A stretch of DNA of 57,675 bases. Source: Candidatus Limnocylindrales bacterium (lineage in GTDB: Bacteria; Moduliflexota; Moduliflexia; Moduliflexales; JAUQPW01). The notes below the pieces were generated by a model. It made no database searches. It saw only the letters and a program-made list of their open reading frames with translations, and was not told the DNA's origin. Shown in pieces: positions 1 through 57,675 of the stretch. The DNA lies in assembly GCA_035559535.1 (NCBI GenBank), contig DATMBG010000057.1:1-57675 (forward strand). Reading direction: 5' to 3'. Numbering within the stretch: position 1 is the first letter of the stretch; each line of letters starts with the position of its first letter. Made by a program: the position numbers and the translations under genes.

Positions 1-240
1 ACACCGGAAGGTAAAGGTAATGTCACTGAAGTAGATCATTCCATCCGGGCCTGCGGCTACCCCTTCGGTGAGGACGCAACCTCCCTCGAAGAGTTTCTCA
101 AGTTTGGCTCCAGGTGGAATAATACTCGGATCCCCGGTTGGATCAGCGCCCAGAGCAGGAATCTGGGTAAGCACGATCCCCAAAACGACCATTCCCAGCA
201 AATAGAAGCTTTTTGGATAAACACAATAACCTTTTAACAT
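1..240 (-). CDS. SMP-30/gluconolactonase-like exported protein (N-terminal part)
   Basis: This is the first 80 codons of a gene that runs off the left edge. It begins at ATG 240 with a good ribosome binding site (AAAGGAG) just upstream. Residues 1-34 form a signal peptide: basic start, hydrophobic stretch, then PALGA as a likely cleavage site. The mature start has EKLFEGGCVLTEGVAAGPDG followed by YFSD. The E-G-x-A-x-x-x-D-G and Y-F-S-D pattern is the first beta-propeller blade of the SMP-30/gluconolactonase/LRE family. Those enzymes are calcium-dependent lactonases or related hydrolases, and the signal peptide puts this one in the periplasm. The substrate cannot be told from this fragment. 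Confidence 0.7.
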   Translation of the reverse strand, partial: MLKGYCVYPKSFYLLGMVVLGIVLTQIPALGADPTGDPSIIPPGAKLEKLFEGGCVLTEGVAAGPDGMIYFSDITFTFRC

Positions 241-649
241 GGGCCACTCCTTTCATTTATAGAGTTAAAATGAGTCTAGGTTTACCTGGAGAATACCCTT
301 CCACTAAATTACAGGTGCCATAAAAAGTCAATCAAAAAAGAAATATTTATAAAAAGACATTTTTTTCCCTACTCCTACCGATTCTTTATAGAAATGTGCC
401 ATTGAAAATCCTGCTGAGGGCAGAAACAGGTTTAAGACCGTTTCTACCCGGGCGGGTAAGTTTCAAAAGGGAATGGGGAGAGGAATCGGGCAGGATATCT
501 GTAGACAAACAAGTAGAATTTACCATTTGATTAAGATTAGGGTTGATATTGCCTGTGAGGTAAGGTACAATGTAATAAATAGAAAAGATTTTTGAAGATG
601 AATTTCAATTCATCTGGACTCTCAATTTTTTAAACAGGAGGAACACAGC
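241..649. other. Divergent intergenic region between SMP-30-like gene and mbfA
   Basis: 409 bp without a gene. It holds the ribosome binding sites of both flanking genes and a good sigma-70-type promoter for mbfA. No Fur- or Irr-like dyad could be recognised next to that promoter, and no further open frame looks coding. Confidence 0.6.
543..571 (+). promoter_or_regulatory. Probable sigma-70 promoter of mbfA
   Basis: TTGATA at 543-548 and TACAAT at 566-571 are separated by exactly 17 bp, each close to consensus. The predicted transcript starts near 579, giving a leader of about 70 nt before the strong Shine-Dalgarno (AGGAGG) of mbfA. Confidence 0.6.
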
Positions 650-1927
650 ATGGGGAGTAAAACCGATGCTAATCTTCAAGTCGCCCTGGCCGGAGAAGCG
701 GATGCAAATCGTCGCTATATTGCTTATGGAATTCAGGCTTTTACGGAAGGTTATCCGGATATTGCCCAACTCTTCTTTGAGGCAGCCGGTGCAGAAACTA
801 TCCACGCACTGAATCATCTCCACGTTTTAGGTGCGGTCCACTCGACTCGAGAGAATTTGATGGCGGCAGCTTATGGAGAAGATCAGGAGATTGAGGAAAT
901 GTACCCGCGCATGATCCGTGAAGCCGAGGAGGAAGGACGACAGGATGCTGCGGAAGCCTTTCGACTTTCTTTAGACCGGGAGCGCCATCATCGAGAGATG
1001 TTTCGCGCAGCCTTGGAGAAGCTAAATAAAACAACGTCGCCCCGATCTATAGAGTCTTCGTCAGATAAAGAAAGTCCAAAACCCAGAATCCACAGTTCGG
1101 AGTCTAAAGGCAGGAGCCCGGAGGTCAGAAGTCAAAGTCCAGAGTCCCGAGGCCAAAGTCGAACGGATACGGGGGTTAAGATTGGGGATTTAGGATCTAA
1201 ATTAAGAGGTATCGAGGAGTTGGAGACAGAGCCGGCCCGGATCGAACGTCTCTCCAACATTCGGGAAGTCATATTTGGGGCACAGGATGCACTGGTATCA
1301 ACTTTCTCTGTAGTTGCGGGTTTGGCAGCTGCAGAAACCTCGAATCATATTGTACTTTTAGCAGGGGCTATATCGGCTATAGCCGGAATTTTATCCATGT
1401 CGGCAGGCACTTTTTTATCGTCTCGGGCCCAGCGCCAGGTTTACGAAGCTGAACTTGCGAAAGAACGTCGAGAAGTTCGGGAAAAGCCCGGGGAAGAGAT
1501 TGCAGAATTGATGGCAGCCCTTGTAGCCCGGGGTATGTCGCGGAATGATGCGGTAGAGGTAACTCGACGCATAGGTCGTCACCCGGATCTTTTACTGGAA
1601 ATCCTTGCTGTCTTCGAATTAGGGCTTGCTCCACAAAGACTTGGGACTCCTGTTCGGGATGCCCTGATCATGGCAGCGGCCTTTGGAGCTGCCTCTCTCA
1701 TTCCTCTCTTTCCTTTCCTATTCCCCAACATCCATATCGATCTGGCCATATCCGGTCTGTTGACGCTTACAGCCCTTTTTGTCATGGGTGTGGCAAAAGC
1801 AGCTCTGGCCGGATTGGCAAGGATACGATCGGGTATCGAAGTTATGCTAGTAGGAGCCGGATCAGGTTTAATAGGCTATGCCCTGGGACGTTTGGCCTCG
1901 CTACTTTTAGGAGTGAATATAGGATAG
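650..1927 (+). CDS. mbfA: Rubrerythrin-VIT1 fusion, membrane ferritin/iron exporter MbfA
   Basis: This 425-residue fusion has a rubrerythrin-type di-iron domain (residues about 8-125) joined to a VIT1/CCC1 membrane domain (about 203-425). Di-iron ligand motifs are visible: E16, E49-x-x-H52, E91 and E111-x-x-H114. The membrane part opens with REVIFGAQDALVSTFSVVAG, the standard VIT1 first helix, and has about five hydrophobic segments. In Bradyrhizobium and Agrobacterium MbfA exports iron from the inner membrane and protects against peroxide; the same role is inferred here. It starts at an ATG with AGGAGG upstream. The linker (about 127-200) is much longer than in known MbfA proteins. Residues 142-176 repeat every seven residues (SPEVRSQ, SPESRGQ) because the DNA beneath is a heptamer repeat. 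Confidence 0.9.
   Translation: MGSKTDANLQVALAGEADANRRYIAYGIQAFTEGYPDIAQLFFEAAGAETIHALNHLHVLGAVHSTRENLMAAAYGEDQEIEEMYPRMIREAEEEGRQDAAEAFRLSLDRERHHREMFRAALEKLNKTTSPRSIESSSDKESPKPRIHSSESKGRSPEVRSQSPESRGQSRTDTGVKIGDLGSKLRGIEELETEPARIERLSNIREVIFGAQDALVSTFSVVAGLAAAETSNHIVLLAGAISAIAGILSMSAGTFLSSRAQRQVYEAELAKERREVREKPGEEIAELMAALVARGMSRNDAVEVTRRIGRHPDLLLEILAVFELGLAPQRLGTPVRDALIMAAAFGAASLIPLFPFLFPNIHIDLAISGLLTLTALFVMGVAKAALAGLARIRSGIEVMLVGAGSGLIGYALGRLASLLLGVNIG
1073..1163 (+). repeat. Heptamer tandem repeat inside mbfA (13 units)
   Basis: Thirteen consecutive 7-nt units, degenerate around AGTCCAA/AGTCCAG, lie in frame in the mbfA linker. Three units equal 21 nt, so the peptide repeats every seven residues. 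The same unit family fills several intergenic gaps in this window, for example 30664-30734. Confidence 0.85.
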
Positions 1928-1932
1928 TTCGT

Positions 1933-1988
1933 GGTCTGTTGTCCGCCGTTTGTTGGTTAAAGACTACGGGCTCCAGACTACGGATCAA
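1933..1988. repeat. Heptamer repeat between mbfA and acnA
   Basis: Eight 7-nt units directly after mbfA, changing from a GGTCTGT/TGTCCGC type to AGACTAC-type units. AGACTAC occurs at 1961 and again at 1975. The element fills almost the whole gap to acnA. Confidence 0.7.
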
Positions 1989-1993
1989 TAATT

Positions 1994-4705
1994 ATGGAAA
2001 CCCGTAAACTGAACTCTTTCGGTACCAAGTCTGTATTGAAAGTGGACGAGCAGTCCTTCGATTTTTTCTCTCTAGAAGCATTGGAACGTGCCGGTGTAGG
2101 TCAGATTTCCAGACTTCCTTTTTCTCTGAAGATTATGCTTGAAAATTTGCTGCGCCATGAGGATGGGCGGGCGGTAACCCGGGATGATATTGAAATTCTT
2201 AGTCGTTCGGCATCTCAGGCCTGGGTTGAAGAGGAAATCGCCTTTCAACCAGCCCGGGTGTTAATGCAGGATTTCACCGGTGTGCCTGCTCTTGTGGATC
2301 TGGCCGTTATGCGAGATGTCATCCAACAGTTTGGTGGGGATCCAAAAAAGATTAATCCCTTGCAACCTGTTGATCTGGTCATCGACCATTCGGTACAGGT
2401 CGATCAATTTGGAACGGCAACCGCTTTCAATTACAATGCCGAGCTCGAGTTTCAGCGTAACAGAGAACGCTATGTCTTTTTAAAGTGGGGACAGAACGCA
2501 TTTAAAAACTTTCGAACCCTTCCCCCTGATATGGGTATTGTCCACCAGGTGAACCTTGAATATCTGGCCCAGGTTGTTTTTAGAGAAGAAAAAGATGGAC
2601 GTATCCTGGTTTACCCTGATACCCTGGTAGGTACAGACTCCCACACCACCATGATTAACGGTATGGGAGTGGTTGGATGGGGAGTTGGTGGGATCGAGGC
2701 GGAGGCAGCCATGTTAGGGCAACCCCTTTCTATGTTAATCCCCCAAGTTGTCGGGTTCAGACTTTCTGGGGAACTACCTCCCGGGGCCACCGCAACGGAC
2801 GTAGTCCTGACGGTTACTCAGATGCTTCGGGCAAAAGGGGTGGTAGGAAAGTTTGTTGAGTTCTATGGCCCCGGAGTGAGTCGGTTAAGCCTCGCAGATC
2901 GGGCTACCATTGCCAATATGGCTCCGGAATACGGAGCCACCATCGGATTCTTCCCGGTGGATGAAGAGACTTTAAACTATCTTCGTCTGACAGGACGGGA
3001 TCCGAACCTTATCAAACTGGTGGAGGCCTATACTAAAGCCCAGGGCCTATTCCGTACCGATCAGACCCCTGACCCGGTCTTCCTGGATACCATCGAGTTA
3101 GATTTAAGTACCGTACAGCCCTGTCTGGCCGGACCCCGGCGACCCCAAGATCGGGTACCACTTACGGAGGCCAAATCCGAATTTCAACGGGCCTTGGCTT
3201 CCATGTTGGGGGGCTCATTCCCAGGGACCAAAAATGGGCGAGTTGTTGTAGAGATGAATAACGAGCGTTTTGAATTAAGCCATGGCTCTGTAGCCATTGC
3301 CGCGATTACCAGTTGTACCAATACTTCCAATCCTTCCGTTATGATTGGAGCAGGTATATTGGCCAAGAAAGCAGTTGAGAAAGGTCTCAAAGTTAAACCC
3401 TGGGTTAAAACAAGCCTGGCCCCGGGGTCCCGGGTGGTAACAGATTACCTGAAAGAAGCAGGATTGATGCCTTACCTGGAAGCGCTACGTTTCCACCTGG
3501 TGGGATACGGCTGTACAACCTGTATTGGTAATAGCGGACCGTTACCTCAACCCATTGCAGAGGCAATACGTGAAGCCAAACTTGTTGTGGCAGCTGTTCT
3601 TAGCGGAAATCGTAATTTTGAAGGACGAATCAATCCCCTGGTACGGGCCAACTATCTCGCCTCCCCCCCTTTGGTCGTCGCCTATGCCATTGCAGGACAT
3701 ATGAATATCGATCTATACCACGAACCCTTGGGGTATAGTCCCAGTGGGGAACCTGTTTATTTGAAGGATATCTGGCCATCCCAAAGGGAAATTCAAGAAG
3801 CCATCCAAACTGCAGTTCAAACCAGAATGTTTCATAAAGTGTATGAGGAGGCTTTCAAAGGAGATGAACGATGGAGGGCTCTTGAGGCTCCTATGGGAGA
3901 CCTCTTCCAGTGGGATCCCCATTCGACCTATGTTAAACGACCTCCTTACTTCGAGGGTATGACCCTGGAAGTTCCGCCCCTCAAAAACATTTATAACGCC
4001 CGGGTATTGGCAGTGTTAGGGGATTCGGTCACAACCGATCATATCTCGCCGGCCGGCTCTATTGGGGTGGATACTCCGGCAGGTAAGTATCTTATAAGCC
4101 TTGGGGTAGATCCTAAAGACTTCAATTCTTACGGAGCCCGTCGGGGTAACCATGAGGTCATGATGCGCGGAACCTTTGCCAACATCCGCCTGCGTAATCT
4201 CATGGTACCGGGAACAGAAGGTGGCTGGACGGTTCATCTACCAGACGGTGAAAAGATGACCATTTACGAGGCGTCCGAAAAATATCGGAACGAGGGAGTA
4301 CCTCTGATTGTTATGGCAGGTAAAGAATATGGATCCGGCTCTTCCCGAGACTGGGCTGCTAAGGGCCCCTATTTGCTGGGGATAAAAGCCATCATCGCCG
4401 AAAGCTTCGAGCGTATCCACCGGAGCAATTTGATCGGTTTTGGAGTTCTTCCCCTCCAGTTTAAAGAGGGTGAAAATCGAGAAACCTTGGGACTTACCGG
4501 ATTCGAAACCTATAGCCTGGAAGGAATCGCCGATGGGCTTAAACCCCATCAAATAATTCCGGTCAGAGTCAAGAAAAAGGATGGAACGGAAAGGATCTTT
4601 GAAACCATCGCCCGTATCGATACGCCCATCGAAGTTCAATATTATCGACATGGAGGAATACTTCACTATGTGCTGAGGCAAATAATCCAACAGAAAAACT
4701 CTTAG
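1994..4705 (+). CDS. acnA: Aconitate hydratase A
   Basis: A 903-residue aconitase of the AcnA/IRP1 type, close to the family length of about 890. It interconverts citrate and isocitrate in the TCA cycle in the cytoplasm. The three [4Fe-4S] ligands are visible as C441 (SCTNTSNPS) and C507/C510 ([13 protein letters not shown]). The swivel domain carries the active-site loop [16 protein letters not shown] near residues 775-790. The start at ATG 1994 has little Shine-Dalgarno because a heptamer repeat abuts it. It lies on the same strand as mbfA and the sdh genes, but repeat-filled gaps on both sides make one operon uncertain. Confidence 0.96.
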
Positions 4706-5090
4706 AGAACAGTAGAGAGAGCGATGGGCAGTAGGCAAAAGATAGGATGAGGTCTTATGGACTTACTCACTTGGCAAGGTTAAAGGGGGTTTTGCTCCCG
4801 GGAAGTTACCGGGTATAGGTCGGGGGGTAACTCCTATATGCCTTAAGCTAATGCCCCCTTCCTGACCTTTCCCCGCTTCCCAGGGGAAGGGACTTTGAAG
4901 CGAAAGTTCCCTCCTCTGTGAAAACGGGATAAGGTGGAGATGCCCTCTAGTAGGGTTTTATGAAACTTAGCTTGATGCGTATAGGGGTAACCCCCTGAAG
5001 GATCTTTCCGAAATTTGACAGAATCAACCCACTTAACCTTCCCGGTGGCTTCCCTTACGTACTGCCCATGGTCTTCTGTAGGTCTGTACA
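4706..5090. repeat. Inverted-repeat element filling the acnA-TMEM165 gap
   Basis: 385 bp without a credible gene. The outer arms are ATGGGCAGTA at 4724-4733 and its exact complement at 5060-5069. A second, imperfect pair lies inside (GGCAAGGTTAA near 4773; TTAACCTTCCC near 5033). Smaller hairpins such as CTTCCCAGGGGAAG occur in the middle. The whole stretch can fold on itself, but no transposase is present. A minus-strand open frame at 4843-5091 is repeat-derived and rejected. Confidence 0.55.
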
Positions 5091-5363
5091 ATGGACTGGA
5101 AAACTTTTTGGACTGTTTTTGGAACCATTTTCCTGGCCGAATTGGGAGATAAAACCCAGCTTACCACCCTGACCTATGCAGCGTCCAGCAAAGCCGGTTT
5201 TTCTGTTTTTCTGGGAGCAGCTCTGGCCCTGGTCTTAACTTCTTTGATAGGTGTTATCCTGGGACAGATAATTCCACGTTATGTTCCAACTTATTATATT
5301 CGAATCTTAGCGGGAGGTTTCTTTATCTTTATGGGAATCTGGATATTGGTGAGCAGAAACTAG
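5091..5363 (+). CDS. Half-size TMEM165/GDT1 (UPF0016) family transporter
   Basis: A 90-residue membrane protein with three hydrophobic segments and the family signature E-L-G-D-K-T-Q at residues 17-23. The full-size family (TMEM165 in animals, Gdt1 in yeast, MneA/MneP in bacteria) exports Mn2+ or Ca2+ and carries the E-x-G-D-K/R-T/S motif twice. This gene encodes a single copy, so it would have to work as a dimer, or with a second half-size gene not in this window. The ATG at 5091 has only a weak Shine-Dalgarno (TAGGT). The ion transported cannot be told from sequence. Confidence 0.8.
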   Translation: MDWKTFWTVFGTIFLAELGDKTQLTTLTYAASSKAGFSVFLGAALALVLTSLIGVILGQIIPRYVPTYYIRILAGGFFIFMGIWILVSRN

Positions 5364-5619
5364 GACAGAAGTAAAACGGTAGGTAAAGACCTGGGAGTAT
5401 GCGTTTTTCGCTTGAATATAATTCAAAAGAGGGTTAACCTAAATGTCAAGAACCCGGGTTGTGAACAAATCCCCTGAAGTCTTTACAAATTCGTAAGGAT
5501 TATTCTTGACGTAGATTGGCGGAGTCAACAGATTCCTGAGTTGGATTTGCCTCAACACCTGGGGATCTTGGAATTCATCTACTCCGAAAATCTGCGGTTT
5601 CAAAAATTCTATTTGAGCT

Positions 5620-6318
5620 ATGATCTCGCTGAAATCCTCGACACCTTCGGTCTTAAAGACCTCCATTATTAGGAAAATAGTCACAGGTTTAACCGGATTG
5701 GGGCTTTTCATCTTTGTTATTTTTCATCTGTTAGGTAACCTTTTGCTGTTTAACAAGGATCCCGCTCCCTATAACAAATATTCCCATACGTTGGTCAGTT
5801 TGGGATGGATTCTTATTGTATTGGAGTTGGGATTGTTGGCGTTTTTCATTTTACATATTGTCTATGCCATATCTATCCGGTTAAGCGGGAAAAAAGCCCG
5901 ACCGGTTGGATATTATAAAATAAAGAGTGCTGGAAAACCCGGCCGGAAAACCATTGCTTCTACCAACATGTTGATAACCGGCGTGGTTATCCTGGTCTTT
6001 ACCGTTATTCACCTGAAGACTTTTAAATTTGGGCCGGAATATAAAACCGTGGTGGATGGAATCGAAATGAGAGATTTACACCGATTGGTTGTAGAAGTTT
6101 TCCAAAAGCCGGGGTACGTCCTCTGGTATGTGGTGGCCATGGTCTTCCTGGGATATCATTTGAGCTTTGGTTTTTGGAGTGCTTTTCAATCTTTAGGTAT
6201 TCATCATCCACGTTGGACACCGGCCCTCTATACCCTCGGTTATGTGCTGGCTATCCTGCTTGCGGCGGGATATATAGGCATACCGATTTGGATTTATTTT
6301 ATGGGAGGTACTCAATGA
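5620..6318 (+). CDS. sdhC: Succinate dehydrogenase/fumarate reductase cytochrome b558 subunit
   Basis: This 232-residue membrane anchor has five hydrophobic segments and belongs to the b558-type SdhC found in Bacteroidetes and many Deltaproteobacteria. One subunit carries two hemes and replaces SdhC plus SdhD. The conserved opening [15 protein letters not shown] and HLLGN are present, with further His residues (for example VIHLKTF, GYHLSF) as likely heme ligands. ATG 5620 places 18 residues before the conserved start and has no clear Shine-Dalgarno. The stop overlaps the sdhA start (ATGA). A coding-looking antisense frame covers the first codons but is treated as a shadow. Confidence 0.88.
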
Positions 6319-8228
6319 CACTCGATGCCAGAATTCCCAGTGGTCCTATTCAAGAAAAATGGGACCGACGTAAATTCGAAGTAAAGTTGGTTAATCCGGC
6401 CAATAAGCGTAAATATACCCTTTTGGTTGTAGGTACCGGGCTGGCCGGGGCGTCTGCGGCAGCTTCCCTGGCAGAGTTGGGTTATAATGTTAAAAGCTTC
6501 TTTTTTCACGATTCACCCCGAAGAGCCCATAGCATCGCAGCTCAGGGGGGTATCAATGCGGCTAAAAATTACCGAAACGATGGGGATAGCGTTTGGAGAC
6601 TCTTCTACGATACCATCAAGGGAGGCGACTATCGCTCCCGGGAAGCCAATGTTTATCGACTCGCCCAGTTAAGTTGCAACATCATTGATCAGTGTGTGGC
6701 ACAAGGAGTTCCCTTTGCACGGGAATACGGAGGGCTTCTTGATACCAGATCTTTTGGAGGGGCGCAGGTTTCCCGTACCTTTTATGCCCGTGGACAGACC
6801 GGTCAACAACTCTTATTGGGGGCTTATGGAGCCTTGATGCGCCAGGTTGATGCCGGACGAGTAACCCTGTATCCCCGGCGGGAAATGCTGGATCTGGTTG
6901 TGATTAACGGAAAAGCCCGGGGAATTGTAGCCCGAAACCTCATCACCGGAGATATCGAATCCTATGTGGGAGATGCTGTTGTGCTGGCGACGGGTGGTTA
7001 TGGAAATATCTATTACCTCTCCACCAATGCTAAAAACTCCAACGCAACCGCCATCTGGCGATGTTACAAGCGGGGAGCGTTTTTTGCAAATCCCTGCTTT
7101 ACCCAAATTCATCCTACTTGTATTCCGGTTTCCGGGGAGTATCAGTCCAAGTTGACCCTCATGAGCGAAAGTTTGCGAAATGATGGTCGGGTCTGGGTAC
7201 CGAAAAAAAGAGGGGATAAACGCCCACCTAACCAAATCCCCGAAGAAGAACGAGATTATTTTCTGGAAAGAAAATATCCCAGCTTTGGTAACCTGGTCCC
7301 ACGGGATGTAGCTTCTCGTAGCATCAAGGCCGTATGCGACGAAGGTCGTGGCGTTGGAGAGACGGGCCTTGCGGTTTATTTGGATTTTGCCGATGCGATT
7401 AAGCGGCTGGGCCTGGAAGTCATTAAAGATAAATACGGTAACCTCTTCGAAATGTATCAGCGGATTACCAACGAAAACCCCTATGAAGTCCCCATGCGTA
7501 TCTATCCTGCAGTTCACTATACCATGGGCGGTTTATGGGTCGATTACAATTTGATGAGCACGATTCCGGGTCTATTTGTATTGGGAGAGGCAAACTTCTC
7601 CGATCATGGTGCTAACCGCCTGGGAGCCAGTGCTCTGATGCAGGGTCTCGCAGATGGGTATTTTATCATTCCCTACACCCTGGGAGATTATCTGGCCGGT
7701 ACTGAACTACCCAAGATCAGTACAGATCATCCAGCCTTTAAGGAAGCAGAAGCACAGGTTAAGAATCAGGTATCTCGACTTCTCTCTATTAAAGGTAAAA
7801 AGACTGTGCTCGAATTCCACCGGGAGCTTGGAAAAATTATGTGGGACTACGTAGGTATGTCCCGAAACGAAGCCGGTCTCAAGCATGCCCTGGAAGTCAT
7901 TCCCAAGCTCCGTGAAGAATTTTGGCAAAACGTGCTGATTCCGGGTGATTCGGATAGCTTAAACAAAAACCTGGAATTTGCTGGGCGGGTGGCCGACTTC
8001 TTAGAATTGGGTGAGCTGATGGCCTTGGATGCTTTGCATCGTAAAGAATCCTGTGGGAGCCATTTCCGTGAAGAATATCAGACCAAAGACGGAGAAGCCT
8101 TACGGGACGATGAAAATTTCATGTACGTAGCTGCGTGGGAATACACAGGTCCAGATAAAGCCCCGCAGCTTCACAAAGAACCTCTGGTATTTGAGAATGT
8201 GAAGGTTAGTCAACGAAGTTACAAGTAG
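6315..8228 (+). CDS. sdhA: Succinate dehydrogenase/fumarate reductase flavoprotein subunit
   Basis: This 637-residue flavoprotein oxidises succinate to fumarate and holds covalent FAD. The start is ATG 6315, overlapping the sdhC stop by four bases; the frame is open further upstream but that part is inside sdhC. Visible features are the dinucleotide-binding loop [20 protein letters not shown], the FAD-attachment region [13 protein letters not shown], the active-site segment with HPTCIP, and [10 protein letters not shown] near the C-terminus. Length and motifs fit the group that pairs with one b558 anchor. Whether the enzyme runs as succinate dehydrogenase or fumarate reductase cannot be decided from sequence; aconitase nearby and aerobic neighbours favour the oxidative direction. 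Confidence 0.95.
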
Positions 8229-8571
8229 ATAAATTCTCTCGCTCCAGTTTTTAAACACGAAGAACCACGAAGATCACGAAGATTCCAGCTATATACAACC
8301 TCTTCCCTGTGAAAAGGTTGCCCAAAGGTCAGGCGACCCCTCTAAAGGGTCAACGGTATTAAGCTCAGGAGGGGAGTCCCTGTCGAAGATATCTTCCTGC
8401 TTCTCAGGGAAGGGAGATCCTGGTGTTCCCCTCTGCGATAGTCTGGGAAGTCAGGATCAGATAACAGGGCTCCTATCCGTTAGGGGGGGACCCTGACCGG
8501 GAGATGATAGAAAATCTCCTTCGTGCTCTTTGGGATCTTTGTGGTTTCTATTTCTTTACATGCAAAGGAAG
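8229..8571. repeat. Nonamer inverted-repeat element splitting sdhA from sdhB
   Basis: 343 bp inserted inside an otherwise tight sdhCAB operon. The outer arms are tandem ~9-nt units of the CACGAAGAA type at 8255-8283, and their complement (CTTTGTGGTTTC side) at 8517-8549. Between them lie several shorter self-complementary stretches. No open frame inside looks coding. Read-through from the right arm gives the extra N-terminal codons of the longest sdhB frame. Confidence 0.7.
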
Positions 8572-9321
8572 ATGACATTCAATTTGCTTGTCTGGCGCCA
8601 GGCGAATGCCGAAAGCCCCGGTAAGTTGGTTCCTTATACCGCCAGAGATATTTCTCCGGATATGTCTTTTCTTGAAATGCTGGATGTAGTCAACGAAGAT
8701 CTCCTGAAGCGAGGGGAAGATCCCATTGAATTCGACAGCGATTGTCGAGAAGGAATTTGCGGCTCGTGTGGAATGGTGATTAACGGAATTGCCCATGGCC
8801 CTCTCCGGGCTACTGCAGCCTGTCAACTTCATATGCGGCATTTTAAAGATGGAGATACCATCACCATTGAACCTTTCCGGGCGAGTGCCTTTCCCATTAT
8901 AAAGGATCTGGTGGTCAATCGAAGCGCCTTTGATCGAATTATGGCTGCAGGAGGTTATATCTCAGTTAACGTAGGCGGCGCCCCCGATGCCAATACTATT
9001 TTGGTTCCCAAAGAAAATGCCGATCAGGCCATGGATTCGGCTTCATGTATTGCCTGTGGGGCCTGTGTGGCAGCCTGTCCCAATGCATCGGCCGCACTAT
9101 TTACGGCGGCTAAAATAACCCATCTCGCCCTTTTACCTCAAGGTCATCCGGAAAGAAAGCGGCGGGTAATACGCATGGTTCAACAAATGGACGCCGAAGG
9201 TTTTGGCGATTGCTCAAATTATGCCGAATGCGAAGCGGTATGCCCAAAATCTATTTCGATTTCCAACATTGCAAAAATGCGACGAGAATATCTCAAAGCG
9301 ATCCTGGACTTATCAAAATAA
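8572..9321 (+). CDS. sdhB: Succinate dehydrogenase/fumarate reductase iron-sulfur subunit
   Basis: This 249-residue subunit passes electrons from SdhA to the membrane anchor. It has the [2Fe-2S] motif [15 protein letters not shown], a [4Fe-4S] motif [13 protein letters not shown] and a third cluster region ([14 protein letters not shown]). It closely resembles the Bacteroidetes-type SdhB (NLLVWRQ start, [14 protein letters not shown]). The start is chosen at ATG 8572, where homologues begin. ATG 8560 is also possible, and the frame is open back to 8530, but that upstream part comes from the nonamer repeat. It is separated from sdhA by 343 bp, which is unusual. Confidence 0.93.
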
Positions 9322-9325
9322 ATAG

Positions 9326-9337
9326 GGAACCGGTTCC
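9326..9337. other. 12-bp perfect palindrome between sdhB and dhaA
   Basis: GGAACCGGTTCC is a perfect palindrome in the 26-bp gap, ending ten bases before the dhaA start. It could be a small operator or chance. No other copy was noticed. Confidence 0.3.
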
Positions 9338-9347
9338 ATAAAAAATT

Positions 9348-10232
9348 ATGAACCAAACTTCTTCCATCTCAGCTTATGATCTTTACCAACGGCAGCGTGT
9401 GACGGTGTTGAACACCCAGATGGCTTATATTGATACCGGCCAGGGGGCCCCCATTGTTTTCCTGCATGGAAATCCGACGTACTCCTATCTGTGGCGGAAT
9501 GTAATCCCCTATGTGGAGGAGCGAGGTCGTTGCCTTGCTCCGGATCTGGTTGGGATGGGAGATTCCGGTAAGGCTCCGGACGGTTCTTATCGTTTTGTCG
9601 ATCATGCCCGTTATCTGGATGCCTGGTTCCAGGCGCTGGACCTTCGGGAGAAGGTTATCCTGGTAGGACATGACTGGGGGGGAGCCCTTGCCTTCTATTG
9701 GGCCTACCGATATCCGGAACGGGTCAGAGCGATAGTTTATATGGAAACAATTGTAAGACCTCTGACCTGGAGCGAATGGCCGGAGGTAGCCCGTAATATC
9801 TTTAAAGGTTTGCGATCCTCCGCCGGTGAAGAAATGATTCTCCAGAAGAATCTCTTCATTGAGCGGATTCTTCCGGCCAGTATCCTTCGACAACTCACAG
9901 AGGAGGAAATGAATGCGTACCGTCGGCCTTACCTGGAGCCCGGGGAGTCTCGGCGGCCTATGCTCACATGGCCTCGAGAAATACCCTTAGATGGAGAGCC
10001 CGAAGAGGTCACGCGGATTGTAAATCACTATGCTACCTGGCTTGCAACCAGTAAAATCCCCAAGCTGTTCATTAATGCAGAACCCGGTTCCATTCTGGTA
10101 GGCGCTCAGCGAGAATTTTGCCGAACCTGGCCGAATCAGCAGGAAATTACCGTCAAAGGAATCCATTTCATCCAGGAAGATTCACCGGCTGAGATTGGAC
10201 AAATCATCGCGGCTTTTATGGCATTGACTTAA
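9348..10232 (+). CDS. dhaA: Haloalkane dehalogenase, HLD-II type
   Basis: A 294-residue alpha/beta-hydrolase that resembles Rhodococcus DhaA along its length. It would hydrolyse carbon-halogen bonds to an alcohol and halide. The catalytic set of subfamily HLD-II is visible: nucleophile D109 in GHDWGG, halide-stabilising N42 (HGNPT) and W110, catalytic acid E133 in YMETI, and base H273 in IHFIQED. The cap-domain segment WPEVARNIFKGLRS matches too. It starts 26 bp after sdhB on the same strand, so it may be cotranscribed. The natural substrate is unknown; some relatives act on non-halogenated esters or are luciferase-like. Confidence 0.9.
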   Translation: MNQTSSISAYDLYQRQRVTVLNTQMAYIDTGQGAPIVFLHGNPTYSYLWRNVIPYVEERGRCLAPDLVGMGDSGKAPDGSYRFVDHARYLDAWFQALDLREKVILVGHDWGGALAFYWAYRYPERVRAIVYMETIVRPLTWSEWPEVARNIFKGLRSSAGEEMILQKNLFIERILPASILRQLTEEEMNAYRRPYLEPGESRRPMLTWPREIPLDGEPEEVTRIVNHYATWLATSKIPKLFINAEPGSILVGAQREFCRTWPNQQEITVKGIHFIQEDSPAEIGQIIAAFMALT

Positions 10233-10237
10233 AGTAC

Positions 10238-11125
10238 TTATTGAAGCAAGTACATGAGCTTGAAAGAACGCCCTTCTGCCATTTGAGAGGATAAATGGGT
10301 TATTCCTTCTACTAACTGTTCTAAAATAGAGAGTCGTTTCTTCTTAGGCTCGATCACCTCGGGTTTGCCTTCAATATTTCCCAATTGGGCAGCTTTTTCC
10401 AGGGCATCCTGGAAATTACCCAATTCATCTACCAACCCATACTCTTTCGCCTGGCTTCCTGTAAAAACCCTTCCATCCGCAATGGATCTTAAAGTTTCTT
10501 TGTTGATATTCCTACGACCCTGAACGATGGCATCTAAAAATTGCTCGTAAACTTCATCGATCATTGCCTGTAGAAGTTTTTTTTCATCTTCGGTCATCTC
10601 CCGATCCGGGGAGAAAATATCTTTATATTTACCGCTTTTAACAACCATGGTCTTCACGCCGATTTTCTTGAACAACTCTTCCATATTCATACCTTGAAGG
10701 ATAACTCCAATACTACCCGTCAAAGTCCCCGGATTGGCAATGATCCAATCTGCTGCACTGGCAATGTAATAGCCTCCGGAAGCTGCAAGGGAGCCCATGG
10801 AAACAACGATCTTTTTCTTTTCTCGAAGTTTCAGGATTTCTTTGTAAATTTCCTGGGAAGGTCCTACACCCCCGCCGGGGCTATCGATTCTCAGGAGAAT
10901 GGCAGGAACTGCTTCGTTATCTCGAAGTTGATGGAGATGCTCGATGATTTCTTTGGAATCTAAAATAACCCCTTCAATCTTAACGAGCCCCACTTTTTTA
11001 ACCGAGCTGACAAAACCCGGCTTTTCTTCCTTTAAAACCAGATAAATCCCAACGGCCACAAAGCCCAGAAAAATGAAAACTACCAGACATATTAAAAAAC
11101 TTAGTATGAAGGTTCGCTTTTTCAT
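10238..11125 (-). CDS. sppA: Signal peptide peptidase SppA (S49 family)
   Basis: A 295-residue single-domain SppA, about half the length of the E. coli enzyme and like the Bacillus type. It degrades leftover signal peptides in the cytoplasmic membrane. One N-terminal membrane segment spans about residues 7-30. The serine nucleophile is S116 in MGSLAASGGYY and the general-base lysine is K168 in SGKYKD. It converges on dhaA with a 5-bp gap. A strong terminator lies between it and rpsA upstream, so it probably has its own weak promoter or depends on read-through. Confidence 0.93.
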   Translation of the reverse strand: MKKRTFILSFLICLVVFIFLGFVAVGIYLVLKEEKPGFVSSVKKVGLVKIEGVILDSKEIIEHLHQLRDNEAVPAILLRIDSPGGGVGPSQEIYKEILKLREKKKIVVSMGSLAASGGYYIASAADWIIANPGTLTGSIGVILQGMNMEELFKKIGVKTMVVKSGKYKDIFSPDREMTEDEKKLLQAMIDEVYEQFLDAIVQGRRNINKETLRSIADGRVFTGSQAKEYGLVDELGNFQDALEKAAQLGNIEGKPEVIEPKKKRLSILEQLVEGITHLSSQMAEGRSFKLMYLLQ

Positions 11126-11230
11126 GGAAGGATTAAAGAAAACAGCAAGGTATACGATATAGTCTCCTTGCTGCTATTCAGGTAACAGCAAAGTTTGCTT
11201 TAATTTTGAAACGCTGGAAGGCTCCGACAA

Positions 11231-11280
11231 ACAAAAAATTAAGAAACCCGCCTTCCTGGAGAAAACGGGTTTCTTGGGCT
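11231..11280 (-). terminator. Rho-independent terminator after rpsA
   Basis: On the minus strand AAGAAACCCG (11275-11266) pairs perfectly with CGGGTTTCTT (11250-11241), followed by AATTTTTTG. The 10-bp stem lies 18 bp beyond the rpsA stop and should end the pheA-to-rpsA transcript before sppA. Confidence 0.85.
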
Positions 11281-11293
11281 AACCTCTTCAAGT

Positions 11294-13129
11294 CTAAGTT
11301 TCTTGGGCGGGCTTATCTTCAGAAGATTCGGCTTCGGTTTGAGCTTGTGGGACTTCTGCTTCATGGCCGGTCGATTCCGTTTCCTCATCCTGTTCGGTTT
11401 CTCCAACCTCCTCTTTATAGGCCTTAATGCTTAAGCCGATGCGACGATTTGCTTCATCCAGTTTAATCACCTTGGCCATAATTTCCTGTCCTTCAGATAA
11501 AACATCAGAAGGTTTTTTGATGCGTTTTTTACTGATCTCAGAGACATGAAGTAGCCCTTCAACTCCATTTTCAAGTTCTACGAACGCACCAAAATCGGTC
11601 AACCGAACAACCTTTCCTTTTACGTTAGCTCCCACCAAAATTTGGTTACTGATTCCCTGCCAGGGATCGGGTTGAAGTTGTTTAAATCCTAAGGATAATC
11701 GCTCTTTTTCAACATCTATTCCCAGCACCACCGCCTCCACAACATCTCCCTTTTTGACGATTTCAGAAGGATGCTTCACCCGACTCGTCCAGGACATATC
11801 CGATATATGAACAAGACCGTCGATACCCTCTTCCAGTTCGACAAAGGCTCCAAAGTCTGTAAGATTTCGTACTGTACCTCGTACCACACTACCTACCGGG
11901 TATTTCTCGGCTACTACCGTCCAGGGATTCGGTTCCATTTGTTTCAGCCCAAGCGAAATCCTTCGATTGGCCTTATCTAAATCCAAAACCACAGCTTCTA
12001 CCATGTCCCCGACGTTGGCTATTTTAGAGGGGTGTTTCACCTTTTTTGTCCAGGACATTTCTGAGATGTGAACGAGTCCTTCAACACCAGGTTCCAGCTC
12101 TACAAAAGCCCCATAATCGGTTACACTCACGACTTTCCCCCGGACTTTAGAACCAACCGGATACTTTTGATCTGCAGTTTCCCAGGGATCCGGATACTTT
12201 TGTTTGAGGCCTAAAGAGACTTTTTCCTTCTCCCGGTCAAATTTCAGGACCTTTACTTCGATCTCCGATCCTACGGTCAAGATCTCTGAAGGATGATTAA
12301 TACGGCCCCAAGACATATCGGTGATATGAAGCAGACCATCAATACCACCTAGATCTATAAAAGCTCCGTATTCAGTTACATTTTTAACAATACCCTTAAG
12401 GATCTTACCTTCTTCAATTTGCTGAAGCGTTTGCTTACGAAGCGCTCCACGTTCTTCCTCTAAAATTGCTCGACGAGAGAGTACAATATTACCTCGCCGT
12501 CTATTGAGTTTAATAATTTTAGCCTTAATCGTCTGACCTATAAAGGATTCTAAATTTTTAACCGGACGTAAATCGACCTGGGAACCCGGAAGGAAAGAGC
12601 GAACCCCAATATCCACCGTCAGGCCACCCTTGATCTTTTCCACTACTACTCCCTCTACCACTCTATTCTCCTCATGGGCTTTAGCCATTTGATCCCAGAT
12701 TTGAATCCGATCTGCTTTTTCTTTAGAGAGAACCACCAATCCTTCCTCATCTTCAGTACTCTCCAGATAGACGTCTATCTGATCTCCGATTTTGATCTCC
12801 ATGGGGGCTCCAGTGACCGTTTTAAATTCCCTTAAAGGAATCGTCCCTTCAGATTTATATCCAATATCGATAAGAACTTCTGTATCCGTAATTTGAACGA
12901 TGGAGCCACGTACAATACTTCCTTCCTCAATATCTGCAAGGGTTTCCTCGTAGAGACGGGCTAACTCAGGATCTGGCTTCTCAGCTTCATCCTCCAAATC
13001 GAAATCCTCCTCTTGAGGAATATCTGGATTACCCCGGGAAGATGCGTTTACCTCTTTAGAATCCTCCTTTTTTTCATTTTTAATTTCACCGTTAAAATCT
13101 TTATCAGGTGAGGTTACGTCTTGAACCAT
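11294..13129 (-). CDS. rpsA: 30S ribosomal protein S1
   Basis: This 611-residue S1 has six OB-fold S1 domains starting near residue 50, after an acidic N-terminal extension of about 45 residues rich in D, E and K. The last four domains repeat GxxVxGxVxxxTDxGAFVELxxGxxGLxHxSxMSW almost exactly. S1 brings mRNA to the 30S subunit. It starts at ATG 13129 with a strong Shine-Dalgarno (AGGAGG). It is the last gene of the aromatic/cmk operon, and a terminator follows. The C-terminal 35 residues are acidic and low in complexity (TEQDEETEST). Confidence 0.97.
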   Translation of the reverse strand: MVQDVTSPDKDFNGEIKNEKKEDSKEVNASSRGNPDIPQEEDFDLEDEAEKPDPELARLYEETLADIEEGSIVRGSIVQITDTEVLIDIGYKSEGTIPLREFKTVTGAPMEIKIGDQIDVYLESTEDEEGLVVLSKEKADRIQIWDQMAKAHEENRVVEGVVVEKIKGGLTVDIGVRSFLPGSQVDLRPVKNLESFIGQTIKAKIIKLNRRRGNIVLSRRAILEEERGALRKQTLQQIEEGKILKGIVKNVTEYGAFIDLGGIDGLLHITDMSWGRINHPSEILTVGSEIEVKVLKFDREKEKVSLGLKQKYPDPWETADQKYPVGSKVRGKVVSVTDYGAFVELEPGVEGLVHISEMSWTKKVKHPSKIANVGDMVEAVVLDLDKANRRISLGLKQMEPNPWTVVAEKYPVGSVVRGTVRNLTDFGAFVELEEGIDGLVHISDMSWTSRVKHPSEIVKKGDVVEAVVLGIDVEKERLSLGFKQLQPDPWQGISNQILVGANVKGKVVRLTDFGAFVELENGVEGLLHVSEISKKRIKKPSDVLSEGQEIMAKVIKLDEANRRIGLSIKAYKEEVGETEQDEETESTGHEAEVPQAQTEAESSEDKPAQET

Positions 13130-13190
13130 GTAATTGTTTACCTCCTAGTTTTCATAAAATTTTTATGTGTAGCAACTCTATAACCTAAAC

Positions 13191-13820
13191 CTATCTTTTA
13201 TTTTCGTCAAGAACTTCTTGCTTCAGTTCTCTGATTTTCTCCATAATTAGAGTACTTACCTTGATATACAGTTCTTTTGAAGGGCCCTCATGGGTTATCT
13301 GATCTATATAAATGGGTTTTCCAAACTTGATGAGAACCCTATTCAATCTGGGAAATCTTTTTCCCCTGGGAAGAATTTTATCGGTCCCCTGAATCAGGGT
13401 TGGAATTATCACCCCCTTGGATTTAACTGCTATCATACCGACTCCCAATTTCCCTTCCTGTAACTCTCCCGTGGAGCTTCGAGTCCCCTCCGGAAACATT
13501 AGAAGGACTTCCCCTTGAAGAACGATTTCAATCGCTTTTTTTAAAGCGGCTCGATCCATCCCTCCGCGCTTTACAGGAAAGGCCTGCCATCGGGTTATAA
13601 AGAACCGAAGGACCGGATGTCGGAAGAGTTCTTCCTTGGCCATATAGTGGACCCGACGCCAGATCGAACAGCCAATAATGGGTGGATCCAGATAACTGAT
13701 ATGATTCGAAGCGAGGATAACGCCTCCTTTCTTGGGAATATTGGAACGCCCTATGACTTTAAGACGAAAACAAAGGGTGGATACTATAAAGAATAAACCG
13801 TGAAAGAAGGCGTAAAACAT
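13191..13820 (-). CDS. plsC: 1-acyl-sn-glycerol-3-phosphate acyltransferase
   Basis: A 209-residue PlsC-family enzyme that adds the second acyl chain to lysophosphatidic acid in phospholipid synthesis. The acyltransferase motif NHISYLD gives catalytic H40 and D45, and FPEGTR (109-114) is the phosphate-binding motif. A short hydrophobic N-terminus (residues 1-22) would hold it at the inner membrane. It sits between cmk and rpsA, an arrangement known from several phyla. A heptamer repeat ends exactly at its start codon, so no clear Shine-Dalgarno is left. Confidence 0.92.
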   Translation of the reverse strand: MFYAFFHGLFFIVSTLCFRLKVIGRSNIPKKGGVILASNHISYLDPPIIGCSIWRRVHYMAKEELFRHPVLRFFITRWQAFPVKRGGMDRAALKKAIEIVLQGEVLLMFPEGTRSSTGELQEGKLGVGMIAVKSKGVIIPTLIQGTDKILPRGKRFPRLNRVLIKFGKPIYIDQITHEGPSKELYIKVSTLIMEKIRELKQEVLDENKR

Positions 13821-13883
13821 GGTTCATGACTCGCTGTAGGTAGTCCGTCATCTTATGCCCATCAGGGACTACGGATTACAGCG
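13821..13883. repeat. Heptamer repeat between plsC and cmk
   Basis: Nine 7-nt units with opposed arms (AGTCCGT / GGACTAC side) fill the gap. The cmk stop codon and its last four codons lie inside it, so the C-terminal RCNP of cytidylate kinase is repeat-encoded. Confidence 0.75.
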
Positions 13884-14549
13884 CCTAGATAATTTTTTCT
13901 CTACCTCCGATAACATTTTTTCCACCACTTCTTCAACAGAAAGTCCTGTTGAATCAATATAAATCGCATCCTTTGCTTTCCTTAAGGGGGCTACTGCCCG
14001 GGTCATATCCTGGGCATCACGCTGGATAATCTCTTCAGTAAGTTTATCCAGATCAACCGAAATCCCCTTACCTTGCAATTCAAGCCATCTTCGTTTGGCC
14101 CGTTCCTCTGGAGAAGCATCCAGATAAAATTTAATATCCGCCTCTGGAAAAATCACCGTGCCGATATCCCGACCATCCAGGACTACATTTCCTTTAGATC
14201 CTAAGTCCCGTTGGAGGGGTATAAGATTCTCTCGTACCTCCGAAATAGCCGATACGGCAGAAGCCAGGTTTCCCACCTCCTGGGAATATAAAACGGAAGT
14301 TACTTCCACCCCATCCACATAGACTTCATAAGATCCATTTTTACCCCGCCGGATATCTAGCCGGGTTCTCTTCATCAAGTCTAAAAGCCTGGGAACATCG
14401 GTGAAAGGAATTCCTTCTTGGGCCGCTTTCCATCCAATGGCACGGTACAGAGCTCCTGTACTAATATGTACGAATCCTAACTTTTCGGCCAGTAACTTTC
14501 CCACGGTACTTTTCCCCGACCCGGCCGGACCATCAATGGCAATAATCAT
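13869..14549 (-). CDS. cmk: Cytidylate kinase
   Basis: A 226-residue CMP/dCMP kinase of normal family length. The P-loop GPAGSGKST lies at about residues 6-14, then the CMP-binding region (STGALYRAIG) and the DGRDIGTVIFP motif. ATG 14549 is preferred because homologues start at MIIAIDGPAGSGKST. A TTG four codons upstream is possible but lies beside a heptamer repeat. The gene sits in the aro operon before plsC and rpsA, a common grouping. The last residues (RCNP) come from the repeat at 13821-13883. Confidence 0.95.
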   Translation of the reverse strand: MIIAIDGPAGSGKSTVGKLLAEKLGFVHISTGALYRAIGWKAAQEGIPFTDVPRLLDLMKRTRLDIRRGKNGSYEVYVDGVEVTSVLYSQEVGNLASAVSAISEVRENLIPLQRDLGSKGNVVLDGRDIGTVIFPEADIKFYLDASPEERAKRRWLELQGKGISVDLDKLTEEIIQRDAQDMTRAVAPLRKAKDAIYIDSTGLSVEEVVEKMLSEVEKKLSRRCNP

Positions 14550-14554
14550 CTGAA

Positions 14555-14610
14555 GGCTCAAGGTTTGAGACCGGTTTTGGATCTCCGGTCCTTTACCCTT
14601 TATTAAAGTT
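14555..14610. repeat. Heptamer repeat between cmk and aroC
   Basis: About eight degenerate 7-nt units with a hairpin GACCGG ... CCGGTC at 14569-14590. It fills the gap between aroC and cmk. Confidence 0.55.
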
Positions 14611-15682
14611 TATCGAATCGACTTACTTTATTCCGTAACCAGTGATCCACCAGAACAAGGGCTACCATGGCCTCTGCTACAGGAACCGCCCTTGGACAGA
14701 GACAGGGATCATGCCGACCTTCTACCCGGATCTCCGCCGGATGACCAAAAATATCCACCGTGGGTTGGGTTTTAAGGATTGAAGAGGTCGGTTTGACCAC
14801 CATGCGAACGATAATATCTTCCCCGTTGGAGATACCCCCTAGAATTCCGCCCGCATGATTTCGAGTCGTTCGAATCTTTCCGTCGATCACGGTAAAAGGA
14901 TCGTTATGTTCGGAACCCATCATTTCGGCGGCAGCAAATCCGGTACCGATCTCGACACCTTTTACAGCAGGTATACTCATCAAAGCCTTAGCCAGATCCG
15001 CATCTAATTTATCAAATACCGGTTCTCCAAGACCAGGAGGCACATGTTGGGCAACAACTTCCACGATGCCTCCCAGGGAATCTCCCTGTTTCCGTGCCTG
15101 CACAATGGCCTCTTCCATCTGTTTAGCCACCTCCGGATCCGGACATCGGACTAGGTTCTGCTCAATTTGACTGAAATCGATTTTTTGGGCTTTAAAACGC
15201 CCCACCTGTTTTGTGTAACCGATAATACGGATTTGTTCCTTCTCCCACAAAATCTTTTTCGCGATGGCTCCGGCAGCTACCCGACCTACCGTTTCCCGGG
15301 CACTGGCCCGTGCTCCCCCTCGATAGTCCCGAAGACCATATTTCATCTGATAGGTATAATCGGCATGCCCTGGGCGAAAAAGATGCTTAATGGGTTCATA
15401 TTTGCTGGAATCTACATCTTTGTTATAAACGATCATGGAGATAGGAGCTCCGGTAGTTTTACCCTCAAAGATACCGGATAAAATCTCAACCCGATCCTCT
15501 TCCTTCCGCTGGGAAGTCACCCGACTTTGACCCACACGACGACGATCCAGCTCTTTTTGAATATCTTCTTCTTTCAGGTCAAGTCCTGCAGGACATCCAT
15601 CGACTACAACCCCTATAGCCTTTCCGTGAGACTCTCCCCACGTGGTCAGGACAAAGAGGTTTCCAAAACTACTTCCAGCCAT
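14603..15682 (-). CDS. aroC: Chorismate synthase
   Basis: A 359-residue chorismate synthase that makes chorismate from EPSP with reduced FMN. Family signatures are visible: [19 protein letters not shown] near the N-terminus, [19 protein letters not shown] and the C-terminal RxxHDPC region ([15 protein letters not shown]). The start overlaps the 3' end of aroK by 37 bp, which implies translational coupling. It is the sixth gene of the minus-strand aromatic operon. Confidence 0.97.
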
Positions 15683-16212
15683 TCTAAAATTTTCCTTACG
15701 GCATTTTCGATTCCCATCGTCGAATTATCAATCACCAAATCGGCCAGCCTTTCATACACCGGAATTCTCTCCTCCAACAGCCTCTGAAAGGATTCGTAAG
15801 GCCGATCGGGTTGAAAAAAAGCCGGTATTCCCCGGGCGATAATCCGACGATAGAGAACTTCAGGATTTACTTTAAGGTAAATAACCTTGGAATTTTTCCT
15901 TAAAGGAATCGAAAGAGAATTATAAATGAACGTACCCCCCCCGGTGGATAGAACACAGCAATTTATGTGCTCCAGCCTTTCAAGGGCCTGTTTTTCTAAG
16001 CCTCGAAAGTAGGATTCCCCATGATTTTTGAATATCTCTCGCGAAGATAATTTCTGTCCGTGCTTTTCCCTATAGAGGGATTCCACAACATGGTCTAAAT
16101 CTATAAACCGCCATTTAAGCCGATAGGCCAGCTCTTTACCGATAACTGTTTTACCACAAGATTTAAAACCGATTAAAATGAGATTAATAAAAATCCAGGG
16201 TCCAAAATCCAA
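15646..16212 (-). CDS. aroK: Shikimate kinase
   Basis: This 188-residue kinase phosphorylates shikimate. The P-loop is GFKSCGKT, followed by IDLDHVVE (shikimate-binding Asp), the FRGLE motif and STGGGTF. The start is uncertain. Homologues begin near NLILIGFKS, but no ATG is available there. The frame opens at TTG 16212 inside a heptamer repeat, which would give the odd start [12 protein letters not shown] 16188 is another option. Its last 37 bp overlap aroC. Confidence 0.92.
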
Positions 16213-16261
16213 AACCCAAAGTAACCTGTTAAAAACCGGTGAACTCCGGGCTCCGAATTAG
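16192..16261. repeat. Heptamer repeat between aroA and aroK, entering aroK
   Basis: Ten 7-nt units, starting AATCCAG GGTCCAA and later GAACTCC GGGCTCC, span the whole gap. They run over the apparent aroK start and reach the aroA stop codon. Confidence 0.8.
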
Positions 16262-17535
16262 GGACTCTCTAATTGCATATTTGCTCCTAGGGCTCTCATG
16301 GAATCAACAAAACCAGGATAGGTTACCTGAATGGCTTCGGCTGTTGTGATTTCCGTTGTTCCTTTAGCTTTCAGGCCGGCAATTGCCAATGCCATGACCA
16401 CCCGGTGATCCCCATACCCCTGAACCAGGCAGCCTTGAAGCGAGCTTTCTTTTAGGACAAGGCCATCCGGTAATTCCTCCACCTGAGCTCCCAACTGGGT
16501 TAAAACCTCCCGCATGGTGGCAATCCGATCCGTCTCTTTAATTCGAGCATGGGCCACGTTACGCAACTTAGTTACCCCTCGGGCGAAACAGCCCACGACG
16601 GCCATGGCAGGTAAAGCATCGGGTGTATCGTTTAGATCCAACTCTACCCCTTGCAATTCCCCGCCCTGGATTCGGATTCCATCTTCTACCACTTGAATTC
16701 GGGCTCCCATTTCTTTCAGATAAGAAATCACCTTTTTGTCGCCTTGCGAGTCCTCCATATCCAAACCTTTCAAAATCACATCTGATTCTGTGATAGCAGC
16801 GGCGCAAAGGGGAAAAGTAGCAGAGGAGAAATCCCCGGGAATGCGCTGCCGAAAAGGTTGATAAGCCTGACCACCTTTTATCTTAAAATACTCCAATCCC
16901 TCCCGTTCATACCGGATTCCCTGTTTATTCAGCCACCACAGGGTCATTTCCACATAAGGCTTTTCTTGAAGGTGGAGAGGTTGTATTTCAGAATTTTTTT
17001 CGGCTAAAGGAGTACTCAATAAAAGACTGCTCAGATACTGAGAGGTTATTCCTTCGACCTGGGTCCGGCCCCCTTTCAGGGGACCCCGCACGACCACAGG
17101 AGCCAGCCCGTTTCCCCGGGTGGAAAAGGCTTCTGCTCCCAGATTTTTTAAAGCGGTTAGCAATGGTCCTACGGAGCGCCTCCGGGTCTGGGAGTCTCCG
17201 GTAAATACAGTGTATTGCAGGCCATGACAGGCCATCCCCATCACTAAACAAAGGGTGGTCCCAGAGTTTTCGACGTCAATAACGTCATCCGGGGTCTGAA
17301 GGTGTCCTCCGGTTCCTTCTACCATCCATTTCTCTTCCTGCACTTCGATATGGCCTCCCAAGGCCTGACAGGCTTTCCGGCAGGCTATGGCATCGGCTGA
17401 AGTTAAAGGATTTAAAATCTCCGACTTTCCCCCGGCTAACGTGGCAATAACAAGGGCTCGAATGGTATGAGATTTAGAAGCCGGAATCTCTATAAGACCC
17501 TGTAATTTGGGTGTTGGTTGAACCTTTAGACGCAT
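16258..17535 (-). CDS. aroA: 3-phosphoshikimate 1-carboxyvinyltransferase (EPSP synthase)
   Basis: A 425-residue EPSP synthase joining shikimate-3-phosphate and phosphoenolpyruvate. Visible signatures are IPASKSHTIRALVIATLA (substrate-binding Lys and Ser), ENSGTTLCLVMG, the DSQTRRRSVGPL stretch and the C-terminal YGDHRVVMALAIAG. The motif NSGTTL has T where many enzymes have NAGTA/T, fitting the class II-like group. ATG 17535 starts it. It lies between aroF and aroK, with repeat-filled gaps on both sides. Confidence 0.96.
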   Translation of the reverse strand: MRLKVQPTPKLQGLIEIPASKSHTIRALVIATLAGGKSEILNPLTSADAIACRKACQALGGHIEVQEEKWMVEGTGGHLQTPDDVIDVENSGTTLCLVMGMACHGLQYTVFTGDSQTRRRSVGPLLTALKNLGAEAFSTRGNGLAPVVVRGPLKGGRTQVEGITSQYLSSLLLSTPLAEKNSEIQPLHLQEKPYVEMTLWWLNKQGIRYEREGLEYFKIKGGQAYQPFRQRIPGDFSSATFPLCAAAITESDVILKGLDMEDSQGDKKVISYLKEMGARIQVVEDGIRIQGGELQGVELDLNDTPDALPAMAVVGCFARGVTKLRNVAHARIKETDRIATMREVLTQLGAQVEELPDGLVLKESSLQGCLVQGYGDHRVVMALAIAGLKAKGTTEITTAEAIQVTYPGFVDSMRALGANMQLESP

Positions 17536-17550
17536 GTAAAAGAGAACCTG

Positions 17551-17634
17551 TGCCTAAAGTACCCGAACTGTTTAATGTGTCTTTTACTTTAATTCGCTTC
17601 GGGCACCCTAGCGCACTTAAGATACTTAACTTAT
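17551..17634. repeat. Imperfect hairpin repeat between aroF and aroA
   Basis: Opposed arms GTGCC...CCCGAA (near 17552) and TTCGGGCACC...GCGCAC (near 17601) fill the gap. The heptamer phase is present but eroded. The aroF stop lies at its edge. Confidence 0.5.
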
Positions 17635-18657
17635 GGGAACGTAGGGCATCTTCTTCCCTATCGCTTCTGCGACCCTTCGACAGGTCTTCATGAGCTCCAT
17701 GAATACATGGGGATAGGTGGCCTGGGGACCATCGCAGAGGGCTTCAGCCGGGTTTACATGGACTTCGATCATAAGCCCATGGGCACCGGCAGCTACAGCA
17801 GCCAGGGCCATGGCCGGAACGTAATCCCGTTTACCCAGGGCATGACTGGGATCTGCGATAATGGGAAGATGGCTAAGACTCTTTACCACCGGAATGGCAC
17901 TGAGATCGAAGGTGTTTCGGGTTGAATCCTCATAGGTACGGATTCCTCGCTCACAGAGGACAATCTGATTGTTCCCTTCCGATCGAATATACTCTGCAGA
18001 CATGAGAAGTTCCTTAATAGTTCCACTGATCCCCCTCTTTAACAAGACCGGTTTATTCGTCATACCTACCTCTTTGAGCAAGGTAAAGTTTTGTGAGTTA
18101 CGGGCTCCAATTTGAATCATGTCAGAATACTTGGCTACCACATCGATATCTCGAGCATCCATCAACTCGGTTACAACCGGTAATCCGGTCTCTTCCCGGG
18201 CTTTTGCTAAAAGTTTAAGACCTTCTACCCCAAGCCCTTGAAAACTGTAAGGGGAAGTTCTCGGTTTAAAGGCTCCTCCCCTCAATATTCTTCCCCCCGC
18301 CGCCTTGACGGCTAAAGCAGCCTGGATCAATAACTTTTCATTTTCCACCGCACAGGGCCCCGCCATGACAACAACCTCATCTCCACCGATTTCCACATCT
18401 CCAACCTTTACAATGGTATCTTGGGGTTTAAAATCCCGGCTAACCAATTTATATTCTTTTAAAATAAGTACCACTTTTTCTACCATGGGTAAGGCTTCAA
18501 AAATTTCCCTTCTAGAAGGAGCATCTGAACCGATGGCCCCTATGACCGTGCGTTCCGCCCCGGTAGATAAATGGGGAGTTAATCCTACCTGCCTGACTTT
18601 TTCCATAACCTGATGGATTTCTTCTTCAGAAGTATGGGGTTTTAAAACGATAATCAT
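17626..18657 (-). CDS. aroF: DAHP synthase, type I-beta with N-terminal regulatory domain
   Basis: This 343-residue enzyme condenses phosphoenolpyruvate and erythrose-4-phosphate, the first step to aromatics. Residues 1-70 are the ferredoxin-like ACT-type regulatory domain seen in Thermotoga DAHP synthase. The catalytic barrel follows, with [37 protein letters not shown] and DPSHALG. The start is ATG 18657 ([13 protein letters not shown]), as in homologues; a TTG three codons upstream borders a repeat and is not used. The regulatory domain suggests feedback inhibition by an aromatic amino acid. Confidence 0.95.
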
Positions 18658-18665
18658 AAAACTCA

Positions 18666-18743
18666 AAGTACAAGTACCGTGTACTGAGTACCGGATGGGG
18701 AAAAATTCAGTACCCGGTACCCATTACCCAGTACCCAGCACCT
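18666..18743. repeat. Heptamer hairpin between hisC and aroF, entering hisC
   Basis: Two arms of 7-nt units (AGTACCG/TGTACTG left, AGTACCC/GGTACCC right) flank an 8-nt A-rich centre. The right arm contains the hisC stop codon and the codons for its final VLGTG residues. Confidence 0.85.
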
Positions 18744-19830
18744 TTTTGAGAGCTTCAATAAATCGTTCATTTTCTTGTTCTGTTCCGATGGTGACCCGCA
18801 GATGATTAGGAAAACCATATCCCTTGACTGGTCGTACGATTACGCCATATCGCAACAGTTTCTCATAAATGGGTCCTGCCTCTTGCCCTACATCGAGCAA
18901 GATGAAATTGGCTTCTGAAGGAACATAGGAAAGTCCCATTTCCTCAAATTTTTTATAAAGGTACTGTTTACCCAACCGATTAATCTCTCGACACTTTGCA
19001 ACATGTTCCCGGTCGTCGATGGCAGCCAGAGCAGCAGCCTGAGCCACGGAATTCACATTAAAGGGCTCTCGAACGCGATTCATAACTTCCACAAATTCCT
19101 CCGGGGCAATTCCATATCCTATGCGCAAACCTGCCAGGCCATAAATTTTAGAGAAGGTTTTAAAAATGACTACCTGTCTGCCTTCCCTCAGATATTTTAA
19201 ACTATCGGGATAATCGGGAGCTTCCACATATTCATCATAGGCTTCATCAATAGCCACAATGACCCGTTCAGGAATGCTGTTCATAAATTTATCAAACAGC
19301 TCTTGACCGACCATGGTTCCTGTAGGGTTGTTGGGATTTGCAATGAAAACCATCTTGGTTTTAGGGGTTATAGCCGCCGCCATAGCCAGTACATCATGGG
19401 TGTAATTCTTCATAGGGACGAAAATCCCTTTTCCACCGATGGCCTGCAAGACCAGGGGATAAACTACGAAGGCATGCTTTGAGATAACGGCCTCATCTCC
19501 GGGTTGAAGGAAGGTTCGCATCAAGATTTCAATGACTTCATTGGAGCCATTTCCCAAAATAATCTGGTCCGGACTCACCCGGTGTTTTTGGGCCAACTTC
19601 TGTTTTAAATAAAATCCGCTCCCTTCGGGATACCGGTGAATATCATGCAACATGCGAGAGATGGCCTCCAGGGCTTTGGGTGAAGGACCGATAGGATTCT
19701 CGTTAGAAGCTAATTTAATCGAGTCTTTAATCCCTAACTCCCGCTCCAATTCCTCAATGGGTTTCCCGGGTACGTAAGGAACCAGAGTACGAATATGCTC
19801 CGGAACTAATGAAGTAATATCTCTGCTCAC
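18724..19830 (-). CDS. hisC: HisC-type aminotransferase, probably aromatic
   Basis: A 368-residue PLP enzyme of the histidinol-phosphate aminotransferase family. The PLP lysine is in TFSKIYGLAGLRIGYG; SNENPIGPSP and NPNNPTGT are also present. It sits between pheA and aroF, not among his genes, and no tyrA or aspC is present, so it probably transaminates phenylpyruvate, prephenate or 4-hydroxyphenylpyruvate as well as, or instead of, imidazole acetol phosphate. The start codon is GTG 19830. The last residues (VLGTG) are encoded by a heptamer repeat. Confidence 0.88.
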   Translation of the reverse strand: MSRDITSLVPEHIRTLVPYVPGKPIEELERELGIKDSIKLASNENPIGPSPKALEAISRMLHDIHRYPEGSGFYLKQKLAQKHRVSPDQIILGNGSNEVIEILMRTFLQPGDEAVISKHAFVVYPLVLQAIGGKGIFVPMKNYTHDVLAMAAAITPKTKMVFIANPNNPTGTMVGQELFDKFMNSIPERVIVAIDEAYDEYVEAPDYPDSLKYLREGRQVVIFKTFSKIYGLAGLRIGYGIAPEEFVEVMNRVREPFNVNSVAQAAALAAIDDREHVAKCREINRLGKQYLYKKFEEMGLSYVPSEANFILLDVGQEAGPIYEKLLRYGVIVRPVKGYGFPNHLRVTIGTEQENERFIEALKKVLGTG

Positions 19831-19839
19831 AAAAATAAG

Positions 19840-19908
19840 AAGTCAGGAGTCAGAGGTCAGGAGTCAAAAACTCTCCTTCCAATTCCTGACTTCTGATTCC
19901 TGACTCCT
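19840..19908. repeat. Heptamer hairpin between pheA and hisC
   Basis: The left arm (19840-19866) is GGAGTCA/GAGGTCA units and the right arm (19884-19908) their complement. The two can pair over about 22 bp. It occupies nearly all of the gap and lies directly upstream of the hisC GTG start. Confidence 0.85.
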
Positions 19909-19911
19909 TTT

Positions 19912-21012
19912 TTAGGTTTTGGTAGCTGCTTTTGGATAAGATCCCAGGATTTTTAAAAAAATTGTTTCCTTTTCCAATTCCTGAAGGGCCTGCTTGATGT
20001 TTTCATCCTCCAGGTGGCCTTCAAAATCCAGGAAAAAATAGTAATCCCAGGCTTTGTGTCTGGAAGGTCTCGATTCGATTTTAGTTAAATTAATATTATT
20101 TTTAGCAAAAATACCTAGAATCTCAAACAAAATTCCTACACGATCCTTCACAGAAAAAATGATGGAAGTTTTATCGGAACCTGTTTTTTCCCGGATTTTA
20201 TTTCCTATGACCAAAAACCGGGTGAGATTATTCGGATTATCTTGAATATTTCCTCGAATAATTCTCAAATTGTAGAGTTCGGCTGCCAGCTTGCTGGCAA
20301 TAGCGCCGCAGGATGGGTCTTCACTGGCTATTTCCGCCGCTTTGGCGGTACTTTCCACCTCTATCAGGGGAATAGCAGGAACATTCCGTTCTAACCAATC
20401 TCGACACTGAGCCAGAGCCTGAGGGTGAGAACAGATTCTCCGGATCTTGTCCAATTCCCCTGTTTTAGAAAGAAGGTTCTGGGAGATTTCTAAACGGATT
20501 TCTCCGCAGATTTTCAAGGGAGATTCTATAAAAAGATCCAGCGTATGGGTTACAACCCCTTCGGTGGAATTTTCTATAGGAACCACTCCAAAGTCAGCTT
20601 CCTTGACCTCGACCAATCTAAAAACTTGCTTGATACTTTCCGTTGGAATATATTGGACCGAAAAGCCGAAATACTCCGTGCAGGCCTGATGGGTAAATGT
20701 TGCCTTTGGACCCAGGTAAGTTACCCGAACAGGTTTTTCCAGAGCCAGGGAGGCCGATAAAATCTCCTTGAAAATATTCCGAATAGCTTCATTGGGAAAA
20801 ACTCCCGGATTTAATTTTTCTAATCGTTCATAAATTTCCCGTTCCCGCTCCGGTGCATACCAATCCCAATTTGCTTTTCTTTTGAGTTCCCCGACTCGAA
20901 TGACCATTTCTGCCCGTTTGGTTAGCAGAGCAAGGATTTCGTTATCGATTTTATCAATTTCTTTGCGCAGATTTATAATTTCATCCATGGATTTTCTAAT
21001 CGCTCCCATCAT
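19912..21012 (-). CDS. pheA: Bifunctional chorismate mutase / prephenate dehydratase
   Basis: This 366-residue P-protein converts chorismate to prephenate and then phenylpyruvate. Residues about 9-95 are an AroQ-type chorismate mutase (LRKEIDKIDNEILALL). Residues 97-275 are prephenate dehydratase (YLGPKATFTHQA, VPIENSTEG, and LTRFLVIG, which carries the catalytic Thr). Residues about 283-360 are an ACT domain with the GxLF-type SVKDRVGILFEIL and ESRPSR, which binds phenylalanine for feedback inhibition. It is the first gene of the operon, behind a probable sigma-70 promoter. The start could be ATG 21012 or ATG 20988. Confidence 0.96.
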   Translation of the reverse strand: MMGAIRKSMDEIINLRKEIDKIDNEILALLTKRAEMVIRVGELKRKANWDWYAPEREREIYERLEKLNPGVFPNEAIRNIFKEILSASLALEKPVRVTYLGPKATFTHQACTEYFGFSVQYIPTESIKQVFRLVEVKEADFGVVPIENSTEGVVTHTLDLFIESPLKICGEIRLEISQNLLSKTGELDKIRRICSHPQALAQCRDWLERNVPAIPLIEVESTAKAAEIASEDPSCGAIASKLAAELYNLRIIRGNIQDNPNNLTRFLVIGNKIREKTGSDKTSIIFSVKDRVGILFEILGIFAKNNINLTKIESRPSRHKAWDYYFFLDFEGHLEDENIKQALQELEKETIFLKILGSYPKAATKT

Positions 21013-21492
21013 CTGTTAAAAGTGCTAAATTTTTATTTAAAAGAGAGTTGGAATAAAAGTCAAGAGGAAAAGAAGTTTTAGAGGAGAATTTTTTCTTGCC
21101 AAACCGGTTGGGTCCCTGTAGCCTGATATCCAGTTCCTTTAGAAAGACGGAGCTTTTAAGGATTTATCAAGGTTAACTTTACAAGGTCATAATACATTGT
21201 TTATTTAATTTTGACCTTCTGGAGCTGCTTTCACTCCCCAACTCTCCTCTTCTACAGCGTGGGAGAGGAGCCGGGGGTGAGGGTTGCTTAAAAGTTAAGC
21301 AAAACTAAGTGTGAAGTTAATTCCGGGTAACTCTCTGTCCCCACCGCCAACCCCTCTCCCGAAGTTTCAGGAGAAGGGGCGCTGGGGGAGTTGATTAGGA
21401 GATTTGCTGGCTTCCTTTGTAGGAGAAGAGGAGCTGGGGGTGAGGGCAGAAAGGGTTATTCAAACTTAACTTTACAGAGTAATAATTAATTT
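21013..21492. repeat. Divergent intergenic region with nested inverted repeats
   Basis: 480 bp. Near pheA it holds that operon's promoter. From about 21215 to 21452 it is a large imperfect palindrome: CTTTCACTCCCCAACTC on the left faces GAGCTGGGGGTGAGGG on the right, with inner pairs around GGGAGAGGAGCCGGGGG and CCAACCCCTCTCCC. Similar CCCTCACCCCC/CTCTCC hairpins occur widely in bacteria. A direct repeat TTAACTTTACA lies at both ends (about 21173 and 21466). No gene is seen. Confidence 0.6.
21035..21063 (-). promoter_or_regulatory. Probable sigma-70 promoter of the pheA-rpsA operon
   Basis: On the minus strand TTGACT (21063-21058) and TTAAAT (21040-21035) are 17 bp apart, 23 bp before the pheA ATG. 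It is the only good promoter-like pair found between pheA and rpsA. Confidence 0.5.
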
Positions 21493-22779
21493 ATGTATGA
21501 CCCCTCTATAACCCGCCGCCAGTTTATGAAAAAAGCCGCCGGTACTGCCCTGGGCTTATCCAGCTTTTCTATCTTTCAGCCCTCCCGGGTCACATCGGCC
21601 ACTCCCGAGTTGACGGTACTAAGTTGGAACCATTTTGTACCAACTTCTGATGATAAGTTGAGGGAACAAGCCGCCAGATTTGCTAAAGAACACGGCGTTA
21701 TCGTTCGGATAGATACCATAGCCCATCTGCAAATCCCTGTTAAATTGGCCGCAGAAATCCATGCTCAGACCGGACATGACATTGTCTGGCTATTTAGAGC
21801 TGCTCCCTGGCTCTACCAGGAACAGTTAATCGATGTAGATGAGGTCATCGAAGATCTGGGTGAAAAACACGGAGGATGGTATCCCTTTGTCAGGGAAGCG
21901 TCCTTTGTTAAAGCTTCCTGGAAAGCGGTTCCCTGGTTTTGGATATCTGCACCGGGCTTATATCGGGAAGATCTGTTTGGTCAGGCCGGACTCCAGGTTC
22001 CCCAGCGTTGGGAGGATGTTTTAAATGTCGGACGGATCTTGAAGAAAGAAGGACATCCCGTTGGAATCCCCATCAGTCAGTGTAACGACGCTATCGGTTC
22101 CTTCTGGTCTATTCTATGGGGATTTGGGGGAAAGGTTCTGGAACCAGACGGGAAAACCCTGGCCTTGAGTTCTCCTGAAACAGAAGCAACTCTGGCATAT
22201 TATAAAAGTCTGTACGAGGAAGCCATGGAACCAGAGGTTCTTTCCTGGGATGATGCCAGCAATAACCGATTTCTGCTGTCCGGAAAAGGTTGCTGGATCC
22301 ATAATCCTATCAGTGCCTATGCAACGGCTGTTGAAAAGAAAATGGCTATTGCCGATAAAATCGGAATTCATTCGGCATTGGCCGGACCGGCGGGAAAATA
22401 TGGGGTAGTGGGAACCGCCGGTTTAGGAATCTGGAAGTTTTCAAAGAATCAAGAGCTGGCTAAAACCTTTATCAAATATCTCCTGCAACCCGAAAATTAC
22501 ACCGAATGGATTGTGGCAAGCCGTGGATTTAACCATGGTCCCCTTCGGATGTATGAGAATCACCCTATCTGGACGGAGCATCCGAAAATGAAGATTTTAC
22601 CCGGAGAAGCTCAATTTGCCCATATCCCGGGCTGGCCTTCTCCTCCAAATGCCCATATGGAACGCATTAACGAACTGTTCATCCTACCCAATATGGTTGC
22701 CAGGGTGGTCACGGGAACACCTATTAAAACGGCTATAACCTGGGCAGAGGAGCAGATCAGAAATGTTCTGGAGAGTTAG
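21493..22779 (+). CDS. Tat-exported ABC sugar-type substrate-binding protein, orphan
   Basis: A 428-residue family 1 extracellular solute-binding protein. The start carries a twin-arginine signal (TRRQFMKKAAG, then a hydrophobic stretch ending near residue 35), so it should be exported folded to the periplasm. The body has the features of sugar-binding proteins, such as VPWFWISAPGLYREDLF and GTAGLGIWKFSKNQELAKTF. No permease or ATPase gene is adjacent; the next gene is lysA on the other strand. It therefore serves a transporter encoded elsewhere or has another role. The ligand is unknown. Confidence 0.82.
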   Translation: MYDPSITRRQFMKKAAGTALGLSSFSIFQPSRVTSATPELTVLSWNHFVPTSDDKLREQAARFAKEHGVIVRIDTIAHLQIPVKLAAEIHAQTGHDIVWLFRAAPWLYQEQLIDVDEVIEDLGEKHGGWYPFVREASFVKASWKAVPWFWISAPGLYREDLFGQAGLQVPQRWEDVLNVGRILKKEGHPVGIPISQCNDAIGSFWSILWGFGGKVLEPDGKTLALSSPETEATLAYYKSLYEEAMEPEVLSWDDASNNRFLLSGKGCWIHNPISAYATAVEKKMAIADKIGIHSALAGPAGKYGVVGTAGLGIWKFSKNQELAKTFIKYLLQPENYTEWIVASRGFNHGPLRMYENHPIWTEHPKMKILPGEAQFAHIPGWPSPPNAHMERINELFILPNMVARVVTGTPIKTAITWAEEQIRNVLES

Positions 22780-22966
22780 AAAACTTAATCCGACTTCTCT
22801 TTAGAGACCGGGTTTTGTAAAAGTGAGGAGTAGACTGATCTTGTGGTTGACAAGTCTGCATTTGAGGCCTATCGTTTAAAAACAAGAATTTATTATTTCC
22901 AAAGCGAGTCATGTTGCTAACCGTACTGAAAGAATGGGGACTCATTTAATGGAGGATCGCTTTGAG

Positions 22967-22988
22967 GTAGGTCAAACGTCCCGTTTGA
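22967..22988 (-). repeat. Dispersed 20-bp motif, copy 1
   Basis: On the minus strand this reads CAAACGGGACGTTTGACCTAC. Near-identical copies occur at 27289-27308 and 57001-57022. The core AAACG-n-n-n-CGTTT is a dyad. Confidence 0.6.
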
Positions 22989-22996
22989 TGGAAGAG

Positions 22997-23041
22997 AACC
23001 TTTCCAAGATTCCGAACCCTGGAAAGGTTACAGAGTCTTTT
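22997..23041. terminator. Hairpin terminator between convergent genes
   Basis: AACCTTTCCA (22997-23006) pairs perfectly with TGGAAAGGTT (23020-23029), followed on the plus strand by a T-rich stretch (GTCTTTTTCC). It lies between the end of the substrate-binding protein gene and the end of lysA and could serve the plus strand at least. Confidence 0.6.
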
Positions 23042-23043
23042 TC

Positions 23044-24303
23044 CTACACTTTGTGAAATTGGGGAATTTCCTCCCCTGCTATCAGATCTTCGTATCGTTC
23101 CCGCCGTCGCACAATATGAAAAGAGTCTCCGTCAACCAGGACTTCTGGAACCCGAGGTCTAGAGTTGTAATTTGAAGACATGACAAAGCCGTAAGCTCCT
23201 GCGCTCATAAGTGCCAATAATTCACCGGGTTGAACATCTGGAAGTTCGCGGTTTTTTGCCATGAAGTCGCCGGATTCGCAGATGGGACCTACTACATCAG
23301 CCTTAATGAGAGGTCGCTCTCTTTTTACCACCGGAATGATCTCGTGATAGGAACCGTACAAACTCGGACGAACCAGATCGTTCATGGCAACATCGACAAT
23401 CTTAAAGTGTTTTCCTTCATTGATTTTGTCGTACAGAACCCGGGTGACCAGGATTCCTGCATTCCCCACAATGACTCGACCCGGCTCAAAGATGAAAGTA
23501 TAGGGGGCTTTTTTCATCATGGGAACCAAAACTTCTCCCAGTTCTCTGGGATGGGGAGGAGATTCATCCCGGTACCGGATTCCCAGACCACCTCCGATAT
23601 CCATATATTTGATGTCAAGACCCATATTTCGAACTTCTTCCACAAAGGAAAGAAGCTTCTCTAGGGCATCCAGGAAAGGTTGAATTTTGGTAATTTGAGA
23701 GCCGATATGGGAAGAAACTCCCACCACCTGGATATTTGGATAATCCTTGATAGACTTTAACATATCCAGGGCGACCGACATGGAGATCCCGAATTTATTT
23801 TCTCGCAGCCCTGTTGAGATATAGGGATGGGTTTTCGGATCTACATCGGGATTAATGCGAGGGGAGATAGGAGCCTTCCGGTGGAATTCTCCAGCTATTT
23901 GGTCGATAAAAGCCAGTTCTTGTGGAGATTCCACGTTAAAACTCAGAATCCCTGCCTGAAGGGCCTCTTCAATTTCCTTACGGGTTTTACCGACCCCAGA
24001 AAAAACGATCTTTGAGGCGGGAATCCCGGCTTTCAAACACCTGTATAACTCGCCCCCTGAGACGATATCGGCCCCGGAACCCTCATCGGCCAGAACCTTC
24101 AAGACGGCTAAATTAGAATTTGCCTTCATGGCAAAACAGACCATATGGGGAACTTCTTGAAAAGCCGAATCAAAGGCCCGATAATGCCGGATTAGAGTCC
24201 GACGACTGTAAATGTAAACCGGGGTGCCAACTGCTTCAACAATCTTTTCAATGGGAACCTCTTCGCCATAGAGGATATTATTCTTATACTCGAAATAGTG
24301 CAT
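23044..24303 (-). CDS. lysA: Diaminopimelate decarboxylase
   Basis: A 419-residue PLP enzyme making lysine from meso-diaminopimelate. It has the PLP-lysine segment CFAMKANSNLAVL, the SHIGSQ motif, the GGGLGI loop, the EPGR motif and CESGD. The start is ATG 24303 (MHYFEYKNN), where homologues begin. The frame is open 34 codons further up, but that stretch (MEVWKYGSEG... proline/histidine-rich) is translated from an octamer repeat and is not believed. It follows the FnIII lipoprotein and argH on the same strand, an order also known in Deltaproteobacteria. Confidence 0.95.
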   Translation of the reverse strand: MHYFEYKNNILYGEEVPIEKIVEAVGTPVYIYSRRTLIRHYRAFDSAFQEVPHMVCFAMKANSNLAVLKVLADEGSGADIVSGGELYRCLKAGIPASKIVFSGVGKTRKEIEEALQAGILSFNVESPQELAFIDQIAGEFHRKAPISPRINPDVDPKTHPYISTGLRENKFGISMSVALDMLKSIKDYPNIQVVGVSSHIGSQITKIQPFLDALEKLLSFVEEVRNMGLDIKYMDIGGGLGIRYRDESPPHPRELGEVLVPMMKKAPYTFIFEPGRVIVGNAGILVTRVLYDKINEGKHFKIVDVAMNDLVRPSLYGSYHEIIPVVKRERPLIKADVVGPICESGDFMAKNRELPDVQPGELLALMSAGAYGFVMSSNYNSRPRVPEVLVDGDSFHIVRRRERYEDLIAGEEIPQFHKV

Positions 24304-24311
24304 AGGTTTAA

Positions 24312-24436
24312 GATGTAGGGGAGTGTGGGAGTAGGGGAGTGTGGGGGTATGGGGGTGTGGAGGCATAGGTAAGTCCCCCTCACTTCCATACTTCCATACT
24401 TCCATACCCCCACACCCCCGTACTTCTACACTCTTC
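24312..24436. repeat. Octamer hairpin between the lipoprotein gene and lysA
   Basis: Seven 8-nt units (GGAGTGTG/GGAGTAGG type) at 24312-24367 face seven complementary units (TACTTCCA/TACCCCCA type) at 24381-24436 across a 13-nt centre. It fills the gap and extends the lysA frame upstream. The same octamer family is inserted inside rlmB (35614-35701). Confidence 0.9.
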
Positions 24437-24438
24437 TT

Positions 24439-27225
24439 TCATTCTTCAGGTGTGGTATTGATTTCCAAAATATTTGAATCCTTACTTTCATTGGGTGGTG
24501 AGGCATTATCTACAGCAGTCACTTTATAGTAGTAGATTTTATTTCGTTCAACATTAAAATCCCGATAAGAAGCCTGAGGAAAGGGCTCATCGTTTAATTG
24601 AACGTAGCCATCTTCCCGGGGGGTTAGCAGGCGGCAGATACCTGTCCGAGCATCGGGTAAGTACCATTTACAAAAGGTCAGAGCCAGAAGGTCTAAGGAT
24701 AAATTTGATTTAGACTGTTTTCTAAGTAGAATCTCCTCTGGAGTCGCGCGGTAAATATTGTACCCAATAAAATCTCTCTCTCGATTTGGGTTCCAATATA
24801 AGCGTACAGAATCTTCTAGAAAGGTACCGCTAAGTCCGGTCGGAGGGGCCGGAGGAATAAGATCTCGTGGAGTTGCCTGCACTTCCCGGGAATTAGCACT
24901 CTCATGGGGAGGATTTCCAGGCTCACTGACCGTTCTAATTACGTAATAATAAGTTTGTCCGTTTTGGAGAGGAGCGTCTGTCCACTCAGTGTCCGTGAGA
25001 AGAGTTGTATTAACGGGTTTATCTGGATATTGACCCGATGTCGTAGATCGATAAACATTGTAACCTGCCAAAGACCTGAGCTTAAAACCGTCCTTGGTAA
25101 AAAAAACTGGCTGCCATTGAAGAATTACCTTCCCATCATCGGCTTTAGCCATAACTCTGGACGGTGGGGCAGGATCTCTCGAGATCTGAACGGTAACCAG
25201 ATTGGATTTATCGCTCAGCTTTCGTTTACCTAAAGTGCTTATAACATAATACTCATACTTTGCTTGAGGTTTTACCTCAATATCTGGAAGCTGTTTTCTT
25301 TCTGAATCCCCTATCATTTTTTTGATAAGATCTTTCAATTCTACATGGACCAATTGCCCGGTATCTATAAATTTAACCCGACCTTTTTCAATACGAGCGG
25401 GTTCCGGGCGGTCCAGATGAATGACGGCAAGTTTAATGGGATCCAGACTCTTCTCTTTACCTTCCGGTAAGGCTTCATAGGAGACAAAGGTCGAGGTAGA
25501 TCCCGAATCTGTTTCCGAGGCCTGTTTAGTGAGAACTGCCTCTCGTATTTCTTGATCTGACGGCGTTGTACTCTCTTTAGAGGAAGATACCATGGTTAAA
25601 AATTTTGGAGAAACGGTTTTACCAGGTGAAGGAGACGAAGGGAAGGTTTCCGTATCCCGATCCGGTTTCTGATCCTCATCCTGGGAGAACTTATCTGCGA
25701 AGGTCATGGAACCATCAACTGGAAGATTGGAGGTTGAAGACAAGGGTTGAATATAATCTATAAATACTTCTCGCTCACCTTTCACAGGGGGAAAGAGCAG
25801 ACCGATTCGTCTGACCTTTCCGGTCCAACCTGGTAAGGTAGACAGGTTAAACCGATAAATTACATAAGTATTCAGATGAGGAATAGAAAACTGAATCCGA
25901 TGGGGTGTGACCAGGGTGGAAAACTCCTTATTGTAGGAGGTATAAACTGCCGGAACATATTGCTGCTGCAAATCCAAATCCCATTGAGAAGCATTCTCCG
26001 GCTGAAACATCAAGTAACCCTCTCCTCCCTGGCTTACTTTCAGGCGGATTTCGATTTGATCGAATTTACTCGTATCTAAAGCGATTCCATCCCGGGAAGT
26101 CAAGAATATGGGAGTATTTTGAGACTTCGCATAGAGAAAACCTTTAGCCGCCCCGAAGACGATAGGTTGGAGAGGCGACTGGTCGGTCGCCCGTACCAGG
26201 GAGTCTGAGGGACCGGGAGATCCTTGAAGATTTTCATACTGCCGTTCTCCCACAGGAATAAGCTTACAGCAAGGGGATCCTTCCACGGGTTGGACAGACC
26301 AGCCCTCTTCATCTTCTATAAAGAGCCAGGGAGGTCGTTCATACGGAGTTGCCAATGGCTCTTTACCTTGATCGGTACGAATGTAATCGATCTCGATTTC
26401 TCGATCCCCATTTGGAGGAGATAGGGCAGTTATTTCCCTTTTCGCCTCTTCTCCCCTTCTTCCTTTTTCCTTTTCCTTCTTTTCCCTGGCTTTGGTGGAT
26501 AAGAGTTCGGTCGTAAGAGTTTCCTCTGGCTGGGGTTCGCGGGAATAGACCAACAACAGACCAACTTGAGTGATATTTCCTGTCCAGGCAGGAACCGTAC
26601 TCATATCCAGCGTATACTCATGAAAATAAGGATCATCGGCTAGTATAAACTTCTTTTGCTTAAGAGGAGCCAAATTTGATGAATAGGTTGCAAAGGAAGT
26701 ATAAACCGAGGGAATATACTCTCGATTAATATCTAAATCCCATACCTTATCTGCTTCTGTAATAAACAGAAAATATCCTTCCAGGCTATTCCTGGCTCTT
26801 AATCGAATCCGGATATACTTTGTAGTTGTTGCATCGATTAGAGGTTTACCTTCTCTAGAAACCATGAAAGCGCGGTTGCCTTCTCTTAATACGGTCCGCA
26901 AAATTCCTTCATGAACCTTAAAAGGGGCCAGGGATCCTTTAGGAGTCCATCCTTCGGGATCTTTGGAAAATTCCCAGGGTGGAAAAGGAGGGATCTCCCT
27001 TCGATATACCTCAAAGGTTTTAAGGCCACGGAGCTCTCGACCCTTAGTATCCACGGTCGGAATAGTCCATTCCAGTTGAACGTGCCCATCTTGAACCACT
27101 GCAGTAAGATCTGTAATATTCGCCGGTACGACAGGTGCCGGCGCCTTTGGTGGCCCTGCCCGACCACAGCTTATATTTATTAAGCTTACAAAAAATACTA
27201 AAATACCAATAAGCCGCAAATCCAC
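24439..27225 (-). CDS. Large FnIII lipoprotein with LptM-like start
   Basis: This 928-residue protein starts at GTG 27225. A signal peptide ends at INISC (an imperfect lipobox), then CGRAGPPKAP, which resembles the CGxxGP start of LptM-type lipoproteins often found beside lysA. Residues about 75-270 and 320-510 are two copies of one module: both contain WDLD, Y(I/V)P(S/A)VYTS, (V/L)P(A/G)WTG and a closing IDYI, like a carbohydrate-binding-type beta sandwich. Two or three FnIII domains follow (about 640-920), with YNVYR and YNIYR strands. The two modules have acidic/lysine-rich insertions. Function unknown; probably a surface or periplasmic scaffold. The last FnIII has an extra loop of about 40 residues. 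Confidence 0.75.
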   Translation of the reverse strand: MDLRLIGILVFFVSLINISCGRAGPPKAPAPVVPANITDLTAVVQDGHVQLEWTIPTVDTKGRELRGLKTFEVYRREIPPFPPWEFSKDPEGWTPKGSLAPFKVHEGILRTVLREGNRAFMVSREGKPLIDATTTKYIRIRLRARNSLEGYFLFITEADKVWDLDINREYIPSVYTSFATYSSNLAPLKQKKFILADDPYFHEYTLDMSTVPAWTGNITQVGLLLVYSREPQPEETLTTELLSTKAREKKEKEKGRRGEEAKREITALSPPNGDREIEIDYIRTDQGKEPLATPYERPPWLFIEDEEGWSVQPVEGSPCCKLIPVGERQYENLQGSPGPSDSLVRATDQSPLQPIVFGAAKGFLYAKSQNTPIFLTSRDGIALDTSKFDQIEIRLKVSQGGEGYLMFQPENASQWDLDLQQQYVPAVYTSYNKEFSTLVTPHRIQFSIPHLNTYVIYRFNLSTLPGWTGKVRRIGLLFPPVKGEREVFIDYIQPLSSTSNLPVDGSMTFADKFSQDEDQKPDRDTETFPSSPSPGKTVSPKFLTMVSSSKESTTPSDQEIREAVLTKQASETDSGSTSTFVSYEALPEGKEKSLDPIKLAVIHLDRPEPARIEKGRVKFIDTGQLVHVELKDLIKKMIGDSERKQLPDIEVKPQAKYEYYVISTLGKRKLSDKSNLVTVQISRDPAPPSRVMAKADDGKVILQWQPVFFTKDGFKLRSLAGYNVYRSTTSGQYPDKPVNTTLLTDTEWTDAPLQNGQTYYYVIRTVSEPGNPPHESANSREVQATPRDLIPPAPPTGLSGTFLEDSVRLYWNPNRERDFIGYNIYRATPEEILLRKQSKSNLSLDLLALTFCKWYLPDARTGICRLLTPREDGYVQLNDEPFPQASYRDFNVERNKIYYYKVTAVDNASPPNESKDSNILEINTTPEE

Positions 27226-27288
27226 TTAAACCCAAACCGATGGAAAAACAGGAGGGCAGGAAATAGAGTATGTCATTTTCTATACATT

Positions 27289-27308
27289 AAATGAGACGTT
27301 TGACCTAC
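27289..27308 (+). repeat. Dispersed 20-bp motif, copy 2
   Basis: AAATGAGACGTTTGACCTAC, matching the copies at 22967-22988 (other strand) and 57001-57022. It lies between argH and the FnIII lipoprotein gene. Confidence 0.6.
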
Positions 27309-27327
27309 TCCCCCATTTCCCCATCTT

Positions 27328-28731
27328 TTATTCCCTGTGCTTCTGTCTCTCCAGGTCTCCCAGCCGCTTTTTGGCCTCTTCAATGGCCTTTACGACACAC
27401 TCCCGAGCCGTACCTCCCCGGCTCTTTCGGCTGTTGATAGATTCTGAAACTTGAATGACCTGGAGGATATCAGAATCAAAATCCTTGGAAAACTTGTGAA
27501 ATTCTTCTAGATCTAAATCTAGAAGCTTTTTCCCCTGCTCCAGGCAGTAGCGGATAAGGTTTCCGGTAATTTCGTGGGCTACCCGGAAGGGAATACCTTT
27601 TCGAACCAGATAATCTGCCACATCGGTGGCGGTAGAAAATCCATCGTTTGCCGCCTGAAAGGTTCTGGATCGATTCACTTTGATTTCTAAAAGAAGTTCA
27701 GAAAGAATTTGTAAAGAAGCTTTTACGGTATCGATCACTTCGAAGATGGGTTCCTTATCTTCCTGCATATCCCTGTTATAGGCTAAAGGGAGAGACTTCA
27801 TGGTCGTTAAGAGGGAGATGAGAGCTCCATAGACCCTTCCGGTTTTCCCCCGGATGAGTTCAGGTACGTCCGGGTTTTTCTTTTGAGGCATGATACTACT
27901 TCCCGTACAGAAGGCATCACTCAATTCGATAAAACCAAACTCGGCAGAGGACCATAAAACCAACTCTTCACAGAGTCGACTCAAGTGCATCATCACCAGG
28001 GAGGCGGCCGAAGCTGTCTCAATAACAAAATCCCGATCACTCACCGCATCAATACTGTTTCTGGAAACTTCTTGAAATCCCAACTCCCAGGCCACAAACT
28101 CCCGGTCAATAGGAAAAGAAGTACCGGCCAATGCGGCGGAACCTAAAGGTAACACATTCACTCGCTTTTGACAATCTTGAAAGCGCTCCTTATCCCGTTC
28201 CAGCATCTCAAAGTAGGCCATTACATGATGGGCAAAAAGGATGGGTTGTGCTCTCTGCAGGTGGGTATAACCCGGCAGGATGACCTCTAAATTATTTTCG
28301 GCTAACGTCAGCAGGGAAAGCTGAGTTTGTTGAATGAGATCAATGAGTTGCTGGATTTCCTCTCTTAGATAAAGTCTGAGATCCAGGGCGACTTGATCAT
28401 TTCGGCTTCTGGCGGTATGAAGCTTACCACCTACCTCTCCGATTTTCTCGATAAGGCGTCTTTCAATAGCCATATGGATATCTTCTAATTCTGTCAAAAA
28501 GGCAAACTCACCCCGCTGGATTTCGGCCAGTATTTCTTCCAGGCCTTGAACGATCTGTTTAGATTCGGCTTCCGTAATAATCCCGCATTTTCCCAGCATC
28601 CTGGCATGGGCAATGCTTCCCTGGATGTCCTGTTTGTAAAGCCGTTTATCGAAATGGATGGAAGCCGTAAATTCTTCGACGATTTTAGAAGTGTCCCGGG
28701 TAAATCGTCCCCCCCATGGTTTTTGAGACAA
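27328..28731 (-). CDS. argH: Argininosuccinate lyase
   Basis: A 467-residue enzyme releasing arginine and fumarate in the last step of arginine synthesis. The fumarase/ASL signature [12 protein letters not shown] is present, as are the active-site HTARSRNDQ and the start [11 protein letters not shown]. The start codon is TTG 28731; homologues begin at this point, and there is no ATG nearby. A heptamer hairpin directly upstream leaves no clear Shine-Dalgarno. It stands at the head of argH-lipoprotein-lysA on the minus strand. Confidence 0.96.
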
Positions 28732-28740
28732 GTTAGAGAA

Positions 28741-28800
28741 AGTACCGGGTACTGAGTGCTGAGTTTTTCTATCCTGCTCAGGACTCCGTACTCAGTACTT
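28741..28800. repeat. Heptamer hairpin between tenA and argH
   Basis: Left units AGTACCG GGTACTG, an 11-nt centre, and right units CGTACTC AGTACTT fold back on each other. The unit type is the same as at 18666-18743. It fills the gap. Confidence 0.85.
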
Positions 28801-28805
28801 AATGG

Positions 28806-29474
28806 TTAAACTATCCAGTTTTCTTCTCGATAACACATTTCCCAAAACATATATTCATAGCGGCTGCTGACGAGGAATTGTTCTTCCATTCTGGCCAGAT
28901 TCTTTTCTTTCTCCCCTTCTGCCAGGGTATTCATCAGATCAGAGAGTCCCTGTGCCAGCGCCCCAAACTCTTGGGAAGAATACATCTGAATCCATTCCTG
29001 GTAAAGAGGTTGAAGGGGAGGTTTTCCGGTTTGGGCGAGATGGTTGCCGATCTCCCAATATCCCAGTTGGCAGGGAAGAATTGCAGAAATTAAATCTCCC
29101 AGGGTTCCTGTTTCGGCCACGTGTAATAAGTGACGGGTATAAGCGTGGGTAGTGGGCGCCATGGAAGTGCATTCTAATTCCTCGGGAGTGATTCCGAATT
29201 TCCTGGCATATCCCCGATGGAGATCCATCTCCACGGTAAGGGTTGCGTGTAAAAGCTGTGCGAACTTTCCCATCGTAGGAAGATCTGGGGCTTTAGCCAC
29301 GGCTAAGGCGAAAACCCTACAATACTCGATGAGGAAGAGGTAATCCTGACCCATATAAAACTTGAATTTTTCCACGGGCAAAGTTCCATCGCCGATTCCC
29401 TTAACAAAGGGATGTTGCAACTCCTTTTCCCAGATAGGGGCTGCTTTTTGTCGGAGTCTATCGGTAAAAAGCAT
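28806..29474 (-). CDS. tenA: TenA family aminopyrimidine aminohydrolase (thiaminase II)
   Basis: A 222-residue TenA protein that salvages thiamine breakdown products by hydrolysing aminopyrimidines. The active-site Cys is in ILPCQLGYWEIG, and conserved YMGQDYLFL and YEYMFWEMCY are present, the latter with the Tyr/Glu of the pocket. ATG 29474 (MLFTDRLRQ) is chosen. A TTG five codons upstream would add MDSNP, which is encoded by a heptamer repeat. No other thiamine gene is nearby, so a housekeeping salvage role is inferred. Confidence 0.9.
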   Translation of the reverse strand: MLFTDRLRQKAAPIWEKELQHPFVKGIGDGTLPVEKFKFYMGQDYLFLIEYCRVFALAVAKAPDLPTMGKFAQLLHATLTVEMDLHRGYARKFGITPEELECTSMAPTTHAYTRHLLHVAETGTLGDLISAILPCQLGYWEIGNHLAQTGKPPLQPLYQEWIQMYSSQEFGALAQGLSDLMNTLAEGEKEKNLARMEEQFLVSSRYEYMFWEMCYREENWIV

Positions 29475-29480
29475 GGGGTT

Positions 29481-29550
29481 AGAATCCAAGGTCAGAAGCC
29501 GAAAATTAGAAGTTTTTTACTCTGATTTCCGGCCTCTGACGGGCTTCTAC
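29481..29550. repeat. Heptamer repeat between the dehydrogenase gene and tenA
   Basis: Ten consecutive 7-nt units (AAGGTCA GAAGCCG left; CGGCCTC TGACGGG right) with pairing arms fill the gap and touch the longest tenA frame. Confidence 0.75.
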
Positions 29551-29556
29551 TTTTGT

Positions 29557-30654
29557 TTAATCCGGTACCAGTGCTACTCGAATGACCTGACGCTGAAAGG
29601 CCTTTTCAAACGCCTGGTTGATATCGGTTAGCTTGAACTTATGAGAAATGATCTTTTGATAGGGGTATTTATGAAGTGTTCTCTTCAGAAAACCCAGGGT
29701 ACGTGGAATGACCCAGGGTTCGTAAACAATGACACCCAGAATGGTTTTAGCCCCCCGTACGGCCTGAGCCGGGTCTATTTCTCCTTTAAGTCCCAGGTTA
29801 ATATTTCCGATCCAAAGATATCTTCCGCCGGGTCGAAGCATTTCCAGGCCTTCTTCGAGGACTACGGGAGATCCTACGAGTTCGGCCACCACATCTGCTC
29901 CGATATTTCGGGTGAGGTTTTTAATTTCGGCCACCCGGCTCTTACTATCTGTTTCATCGGCATTAATCACATGATCTGCTCCGAACTCCCTGGCCAGTTC
30001 TAAGCGATCCTTCAACTTATCGATCACGATGACCTGTCCGGCTCCCATTTCTTTGGCAATTGCAGTAGCGTAAAGTCCCAGACCTCCGGCACCCTGAACA
30101 ACCACTGTATCCCCCAGCACCACACCTATTTTATAAAGACCATAGACGAGTTGAGCAAAGGCACAGTTAATAGGGGATACCACCTCATCAGGTAATTCAT
30201 CGGGTACTTTAAAAAATACCTGACCCGGTCCCATATAGTAATACTCTCCAAAAGCCCCCACGAAATGAGGGGGTTCCTCACAGGATACTCCCAGCCAATG
30301 TTTATAACGGTTGGGGCATCCTGGTTGTCCGGTTAAACAGGCCCAGCATTTACCACAGGGACGGAAGTAAGAGTAAACCACGCGGTCTCCGACTTTAACA
30401 GGCTCTCCCAGACTGTCGGTTTTAACATTTTCACCCAACGCATAGATCCTACCCGTCATTTCATGCCCCAGGATCTGGGGAATACCACTTGGAATTCCGG
30501 GTCCCAATCCTTTCAGGAAGTGCAGATCAGAACCACAGATGTTGGCCATGGTAATTTTTAATACAAGGGAATTGGGATCTGGAGTAGGCACGGGATATTC
30601 TCGAATTTCTAAAGGTTTTCCTACTCCTGTAAAAACGGCGGCTTTACCTTTCAT
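29557..30654 (-). CDS. Zinc-dependent medium-chain alcohol dehydrogenase
   Basis: A 365-residue MDR-family dehydrogenase. Catalytic-zinc Cys is in NICGSDLHF, with GHEMTGRI downstream. The structural zinc lobe CGKCWACLTGQPGC is complete. The Rossmann motif GAGGLGLYA is followed by VIVIDKLKDR, where the Asp suggests NAD rather than NADP. It resembles polyol or threonine dehydrogenases, but the substrate cannot be assigned. It begins at ATG 30654 beside a heptamer hairpin; neighbours give no pathway clue. Confidence 0.85.
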   Translation of the reverse strand: MKGKAAVFTGVGKPLEIREYPVPTPDPNSLVLKITMANICGSDLHFLKGLGPGIPSGIPQILGHEMTGRIYALGENVKTDSLGEPVKVGDRVVYSYFRPCGKCWACLTGQPGCPNRYKHWLGVSCEEPPHFVGAFGEYYYMGPGQVFFKVPDELPDEVVSPINCAFAQLVYGLYKIGVVLGDTVVVQGAGGLGLYATAIAKEMGAGQVIVIDKLKDRLELAREFGADHVINADETDSKSRVAEIKNLTRNIGADVVAELVGSPVVLEEGLEMLRPGGRYLWIGNINLGLKGEIDPAQAVRGAKTILGVIVYEPWVIPRTLGFLKRTLHKYPYQKIISHKFKLTDINQAFEKAFQRQVIRVALVPD

Positions 30655-30663
30655 TTCAAAAAA

Positions 30664-30734
30664 AATCCAAAGTCCAGAATCCAGAGTCTAAAGTTCCGAA
30701 GAACCGGAAACTTTGGACTCCGAACTTTAGAATG
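30664..30734. repeat. Heptamer hairpin upstream of the dehydrogenase gene
   Basis: Five units of the AGTCCAG/AATCCAG type face GGACTCC/GAACTTT units across a short centre. The unit is the one found inside mbfA (1073-1163). Confidence 0.9.
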
Positions 30735-30744
30735 ATTTTTAGAT

Positions 30745-32514
30745 TTATTGTCTTCTCAGCGCTTCGATGTATCTTTGATGAAAGTACTGTGCATTTTTTG
30801 CTTGAACACAGGGGTCCCGGCGAGTGTCAGGGACGGGAAATAGTTCCCGGCGGGTATCAGGAATAAGGGAGCGCTCCTGGCGGGTACCAGGAACAGGAGT
30901 TTGATCACAGGGTGCCTGACAAATGAGAAATTCTTCGAATTCTCGGGCAGAGTCCGGGGATACTCCCAGAAAGTCTCCAAAGATCATGCCTCTAGAGTCA
31001 CGAATTCTTTCTCTAGGTCGAACATTTCTATGTCCGGTTGGTCTTTCCGGGCGTCTCTCCCGGGTAGGCTTTTCTCGCGTAATACCTCGGGTTCCTGTCT
31101 CCGGGGTCGGAGTGGGCAGGGGGGGGATAGGGGTTGGGAAAATCGTCACGGTTTCTACGACCGGAAGTCTCGGTCGAATGTTAAGATATAAAAATCCCAG
31201 ATGAAAGTGGGCCGGGGCATAGGTACACTCCTGACCCCCCTGTCTGGCTAAAGCTACAACCTCTTTGAAGGCTTTGATGGCCAAATCATTATTTTTACAG
31301 ACCCGTTCATGAAGTAAGCCCAATGCCATAGTTAAATCAATATTATTGGGAGTAGCCTGAACCTGTTTGGTTAACGTACGAATTGCCTGTTCATAACGAT
31401 CCTCGGCAGGTCGTAAGAGATCATAGTTGAGGTAAATTTCTGCAACGACGGTATCGGCAAAGGCTTTCTGTAAAAGATTTCCACTTAAACTCGCCTGAAG
31501 ATCAATTTCCTCAATAATCTGGGGATAAGAAAGGGCTTTTCTTCTACTTTTATCTAAACCTCTCTCTTCTGAACGAGAGGTAGCAGGTGGTTCCCTCTCA
31601 TTAGATGGCTTTCGACCTATAGCCTCCAACATCATCTTCTGAAACCAATCTCCCTCTTTGTTTCCAGGAACGGGAGGATATTGACCGGACCTGTTTAAAT
31701 AAGCCAATAGCTCTGTGGTAAAATCCCTGGAATCATCTACCGGAAATTCTTGTAGTTGTCGGCATGCCTGGATGGCCGCTTCATAACCTTCCAACGTGTG
31801 GTCATTAAAATTCTCAACAATATATTCAATCCTTTGAACCAAGGGGGTAGGATCACTACATCCCAAAACCCGGGCTCGAGGTACACAAACCCGAATAGCC
31901 TGCAGGGTTTGTTTCTCCAGAGTTTCCCAGTATAAACTCTCAACCCGCCACCAGTTAGGTCCCAGACACCAATCATACCCCTGCCACCAGGCCCTAACCC
32001 CTCCTCCCGCCGTAGGTGTCGGAGTTGGTATAGGACGACTAAAACAGGCGGCTCCAGGGCCTCTTGCAAACCCACCTTCTCGTTTTAATCTCTCAATGAG
32101 AGCTTTGACTTCATCCATGTTATATCCGATCTTTTCAGCATAATCGATCCGCGCCTCCATATCGGCAGCCCAATTCTCGCCCCCTTCGATGGGTTCCAGA
32201 GGAATCCTTCCCCTTTCCCGCAGATTAGGACAGACTTCCCAGAGAGTTCTGAGAACATCCTGAATCTTACCGGTAATATTATCGGTTACCTCTCTCACCC
32301 AGCGGCCTAAATCCCGGCTGATCGCTACGATTCGATCTATAAGCCTATCCAGGAAATCCAGAATTTTTGGAGTAACCGGAGCAGTTGGAGGAAGTATCGG
32401 CCTTGTTAGAAGTACATCGTATAGGGCAATCAATAGGATTAAAGCCGCCACAACAATCAGTAGATTCCTGATGAGAGAAATCCCTCTTTCTGAGCCCAGT
32501 AAGGTACGTTTCAT
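30745..32514 (-). CDS. Unknown membrane-anchored protein with TPR-like region
   Basis: A 589-residue protein I do not recognise. The N-terminus ERGISLIRNLLIVVAALILL looks like a type IV pilin/pseudopilin signal (G, then a hydrophobic helix), but it lacks the Glu at position 5. Residues about 60-110 are amphipathic. Residues about 340-450 look like tetratricopeptide helices (KAFADTVVAEIYLNYDLL, ALGLLHERVCKNNDLAIKAF). Proline-rich linkers (PTPIPPLPTPTP) and an Arg-rich stretch follow. Near the C-terminus three 10-residue repeats (PDTRRELFPV type) come from a 30-bp DNA tandem repeat. An envelope-assembly role is a guess only. Confidence 0.6.
   Translation of the reverse strand: MKRTLLGSERGISLIRNLLIVVAALILLIALYDVLLTRPILPPTAPVTPKILDFLDRLIDRIVAISRDLGRWVREVTDNITGKIQDVLRTLWEVCPNLRERGRIPLEPIEGGENWAADMEARIDYAEKIGYNMDEVKALIERLKREGGFARGPGAACFSRPIPTPTPTAGGGVRAWWQGYDWCLGPNWWRVESLYWETLEKQTLQAIRVCVPRARVLGCSDPTPLVQRIEYIVENFNDHTLEGYEAAIQACRQLQEFPVDDSRDFTTELLAYLNRSGQYPPVPGNKEGDWFQKMMLEAIGRKPSNEREPPATSRSEERGLDKSRRKALSYPQIIEEIDLQASLSGNLLQKAFADTVVAEIYLNYDLLRPAEDRYEQAIRTLTKQVQATPNNIDLTMALGLLHERVCKNNDLAIKAFKEVVALARQGGQECTYAPAHFHLGFLYLNIRPRLPVVETVTIFPTPIPPLPTPTPETGTRGITREKPTRERRPERPTGHRNVRPRERIRDSRGMIFGDFLGVSPDSAREFEEFLICQAPCDQTPVPGTRQERSLIPDTRRELFPVPDTRRDPCVQAKNAQYFHQRYIEALRRQ
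30816..30905 (-). repeat. 30-bp tandem repeat (3 copies) in the unknown protein gene
   Basis: Three in-frame 30-bp units at 30816, 30846 and 30876 each begin C(C/T)(C/T)GGCG(A/G)GT on the plus strand. They encode three 10-residue repeats near the C-terminus. Confidence 0.8.
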
Positions 32515-32619
32515 AGATCCGGATACTATATAGAAGGAGTTTGTAGACCCTATCGACTCCCCTATATAAAACGGTCCTTATGTGTTGAACCTCCCGGCGA
32601 TAGCATAAATTATTTATTG

Positions 32620-32649
32620 AATTTACACGGTTTATGACTTAGCTGTCAA
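32620..32649 (-). promoter_or_regulatory. Possible promoter of the unknown TPR-like gene
   Basis: On the minus strand a perfect TTGACA (32649-32644) is followed after 18 bp by TAAATT (32625-32620), about 105 bp before the start codon at 32514. The -10 match is moderate. Confidence 0.4.
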
Positions 32650-32785
32650 GCAGGAATAGCATTATCTCTTTCTACCTGTGAAGTCCCTATGCTCCCACGA
32701 AATCCTCCAGGAAAGTTCCTTCCAGAGGCCACTATCTGGATGTCCTCTCAACTTTTCTGGGAAGCCAGGATAGATCAGTTTCAAA

Positions 32786-35065
32786 CTACTGGACTTTGAT
32801 ATTCTTGGCCTCCAGGGTAGTCCCCATAGCTCTTTGCAAATTGGCCAAAGATTTATTATAATCTGTTATGGCTCGAACTTCGTTACTTACGGCTGTGGCA
32901 AGATCACTTTGAAATTGAAGCACGTTAAAGTTGGTTGACAGACCTTCGTTGAATTTTTTCTGCTCGGCATCTAATTGTTTTTCGGCAAGCTCCCGAGCTA
33001 TCCGGGTTGACTCGACGCGTTTAATATTCGTACGAATTTGCCGAACTGCCTGACGAACATCGAGGATAATTTGTTGTTCGAGATTCTTAATGGTAACCTC
33101 GGCCTGTTCTGCCGCCAGCTTGGCAACGGCATAGTTACTTTTGGCAGCTCTGTTTCCCAGGGGAAACTCGAAATTAATCCCGGCCTGCCAGGTATAGAAA
33201 TCACCGCTGGTTAATTCATTGAGATTATCCCCGTAGCTGGCCCCCAAACCGTTAAGTCCTAAAGCTCCCTGGAAATTGAGAGCAGGTAATATTTGATTTC
33301 GGTTGGTTAAGACATCAATATTCCGGTTTTTTAAGTTAATTCGAGCCTGCACCAGTTCAGGACGTTTTTGAAGGGCTATTTTAATACTTTCTTCCACAGA
33401 TACATCCCGAATCTCGAAAGGCGGTTTATCCAGCGGCACGATCGAAACATCCCAAAATTTCCTATCCCCTGCCTGGAGATTGAGAATCCTTTTTAAATTA
33501 TCTTCGGTATCTCGTAGGGTTTCTTCAGCAACGAGAACTCCTTCCTCTCTGGCTGCGGCACTGGCTTCAGCCTGCAAGACCTCAATGGGAGCCAGAGTTC
33601 CTACTTCTACCTGAGCCCTATTAATTCTTATAAGATCCTGGGCCAATTTCAAGGCAAGCCGTTTGGCATCCAAATCACCAATGGCAAAAACCAGATCCCA
33701 ATATGCATTCTGAACATCGGTGATAACTTGAATAACCCGACCCTCCAGGACGCTTACGGAAATATCACGGTTGTTTCTGGCAATATAGATAGGGGCCTTA
33801 TTGACGGCCGTTCCAAACCCCCTGAGAAGCGGCTGGGTGACCGTCAACAACCCGTTGGATCCATAAGCAGGATTAATAATAGCCAATGGACTATTCGTTT
33901 GCCGCCAAGAATTATTAAAGGCAAAGGAATATGAGGTACCTGGACTTAGAGTTTGTTGAATCCCGGCATTAAAATTTCGCGTTTCTTCTTCTGAGCCGGT
34001 AGTCTGGCTGGCTGCCGGAGTCAGACTTTTGGAGGCGCTGCCATTAGCTACTACCGTAGGATCGAATTTAGCTTCTGCTACAGTAATTCTTTCGTTGTTA
34101 ATTTTTGGATTGAATCTTTCAATGGCAATATCAAAGTTGTTAACCAAGGCCAGATTAATCGCTTCCTCCAGGGACAGGAAGACTTTGGGAAGTTCTTCTC
34201 CGGGCTTAGCCGATGGAGGGGAAGGTTGTTGGGTCGTAGGGGAAGGAGTAGTTGTTGGAGCTTGAGGGGTTCCAGTTGAAGGGGCTGGTTGGGTAGTTGC
34301 CGGGACCTGAGGTTTCCCGGTTGTTGTAGCCGGAGTCTGCGGCCTTCGAGTCGAAGGGGTCGGCGATGGAGTTATGGGGGCCTGAGGTTTCCCGGCTGCA
34401 GGTGCCGGAGCTTGCGGCTTTCGAGTCGATGGAACCGGTTGGGTGGTTGCAGGGGCTTGAGAACTCCCCGTTGAAGGCGCCGGTTGGGTAACCGCTGGAG
34501 TCTGGGAAGCTCCTGGGGATGGAACTGGTTGGGTAGTTGCGGGGACTTGAGAACTCCCCGTTGAAGGCGCCGGTTGAGTCGTTGCAGGAGCTTGAGGAGA
34601 CTCTGTTGAAGGTGCGGGCTGAGAAGTCGTCGAGGCCTTGGATTTCTTTGTTCGAGAACCGGGCCTGGAGGGTGTTACCTGGGATTTTTTAGGGGACAGC
34701 GGTATTGGGGTCGGTGTTGGAGAAGATTCCGGAGGTGGAATCGGGGGATTAGACCCAGGAACCTGGTCTGTTGAGGGGGTAGGAGAGGGATTTTGAGTCG
34801 AAGGGGTGGATTCTGCCCCTTGAGAAGTATCAGCTGGAGAAGGATTCGCCGGAGTCTCCTGCGTAGCAGCAAGTATTAAGGACTGTGGGATTTCACTTCC
34901 TGGAGGGGGGAAAGAGGCCGGGTTTTGAAGATAATTTACTAAGATGGCTTTAGCCCGAAGTTGATCCCGGACTGTAATGGAAGAATTGCCTCCTTCGGTT
35001 GGAATAAATAAAAAAACAGTGGTCACTCCAATATAAATCAACAATCTATTCACTCTATATTTCAA
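32786..35065 (-). CDS. TolC-family outer-membrane efflux protein with Pro/Thr-rich repeats
   Basis: This 759-residue protein starts at TTG 35065. The start is well supported by a full AAGGAGG Shine-Dalgarno and overlaps the rlmB stop (TTGA). A signal peptide covers residues 1-25. Residues about 60-290 are low-complexity, with roughly 15-residue repeats of the form QAPATTQPAPSTGSS. Residues about 295-759 are an outer-membrane efflux protein: two OEP repeats with long helices (LSLEEAINLALVNNFDI, LVQARINLKNRNIDVL). It would form a trimeric periplasm-crossing channel. The repeat region is odd; it may span or bind peptidoglycan. Its inner-membrane partner is not adjacent; emrAB at 51678 is a candidate. 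Confidence 0.85.
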   Translation of the reverse strand: MKYRVNRLLIYIGVTTVFLFIPTEGGNSSITVRDQLRAKAILVNYLQNPASFPPPGSEIPQSLILAATQETPANPSPADTSQGAESTPSTQNPSPTPSTDQVPGSNPPIPPPESSPTPTPIPLSPKKSQVTPSRPGSRTKKSKASTTSQPAPSTESPQAPATTQPAPSTGSSQVPATTQPVPSPGASQTPAVTQPAPSTGSSQAPATTQPVPSTRKPQAPAPAAGKPQAPITPSPTPSTRRPQTPATTTGKPQVPATTQPAPSTGTPQAPTTTPSPTTQQPSPPSAKPGEELPKVFLSLEEAINLALVNNFDIAIERFNPKINNERITVAEAKFDPTVVANGSASKSLTPAASQTTGSEEETRNFNAGIQQTLSPGTSYSFAFNNSWRQTNSPLAIINPAYGSNGLLTVTQPLLRGFGTAVNKAPIYIARNNRDISVSVLEGRVIQVITDVQNAYWDLVFAIGDLDAKRLALKLAQDLIRINRAQVEVGTLAPIEVLQAEASAAAREEGVLVAEETLRDTEDNLKRILNLQAGDRKFWDVSIVPLDKPPFEIRDVSVEESIKIALQKRPELVQARINLKNRNIDVLTNRNQILPALNFQGALGLNGLGASYGDNLNELTSGDFYTWQAGINFEFPLGNRAAKSNYAVAKLAAEQAEVTIKNLEQQIILDVRQAVRQIRTNIKRVESTRIARELAEKQLDAEQKKFNEGLSTNFNVLQFQSDLATAVSNEVRAITDYNKSLANLQRAMGTTLEAKNIKVQ
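34225..34645 (-). repeat. 45-bp/15-residue minisatellite in the TolC-like gene
   Basis: About seven full and two shortened units encode PATTQPAPSTGSSQA-like peptide repeats rich in Pro, Thr, Ser and Gln. Units are in frame and partly homogenised (two copies of PAPSTGSSQ are nearly identical in DNA), so copy number may vary between strains. Confidence 0.75.
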
Positions 35066-35916
35066 CGTGTAACCTCCTTTTTTTCCCGTTGCTGCCGAAC
35101 CTCGAACATGAGGAGGGCAGCAGCAACAGAAGCATTAAGGGAAGCAATTTTACCGTATAAGGGAATAGAGATAAGAAAATCACACTTCTTTAACGTTAAG
35201 TTTTTAAGACCTTTAGATTCTCCTCCGATAACCAGGGCTACAGGTCCTTTAAGATCTACACAGTAATAAGCCTTTCCAACTTTAGGTACCGCTCCATAAA
35301 TCCAGAGACCATAATCTTTAAGCCGATCCAGGGCCGAAGCCAGATTAGAAACCCGACAAACCGGAAGATACTCGAGGGCCCCGGCTGAAGTTTTAACAAC
35401 GGTAGGGGTAAGTCCCACGGATCTCCGCTTGGGCAGAATAATCCCATGGACTCCGGCTCCTTCTGCAGAGCGCAAAATAGCCCCTAAGTTATGGGGGTCT
35501 TCAATGCCGTCTAAAAGGACGATAAAGGGAGGTTCGGTTTTTCTTTGAACTTCTTCCCATAATTCTTCCAGGGAATGGTACCGGTAAGGAGATGCGATTC
35601 CTAACACCCCTTGGGTATGAGGGGGAGGAGGGGGGGAGGGGCGGGAGTGTGAGAGGGATTCATCCGTACCTTCATATTCCCATACCCCCATACTCCCAGA
35701 CAGTCTTTCCCTCTCCTGAGCCCGTCGAGCGATCTGCTCAATTCGTTCCCTGGATTCAAATCGAATTTCAATTCCCCGGGACCGGGCCAGGTTTAGAATC
35801 TCCTGGATAGGTTTGCCCTTCCGGCCCGAGGCTATGTAGATCCTTTCAAAAGAGCGATCTGCACGAAGGGCTTCCAGTATGGGATTAACTCCCATGATTA
35901 TATTTTCTTCTCCCAA
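35062..35916 (-). CDS. rlmB: 23S rRNA (guanosine-2'-O-)-methyltransferase RlmB with repeat insert
   Basis: A 284-residue SpoU/TrmH-family enzyme that methylates G2251 of 23S rRNA using SAM. Residues 1-72 are the L30e-like substrate-binding domain (IIMGVNPILEAL). The SPOUT knot domain has LLDGIEDPHNLGAILRSAE, GESKGL and IPLYGKIASLNASVAAAL. Between them, residues 73-101 (MGVWEYEGTD ... SPPPPP) come from an octamer repeat inserted just before the conserved HTQG segment. The frame is kept, so the enzyme is probably active. The start is TTG 35916, inside the end of cysS, with a GGGGGGTGAG ribosome-binding stretch. Confidence 0.92.
   Translation of the reverse strand: MGEENIIMGVNPILEALRADRSFERIYIASGRKGKPIQEILNLARSRGIEIRFESRERIEQIARRAQERERLSGSMGVWEYEGTDESLSHSRPSPPPPPHTQGVLGIASPYRYHSLEELWEEVQRKTEPPFIVLLDGIEDPHNLGAILRSAEGAGVHGIILPKRRSVGLTPTVVKTSAGALEYLPVCRVSNLASALDRLKDYGLWIYGAVPKVGKAYYCVDLKGPVALVIGGESKGLKNLTLKKCDFLISIPLYGKIASLNASVAAALLMFEVRQQREKKEVTR
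35614..35701. repeat. Octamer hairpin inserted inside rlmB
   Basis: About eleven 8-nt units (GGTATGAG/GGGGAGGA left; TCCCATAC/CCCCATAC right) sit in frame in the interdomain linker of rlmB. Units match those upstream of lysA at 24312-24436. Confidence 0.88.
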
Positions 35917-37421
35917 CTTGTCTCACCCCCCGGATGGTCTTTTAAAATAATGTTGAGCCGGGCTAATTGATCCCGGATCTGATCGGCCAATTTCCAGTTC
36001 TTGTCCCTTCGAGCCTGCTTACGAACTTCGATTAAAATCTCGATCAATTTATTTATCAATTCCTTATCTTCCGCTCCCGCAGTTACATCCTGTCGGGATC
36101 CTTCGCCCCCTTCCTGAGAGAATAGACCCAAAATCTGTCCCAGCGATTTAATAAGGGAAATAGCCTCTACCAAAGGTATAAGGGCCGATTCTTCATATTT
36201 TTCTTCTGCGCGAACTCTGGCTATCACCACATTAACCTGTTTGACCATTTCGAAGAGATACCCCAGCGCATCGGCGGTATTAAAGTCATCATCCATCGCT
36301 GCTTCAAAATCCTTTTTTAAGTTGAAGGAATGGATACTCAAATTTTTTAATTCAGCTTCGAGTTCTTCAGAACTTCCAGGGGCCAATTTCCACTCTGATT
36401 CTGGAACAAGTTGGCGCTTTTTTGCCAGGGTTTGAAGTGCCTCCACATCGTTAAAGGTATTATAAAACCTTTCTAAAGCTCTTGTAGCTTCTTCTAAACG
36501 ATCTTCTGAGAAGTCGATGGGACTTCGATAATGGGTCGAGAGGAGGAAAAACTTTACCGCTTCCGGTTTATATTTCTTCAAAATTTCCCGAATGGTAAAA
36601 AAATTCCCCAGGGACTTGGACATCTTTTCTCGATGGATGGTCACAAACCCATTATGCAACCAGTACCGGGCGAAAAGCTTTCCCGTGTAACCGGTCGACT
36701 GAGCGATTTCATTTTCATGATGGGGAAAAATAAGATCCTGGCCTCCTCCATGGATATCAAAGGTTTCTCCCAGATATTTCATGGACATGGCCGAGCATTC
36801 AATGTGCCATCCGGGACGTCCTTTTCCCCATGGACTCTCCCAAAAAGGTTCTCCGGGTTTGGAGCTTTTCCATAGTACAAAATCTAAAGGACTTCGCTTT
36901 CGCTCGTCTATTTCTACCCGGGCTCCCGCTATCATCTCTTCTAACTTCCTGCCCGAGAGTTTTCCATAATTTTTAAACTTCTCCACCTCAAAGTATACAT
37001 CCCCGTTGACCCTATAGGCTAATCCCTTTTCCATCAGACCCTGGATAAGGGCTATCATCTCTGGAATATGCTCGGTAGCTCTGGGTTCAACAGAAGCCCT
37101 TTTAATTCCCAGAGCCTTCATATCCCGATAGAACTCCTGGATGTATCGCTCGGCGATTTCTTGGGAACTAACCCCTTCTTCTTGAGCCCGCTGGATAATC
37201 TTGTCATCTACATCGGTAAAATTTCTTACAAATCGGACCTTAAAACCTTTATACTCCAGGTAATTCACTATGACATCAAAGGTAAGCATTAACCGCGCAT
37301 GACCTAAATGACAGAGATCATAAACGGTCATACCACAGACATACATCCCGACTTTTCCAGGTTCAAGGGGAATAAACTCTTCTTTTTGTTTCGTTAAAGT
37401 ATTATAAACCCTTAAAGCCAA
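35898..37421 (-). CDS. cysS: Cysteinyl-tRNA synthetase
   Basis: A 507-residue class I synthetase. The zinc-binding and HIGH regions are in MYVCGMTVYDLCHLGHAR, and KMSKS is present in REKMSKSLGN. Downstream zinc ligands are in WHIECSAMS and HHENE. The C-terminus is the usual helical anticodon region. The frame opens at TTG 37421 (MALRVYNTLTKQ), the position where homologues start. The 3' end overlaps rlmB by 19 bp, so the two genes and the TolC-like gene are likely cotranscribed. Confidence 0.96.
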   Translation of the reverse strand: MALRVYNTLTKQKEEFIPLEPGKVGMYVCGMTVYDLCHLGHARLMLTFDVIVNYLEYKGFKVRFVRNFTDVDDKIIQRAQEEGVSSQEIAERYIQEFYRDMKALGIKRASVEPRATEHIPEMIALIQGLMEKGLAYRVNGDVYFEVEKFKNYGKLSGRKLEEMIAGARVEIDERKRSPLDFVLWKSSKPGEPFWESPWGKGRPGWHIECSAMSMKYLGETFDIHGGGQDLIFPHHENEIAQSTGYTGKLFARYWLHNGFVTIHREKMSKSLGNFFTIREILKKYKPEAVKFFLLSTHYRSPIDFSEDRLEEATRALERFYNTFNDVEALQTLAKKRQLVPESEWKLAPGSSEELEAELKNLSIHSFNLKKDFEAAMDDDFNTADALGYLFEMVKQVNVVIARVRAEEKYEESALIPLVEAISLIKSLGQILGLFSQEGGEGSRQDVTAGAEDKELINKLIEILIEVRKQARRDKNWKLADQIRDQLARLNIILKDHPGGETSWEKKI

Positions 37422-37805
37422 AAAACTATTCTTTATCTGTTGTCCGCGATCTGTTATGAATTTGAAGGGGTGATCTCTATAAAGGGCATCTTAAGCCCTT
37501 CGACAAACTCAAAACAGGTTGATGGATCAACTTCCCTATCTTCAAATTAACAAGTAACAGATAACGGACAATAGACAACTAAGCTATCAAAAAAAGAAAA
37601 TATCGCTTCGCCTTTGGATTTTTATGCGATATTCTTTTTAATTTGTATCGATCGTAAGAAACGCTGGGAATTTTACCTGCTGCCTCAGGATAGTCCAGGG
37701 AAGGAAGCAAAATACCGGAATCGGGGTGTTGAGATAAAACGGATAAGCTGGTTCTGGGACTCTGCTCCCTCCGCTCATTCCTTTTGCTTAAACCCTTTTT
37801 CACAC
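37422..37805. repeat. Intergenic region with a large heptamer hairpin
   Basis: 384 bp without a credible gene. Left arm 37435-37469 (ATCTGTT GTCCGCG) and right arm 37541-37582 (TAACAGA TAACGGA) are opposed heptamer arrays. Inner pairing is AATTTGAAG with CTTCAAATT. Further right, AATATCGC (near 37597) and GCGATATT (near 37626) form a second hairpin followed by T-rich sequence on the plus strand. An open frame at 37614-38003 (plus) overlaps the cupin gene antisense and is rejected. Confidence 0.65.
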
Positions 37806-38213
37806 CTATCTGTACTCTTCTCTGGGCGGAGAGAAGATATCCATAGCGACTGCCGGTTTATCCAGAACTCTTACTCCGTGCATAACCCCTCCTGGAATGA
37901 TGTAGGTATCTCCTTTCTTGCAAATGCGCGTCTCATTTCCGATGGTAAACTCCATCTCACCTTCCAGGATGATCCCAACCTGTTCATGGGGATGATTATG
38001 TAAGGGAACCTCGGAGTGAGGGGCCAAGGTCACATAGGAAATCATCATCTTCTCTCCCGAGATAGTTCGAATCTTAACATTTGGAGCAATCTCTTTTTCC
38101 TTTAGTTCATCCAGTCCGAAAAAGTACATAATTTCTTTATCCTTTACCTGTAGTCCATTGTTTTTTGCGATTTTGTGTAGCCATTTTCTAACAAATTCCA
38201 CAGGGATTTTCAC
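37806..38213 (-). CDS. Small cupin-domain protein
   Basis: A 135-residue single-domain cupin. The first cupin motif PLHNHPHEQVGIILEGEMEF gives metal ligands (two His, Gln/Glu, and a second-motif His in GGVMHGVRV). Residues 1-28 are a helical N-terminus; a second in-frame ATG at 38129 could be the start. Related stand-alone cupins bind metals or small ligands, and many are linked to polyketide or sugar metabolism, but nothing here assigns a substrate. It lies upstream of nothing obvious and is separated from cheW by a heptamer repeat. Confidence 0.75.
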   Translation of the reverse strand: MKIPVEFVRKWLHKIAKNNGLQVKDKEIMYFFGLDELKEKEIAPNVKIRTISGEKMMISYVTLAPHSEVPLHNHPHEQVGIILEGEMEFTIGNETRICKKGDTYIIPGGVMHGVRVLDKPAVAMDIFSPPREEYR

Positions 38214-38220
38214 TTTCTAT

Positions 38221-38283
38221 CCGTACCCTGAGACTCCGTTACTATCAAAATACAGCCAACAAAGGACAACAGACAAAGGATAA
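38221..38283. repeat. Heptamer repeat between cupin gene and cheW
   Basis: Nine units, from CCGTACC CTGAGAC to AGGACAA CAGACAA, span the entire gap between the cupin start and the cheW stop. Confidence 0.7.
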
Positions 38284-38790
38284 TTACAGTTTAGCCAGTT
38301 CCTTTGCTTCTTTAGTCGATAAAATTTTATTAAAATCTAAAATGATCAGTAAACGATTCTCTAGTTTACTAACCCCTGCAATATATTCAGAATCCACCCC
38401 GGCTACCACCTCGGGGGGCGGTTCGATAATACTGGTTGGAATACGTAATACCTGGGATACGGCATCTACAATGAAACCTGTGATTTTACCCTCCAGCCGA
38501 ACGACCATAATCCGGGTATTCCGGCTGGATGCCTGGTCACTCTTCACATTAAGCCTTTTTCTCAAATCAATGACCGGAATAACTTTTCCCCGTAGATTAA
38601 TAATTCCTTCTACAAAATGGGGAGCATTGGGAACCCGCGTAATAGGCACCATGCGAATAATTTCCTGAATCATCAAAATATCTGCACCAAACTCTTCGTT
38701 CCCTAAGAGGAAACTTACCACCTGGAGTTCTTCCACTTTTTCACCGGTTTTCAAAGGTTGAAGTCCATCATACTTTTCCGGTTTGTTCAT
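38284..38790 (-). CDS. cheW: CheW-type chemotaxis scaffold protein
   Basis: A 168-residue CheW. The domain covers residues about 20-160, with VVSFLLGNEEFGADI, the IINLRGKVIPVIDLRKRL signature and GFIVDAVSQVLRI. CheW couples receptors to the CheA kinase. No CheA or receptor gene is present here; the neighbours upstream on the same strand are cheR, a HEAT-repeat gene and a degenerate receiver. It may therefore belong to a chemosensory system completed elsewhere, or to a non-motility signalling unit. Confidence 0.92.
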   Translation of the reverse strand: MNKPEKYDGLQPLKTGEKVEELQVVSFLLGNEEFGADILMIQEIIRMVPITRVPNAPHFVEGIINLRGKVIPVIDLRKRLNVKSDQASSRNTRIMVVRLEGKITGFIVDAVSQVLRIPTSIIEPPPEVVAGVDSEYIAGVSKLENRLLIILDFNKILSTKEAKELAKL

Positions 38791-38901
38791 ATTAACAGAT
38801 GGTGAGGGCGTGAGGAAGAAAGCCTGCCATGCCCCCTGCTCTTGCCCTCTCCTCCTCCTACTCCCTTACGCCTTTACGGTAAATTACAGACAACCGATTG
38901 C

Positions 38902-39732
38902 TTACTCTTTCATATATACCAAAGAATTCTTAAATTTAACCAGTTTAAAAATTGCCGTAATTCGATAAAGAGACTCTGAATGCCCCAGAAATAGATACCC
39001 CCCTTTATTAAGACTGTCATAAAAAGCATTCACTACTTTTTTACAACTTTCCGGGTTAAAATATATCAGCACATTTCGGCAAAAAATAACATCTATATTA
39101 CGCAAGGACTTCATCTGTTCGGTGTCGACTAAATTTAAGGTCGCAAAGCTGACCATATCTTTAATTTTCTCTTTAATGAAATATTTTTTATCCTTGAAAT
39201 GAAAATATTGTAAGGTATATTGAGAAGGCATTTCTCGGATAGATCGATAATCGTAGACTCCTTCTTTAGCCCGTTCCAGGACCTGGGTATTAATATCGGT
39301 TCCCAGAATTTGGATTTTCCATTGATAAATATCGGGAATGACCTCTAAAAGGAGCATAGCGAGGGTATAAGGTTCCTCCCCGGTCGAACAGCCGGCACTC
39401 CAGATTCTTAACTCATAATCCCGAATCTTCCGCTTTCGGGATATTATCAGAGGAAGGACTTCCTCTTTAAAAGCCATAAGTTGAGGGATATTTCTAAAAA
39501 AATAGGTCTCATTCGTTGTTACGACATTAAAGAGGTTAATGAGTTCTTTGCCCGACGTATCGTATTTTAAGAACCGGTAATAATCTAAAAGCGTTTCACA
39601 ACCCAAAGTCCTCATGCGATTTTCCAGGCGCCTGATCAGATAATGCTTTTTCTCATCATCAAAAAAGATCCCGGTTTTCTCACAAATCAGATCCCGCAGG
39701 TATTTGAACTCCTGAGTTGCCAGATCCTTCAT
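38902..39732 (-). CDS. cheR: CheR-type protein-glutamate methyltransferase
   Basis: A 276-residue CheR with the N-terminal helical domain (residues 1-75) and the SAM-dependent catalytic domain. Visible are the NETYFFR segment, the SAM loop WSAGCSTGEEPYTLAM, ILGTDIN, and FCRNVLIYF and GHSES near the end. It methylates glutamates on chemoreceptors. No C-terminal TPR is present. The start overlaps the HEAT-repeat gene stop by 4 bp, so the two are translationally coupled. Confidence 0.95.
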   Translation of the reverse strand: MKDLATQEFKYLRDLICEKTGIFFDDEKKHYLIRRLENRMRTLGCETLLDYYRFLKYDTSGKELINLFNVVTTNETYFFRNIPQLMAFKEEVLPLIISRKRKIRDYELRIWSAGCSTGEEPYTLAMLLLEVIPDIYQWKIQILGTDINTQVLERAKEGVYDYRSIREMPSQYTLQYFHFKDKKYFIKEKIKDMVSFATLNLVDTEQMKSLRNIDVIFCRNVLIYFNPESCKKVVNAFYDSLNKGGYLFLGHSESLYRITAIFKLVKFKNSLVYMKE

Positions 39733-41654
39733 ACCCTTGATGTCAGAATTTTAATGGCCTGGGTTGCTTCCTTAACCAGATCCGGGTCCTGCATCCTTAC
39801 TAACTGACGAAGCGGTTCAAGGGCTTCAACGGCTTTAAAATGACAGAGAGTTTCAATAGCTGCTAATTGAACCATGCCGCTACGATCCTGCAAGCATTCT
39901 ATAAGCTTGGGAATAATACAAGGATGATTAAAATTTTTTAACTGTTTACATATTTCGTAACGAACCCGTGGATCCGGATCTTTCAGTTGAGATAGGAGCA
40001 CTTCAACGGTCTGATTTCCCGGAAAACGGGCTATAGCTTTAACCACCATGACACGAACCTGAGAATTTTCGTCTTCTAATAGGGGAAGTAAAAACTTATT
40101 AACTTCCGGATTTGTAAGAGAACCTAAAGCCCGTACGGCTCCTTCTCGAACTTTCCAACTGGAGTCTCTTAAACATTGGAAGTAAAGGGGGAATAACTTT
40201 TCTCCGGCTATATGAAATAAAGTCTGAAGGGCCAGTACTCTGACCTCGTCTCTATCCTCATTTAGCAAGGGTTGAATCCATCGGATCTTTTCTTCAGAAG
40301 GCAGGCCTTGAATTTTCACTATGGCCTCAGAAGCCGCCATTCGGACATCTGGATAGGGATCCTTGAGGATTTCAACTAAAGGGATTAAGGCCCTTGGATC
40401 TCCCATGGCGCCAAGTGAGGAGGCCGCAGCACGCCGGACATGCCCAAAACTATCTTGAAGCCGTCTGATTAGAGGGTCCACCGCCATAGAAGATCGAATC
40501 TGTCCTAGAGCCTTGGCTGCAGCTACTCTAACTTCTTCATGGGAATTCTCCAGGGCTTGAAGAAGAATAGGAACCGAAGCTTCCTTTCCGATTCTTCCTA
40601 AAACTTCCAGGACAATCGTCTTGATTCGAAGGGACTCCATAGATAAAGCCCGATGGATAGCCTCCAATTCCTGATCTCCAATGGCCACTAAAGCATCCAC
40701 CGACCGCTCCAGAAGCTCTTCGTCCTCTTCAAATTCAATCAAACCAATTAACGGCACGATAGCCTCTTTAAGACGAAGTTTTTCCAAAAAACGAAGGGCA
40801 CTCCGTCGGATGGCTACCTTATGACTCCTCAACAGGGGAATTACATCTGTCCAGTTGGCCTTAGCTTCCCTGACTTTTTCGTAAATCTCATCCCCCAGTT
40901 TCTCGCTTAACTTCTCCAAGGCCTGAATCACCGGAACCACGAATCTGGGATGGTATTTCAAAGCGGAAAGAAGGTAAGGTAAACAACGCTCATCCTGCAG
41001 GTTTCCTAAGGTCCGGATAACCATGAAGGTTACCATCAAGTTTTCTTCAAAGGGAATTTGCATTAAGGGTTCCAGAACCCGAAGATCTCCTATTTTCCCT
41101 AAAGCCTCTATCCCGGCACACCGAACCCAGGTAGGTCCTTTCAAACTCTGGAGAAGATAAGGCACTGCCTGAGGGTCTCCGATTTGCCCTAAAGCTTCCG
41201 CAGCTCCCATAGCAACCAGGACATGGGGGCTCTGCAAACAGAGGATTAAATGGGGAATACTTTCCGGATCCCCCAGGGCTCCTAGAATTTCACAATAAGT
41301 TTTTTTAATGAAAGGATCCTGAGCTTCGTGAAGGCCTGTGAAGAGGACATCGGGAGCATCTCCACCGATATGCTTGAGGACTTCCAGGGCCAAATTACGG
41401 GCCGTAAGATTGGTTTCCGCAAGAACAGGAACCAGGGCCGTAACAACCTCCCGTCCCCGGATCTGGATCAAGGCATCTACCACAGCTTCTTGTACAGCCC
41501 GGACAGGGTCCTGGAACAAGTTTATCAACCGGGGAATAGAGCGCTTATCCTTGAGTTCTCCTAACTTGAGAATAGCCCGTCTTCTTTCATCTGGATCTTC
41601 ATGGGAAAGATTCTTTAAAACCCTTTGGATATCCGAAACATCGTTTAAGTACAT
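39729..41654 (-). CDS. HEAT-repeat protein linked to che genes
   Basis: A 641-residue protein made almost wholly of about 19-20 HEAT/PBS-lyase-type repeats of roughly 31 residues, with recurring AAEALGQIGDPQAVPYLLQSL-like units. Such solenoids are protein-binding scaffolds. It has no signal peptide or membrane segment, so it is cytoplasmic. Its position, 41 bp after the receiver gene and overlapping cheR by 4 bp, ties it to the signalling cluster. HEAT proteins next to CheR/CheW/receivers occur in a few chemosensory clusters of Deltaproteobacteria and cyanobacteria; the exact partner is not known. Confidence 0.88.
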   Translation of the reverse strand: MYLNDVSDIQRVLKNLSHEDPDERRRAILKLGELKDKRSIPRLINLFQDPVRAVQEAVVDALIQIRGREVVTALVPVLAETNLTARNLALEVLKHIGGDAPDVLFTGLHEAQDPFIKKTYCEILGALGDPESIPHLILCLQSPHVLVAMGAAEALGQIGDPQAVPYLLQSLKGPTWVRCAGIEALGKIGDLRVLEPLMQIPFEENLMVTFMVIRTLGNLQDERCLPYLLSALKYHPRFVVPVIQALEKLSEKLGDEIYEKVREAKANWTDVIPLLRSHKVAIRRSALRFLEKLRLKEAIVPLIGLIEFEEDEELLERSVDALVAIGDQELEAIHRALSMESLRIKTIVLEVLGRIGKEASVPILLQALENSHEEVRVAAAKALGQIRSSMAVDPLIRRLQDSFGHVRRAAASSLGAMGDPRALIPLVEILKDPYPDVRMAASEAIVKIQGLPSEEKIRWIQPLLNEDRDEVRVLALQTLFHIAGEKLFPLYFQCLRDSSWKVREGAVRALGSLTNPEVNKFLLPLLEDENSQVRVMVVKAIARFPGNQTVEVLLSQLKDPDPRVRYEICKQLKNFNHPCIIPKLIECLQDRSGMVQLAAIETLCHFKAVEALEPLRQLVRMQDPDLVKEATQAIKILTSRV

Positions 41655-41694
41655 AACTGTTATTCCTTGAAGCAGGTAAATCCGTTTTTGGTTA

Positions 41695-42060
41695 TCAACT
41701 TTGATCCAGTATCTGGCTCACCTGACGAATTAGATGTTCGGGTTCTATCAATTCAGATAAATATAGCGGACCACTATCCGGGAATTCTTCTGGATCTACG
41801 GGCTCCCCCTTGGTCATTAACAAAATGGGTAAGTTCTTATAGTGCTCAACCTTGCGTATCTCTTGGATTATTTCGTAGCCGGAAAGCCCGGGTAAATCCC
41901 CACCGATAATGGCAAGATGATAAGGACTTGAATGAATTTTTTCTAATCCTTCGGTTCCCTGGGCCGTCGTATGGACTTTAAAACCCTCTGATTCCAGGAA
42001 GAATTCCAGAATTGTCCTTACGACGGAAGAGGATTCTATGACCAAGATAGATTTTTTCAT
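41695..42060 (-). CDS. Degenerate (phosphorylation-deficient) receiver domain
   Basis: A 121-residue stand-alone CheY-like fold. By alignment with the receiver pattern, the acidic pair DD is replaced by E-S (VIESS), the phospho-accepting Asp by Gly (IIGGDLPG in place of LLDxxLPG), and the signalling Lys by Glu (YLSELIEP in place of YLTKPFxP). The Thr after strand 4 (LLMTKG) remains. It therefore cannot be phosphorylated in the normal way and probably works as a binding module. It is the first gene of the receiver-HEAT-cheR-cheW set. Confidence 0.82.
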   Translation of the reverse strand: MKKSILVIESSSVVRTILEFFLESEGFKVHTTAQGTEGLEKIHSSPYHLAIIGGDLPGLSGYEIIQEIRKVEHYKNLPILLMTKGEPVDPEEFPDSGPLYLSELIEPEHLIRQVSQILDQS

Positions 42061-42105
42061 AAAGTCAGGAGTAGAAATTATCTCTCTGGGAGAATAAATA
42101 ATTTT

Positions 42106-42133
42106 ATTCTATCATAAGTTAATTATTAAGCAA
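42106..42133 (-). promoter_or_regulatory. Possible promoter of the receiver-HEAT-cheR-cheW cluster
   Basis: On the minus strand TTGCTT (42133-42128) and TAGAAT (42111-42106) are 16 bp apart, about 45 bp before the receiver start codon. Confidence 0.4.
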
Positions 42134-42214
42134 GAAAAAAGTATAGAGAAAATTTATCGCAACGAATTTCTATAAGACTATTCATTTATTCTGGATTAGG
42201 AGAAAGAAATATAG

Positions 42215-42256
42215 AACGTAAATTTCTTATTTCGGACCGTCCGAACAGTTTACGTT
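42215..42256. promoter_or_regulatory. Nested dyad upstream of the cobD-like gene
   Basis: Outer arms AACGTAAA (42215-42222) and TTTACGTT (42249-42256) surround an inner dyad TTCGGA-CCG-TCCGAA (42231-42245). A T-rich run (TTATATTTTTTA) follows on the plus strand, 26 bp before the cobD-like start. It may be a leader terminator/attenuator or an operator. It does not look like a cobalamin riboswitch. Confidence 0.5.
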
Positions 42257-42281
42257 TTATATTTTTTACATTTACCCTGGG

Positions 42282-43376
42282 ATGCAAGATATTCATGGCG
42301 GTAATATTTGGAAATGGCGGGAAGCTCTCAACATTCACCTTCTGGACTTTAGTGCCAGTATCAATCCCCTGGGTCCTCCTCAAGGGGTTTTCCGGGTTAT
42401 TACCGAGAATCTATCAAACCTGGTTCATTATCCAGATCCTGAGAATCAAAAAGCCTGTCAGGCCCTTTCAGAGTATCACGGCATCGATTCCTCCCATATC
42501 ATTTTTGGAAATGGAGCCATGGAACTCTTATACCTTCTCCCCCGTGCCCTTCTTCTCCAAAGTGCTTTAATCCCCATTCCTACTTTCAGTGGCTATGAAA
42601 AGGTTCTATTTTACCATGCTGTGCAGGCTAAGTTTGTAAGCTGGTGGGTCCGGGAAGAAGGGAAAAAGGACCACCTCCCATCTCCTTCCCCTTTAGCTCT
42701 CCTGTCTTCAGCAGCAAAGGAGGTTCAGGGAGTTTTTATCTGCCATCCCAATAATCCAACGGGAGAAGTGCTGGAAAAAGGGTTTCTTTTGAACCTCCTG
42801 GATTTTTGTGAAGAACAAAAGATCTGGTTGATTCTGGATGAGGCTTTCATAGATTTTCTGGATCAACCCGATGCCTATTCCCTGATTCAGGAAGCAGTCT
42901 CTTCAACCCGATTGGTGGTTATCCGTTCTTTAACTAAGTTCTTTGCTTTACCGGGTCTTCGATTAGGTTATGGGGTGGGCCCTCAAGCTATCATTCAAAG
43001 ACTCAAGCAGGTGCAAACCCCCTGGAGTGTTAATGTTCTAGCCCAACAGATCGTTAACGAAATTCTGAAAGATGAAGCCTATGCCAGAAATTCGAGAAAA
43101 TTCATCCAATCGGAAAGGGTTTTTTTGCTTAACGCTTTATCTGAAATGGAAGGAATTCAGCCTGTATCCGGATCAGTTAATTTTTTGCTGTGTCGACTGA
43201 CCCGTCCGGGATGGACTTCCCCTCAACTCACCACGAAATTAGTCCAATTCGGTATTCTCATTCGAGATTGCAGTACCTTGCGAGGGCTTAATGAGCGGTA
43301 TTTCCGGATTGCCGTGAGAACCCGAGAAGAAAACAGGAAGCTCCTCTCCACGCTTCAAGAAGTCTTATCCGAATAA
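42282..43376 (+). CDS. cobD: Threonine-phosphate decarboxylase-like (CobD) aminotransferase
   Basis: A 364-residue class I/II PLP enzyme. The start HGGNIWKWREAL...LLDFSASINPLGPP is characteristic of CobD, which makes the aminopropanol arm of cobalamin from L-threonine phosphate. The PLP lysine is in SLTKFFALPGLRLGYG; NPNNPTGE is also present. No other cobalamin gene is adjacent. The family borders on HisC, so a HisC-like role cannot be fully excluded. It is a single gene behind a marked dyad. Confidence 0.85.
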   Translation: MQDIHGGNIWKWREALNIHLLDFSASINPLGPPQGVFRVITENLSNLVHYPDPENQKACQALSEYHGIDSSHIIFGNGAMELLYLLPRALLLQSALIPIPTFSGYEKVLFYHAVQAKFVSWWVREEGKKDHLPSPSPLALLSSAAKEVQGVFICHPNNPTGEVLEKGFLLNLLDFCEEQKIWLILDEAFIDFLDQPDAYSLIQEAVSSTRLVVIRSLTKFFALPGLRLGYGVGPQAIIQRLKQVQTPWSVNVLAQQIVNEILKDEAYARNSRKFIQSERVFLLNALSEMEGIQPVSGSVNFLLCRLTRPGWTSPQLTTKLVQFGILIRDCSTLRGLNERYFRIAVRTREENRKLLSTLQEVLSE

Positions 43377-43491
43377 AAGGGTAGTATAATCTTTGAATAG
43401 CTATCTTTAATAAAGTCATTTTATCGTATTAAGAAAATTATTTTAACGCAAGCTTCCTGAAAGGTAAGAGAATTTCTCCTTAATAAATTTC

Positions 43492-43519
43492 TTGACCTTT
43501 TGTTTAGAAAAGGTATTAA
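43492..43519 (+). promoter_or_regulatory. Probable promoter of the 87-residue cysteine-rich gene
   Basis: TTGACC (43492-43497) and TATTAA (43514-43519) are 16 bp apart, about 125 bp before the ATG at 43646. Confidence 0.4.
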
Positions 43520-43645
43520 TTAAACAAATAAAGAGATTTTGTGGTCAGAGACCGGATTTAGATCTTGAAGTCTCAATTCAGTCATCACGTTGAGCTTAAA
43601 GAGCCGATGGAAGAAGCGTGTGATGACCAAAAGGAGGTTGTTAAT

Positions 43646-43909
43646 ATGGAGCCGGAGGAGCCGCGACAAGAACAACTCCGCACAAGTGAAAGATTATATG
43701 AAAAAAAATGGTACCTTTATCAAGTATCTCAATGTAATAGTATGTTCGATTTTGTCATGAACCGGGCTATTATTGAAACGACTTGTGCGGCCTTTGTATG
43801 CTTTCATGATAATGGCTATTTACCCTACACCTGCAACAAAAACCGCTGTATCGGAGTTGAACTCTATTGTAGACAAAAAGCCGAGGAAGAAAACCAGGAG
43901 CTCGTTTAA
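43646..43909 (+). CDS. Unknown 87-residue cysteine-containing protein
   Basis: I do not recognise this protein. ATG 43646 is chosen because a near-perfect Shine-Dalgarno (AAAAGGAGG) lies eight bases upstream; the frame is open back to a TTG at 43565 but without a ribosome binding site. The N-terminus is acidic (MEPEEPRQEQ), then a patterned region with six cysteines (QCNSMF, TTCAAFVCFHDN, TCNKNRC, YCRQK). The cysteine pattern would suit metal binding or disulphides, yet there is no signal peptide. It stands alone between cobD and gltX with its own promoter. Confidence 0.65.
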   Translation: MEPEEPRQEQLRTSERLYEKKWYLYQVSQCNSMFDFVMNRAIIETTCAAFVCFHDNGYLPYTCNKNRCIGVELYCRQKAEEENQELV

Positions 43910-44170
43910 ACTGAAAGAGGCTGTGAGCGGACCTTAGATTTGAAGAGCCGCTGAAGTTCCCGGTGAGGACGCTTGGTTTTAAACGAATCCAAAACGAATT
44001 TCACCTCAACGATGACTGTCCCTTACCGAAGTAGGAGAAGGATCCGAGAGGAGGAGGTTTATATCTCACCACCTTCTAAGAAAACTACCCCCTGAAGGGG
44101 TTTAATCCCCGGGCCTCTTGCAAAGGCATGAGGGGAGAGGCAAGGAACTTTTTAACGAAGACTTCCCGGT

Positions 44171-45640
44171 CTATGCCTTTGCAAGCTGTAGTGCAAGGTC
44201 CAGCCGTTTTAAACATTCCTCTTTACCGAGAATATCCATGAGTTGATATAATTCAGGACCGTGGGTTTGTCCGGTTAAAGCGGCCCGAACAGGCAGGTAG
44301 AGATTTTTACCCCCGCTTCCTGTTTTTGCTTTTAGGTAAGCCAGGAGATTCTTAAACGTATCCGGAGTTATTTCCTTCATTCCTTGAAGTTCCTCCCGCA
44401 GGACTTCGATAACCCTTTGGGCAGAATCGGTTTTCAAAATTTCTTTAGCCTCCTCACTCCATTCTAGCCAGGAAGTGTAAAAAATCCTGGCATGTTCCGG
44501 AAGTTGAGCGAGGGTTTCCACATACCCCCGGGTGACTTGGATGACCCTTTCCAGTTTAGAGAGCTCTTCTGAAGTAGGCTGGTTAGATACCATCCCTGCC
44601 CTTTGATAATAAGGAAGAGCCAGAGAACTCAGCTTTTTAATATCTTCGTTTCGAATATAATTCCCACTCATCCAGTTTAGCTTTTTTATATCAAAAATGG
44701 CCGCACTTTTCGATACCCGTTTAAGGGAGAATTGACGGATCATCTCCTCCCGGGAGATAATCTCTTGTCCGGATTCCGGAGTCCATCCCAGTAAGGCCAG
44801 GTAATTGATTAAGGCCTCCGGTAGATAGCCTGCTTCTCGATATTGAGCCACAGAGGTAGCTCCATGCCGTTTACTCAGCCGGGTATGATCAGGACCCAGG
44901 ATCATGGAAAGATGGGCAAATTGAGGGGGTTGAAATCCCAGGGCTTCATACAGGAGGAGTTGTCGGGGTGTGTTGGAGATATGATCCTCTCCCCGAATAA
45001 CATGGGTAATCTGCATCAAGGCATCGTCGATAACCACTGCAAAGTTATAGGGAGCTATACCATCGGAGCGAAGAATGACAAAGTCTCCAATATATTGCTT
45101 TTCAAAAACGACTTCACCCCGAACCCAATCCTGAAATCCTACACTTCCCCAAGGGTCGACTTTAAAACGCAGGGCAAAAGGGATCCCTGCGGCTTTTCTT
45201 TCTTCAACCTCTTTTGGGCTTAAATTTCGGCATTTTCCACCATATACCGGCATCCGGCCGGCTGCCAGCAACTTTTGTTTTTCGGCTTCCAGCTCTTCCT
45301 CTGTACAAAAACAAGGATAGGCTTTCCCGGCATCTACGAGTTTTTGGGCATACTCCCGATACAGGTGAAGCCGCATAGACTGCCGGTAGGGACCGAAGGC
45401 GCCCCCTTTATCTGGCCCTTCATCATAATCCAAGCCCAACCACTTCATGTCTTCTAAAATCAACCGATCTGACTCCTGAGTTGAGCGTTCGATATCGGTA
45501 TCCTCAATACGGAGAATAAAAGTTCCGTGATGATGCCGGGCAAATAACCAGTTGAAAAGCGCCGTCCTGGCATTTCCAATATGTAAATAGCCGGTAGGGC
45601 TGGGAGCGAAACGGACTCGAACCGGATTGATTACAGACAT
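44171..45640 (-). CDS. gltX: Glutamyl-tRNA synthetase
   Basis: A 489-residue class I synthetase with the start VRVRFAPSPTGYLHIGNARTAL (HIGH variant HIGN), the zinc region CFCTEEEL...GGKCR, and the KMSKS-like RLSKRHG. The start is placed at ATG 45640. The frame extends 17 codons further up, but those residues (MGSGLPGDFN) are partly translated from a heptamer repeat. Whether it charges tRNA-Glu only or also tRNA-Gln cannot be read from the sequence; no gatCAB or glnS is in view. Confidence 0.96.
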   Translation of the reverse strand: MSVINPVRVRFAPSPTGYLHIGNARTALFNWLFARHHHGTFILRIEDTDIERSTQESDRLILEDMKWLGLDYDEGPDKGGAFGPYRQSMRLHLYREYAQKLVDAGKAYPCFCTEEELEAEKQKLLAAGRMPVYGGKCRNLSPKEVEERKAAGIPFALRFKVDPWGSVGFQDWVRGEVVFEKQYIGDFVILRSDGIAPYNFAVVIDDALMQITHVIRGEDHISNTPRQLLLYEALGFQPPQFAHLSMILGPDHTRLSKRHGATSVAQYREAGYLPEALINYLALLGWTPESGQEIISREEMIRQFSLKRVSKSAAIFDIKKLNWMSGNYIRNEDIKKLSSLALPYYQRAGMVSNQPTSEELSKLERVIQVTRGYVETLAQLPEHARIFYTSWLEWSEEAKEILKTDSAQRVIEVLREELQGMKEITPDTFKNLLAYLKAKTGSGGKNLYLPVRAALTGQTHGPELYQLMDILGKEECLKRLDLALQLAKA

Positions 45641-45660
45641 AAGACAGGACTCTTTATCTG

Positions 45661-45702
45661 GGTTAAAATCACCAGGAAGTCCAGAACCCAAAAGTTAACC
45701 CC
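45661..45702. repeat. Heptamer repeat upstream of gltX
   Basis: About six units of the GGAAGTC CAGAACC type, directly upstream of and partly within the longest gltX frame. Confidence 0.55.
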
Positions 45703-46011
45703 ATATTTTCCCCCTCTATTAAGTTTCATCTGTCTTCTGGGATTCCTCAAGACAAGTTCCTTCCTATCTTGTATTCGGTGAATCATGGGTTATCTCTGGG
45801 TCTGTTTTCCTTCTCCAATTGAAGAGTTAAGAATTTTTTTATTTCTGATAACAAATTACTTGAAAGACCCTTCTTTTGCAAAAATTTTAAACCTTCCTAA
45901 TCCTTTGGTTGCTTTATGGCCCGGTGGTGGGGAAACTTTAGACTTCGGGCTGAGGATTCCCAGGCAGGCCAAAATAAAATTATTTTAAACCGCTTATCTG
46001 GAAAATAATAA

Positions 46012-46040
46012 TTGACACCATCCGCAGGTTATGATTTTAT
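46012..46040 (+). promoter_or_regulatory. Probable promoter of the coxSLM cluster
   Basis: A perfect TTGACA (46012-46017) is followed after 17 bp by TTTTAT (46035-46040), leaving a leader of about 135 nt to coxS. Confidence 0.5.
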
Positions 46041-46184
46041 GATCTAACATAAGAGCTGTCTGTGTATTTCCTAATTTTTGCGAATAAGCAGGTTCATTTT
46101 GAATAGCTTTAATAGAAAAACCCTGATTTTCCTTTTAAATCTCCCAGGATCAAAACCTTTTTTAAACCCGAGGAGGTGAAGAGA

Positions 46185-46655
46185 ATGAAACAAGTTATCC
46201 AGGTTACGATAAACGGCAAGCCTCGTCAGGATGAGGTGGAACCCAGACTCCTGTTGGTTCATTACCTTCGGGACGTTGTAGGATTAACGGGAACCCATAT
46301 TGGTTGTGAAACGAGTATCTGTGGAGCTTGTACGGTCTTATTAAATGGAGTTGCGGTTAAGTCCTGTACGATATTGACGGTACAGGCAAACAATGGAGAG
46401 GTCGTGACCATCGAAGGATTGGCTACCGATGGTAAGTTACATCCGGTTCAGGAAGGATTCTGGGAACGCCATGGGTTACAGTGTGGTTTCTGCACACCTG
46501 GGATGATCATGGCCGGTGTCCAAATTCTTCAAAGAAATCCAAATCCGACCGAGGAGCAGATCCGAGAAGGTTTAGAGGGTAATCTCTGCAGATGTACCGG
46601 ATATCAGCATATTGTCGAGGCTATCCAGTATGCTGCACAAAAGATGAGAACCTAA
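46185..46655 (+). CDS. coxS: CO dehydrogenase/xanthine dehydrogenase-type small [2Fe-2S] subunit
   Basis: A 156-residue iron-sulfur subunit that moves electrons from the molybdenum site to FAD. The plant-type [2Fe-2S] motif is [16 protein letters not shown] with a following KSC, and the second cluster has CGFCTPGM and [11 protein letters not shown] 46185 has AGGAGG eight bases upstream; a GTG three codons earlier is inside that ribosome binding site. It is the first gene of the order S-L-M, followed 16 bp later by coxL. Confidence 0.93.
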
Positions 46656-46671
46656 AAAGGAGGGATAAAAT

Positions 46672-49005
46672 ATGGCTACGAAACTTATTGGGGAAAGAAT
46701 TAAACGAAAAGAAGATCCCCGACTTATTACAGGAACTGCAAGTTATGTAGATGATATCAAGTTGCCAAATATCCATCATGTGGCCTTCCTCCGAAGCATC
46801 TATGGTCATGCAAAAATTAACAAGATTGATGTATCAGAGGCCCGTAAGCTTCCCGGGGTTGTGGCAGTCCTGACCCATGATGACATTAAAGGGGTTTTGA
46901 AACCCATGCCCTGTGTAGGGGGGGTTCCGGACATGCATCTACCGGAGCATTATCCCCTGAGCGGGGGAAAGGTCCGATTTGTCGGAGAGGCTATTGCCGC
47001 CGTGGTAGCCAACGACCGTTATGTGGCCCGGGATGCCCTGGATTTGATCAATGTAGATTATGAACCCTTACCCGTGGTGGTGGATATGGAAAAGGCCCTG
47101 GAAAAAGGAGCTCCTCTTCTCTACGAGGAGTACGGTGAGAATCGGGGTTTTACCTGGAAAATTAGTGGAGGGGATATAGATAAAGCTTTTCAGGAGGCCG
47201 ATCGTATTGTTAAGCTTCGATTGGTTAATCAACGGGTTGCTCCCATCCCTTTGGAGACCCGGGCCGTGTTAGCCCAATACCAGGATCGTGGAGTCGAAGG
47301 GGAGTTAACGGTATGGACTTCTACACAAATTCCTCATGGAATCCGCACTTCAATTGCCAGCATGCTCAATCTCCCCGAACATCGAGTTCGGGTTATTGCA
47401 CCCGAGGTGGGTGGTGGATTTGGTTGCAAGGTTGATTTCTACGGAGAAGAAGTTTTGATTCCTTATCTGGCCATGAAGCTCAAAGTTCCGGTCAAATGGG
47501 TGGAAGGACGACGGGAGAATATCCAGGCCACAGACCATGGACGGGATCAAATTAATTATATCGAAGCCGCAGTTAAAAATGATGGAACCGTGGTAGGATT
47601 AAGGGTCAAAGTGCTGGCAGATATGGGGGCTTATTACCAACTTTTATCCCCGGCTATTCCTACCCTCACAGGCCTCATGATGTGCGGTCCTTACAAAATT
47701 CCCAACGTATCTATGGAGGTTCTGGGGGTTTTCACAAATAAAATGACCACCGATGCTTACCGGGGAGCCGGACGACCGGAAGCCACCTACCTCCTGGAGC
47801 GTACCATGGATGCCATTGCGGCTGAGCTGAATCTGGACCCTGTAGAGGTAAGGATGAAGAACTTTATCCAGCCCCAAGAATTTCCTTACAAAACGGCTAC
47901 AGGCCTTGTTTACGATAGTGGTAATTATCAGGCCGCTTTGCAGAAAGCATTAGATCATGTTGGATACAAGAAGTTACGGGAAGAACAGAAAAAACTCCGA
48001 GAGCAGGGCCAATACATGGGAATCGGGATTTCCAGCTATGTCGAGATTTGTGCTTTTGGTCCTTCTGCAGCCACGGCAACCGGTGGCTGGGAAAGTGCTA
48101 CCGTCCGTATCGAACCTACCGGTAAGGTTACGGTGTTGACAGGATCTTCTCCCCATGGTCAAGGACAAGAGACCACCTTCGCACAAATCGTTGCGGATGG
48201 GTTAGGATTAACCATGGAGGATGTAACCGTTCAGCACGGGGATACTGCTGTGGTTCAGTACGGAATCGGAACCTTTGGAAGTCGGGCCACCGCGGTGGGA
48301 GGAACGGCGGTTTATCTGGCCCTCCAGAAAGTTAAGGAAAAGGCAAGTAAGTTTGCGGCTCATATGTTGAAGGTAGATCCGAAAGGCCTGGTTTTTAAAG
48401 ACGGAAAGATCTTCCCGGAAAATAATCCGGAGAAATCGGTCACCTTAACCGAGGTCGGATTGGCGGCTTATCTGGCTAAGGATCTTCCCCCGGACACAGA
48501 ACCCGGACTGGTAGCTACAGCTTTTTACGAACCCAAGAACTTTACTTATCCTTTTGGAACCCATATCGCAGTCGTAGATATAGATCCGGAGACCGGCCAG
48601 ATTAAATTCCGTCGTTATGTAGCCGTAGACGATTGCGGTAATATTATCAATATGTTGACAGTCCATGGTCAGGTGCACGGCGGAATCGCCCAGGGGTTAG
48701 GCCAGGCATTGTATGAAGAGATCGTCTACGATGAAAACGGACAGCTCTTGACCGGTTCCTTTATGGACTACTGCATCCCCAAGGCCCATCATCTTCCAAA
48801 ATTCGAACTGGATTACACGGTCACTCCCACCGATGTAAACCCGTTGGGAGCTAAAGGAGTCGGAGAAGCAGGAACGATTGGCTCTACGCCTGCTATTGTC
48901 AATGCGGTTGTAGATGCCCTGGCCCATCTTGGGGTACGAAATATCGATATGCCCTTAAAGCCGGAAAAAATTTGGAAGGCTATCCGAGATCATGCAAAGA
49001 AATAA
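46672..49005 (+). CDS. coxL: Form II CO-dehydrogenase-like molybdenum subunit
   Basis: This 777-residue molybdopterin subunit belongs to the xanthine oxidase/CO dehydrogenase family. The active-site loop at residues 362-368 reads AYRGAGR, the form II signature, not the AYRCSFR of proven CO dehydrogenase (form I) with its Cu-binding Cys. Other cofactor motifs are VGGGFGCK, HGQGQETTFAQ and the catalytic-Glu region GVGEAGTIGS. The true substrate is therefore open: form II enzymes are mostly uncharacterised, and many act on aldehydes, purines or nicotinate-like compounds. No maturation genes (coxDEF) are next to it. Confidence 0.92.
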   Translation: MATKLIGERIKRKEDPRLITGTASYVDDIKLPNIHHVAFLRSIYGHAKINKIDVSEARKLPGVVAVLTHDDIKGVLKPMPCVGGVPDMHLPEHYPLSGGKVRFVGEAIAAVVANDRYVARDALDLINVDYEPLPVVVDMEKALEKGAPLLYEEYGENRGFTWKISGGDIDKAFQEADRIVKLRLVNQRVAPIPLETRAVLAQYQDRGVEGELTVWTSTQIPHGIRTSIASMLNLPEHRVRVIAPEVGGGFGCKVDFYGEEVLIPYLAMKLKVPVKWVEGRRENIQATDHGRDQINYIEAAVKNDGTVVGLRVKVLADMGAYYQLLSPAIPTLTGLMMCGPYKIPNVSMEVLGVFTNKMTTDAYRGAGRPEATYLLERTMDAIAAELNLDPVEVRMKNFIQPQEFPYKTATGLVYDSGNYQAALQKALDHVGYKKLREEQKKLREQGQYMGIGISSYVEICAFGPSAATATGGWESATVRIEPTGKVTVLTGSSPHGQGQETTFAQIVADGLGLTMEDVTVQHGDTAVVQYGIGTFGSRATAVGGTAVYLALQKVKEKASKFAAHMLKVDPKGLVFKDGKIFPENNPEKSVTLTEVGLAAYLAKDLPPDTEPGLVATAFYEPKNFTYPFGTHIAVVDIDPETGQIKFRRYVAVDDCGNIINMLTVHGQVHGGIAQGLGQALYEEIVYDENGQLLTGSFMDYCIPKAHHLPKFELDYTVTPTDVNPLGAKGVGEAGTIGSTPAIVNAVVDALAHLGVRNIDMPLKPEKIWKAIRDHAKK

Positions 49006-49012
49006 CTTTGTC

Positions 49013-49075
49013 TTGAACTCGAAGTCCGGTATCTAAAGAAAACCCCGGATACCAGACTGAGAGACCCAGGACTAA
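49013..49075. repeat. Heptamer hairpin between coxL and coxM
   Basis: Nine 7-nt units (CGAAGTC CGGTATC left; GATACCA GACTGAG right) fill the gap and end exactly one base before the coxM ATG, replacing its Shine-Dalgarno. Confidence 0.75.
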
Positions 49076-49942
49076 ATGAAAATGATTCCAGTTGCGTTTG
49101 AATATTTAGCCCCCACGACCCTAGATGAAGCTTTATCTGCGCTCTCGACCTATACCGATGCTAAGATACTGGCCGGTGGGCATAGCTTGATTCCCGCCAT
49201 GAAATTAAGGCTGGCCTCTCCCAAATATCTCATTGACATCAGCCGAATTTCAGATCTGAACTATATCCGGGAGTCCGGAGGTCAAATTTTGATCGGTGCT
49301 GGTACCACCCACTATCAGATCGAAAGCTCAACGCTTCTTAAGGAAAAATGCCCTTTGCTGACTGAAACGGCTCCCTACATTGGAGATGTTCAGGTTCGTA
49401 ACCGGGGAACCCTGGGTGGAAGCCTGGCCCACGCAGATCCGGCGGCCGACTGGCCTGCGGCTATACTGGCTGTTGGAGCCGAAATTAAGGTGAGAAATTC
49501 CCGAGGAGAGCGGACCCTTAAGGCTGAAGATTTCTTTGTGGATATGATGACCACGGCGCTTCAACCCAACGAAATCTTAACCGAAATTCGGATTCCTATA
49601 CCTCCCCAGCGTACCGGAAGTGCCTATGAAAAGGTTAAACAACCGGCTTCCGGTTTTGCTTTGGTGGGGGTGGCCGTCCAGATTACCCTTGATACCAACC
49701 GGACCTGTCAGCAGGTTCAAGTGGGTATTACCGGGCTTGCACCAAAGCCTTTTCGGGCTACAGGAGTTGAAAATATGCTGAAAGGTAAGGTTATTAATGA
49801 TCAACTCCTCGCCCAGGCAGCCGAGAAAGCTGCCGATGGCGTAGATCCACTCTCGGATATCCATGCCTCAGCAGAGTATCGTTCGCATCTGGCGCGGGTT
49901 CATACAAAGAGAGCTTTACAACGAGCTGTAAGTCGAATCTAA
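49076..49942 (+). CDS. coxM: CO dehydrogenase/xanthine dehydrogenase-type FAD subunit
   Basis: A 288-residue FAD-binding subunit completing the S-L-M enzyme. The two FAD motifs are AGGHSLIPAMKLRLASP (residues about 35-50) and the GTLGGSLAHADPAAD loop (about 119-133); IGAGTTHYQI lies between. The C-terminal CO-dehydrogenase flavoprotein domain is complete. It starts at ATG 49076 directly after a heptamer hairpin, so translation initiation may depend on that structure. It is followed by a strong terminator. Confidence 0.93.
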   Translation: MKMIPVAFEYLAPTTLDEALSALSTYTDAKILAGGHSLIPAMKLRLASPKYLIDISRISDLNYIRESGGQILIGAGTTHYQIESSTLLKEKCPLLTETAPYIGDVQVRNRGTLGGSLAHADPAADWPAAILAVGAEIKVRNSRGERTLKAEDFFVDMMTTALQPNEILTEIRIPIPPQRTGSAYEKVKQPASGFALVGVAVQITLDTNRTCQQVQVGITGLAPKPFRATGVENMLKGKVINDQLLAQAAEKAADGVDPLSDIHASAEYRSHLARVHTKRALQRAVSRI

Positions 49943-49970
49943 AGGATCCTACAACCAAATCATGAGGGAT

Positions 49971-50005
49971 ATAAGGGCGGGTTTGACCCCGCCCTTATCC
50001 TTTAT
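49971..50005 (+). terminator. Terminator after coxM
   Basis: ATAAGGGCGGG (49971-49981) pairs perfectly with CCCGCCCTTAT (49988-49998) over a 6-nt loop, followed by CCTTTATAC. It lies between coxM and coxG. Confidence 0.75.
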
Positions 50006-50028
50006 ACTCATGGAGTAGTAGCATTTTT

Positions 50029-50598
50029 ATGAGAATAGAGGGAAATCATACCTTAAAAGGAAAACCAGAAAAAGTCTGGAACACCTTGACCGATCCGGAG
50101 ATTCTTGCTAAATGTATCCCGGGTTGCGAGAAATTAGAGAAGACCGACGAGGATACCTATAAAGCAACCCTTAATATGGGAATTGGATCTATAAAAGGTA
50201 CCTATACCGGACAGGTCAAGCTGGTGGATAAGCAACCTTATTCCAGCTTTAAAATGATTGTTGAAGGAAAAGGAGGACCCGGCTTTGTTAAAGGAGAAGG
50301 GGTCTTGAATCTACAAGAGCAAAACGGTCACACCCTGATTACCTATCAGGGAGATGCTCAGGTGGGCGGCACCATTGCCAGTGTAGGACAACGCATGATC
50401 CAGGCTTCGGCTAAAATGATCATCGGCCAGTTCTTTACTGCCCTGGATATGCTCCAGGAACAACAACCTCCCTCCTCTGAGACCTCCTCAGGAGGAGCCC
50501 CTTCAGGAAGTTCGTCTCCTCCATCGAGTTTTTTTTTTAAAGTCACCCTCCGATACCTTTGGAATGAGCTAAAGAAAATCCTCGGAATTAAAATTTAA
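50029..50598 (+). CDS. coxG: CoxG-like SRPBCC protein
   Basis: A 189-residue CoxG-family protein (SRPBCC fold, residues about 1-145: GNHTLKGKPEKVWNTLTDPE, IPGCEKL, GPGFVKGEG). In Oligotropha CoxG helps bind CO dehydrogenase to the membrane and is needed for activity. A Ser/Pro linker (SSETSSGGAPSGSSSPPSS) leads to a short amphipathic tail FFFKVTLRYLWNELKKIL in place of a full membrane helix. A run of ten T (50529-50538) encodes the FFF and is prone to slippage. A terminator separates it from coxM, so expression may be lower. Confidence 0.85.
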   Translation: MRIEGNHTLKGKPEKVWNTLTDPEILAKCIPGCEKLEKTDEDTYKATLNMGIGSIKGTYTGQVKLVDKQPYSSFKMIVEGKGGPGFVKGEGVLNLQEQNGHTLITYQGDAQVGGTIASVGQRMIQASAKMIIGQFFTALDMLQEQQPPSSETSSGGAPSGSSSPPSSFFFKVTLRYLWNELKKILGIKI

Positions 50599-50608
50599 CT
50601 TCCATTCC

Positions 50609-50643
50609 CCGTCTCCCCTCTCCTTAAAGGAAAGGAGAGACGG
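50609..50643. terminator. Hairpin after coxG
   Basis: CCGTCTCCCCTCTCCTT (50609-50625) pairs with AAGGAAAGGAGAGACGG (50627-50643) with two mismatches. It has no clear T-run, so it could be a transcript-stabilising hairpin instead of a true terminator. Confidence 0.45.
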
Positions 50644-50791
50644 TGCCAGACTTTGATTCCTTCCCTGTCTTCCTGAAAAGGGGGCTTAAAGGATCAGGTA
50701 ACCTCAAGGAATCCATCCAACAGGACATCCCCATAGGGAAGTAAAAGAGGATCTTTTCTATCTTTCTTTTCTTTAAAATTTAGTTAGGATC

Positions 50792-50833
50792 TTGACATTT
50801 TACTTCTTAACCATATATTAGTCTCATATGGTT
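50792..50833 (+). promoter_or_regulatory. marR promoter with overlapping dyad operator
   Basis: TTGACA (50792-50797) and TATATT (50814-50819), 16 bp apart, make a strong promoter. A perfect inverted repeat AACCATAT (50809-50816) / ATATGGTT (50826-50833) with a 9-bp spacer covers the -10 element and start site. This is the usual place for an autoregulated MarR operator; binding would block marR-emrAB transcription. Confidence 0.7.
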
Positions 50834-50915
50834 CGTATCTTAATAATTAAGTTCTTAACTATTTTAAACCGTAAAAAGGGTTATAAATTTCTTCTTCATC
50901 GGCCTTGATTTTTAT

Positions 50916-51500
50916 ATGAGCCAGACATCCCAGGTCCGGTTGGACAAACGTAAGTATTATTCTCAAGACCAAATCATTCGACATGCCCAAAAGTATCCGG
51001 CGTTTCATTGGCCTACCACGGAGTTACTTTTGAATCTAGTATATGCCTACGACCTTATTGCTACTTATATTGCCCGAATTCTCAACAGATATCATCTCTC
51101 CCTTTCAGCTTTTAATTTGTTGATTATCCTGGCTCGTAGTGAAGGTAAAGGACTTCCTCTCCACGAGATAGGGGAAGCGTTGTTAGTGAGTCGGGCAAAT
51201 GTAACGGGATTGGTGGATTGTCTTGAGCGGAGAGGTTTAGTAGAACGCGTGGCCCATGCAGAGGATCGGCGTGTACGGATTGTACGGATTACCCAGAGTG
51301 GTGAGGGGCTCTTAGAATCCATACTACCCGGTTATCATGGAGAAGTCAGAGAATTGGTAAACGAGTTGAGCGATGAGGAAAAGGCTCAGCTAAACCGGCT
51401 TCTGTTAAAATTGCAAGATAGCATTCTCCATACAGTTGAGAAAAAATCCAAGAAACGAGAAGATGGCCTCATGATGGATAATATGGGTAATGGAGGGTAG
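50916..51500 (+). CDS. MarR-family regulator of the emrAB efflux genes
   Basis: A 194-residue winged-helix regulator. The DNA-binding domain lies at about residues 75-145: LPLHEIGEALLVSRANVTGLVDCLERRGLVERV, then the wing with AEDRRVRIVRIT. It has an unusually long N-terminus (about 40 residues with HAQKYPAFHWPT). It begins at ATG 50916 without a clear Shine-Dalgarno, downstream of a promoter overlapped by a dyad. It very likely represses itself and emrAB and is released by a toxic ligand. Confidence 0.9.
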   Translation: MSQTSQVRLDKRKYYSQDQIIRHAQKYPAFHWPTTELLLNLVYAYDLIATYIARILNRYHLSLSAFNLLIILARSEGKGLPLHEIGEALLVSRANVTGLVDCLERRGLVERVAHAEDRRVRIVRITQSGEGLLESILPGYHGEVRELVNELSDEEKAQLNRLLLKLQDSILHTVEKKSKKREDGLMMDNMGNGG

Positions 51501-51524
51501 AATTCATAATGCTATAGTCTTCAT

Positions 51525-51590
51525 CCTTTCTCCCCTCTTTCACAGTATAGGAGAAGGGTTGATGAGGGGGATGGGGGAAGTCGTGAGTAC
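51525..51590. repeat. CTCCCCTCT / GGGGGATGGGGG repeat between marR and emrA
   Basis: TTTCTCCCCTCTTTCACAG faces GGAGAAGGGTTGATGAGGGGG, an imperfect palindrome of the same general type as that at 21215-21452. Confidence 0.45.
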
Positions 51591-51677
51591 CATATCGAGA
51601 GTGAGCTGACGAACTTGTTTTACTGAATTGGAAACAAGTTAAACGTAAAGCCCACTCCAATATGGGAAAAGAATATC

Positions 51678-53156
51678 ATGGACGAGGTTGAAATTTTAAA
51701 TTCATCCACCCAGGTCCAGTCTTCCAGGCTGAGTAAAGTGGATCAAACTATTACAGATCTGCCGGAAACGGTGCACGAGGAAAAGAACTTACCTGGGACC
51801 TCTTCAGCGGTAGCGGCGCCTAAGATCGTCCCAGAGGAAGATGGCCAAATCAAGAGACCTTTTTATCGGCGCCCTCGGATACTGATAGCCATAGCAGGGC
51901 TATTCATAGGGGGAATTCTCCTGGGTTTACCTTATTACAACCATGTCATATCCTACGAATCGACCGATGATGCGTTTATTGAAGGGCGCATCATCCAGAT
52001 CAGTCCAAAAGTATCTGGGCACATCTCGAAGGTATATGTGATCGATAACCAACAAGTCAAGGAAGGTGATTTACTGGTTGAGCTGGATCCCCGTGATTTT
52101 GAAGCACGGCTCGAGAATTCAAAAGCTTTACTACAACAGGCTATTTCAAAACAGAAAGCGGCTCAATTGAATGTGGATTTGACGGATGTTACCTCTCAGG
52201 CCAACGTCCAACAAGCCTATTCAGGGGTACAATTGGCTAAATCCGGTTTACAAACGGCAAATGCAGAATTAATAGCGGCACGCAATCGGCTCGAGCAGGC
52301 TCGAGCCCAGGTTAAGACGGCTATAGCCAATGCTGAACAGGCCCAGGCACAGGTGGCAGAGGCTGAAGCTGAAGCGACGCGGGCCAACACCGACGCACAA
52401 CGTTACCAACATCTTTATGAGCAAGATGGAATTATATCGCGTCAGCAACTGGATTATGCTTTGTCTGCTGCCCGTAAAGCAACCGCCCAACTGGAAGCTG
52501 CTCGTAAGCAGGCTGCAGCAGCCCAAGCCAGAGTTGCTGAAGCCCGGGCTGCGGAGCAAGTAGCCGTTGAAGGTCTTCACCAGGCTGAGGCCCAGGTAGC
52601 AGAAGCCCAGGCACGGGTTGGAGAAGCCCAAGCACGTCTAGCTTCGGCCAATACAGCTCCCAAGCAGGTAGCCATTAGTAGCTCTCAGGCTGAAGCAATT
52701 CAAGCTGAAATCGAGCAGGCCCAGGCGATGGTCAAGCAGGATCAATTGCAACTCTCTTACACAAAAATCTATGCGCCGGAATCTGGACGTGTAACCCGCA
52801 AAATGATCGAAGAAGGTGCCTTTGTACAGGTTGGACAGGCTTTGATGGCGATTGTCCCCGATGAATTTTGGGTTATAGCCAACTTCAAAGAGACTCAACT
52901 TGCCAGCATACGCCCAGGACAACCTGTCCATATTAAAGTGGATGCTTACCCCGATAAGATTTTCAAGGGTCATGTAGATAGTATTCAAGCAGGTACGGGA
53001 GCGCGTTTCAGTTTGCTACCCCCTGAGAATGCAACGGGTAACTTTGTTAAAGTAGTGCAGCGGGTTCCGGTTAAAATTGTTTTTGATGAGAAACCAGATT
53101 CAACCCATCCCTTAGGTCCAGGTATGTCGGTTGTACCGGAGGTAAAAGTAAAATGA
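51678..53156 (+). CDS. emrA: EmrA/HlyD-type membrane fusion protein
   Basis: A 492-residue periplasmic adaptor. An acidic cytoplasmic N-terminus of about 62 residues is followed by one membrane segment (about 67-87), the first half of the lipoyl domain (TDDAFIEGRIIQISPKVSGHI), a long Ala/Gln-rich coiled coil (about 140-345), the second lipoyl half (YTKIYAPESGRVTRKMI) and a beta-barrel domain. It links EmrB to an outer-membrane channel. Its stop overlaps the emrB start by 4 bp. No outer-membrane gene is in this cassette; the TolC-like protein at 32786 could serve. Confidence 0.93.
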   Translation: MDEVEILNSSTQVQSSRLSKVDQTITDLPETVHEEKNLPGTSSAVAAPKIVPEEDGQIKRPFYRRPRILIAIAGLFIGGILLGLPYYNHVISYESTDDAFIEGRIIQISPKVSGHISKVYVIDNQQVKEGDLLVELDPRDFEARLENSKALLQQAISKQKAAQLNVDLTDVTSQANVQQAYSGVQLAKSGLQTANAELIAARNRLEQARAQVKTAIANAEQAQAQVAEAEAEATRANTDAQRYQHLYEQDGIISRQQLDYALSAARKATAQLEAARKQAAAAQARVAEARAAEQVAVEGLHQAEAQVAEAQARVGEAQARLASANTAPKQVAISSSQAEAIQAEIEQAQAMVKQDQLQLSYTKIYAPESGRVTRKMIEEGAFVQVGQALMAIVPDEFWVIANFKETQLASIRPGQPVHIKVDAYPDKIFKGHVDSIQAGTGARFSLLPPENATGNFVKVVQRVPVKIVFDEKPDSTHPLGPGMSVVPEVKVK

Positions 53157-54763
53157 CGGCCAATCCAGCAAAAAAGAGTTCGGTCCGAGGAGCCAACATG
53201 GGTAATTTTACCCAAAGCTGGCAACCCAGCGCCAATCCCTGGCTTATCGCGGTGTCTGTTATGTTGGCTACCTTTATGGAGGTTCTGGATACCTCCATTG
53301 CCAATGTGGCATTACCCCATATTGCAGGCAATCTCTCAGCCAGCATCGATGAATCCATGTGGGTCTTAACCAGTTACCTGGTCTCCAATGCGATTATCTT
53401 GCCGGCAACGGGTTGGTTAAGTAATTTCTTCGGCCGCAAGCGGTTCTTAATGGCCTGTATAGTTCTGTTTACGCTTTCCTCTTTAGCTTGTGGTTTTGCA
53501 ATAAATTTGGGGATGCTGGTCTTTGCACGGATCCTTCAAGGGGCCGGGGGAGGTGCTTTACAGCCCATTGCCCAGGCTGTTTTATTGGAAAGCTTTCCAC
53601 CGGCCAGGCGTGGAGCAGCTATGGCGGTATTCGGCTTGGGGGTCGTAGTGGCACCGATTATCGGTCCGACTCTGGGAGGATGGATTACAGATAATTATTC
53701 GTGGCGATGGGTTTTTTATATCAATTTCCCGGTTGGAGTCCTGGCCATCCTGATGACCCAGGCGTTTGTCGAGGACCCTCCTTATATCAAGAAATCGGTC
53801 CATGGCCGAATCGATTATGTCGGTTTCGGACTCATGGCCATCTGGCTGGCGACCCTTCAAATTCTACTGGATAAGGGACAGCAAGAAGACTGGTTCGCAG
53901 CCGCGTGGATTCGTTGGTTTGCCTTCATCTCTGTTATTTCAATGATTGCCTTTATCCTTTGGGAGCTTCGATCCAAAGAGCCCATCGTTAACCTGCGTAT
54001 CTTGACCAATCGTAACTTTGCCTTTGGTACGTTATTGATAACGATTGTAGGCATGGTGCTTTACAGTACACTTGCATTGCTACCTCTGTTTTTACAAAAT
54101 TTGATGGGCTACCCGGCCCTTCAAAGCGGTATGGCTATAAGCCCACGGGGACTCGGTGCCATGTTATCTATGATCATTGTAGGCCGCGTCATAGGTCTCG
54201 TAGACAACCGATTCCTTATCGGTGGGGGCTTCGCAATACTTGCTTTTTCGGTATTTTCGCTCGGTCATATTAACCTGGATATCGGAATGGCAAGTGTAGT
54301 ATGGCCGAATATCATAAACGGTTTAGCCATGGGCTTTATTTTTGTTCCGCTATCCACAATGGCCATGGGAACTTTACCCAACGAGCAAATTGGCAACGCA
54401 ACAGGCATTTTTAATTTGATGCGTAATATTGGAGGCAGTATTGGGATTTCGGCTGTGACCACATTACTTTCACGTAGCGCCCAAATTCACCAGGCGATGT
54501 TGGTTTCTCATCTGACGCCCTATGATCCGGAGTTCCAGCAGCGGCTTCATGTCCTTCAAGGAACCCTTACCTCCCAGGTGGGTCCGGTTGCGGCAGTTCA
54601 AGGGGCCTATGGCATGATCTATGGAACTCTCATCAAGCAGGCTACGTTACTGGCATTTGTAGATAATTTCCGGCTGATGAGCTTACTGTGCCTTTTCTGT
54701 ATCCCCCTGGTTTTGCTCCTTAAAAAGGTCGGTAGGAGAAGCGGCCCGGCAGCTCTACACTAG
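53153..54763 (+). CDS. emrB: EmrB/QacA-type drug transporter (MFS, 14 helices)
   Basis: A 536-residue DHA2-family proton-coupled exporter with 14 predicted membrane segments. Family motifs include LDTSIANVALPHIAGNL (motif D1), the GRKRFLMACI loop (motif A) and GAGGGALQPIAQA/PIIGPTLGGW (motif C). It pumps drugs or other amphipaths through EmrA and an outer-membrane channel. It is the last gene of marR-emrA-emrB. The substrate is unknown. Confidence 0.95.
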   Translation: MTANPAKKSSVRGANMGNFTQSWQPSANPWLIAVSVMLATFMEVLDTSIANVALPHIAGNLSASIDESMWVLTSYLVSNAIILPATGWLSNFFGRKRFLMACIVLFTLSSLACGFAINLGMLVFARILQGAGGGALQPIAQAVLLESFPPARRGAAMAVFGLGVVVAPIIGPTLGGWITDNYSWRWVFYINFPVGVLAILMTQAFVEDPPYIKKSVHGRIDYVGFGLMAIWLATLQILLDKGQQEDWFAAAWIRWFAFISVISMIAFILWELRSKEPIVNLRILTNRNFAFGTLLITIVGMVLYSTLALLPLFLQNLMGYPALQSGMAISPRGLGAMLSMIIVGRVIGLVDNRFLIGGGFAILAFSVFSLGHINLDIGMASVVWPNIINGLAMGFIFVPLSTMAMGTLPNEQIGNATGIFNLMRNIGGSIGISAVTTLLSRSAQIHQAMLVSHLTPYDPEFQQRLHVLQGTLTSQVGPVAAVQGAYGMIYGTLIKQATLLAFVDNFRLMSLLCLFCIPLVLLLKKVGRRSGPAALH

Positions 54764-55089
54764 ACTTCTCCAACTAGATCCTCACAATCCCCGGTTCAAT
54801 CTGGATCAGATACCCTTCCCTGGCGAACAACTCTCACGCCTGCCTGCCGGCAGATAGGCGTAAACCCCTTAAGCTAAATCAAACCAACGGTTTCTATTAT
54901 CCAAAATAAATATATCTGGTATTAAATTTGCCAAATCCCATAACCGGATTGATAGAGCCTGGCTTTTTTAGGTACCTGCTAAAGGCCTGTTCTGAAGTAC
55001 CTCCCTTACCGAATCATACGGATATTATCCCATGTATTCAACTCTCCCCCCCCCCTTCTTATTTTTTAATGCCGATAACCACTTTAGAT
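54764..55089. other. Intergenic region after emrB
   Basis: 326 bp with no credible gene. It contains an inverted repeat CGCCTGCCTGCC/GGCAGATAGGCG at 54837-54860, of a kind common in many genomes, and a run of ten C at 55046-55055. An open frame at 54928-55467 (plus) is antisense to the lipoprotein gene and is rejected. Confidence 0.6.
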
Positions 55090-55506
55090 TTAATGGTTAT
55101 GAATATGCACGGTGGTAGCAACATTCTGACCATTCACTACTTTGTACTTTACATTCACATGCTCTCCGACTTTAATATCTGCAATGGTTCCTGGCCGATT
55201 ATTGTTACCTATAAAGATATGGGTCTGATTGGTAACCAGGATAGAAACATCATTACCGGAAGTTTTATCTCTCACACTGATGGTCAGTGTACCATCCGGG
55301 TTGGGTGTGACTGCGTCAATAACTCCTTTCACAGACTGGGATTTAAAACTTTCTGTAAAGCTTTCAATGGGGATATCCTCTCCCTGGGAAGTAAGCAGGC
55401 TCTCTGGATTCCTGGGAGCGGTTGGGCTATTGTTCGAACAACTGACTGCCATAAAGATAAAAGTTAGAATAACGGTTAAATTCCTGACGGAGGATTTTCT
55501 TATCAT
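55090..55506 (-). CDS. Small lipoprotein with a DUF5666-like domain
   Basis: A 138-residue lipoprotein. ATG 55506 is chosen because it gives a normal signal peptide (MIRKSSVRNLTVIL...) ending in the lipobox FMAVSC. After a short Ser/Asn/Pro linker, residues about 55-138 form a small beta barrel: VKGVIDAVTPNPDGTLTISV, then VTNQTHIFIG and KVGEHVNVKYKVVNGQ. This G-x-I-x-x-V...G-x-x-V pattern matches the OB-like DUF5666 family. Its role is unknown. It is probably held at the outer or inner membrane. The frame is open 11 codons further up. Confidence 0.75.
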   Translation of the reverse strand: MIRKSSVRNLTVILTFIFMAVSCSNNSPTAPRNPESLLTSQGEDIPIESFTESFKSQSVKGVIDAVTPNPDGTLTISVRDKTSGNDVSILVTNQTHIFIGNNNRPGTIADIKVGEHVNVKYKVVNGQNVATTVHIHNH

Positions 55507-56175
55507 AATATTTTCTTTACATAGGTTTCGACTCAACACAGATAAAGAAATAGGTTGTCTACTTTCTGATTGATTCGTCCTATTTTATAGGTTTTTTTGA
55601 GCATTCATATCTCATTTGTCAGCAGACCAGATCTACGTCTCTTGATGCCAAAGAAAGAGTAAAGAAGATCAACGGCAAAGCTAAACTAAAAAATGATAAG
55701 ATTTGTAATTGTTAACACCTTAGGAAGGGATATAGGAAAATTTTGGTACGAATCTTCGCCCATCTTTATCTTTCTCTAAATGAAAAAGGGTATTCACGGG
55801 AAAGCTATCCACGTAACTCCTTTTTTGTTTTTAAAATCTTCTCTCCTGGAGTACCTATAATGCCTGATACTTAGGGTTTAGTGCAGAATCCTGCTCTTTG
55901 AACGGCACCTATCGCCACTGCTGTTCTCCTGTGTTTGGCATAGGCACGTTGGGTATTATTTATTACCCACGGAAATTAACTTATCTAAGGCAAGCTGGGA
56001 TGGATAAACACAGAGGAAGGTAAGCAGGCAAGGATCCCTGGTCCACCCCTCTTACTGAACTGGTGTATGAAAGACCTTCCCTCTTACACCATTAAGCAAG
56101 AGCGGTACCATAGAACTCCTGGAGCAGGGATTATCAAGAACGTATGGAAATGGGGGCTATATTCTCAGGTCTTGC

Positions 56176-56193
56176 TGTCATAGTTCCATGACA
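56176..56193. promoter_or_regulatory. Dyad TGTCAT-N6-ATGACA, copy 1
   Basis: TGTCATAGTTCCATGACA, a perfect 6-bp dyad with 6-bp spacer. It matches 56266-56283 at 17 of 18 positions. Confidence 0.6.
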
Positions 56194-56265
56194 ATTCACC
56201 TGGCATCTAAGTAAGATTCCCCTTGGAACCTAAGGAAATAGAAGCTGTAATTTTTTAAGTCCTGT

Positions 56266-56283
56266 TGTCATAGTTCAATGACA
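56266..56283. promoter_or_regulatory. Dyad TGTCAT-N6-ATGACA, copy 2
   Basis: TGTCATAGTTCAATGACA, exactly 90 bp from copy 1. Here the dyad extends to seven bases (TTGTCAT/ATGACAA). Confidence 0.6.
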
Positions 56284-56409
56284 AAAGAATTAAAATTAAA
56301 TAGTTAATTTTGAAGATTTTTCCATCAGGTCTGGTACAAAGCTTGTACTCTTATAACAGGATAGGCAAAAATATCCTTCAAAACTTATGAACTGGATAGA
56401 TTTTACAAG

Positions 56410-56748
56410 TTACGAACAACCTGGACCTTTAACTTCCCTTGCCGCCGTATCGGCAGGAAGAAGACCTGCCAGGAACCCTTGGGGGTCTGCCTGATACGCA
56501 TCGATAAAGGTTTGAAGTTGTTTAAGAACCTTCTCCCGGGTGGAGAGTCCATATCGATAAATATCCATGGGGCCTATGAGCTTGAGATAATAATGATTAC
56601 CTGCATCATATTGGGTGGAACAGGCACTGGGTTTATGGGCAATGCTGAGCAGGTTACCAAAGGTTGCTGCAAATTTGGCAAGCACAGGTTCCTTGTGAAG
56701 ATCACGGGGAATTTCCGGAAATCTGGCAATTAATTCCTGAACCGTCAT
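56410..56748 (-). CDS. Unknown 112-residue protein
   Basis: I do not recognise this protein. A strong ribosome binding site (AAGGGAGG) precedes ATG 56748. The sequence is mixed alpha/beta and soluble: MTVQELIARFPEIPRDLHKE, a middle part with HKPSACSTQYDAGNHYYLKLIGP, then a helix REKVLKQLQTFIDAYQADPQGF and a Gly/Cys end (KGPGCS). It has no signal peptide or membrane segment. It may be cotranscribed with nothing; the next gene on this strand is 0.9 kb away. Confidence 0.65.
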   Translation of the reverse strand: MTVQELIARFPEIPRDLHKEPVLAKFAATFGNLLSIAHKPSACSTQYDAGNHYYLKLIGPMDIYRYGLSTREKVLKQLQTFIDAYQADPQGFLAGLLPADTAAREVKGPGCS

Positions 56749-56904
56749 GCGTGTCCTCCCTTCTGGGCAAAAAGAGCCTTTATTTACTTTTAAAAATTAC
56801 TTACTTATTTTATTTTATCCAGTGTGAGAGAAAAGTCAAGAGTCAGTTAGACTTTTGTAACTGTAACAATTTAGTAGGTGTCACTTTTTCTGTCTGAATA
56901 TCCC

Positions 56905-56972
56905 CTGGCCCCCCTCCAGGGGGGACTTCATCAGCAGCAACCCTATGTCAGTCCCCCCTGGAGGGGGGCCAG
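56905..56972. repeat. 23-bp perfect inverted repeat
   Basis: Arms at 56905-56927 and 56950-56972 are exact reverse complements, built on GGCCCCCCTCCAGGGGGGAC. The loop is 22 nt. The C/G-rich stem is exceptionally stable. On the plus strand a further G-run and T-rich GTGTTTCTTTTTC follow, so it may terminate transcription. Confidence 0.8.
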
Positions 56973-57000
56973 AGGGGGGTGTTTCTTTTTCTACCTAAAG

Positions 57001-57022
57001 TCAAACGAGACGTTTAACCTAC
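57001..57022 (+). repeat. Dispersed 20-bp motif, copy 3
   Basis: TCAAACGAGACGTTTAACCT then AC, matching 27289-27308 and the complement of 22967-22988. It lies 78 bp before the start of the 74-residue gene. Confidence 0.6.
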
Positions 57023-57099
57023 TAATATTAATACGGATACTAGACTTTCTCAACCTGGAAAGGGTATACGATGATGAAACCTATGAAGGAGTAATTTAT

Positions 57100-57324
57100 A
57101 TGGATTCTTTAGATAAAAATGCAAAACAGAGGGTCAGCATCCTCTACACTAATTATCGGGGTGAAACGGCTGTGAGAAAAATTATACCCCATCAAATCTG
57201 GTTCGGAAAAACCCACTGGCATCCCGAAGAACAATGGTTTTTGGATGCTTTTGATATTGAAAAACAAGCAGAAAGAAAATTTGCAATGAAGGATATAAAA
57301 GCCTGGTTTGTGGAGAAGGAATAA
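57100..57324 (+). CDS. Small WYL-like domain protein (74 residues)
   Basis: A 74-residue protein. ATG 57100 is supported by GAAGGAG eight bases upstream; the long upstream open frame runs through the hairpin and is not used. The core VSILYTNYRGETAVRKIIP, then WFGKTHWHPEEQWFLDAFD and ERKFAMKDIKAW, matches a widespread family of single-domain proteins that resembles the WYL ligand-binding fold of transcription regulators. Stand-alone copies have no DNA-binding part, so they may sense a ligand for another protein. No partner is evident here. Confidence 0.75.
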   Translation: MDSLDKNAKQRVSILYTNYRGETAVRKIIPHQIWFGKTHWHPEEQWFLDAFDIEKQAERKFAMKDIKAWFVEKE

Positions 57325-57393
57325 TTTGTATAGAATCGTTGTTACGGTACGACAGTATTTCGCAGCTTTAATAAGCTATTCCCATTTCCCAGG

Positions 57394-57570
57394 TTATCTT
57401 GCAACTTCTTCATCATTTGTTTCCATATTGAGCCACGTACGAATCTGGTCCTGTTCGTCAACCAACTCAATTGCCCGATGCGGAGGACCAATGGAACACT
57501 TTGCCAAACATCGGGTTGGGATTGGGTCGCGATCAGGATAACTCGTTAATATCGGTGTAAATCTCCACAC
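57394..57570 (-). CDS. Unknown 58-residue protein, possibly translationally coupled
   Basis: A short minus-strand frame from GTG 57570 to TAA 57394: WRFTPILTSYPDRDP, then CLAKCSIGPPHRAIELVD and RTWLNMETNDEEVAR. It looks coding because of its composition and a patterned CxxxC-IGPPHRAIE segment. It overlaps the last 38 bp of the gene to its right in another frame, so either it is coupled to it or a frameshift joins the two. I cannot name the family. There is no ATG and only a weak ribosome binding site. Confidence 0.5.
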   Translation of the reverse strand: MWRFTPILTSYPDRDPIPTRCLAKCSIGPPHRAIELVDEQDQIRTWLNMETNDEEVAR

Positions 57571-57675
57571 CTAACTCTCGGGCCAACTCTTGAGTACCAG
57601 CCTCCACATGGGGCGCAATAATCAACTTGCGGTCCACCTGCCGGCCCGTCTTCCGCATGTAAAAAGCTACCTTCT
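57533..57675 (-). CDS. C-terminal end of an unknown protein (runs off the window)
   Basis: The last 47 codons of a minus-strand gene cut by the right edge: KVAFYMRKTGRQVDRKLIIA, then HVEAGTQELARELGVEIYTD and a short tail ending at TGA 57533. The pattern of a strand, a helix and a final strand (GVEIYTD) is common at the C-terminus of restriction-endonuclease-like (PD-(D/E)XK) proteins such as DUF3782-type, but the fragment is too short to be sure. Confidence 0.45.
   Translation of the reverse strand, partial: KVAFYMRKTGRQVDRKLIIAPHVEAGTQELARELGVEIYTDINELS

Follow-up and report, generated by a model that had tools for sequence, protein, structure and literature searches.

The inter-domain linker of a rubrerythrin-VIT1 fusion protein is encoded in part by a degenerate array of 7-nt units. 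This array is very probably a copy of a heptamer repeat dispersed through the genome, one that was already in place, in frame, when the genus's two known species diverged, was tolerated and then drifted, and that is one of an estimated forty or so captured arrays. Genes of this genome have captured array DNA, and the cleanest cases are rlmB and mutS, not the fusion gene, because their inserts are missing from same-order orthologues and present in the sister species. The source genome is a draft assembly (completeness, 95.8%; contamination, 4.1%), and the whole 57.7-kb stretch of DNA that was analysed is referred to below as the window. The sister species is G001 (JAUQPW01, MAG 'bacterium isolate JZ-2.bins.100').

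Table 1. Positions of the fusion gene, its parts and the repeat arrays (window coordinates unless a locus is named)
Feature	Position	Strand	Basis
MbfA-like gene, rubrerythrin-VIT1 fusion, 425 aa	650..1927	+	ORF; Pfam; sister orthologue; Rokuibacteriota homologues
Rubrerythrin (di-iron) domain, aa 8-121	671..1012	+	Pfam; ExxH motifs; PDB rubrerythrins
Inter-domain linker, aa 123-189, 67 aa	1016..1216	+	Homologue alignment; AlphaFold; dN/dS 0.51
13-unit degenerate heptamer array (ARAGTCC)n within linker	1071..1161	+	Unit reading; lag-7 statistics; consensus identity
Candidate decayed right arm of heptamer hairpin, TTGGGGA TTTAGGA TCTAAAT	1173..1212	+	Pairing to left arm
VIT1 membrane domain, aa 204-414	1259..1891	+	Pfam; PDB 6iu3 VIT1
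Inverted intergenic heptamer array just 3' of fusion gene, AGACTAC GGGCTCC AGACTAC	1928..1990		Lag-7 peak; kept in sister species
Intergenic heptamer array with inverted arms, CAGTACC/GGGTACT type	18652..18742		Lag-7 signal
Intergenic heptamer hairpin, AGAAGTCAGGAGTC ... TGACTTCTGATTCCTGACTCC	19831..19922		Lag-7 signal
Intergenic heptamer hairpin, AAAGTCC/AGAGTCT subfamily (as in linker)	30643..30726		Lag-7 signal, pattern match
RlmB/SpoU rRNA methyltransferase gene with in-frame octamer-array insert	35062..35916	-	Pfam; orthologue alignment
Octamer array, GGGAGTAT type, part inverted, encoding RlmB insert	35622..35701	-	Lag-8 score 21.6
MutS gene with heptamer array in domain II	L055:624-3344 = C58:240624-243344	-	Pfam; orthologue alignment
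CheA histidine kinase, octamer arrays between dimerisation and ATPase parts	L044:5938-8505	-	Pfam

The heptamer array in the linker of a rubrerythrin-VIT1 protein

The fusion protein has Pfam matches to Rubrerythrin (1.5e-17) and VIT1 (5.9e-54), with ExxH motifs at aa 49 and aa 111 of the rubrerythrin domain. Its PDB matches are to rubrerythrins (up to 2.3e-21) and to the VIT1 structure 6iu3 (1.1e-25). An N-terminal di-iron rubrerythrin/ferritin-like domain is thus joined to a C-terminal VIT1 domain in one polypeptide, which is the domain arrangement of an MbfA-like protein. MbfA iron export and its control by Irr have been described in Agrobacterium and Bradyrhizobium (PMC7762939), and the fusion is, from its family, a predicted iron exporter. 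A plasmid search returned VIT proteins and no full-length rubrerythrin-VIT1 fusion. In both species of the genus an aconitase gene (1994-4705 in the window) lies directly 3' of the fusion gene, which is not so at the Rokuibacteriota loci; the adjacency is a possible iron-related pairing. The linker is predicted to be disordered: in an AlphaFold2 model built from ten sequences only (overall pLDDT, 67.7), pLDDT falls below 50 at residues 130-194, and residues 129-178 have no secondary structure.

The sequence-only reading had described, at 1073-1163, a run of thirteen 7-nt units that is in frame and separates the di-iron domain from the membrane domain. We recover the same thirteen units, read in another phase, and they lie in frame between the two Pfam matches, which agrees with the further claim that the array is tolerated at a domain junction. 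Units 1 to 7 are AAAGTCC AAAACCC AGAATCC ACAGTTC GGAGTCT AAAGGCA GGAGCCC, and units 8 to 13 are GGAGGTC AGAAGTC AAAGTCC AGAGTCC CGAGGCC AAAGTCG. The encoded heptads are SPKPRIH, SSESKGR, SPEVRSQ and SPESRGQ, followed by a single S, so the peptide does repeat every seven residues as had been proposed.

We measured lag-7 identity over positions 1070-1165 and compared the observed value, 0.596, with three nulls of 20000 trials each. The same peptide written with the window's synonymous codons at random gave 0.290±0.047 (maximum, 0.494), codon shuffles gave 0.271±0.047, and random codons gave 0.246±0.046; the observed value was reached in 0/20000 trials of each null. The excess of 7-nt periodicity over codon-matched sequence, on which the earlier proposal depended, is therefore present in the DNA. 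Identity also peaks at lags 14 and 21 (0.53 and 0.54), and the remaining lags are not raised. When all 84-nt stretches of the window are compared, the linker array gives the strongest lag-7 signal, and the other high stretches are mostly intergenic. Tandem Repeats Finder at a score of 40 did not report the linker array because its copies are too degenerate.

These results bear on the idea that selection acted on the protein for a 7-residue S/P/E/R period, in effect a designed linker, with the DNA heptamer as a by-product. Although the linker peptide has the hydrophilic, disorder-promoting character expected of a linker, synonymous recoding never reproduces its lag-7 signal, amino acid changes in the linker are frequent between the sister species (dN/dS of 0.51), and the linker DNA matches non-coding intergenic arrays. 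We consider protein-level selection very unlikely as the source of the period.

Identity between the linker array and (ARAGTCC)n is 78%; codon shuffles give 40±3%, and 0/20000 of them reach the observed identity. Near-identical arrays occur between genes: one at 30662 in the window reads AAAATCC AAAGTCC AGAATCC and then AGAGTCT, and linker-like arrays are found elsewhere in the genome at C37:68525, C38:22721 and C51:266829. The exact sequence ARAGTCCARAGTCC occurs 5 times in the 5.6-Mb genome, once in the linker (at 1134). Genome-wide matching of units was restricted to exact and one-mismatch matches, together with lag statistics, because two-mismatch pattern counts over the whole genome showed no excess over a reversed-pattern control. 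The linker array belongs to the genome's own intergenic heptamer family, as the sequence-only reading had held. It could instead have arisen by slippage in place, within a linker that was already long and of low complexity, with a convergent match to the intergenic family and no import. A 7-nt slippage footprint has been proposed for heptamers generally (PMC4692102), and the many subfamilies with different consensus sequences in this genome suggest that arrays originate locally. However, several intergenic arrays elsewhere share the ARAGTCC consensus, which local slippage alone does not explain, and we regard in-place slippage as a doubtful, though reasonable, alternative to a dispersed copy.

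A stretch just downstream of the array, still within the linker, is a candidate right arm of a heptamer hairpin. In the sister species this stretch pairs with the left arm better than in 4978/5000 codon shuffles (22/5000 equal or beat it), and 26/1127 other windows do as well; in this genome the pairing is not significant (677/5000 codon shuffles). The RNA fold of the linker array has a z score of -1.86 in the sister species and +0.43, with no excess structure, in this genome. A decayed hairpin partner of the linker array is thus possible, and the evidence for it is suggestive in the sister species only.

Heptamer and octamer arrays across the genome and within genes

We scanned for tandem self-similarity in 1.6 Mb fetched in pieces (1.66 Mb with the window, or 30% of the 5.6-Mb genome), with score cut-offs of at least 14 for abundance and at least 20 for intragenic arrays. 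At the lower cut-off the scan gives 94 lag-7 and 115 lag-8 arrays, compared with 0 to 21 at lags 4-6 and 9-13; the 41 period-14 arrays are expected, 14 being a multiple of 7. This excess over other periods identifies two repeat families in the genome, one of heptamers and one of octamers. Heptamer units are diverse in sequence (GAAGTCA, AAAGGCA, AACAATG, ACAACGG, AGTACTC and others), and the arrays are often laid out as a left arm, a loop and a complementary right arm. By a simple measure, 16/47 heptamer and 56/95 octamer arrays score as palindromic; among random stretches the counts are 0 and 3. In two genomes of the same order, sampled at 200 kb each, arrays are nearly absent from one and few in the other.

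Heptamer arrays are mostly common to the sister species at about 10% divergence and for this reason look old. A number of octamer arrays cannot be aligned with the sister species; these look younger. At 24315-24423, at the start of a decarboxylase ORF, octamer arrays GGGAGTGT / ACTTCCAT with inverted arms align poorly with the sister species and are therefore probably young; related copies match many places in the sister genome. The intergenic stretch 21147-21426 likewise has no alignment to the sister species at its locus and resembles sequence at many other sites of the sister genome; it is another dispersed repeat.

ORFs make up 86% of the sample, yet the arrays lie mostly between genes or at the ends of ORFs, a strong depletion within ORFs. 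Arrays were counted as deep when at least 150 nt inside an ORF of at least 200 aa, by simple ORF calls. At scores of at least 20, 3 heptamer and 8 octamer arrays lie deep in ORFs, with none at lags 5, 9, 10, 11 and 13 and one at lag 4. Extrapolating from these simple ORF calls, we estimate about forty intragenic heptamer and octamer arrays in the whole genome. Host genes confirmed by Pfam encode MutS, CheA, RlmB, CtaA, a permease-ATPase fusion, a DUF2298 membrane protein, an AMP-binding ligase and others. The window also contains repeats of another type, codon-sized, at 34287-34596, where 75- and 45-nt tandem repeats, both multiples of 3, sit in an outer-membrane efflux protein gene, ORF 32786-35065 (-), N-terminal to the OEP domains.

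In RlmB, an insert of about 32 aa lies between the SpoU_sub_bind (residues 6-67) and SpoU_methylase (131-271) domains. It is absent from the same-order orthologues (G002/G003) and from E. coli RlmB (1gz0), and present in the sister species. In MutS, the same-order orthologues are about 19 residues shorter at the domain II array and E. coli MutS has about 27 fewer residues in the alignment; this insert is also shared with the sister species. The length of both arrays is unchanged between the two species. The sequence-only reading had called the linker array direct evidence that the intergenic repeat can enter genes. Entry into genes is borne out by the rlmB and mutS inserts; the fusion gene itself is a less clean case, as no fusion orthologue was found in the same-order genomes searched. 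Insertion there is consequently indistinguishable from replacement, and the repeat may have occupied or displaced a linker in which variation was already permitted.

The array in the AMP-binding ligase replaces a variable loop, with no net gain in length relative to a solved relative. Comparison with solved structures gave either no net insert or an ambiguous one for CheA, the AMP-binding ligase, a glycosyltransferase and an M16 protease, the CheA insert being of uncertain size. The M16 protease array is weak (score, 14.6) and may be due to chance.

Age, constraint and origin of the linker array

The sister orthologue of the fusion is 94% identical and carries the array, with substitutions and one 6-nt in-frame deletion, which makes the array older than the split of the genus's two known species. 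We compared constraint between the two species by the Nei-Gojobori method, on short segments with few changes throughout. On that basis dN/dS in the fusion is low in both domains (rubrerythrin, 0.03; VIT, 0.07) and higher in the linker (0.51). Also from few changes, it is 0.59 in the RlmB insert against 0.04 and 0.09 in its flanks, and 0.18 in the MutS insert against 0.08 and 0.06. These values suggest that the linker is under relaxed constraint with its frame kept. Relaxation is weaker in the MutS insert, and some captured arrays may therefore be other than neutral.

The conserved frame also bears on whether the array is a contingency locus, in which gain or loss of a 7-nt unit would shift the frame and turn the VIT1 domain off and on. 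Seven is not a multiple of three, and in many bacteria no other class of long simple repeat is as common as heptamers (PMC4679880, PMC4692102). However, the linker units are only about 60% alike, so slippage is expected to be rare, and the sister species differs by a 6-nt in-frame deletion and not by 7 or 21 nt. The mutS and rlmB arrays keep their length between species, and no frameshifted copy was seen. We rejected the array as a phase-variation repeat, its units being far from near-perfect and its copy number not shifting the frame, and we find this explanation barely credible.

The nearest full-length homologues come from Candidatus Rokuibacteriota (57-65% identity). Their linkers span 23, 41, 61, 65, 68, 74 and 93 residues, compared with 67 in this genome and 65 in the sister species, and are Ala/Pro-rich, unrelated in sequence and no higher at lag 7 than at neighbouring lags. 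Homologues from this other phylum therefore do not carry the same linker. The linker lengths do not support the earlier claim that relatives have much shorter linkers and that the repeat lengthened the tether: with nearest relatives at 23-93 residues, this tether is not unusually long. Outside this group, clearly shorter linkers were found in a distant Chloroflexi homologue (30 residues) and in two very remote fusions of a ferritin-like domain to VIT (by eye, no more than about 20).

The array might still have been recruited adaptively, as a functional tether that governs, through its length or charge, how far the ferroxidase domain extends towards the exporter. Many Rokuibacteriota homologues have linkers that are long and variable, so a certain length may be required, and the sister species has retained the frame and nearly the same length. 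Yet sequence and length vary freely among homologues, constraint appears relaxed, the remote fusions work with about 20 residues or fewer, and similar arrays lie in unrelated enzymes that have no plausible tether role. We judge adaptive recruitment unlikely.

We favour the capture of a dispersed repeat. A copy of the genomic heptamer would have come to lie in frame in a poorly constrained linker before the two known species of the genus diverged. The linker would have tolerated (ARAGTCC)n, and kept it in frame, because every reading frame of the repeat is free of stop codons and the S/P/E/R/Q peptide that it encodes is hydrophilic and disordered. Afterwards the array would have drifted, retaining only reading frame and disorder. 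We infer that the linker array is neutral or nearly neutral, and we rate the captured arrays overall as mostly neutral repeat DNA turned into disordered peptide. The arrays themselves may have arisen and spread either by polymerase slippage with palindrome formation or by way of a mobile element. We hold in even balance the broader reading that a previously unrecognised process in this lineage seeds palindromic 7- and 8-nt arrays genome-wide, mutS included, leaving dozens of conserved proteins with repeat-derived disordered segments. Such a process would constitute a heptamer/octamer protein-coding palindrome system and not a mobile element.

These cases show a route from non-coding tandem repeat DNA to protein sequence in an uncultivated bacterium, in which stop-free units persist in linkers and loops, so that ordinary proteins of this genome carry repeat-made peptides. 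Several are dated, being common to two species and absent from the sister family, and allow relaxed constraint to be measured. They also counsel caution, as a domain-junction peptide in a genome of this kind may be repeat DNA rather than an evolved tether. Because genic copies and orthologues without them give before-and-after sequences, the question of how bacterial heptamer repeats originate becomes testable.

Comparison with known repeat systems

A literature search of incomplete coverage found no earlier report of the repeat in this lineage. By analogy, the captured arrays would work like Rickettsia palindromic elements (RPEs) and cyanobacterial heptanucleotide repeats while being neither. 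RPEs and Wolbachia protein-coding palindromes were described by Ogata et al. (2000, 2002, 2005), as cited in PMC2229807. RPEs resemble the present arrays in occurring in intergenic DNA as well as in frame within conserved genes, in being palindromic, in being tolerated as inserts by enzymes and in leaving host genes open; their size, about 105-146 bp, is a further likeness. RPEs are dispersed copies of defined elements and have terminal inverted repeats (PMC2229807), whereas here the units are 7- or 8-nt tandem repeats with many consensus sequences. RlmB and MutS are RPE-like in that their inserts lie in frame in conserved genes whose orthologues are without them. We found no dispersed element that has defined ends, terminal inverted repeats and a conserved sequence; the arrays share period and hairpin form only.

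The wider cyanobacterial STRR class includes heptameric repeats of the kind known from Nostoc. The heptamers GGGAATC and GGGGA(C/T)T of Xanthomonas and Nostoc share with the present arrays a 7-nt period, tandem arrangement, a mainly intergenic location and depletion from coding sequence (PMC4692102). They differ in consensus; the arrays here are degenerate, often have inverted arms, are accompanied by an octamer family and lie repeatedly within conserved genes. The TAACTGA heptamers of marine Beggiatoaceae are also dispersed arrays, a minority of which lie in ORFs and encode a 7-residue peptide repeat, and their authors expected tolerance between protein modules (PMC4679880). We rejected identity with TAACTGA, the linker unit being ARAGTCC. 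The Beggiatoaceae repeat has one conserved unit, carries stop codons in the forward orientation and has intragenic copies mostly at ORF ends (PMC4679880), whereas here the units are many, the linker case is stop-free, and arrays lie deep in genes at domain junctions and loops.

The tandem repeats of Borgs likewise produce intrinsically disordered segments when they fall in ORFs; in contrast to the degenerate, weakly constrained 7- and 8-nt units described here, they are near-perfect, have unit lengths divisible by three and are strongly selected (PMC9879509). The host protein of the linker array corresponds to MbfA in its N-terminal ferritin-like domain and C-terminal VIT1-like membrane domain (PMC7762939). 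MbfA was described in Alphaproteobacteria (PMC7762939), whereas the present fusion, a predicted exporter, belongs to an unclassified lineage, has its nearest copies in Rokuibacteriota and joins its two domains through a heptamer-repeat linker.
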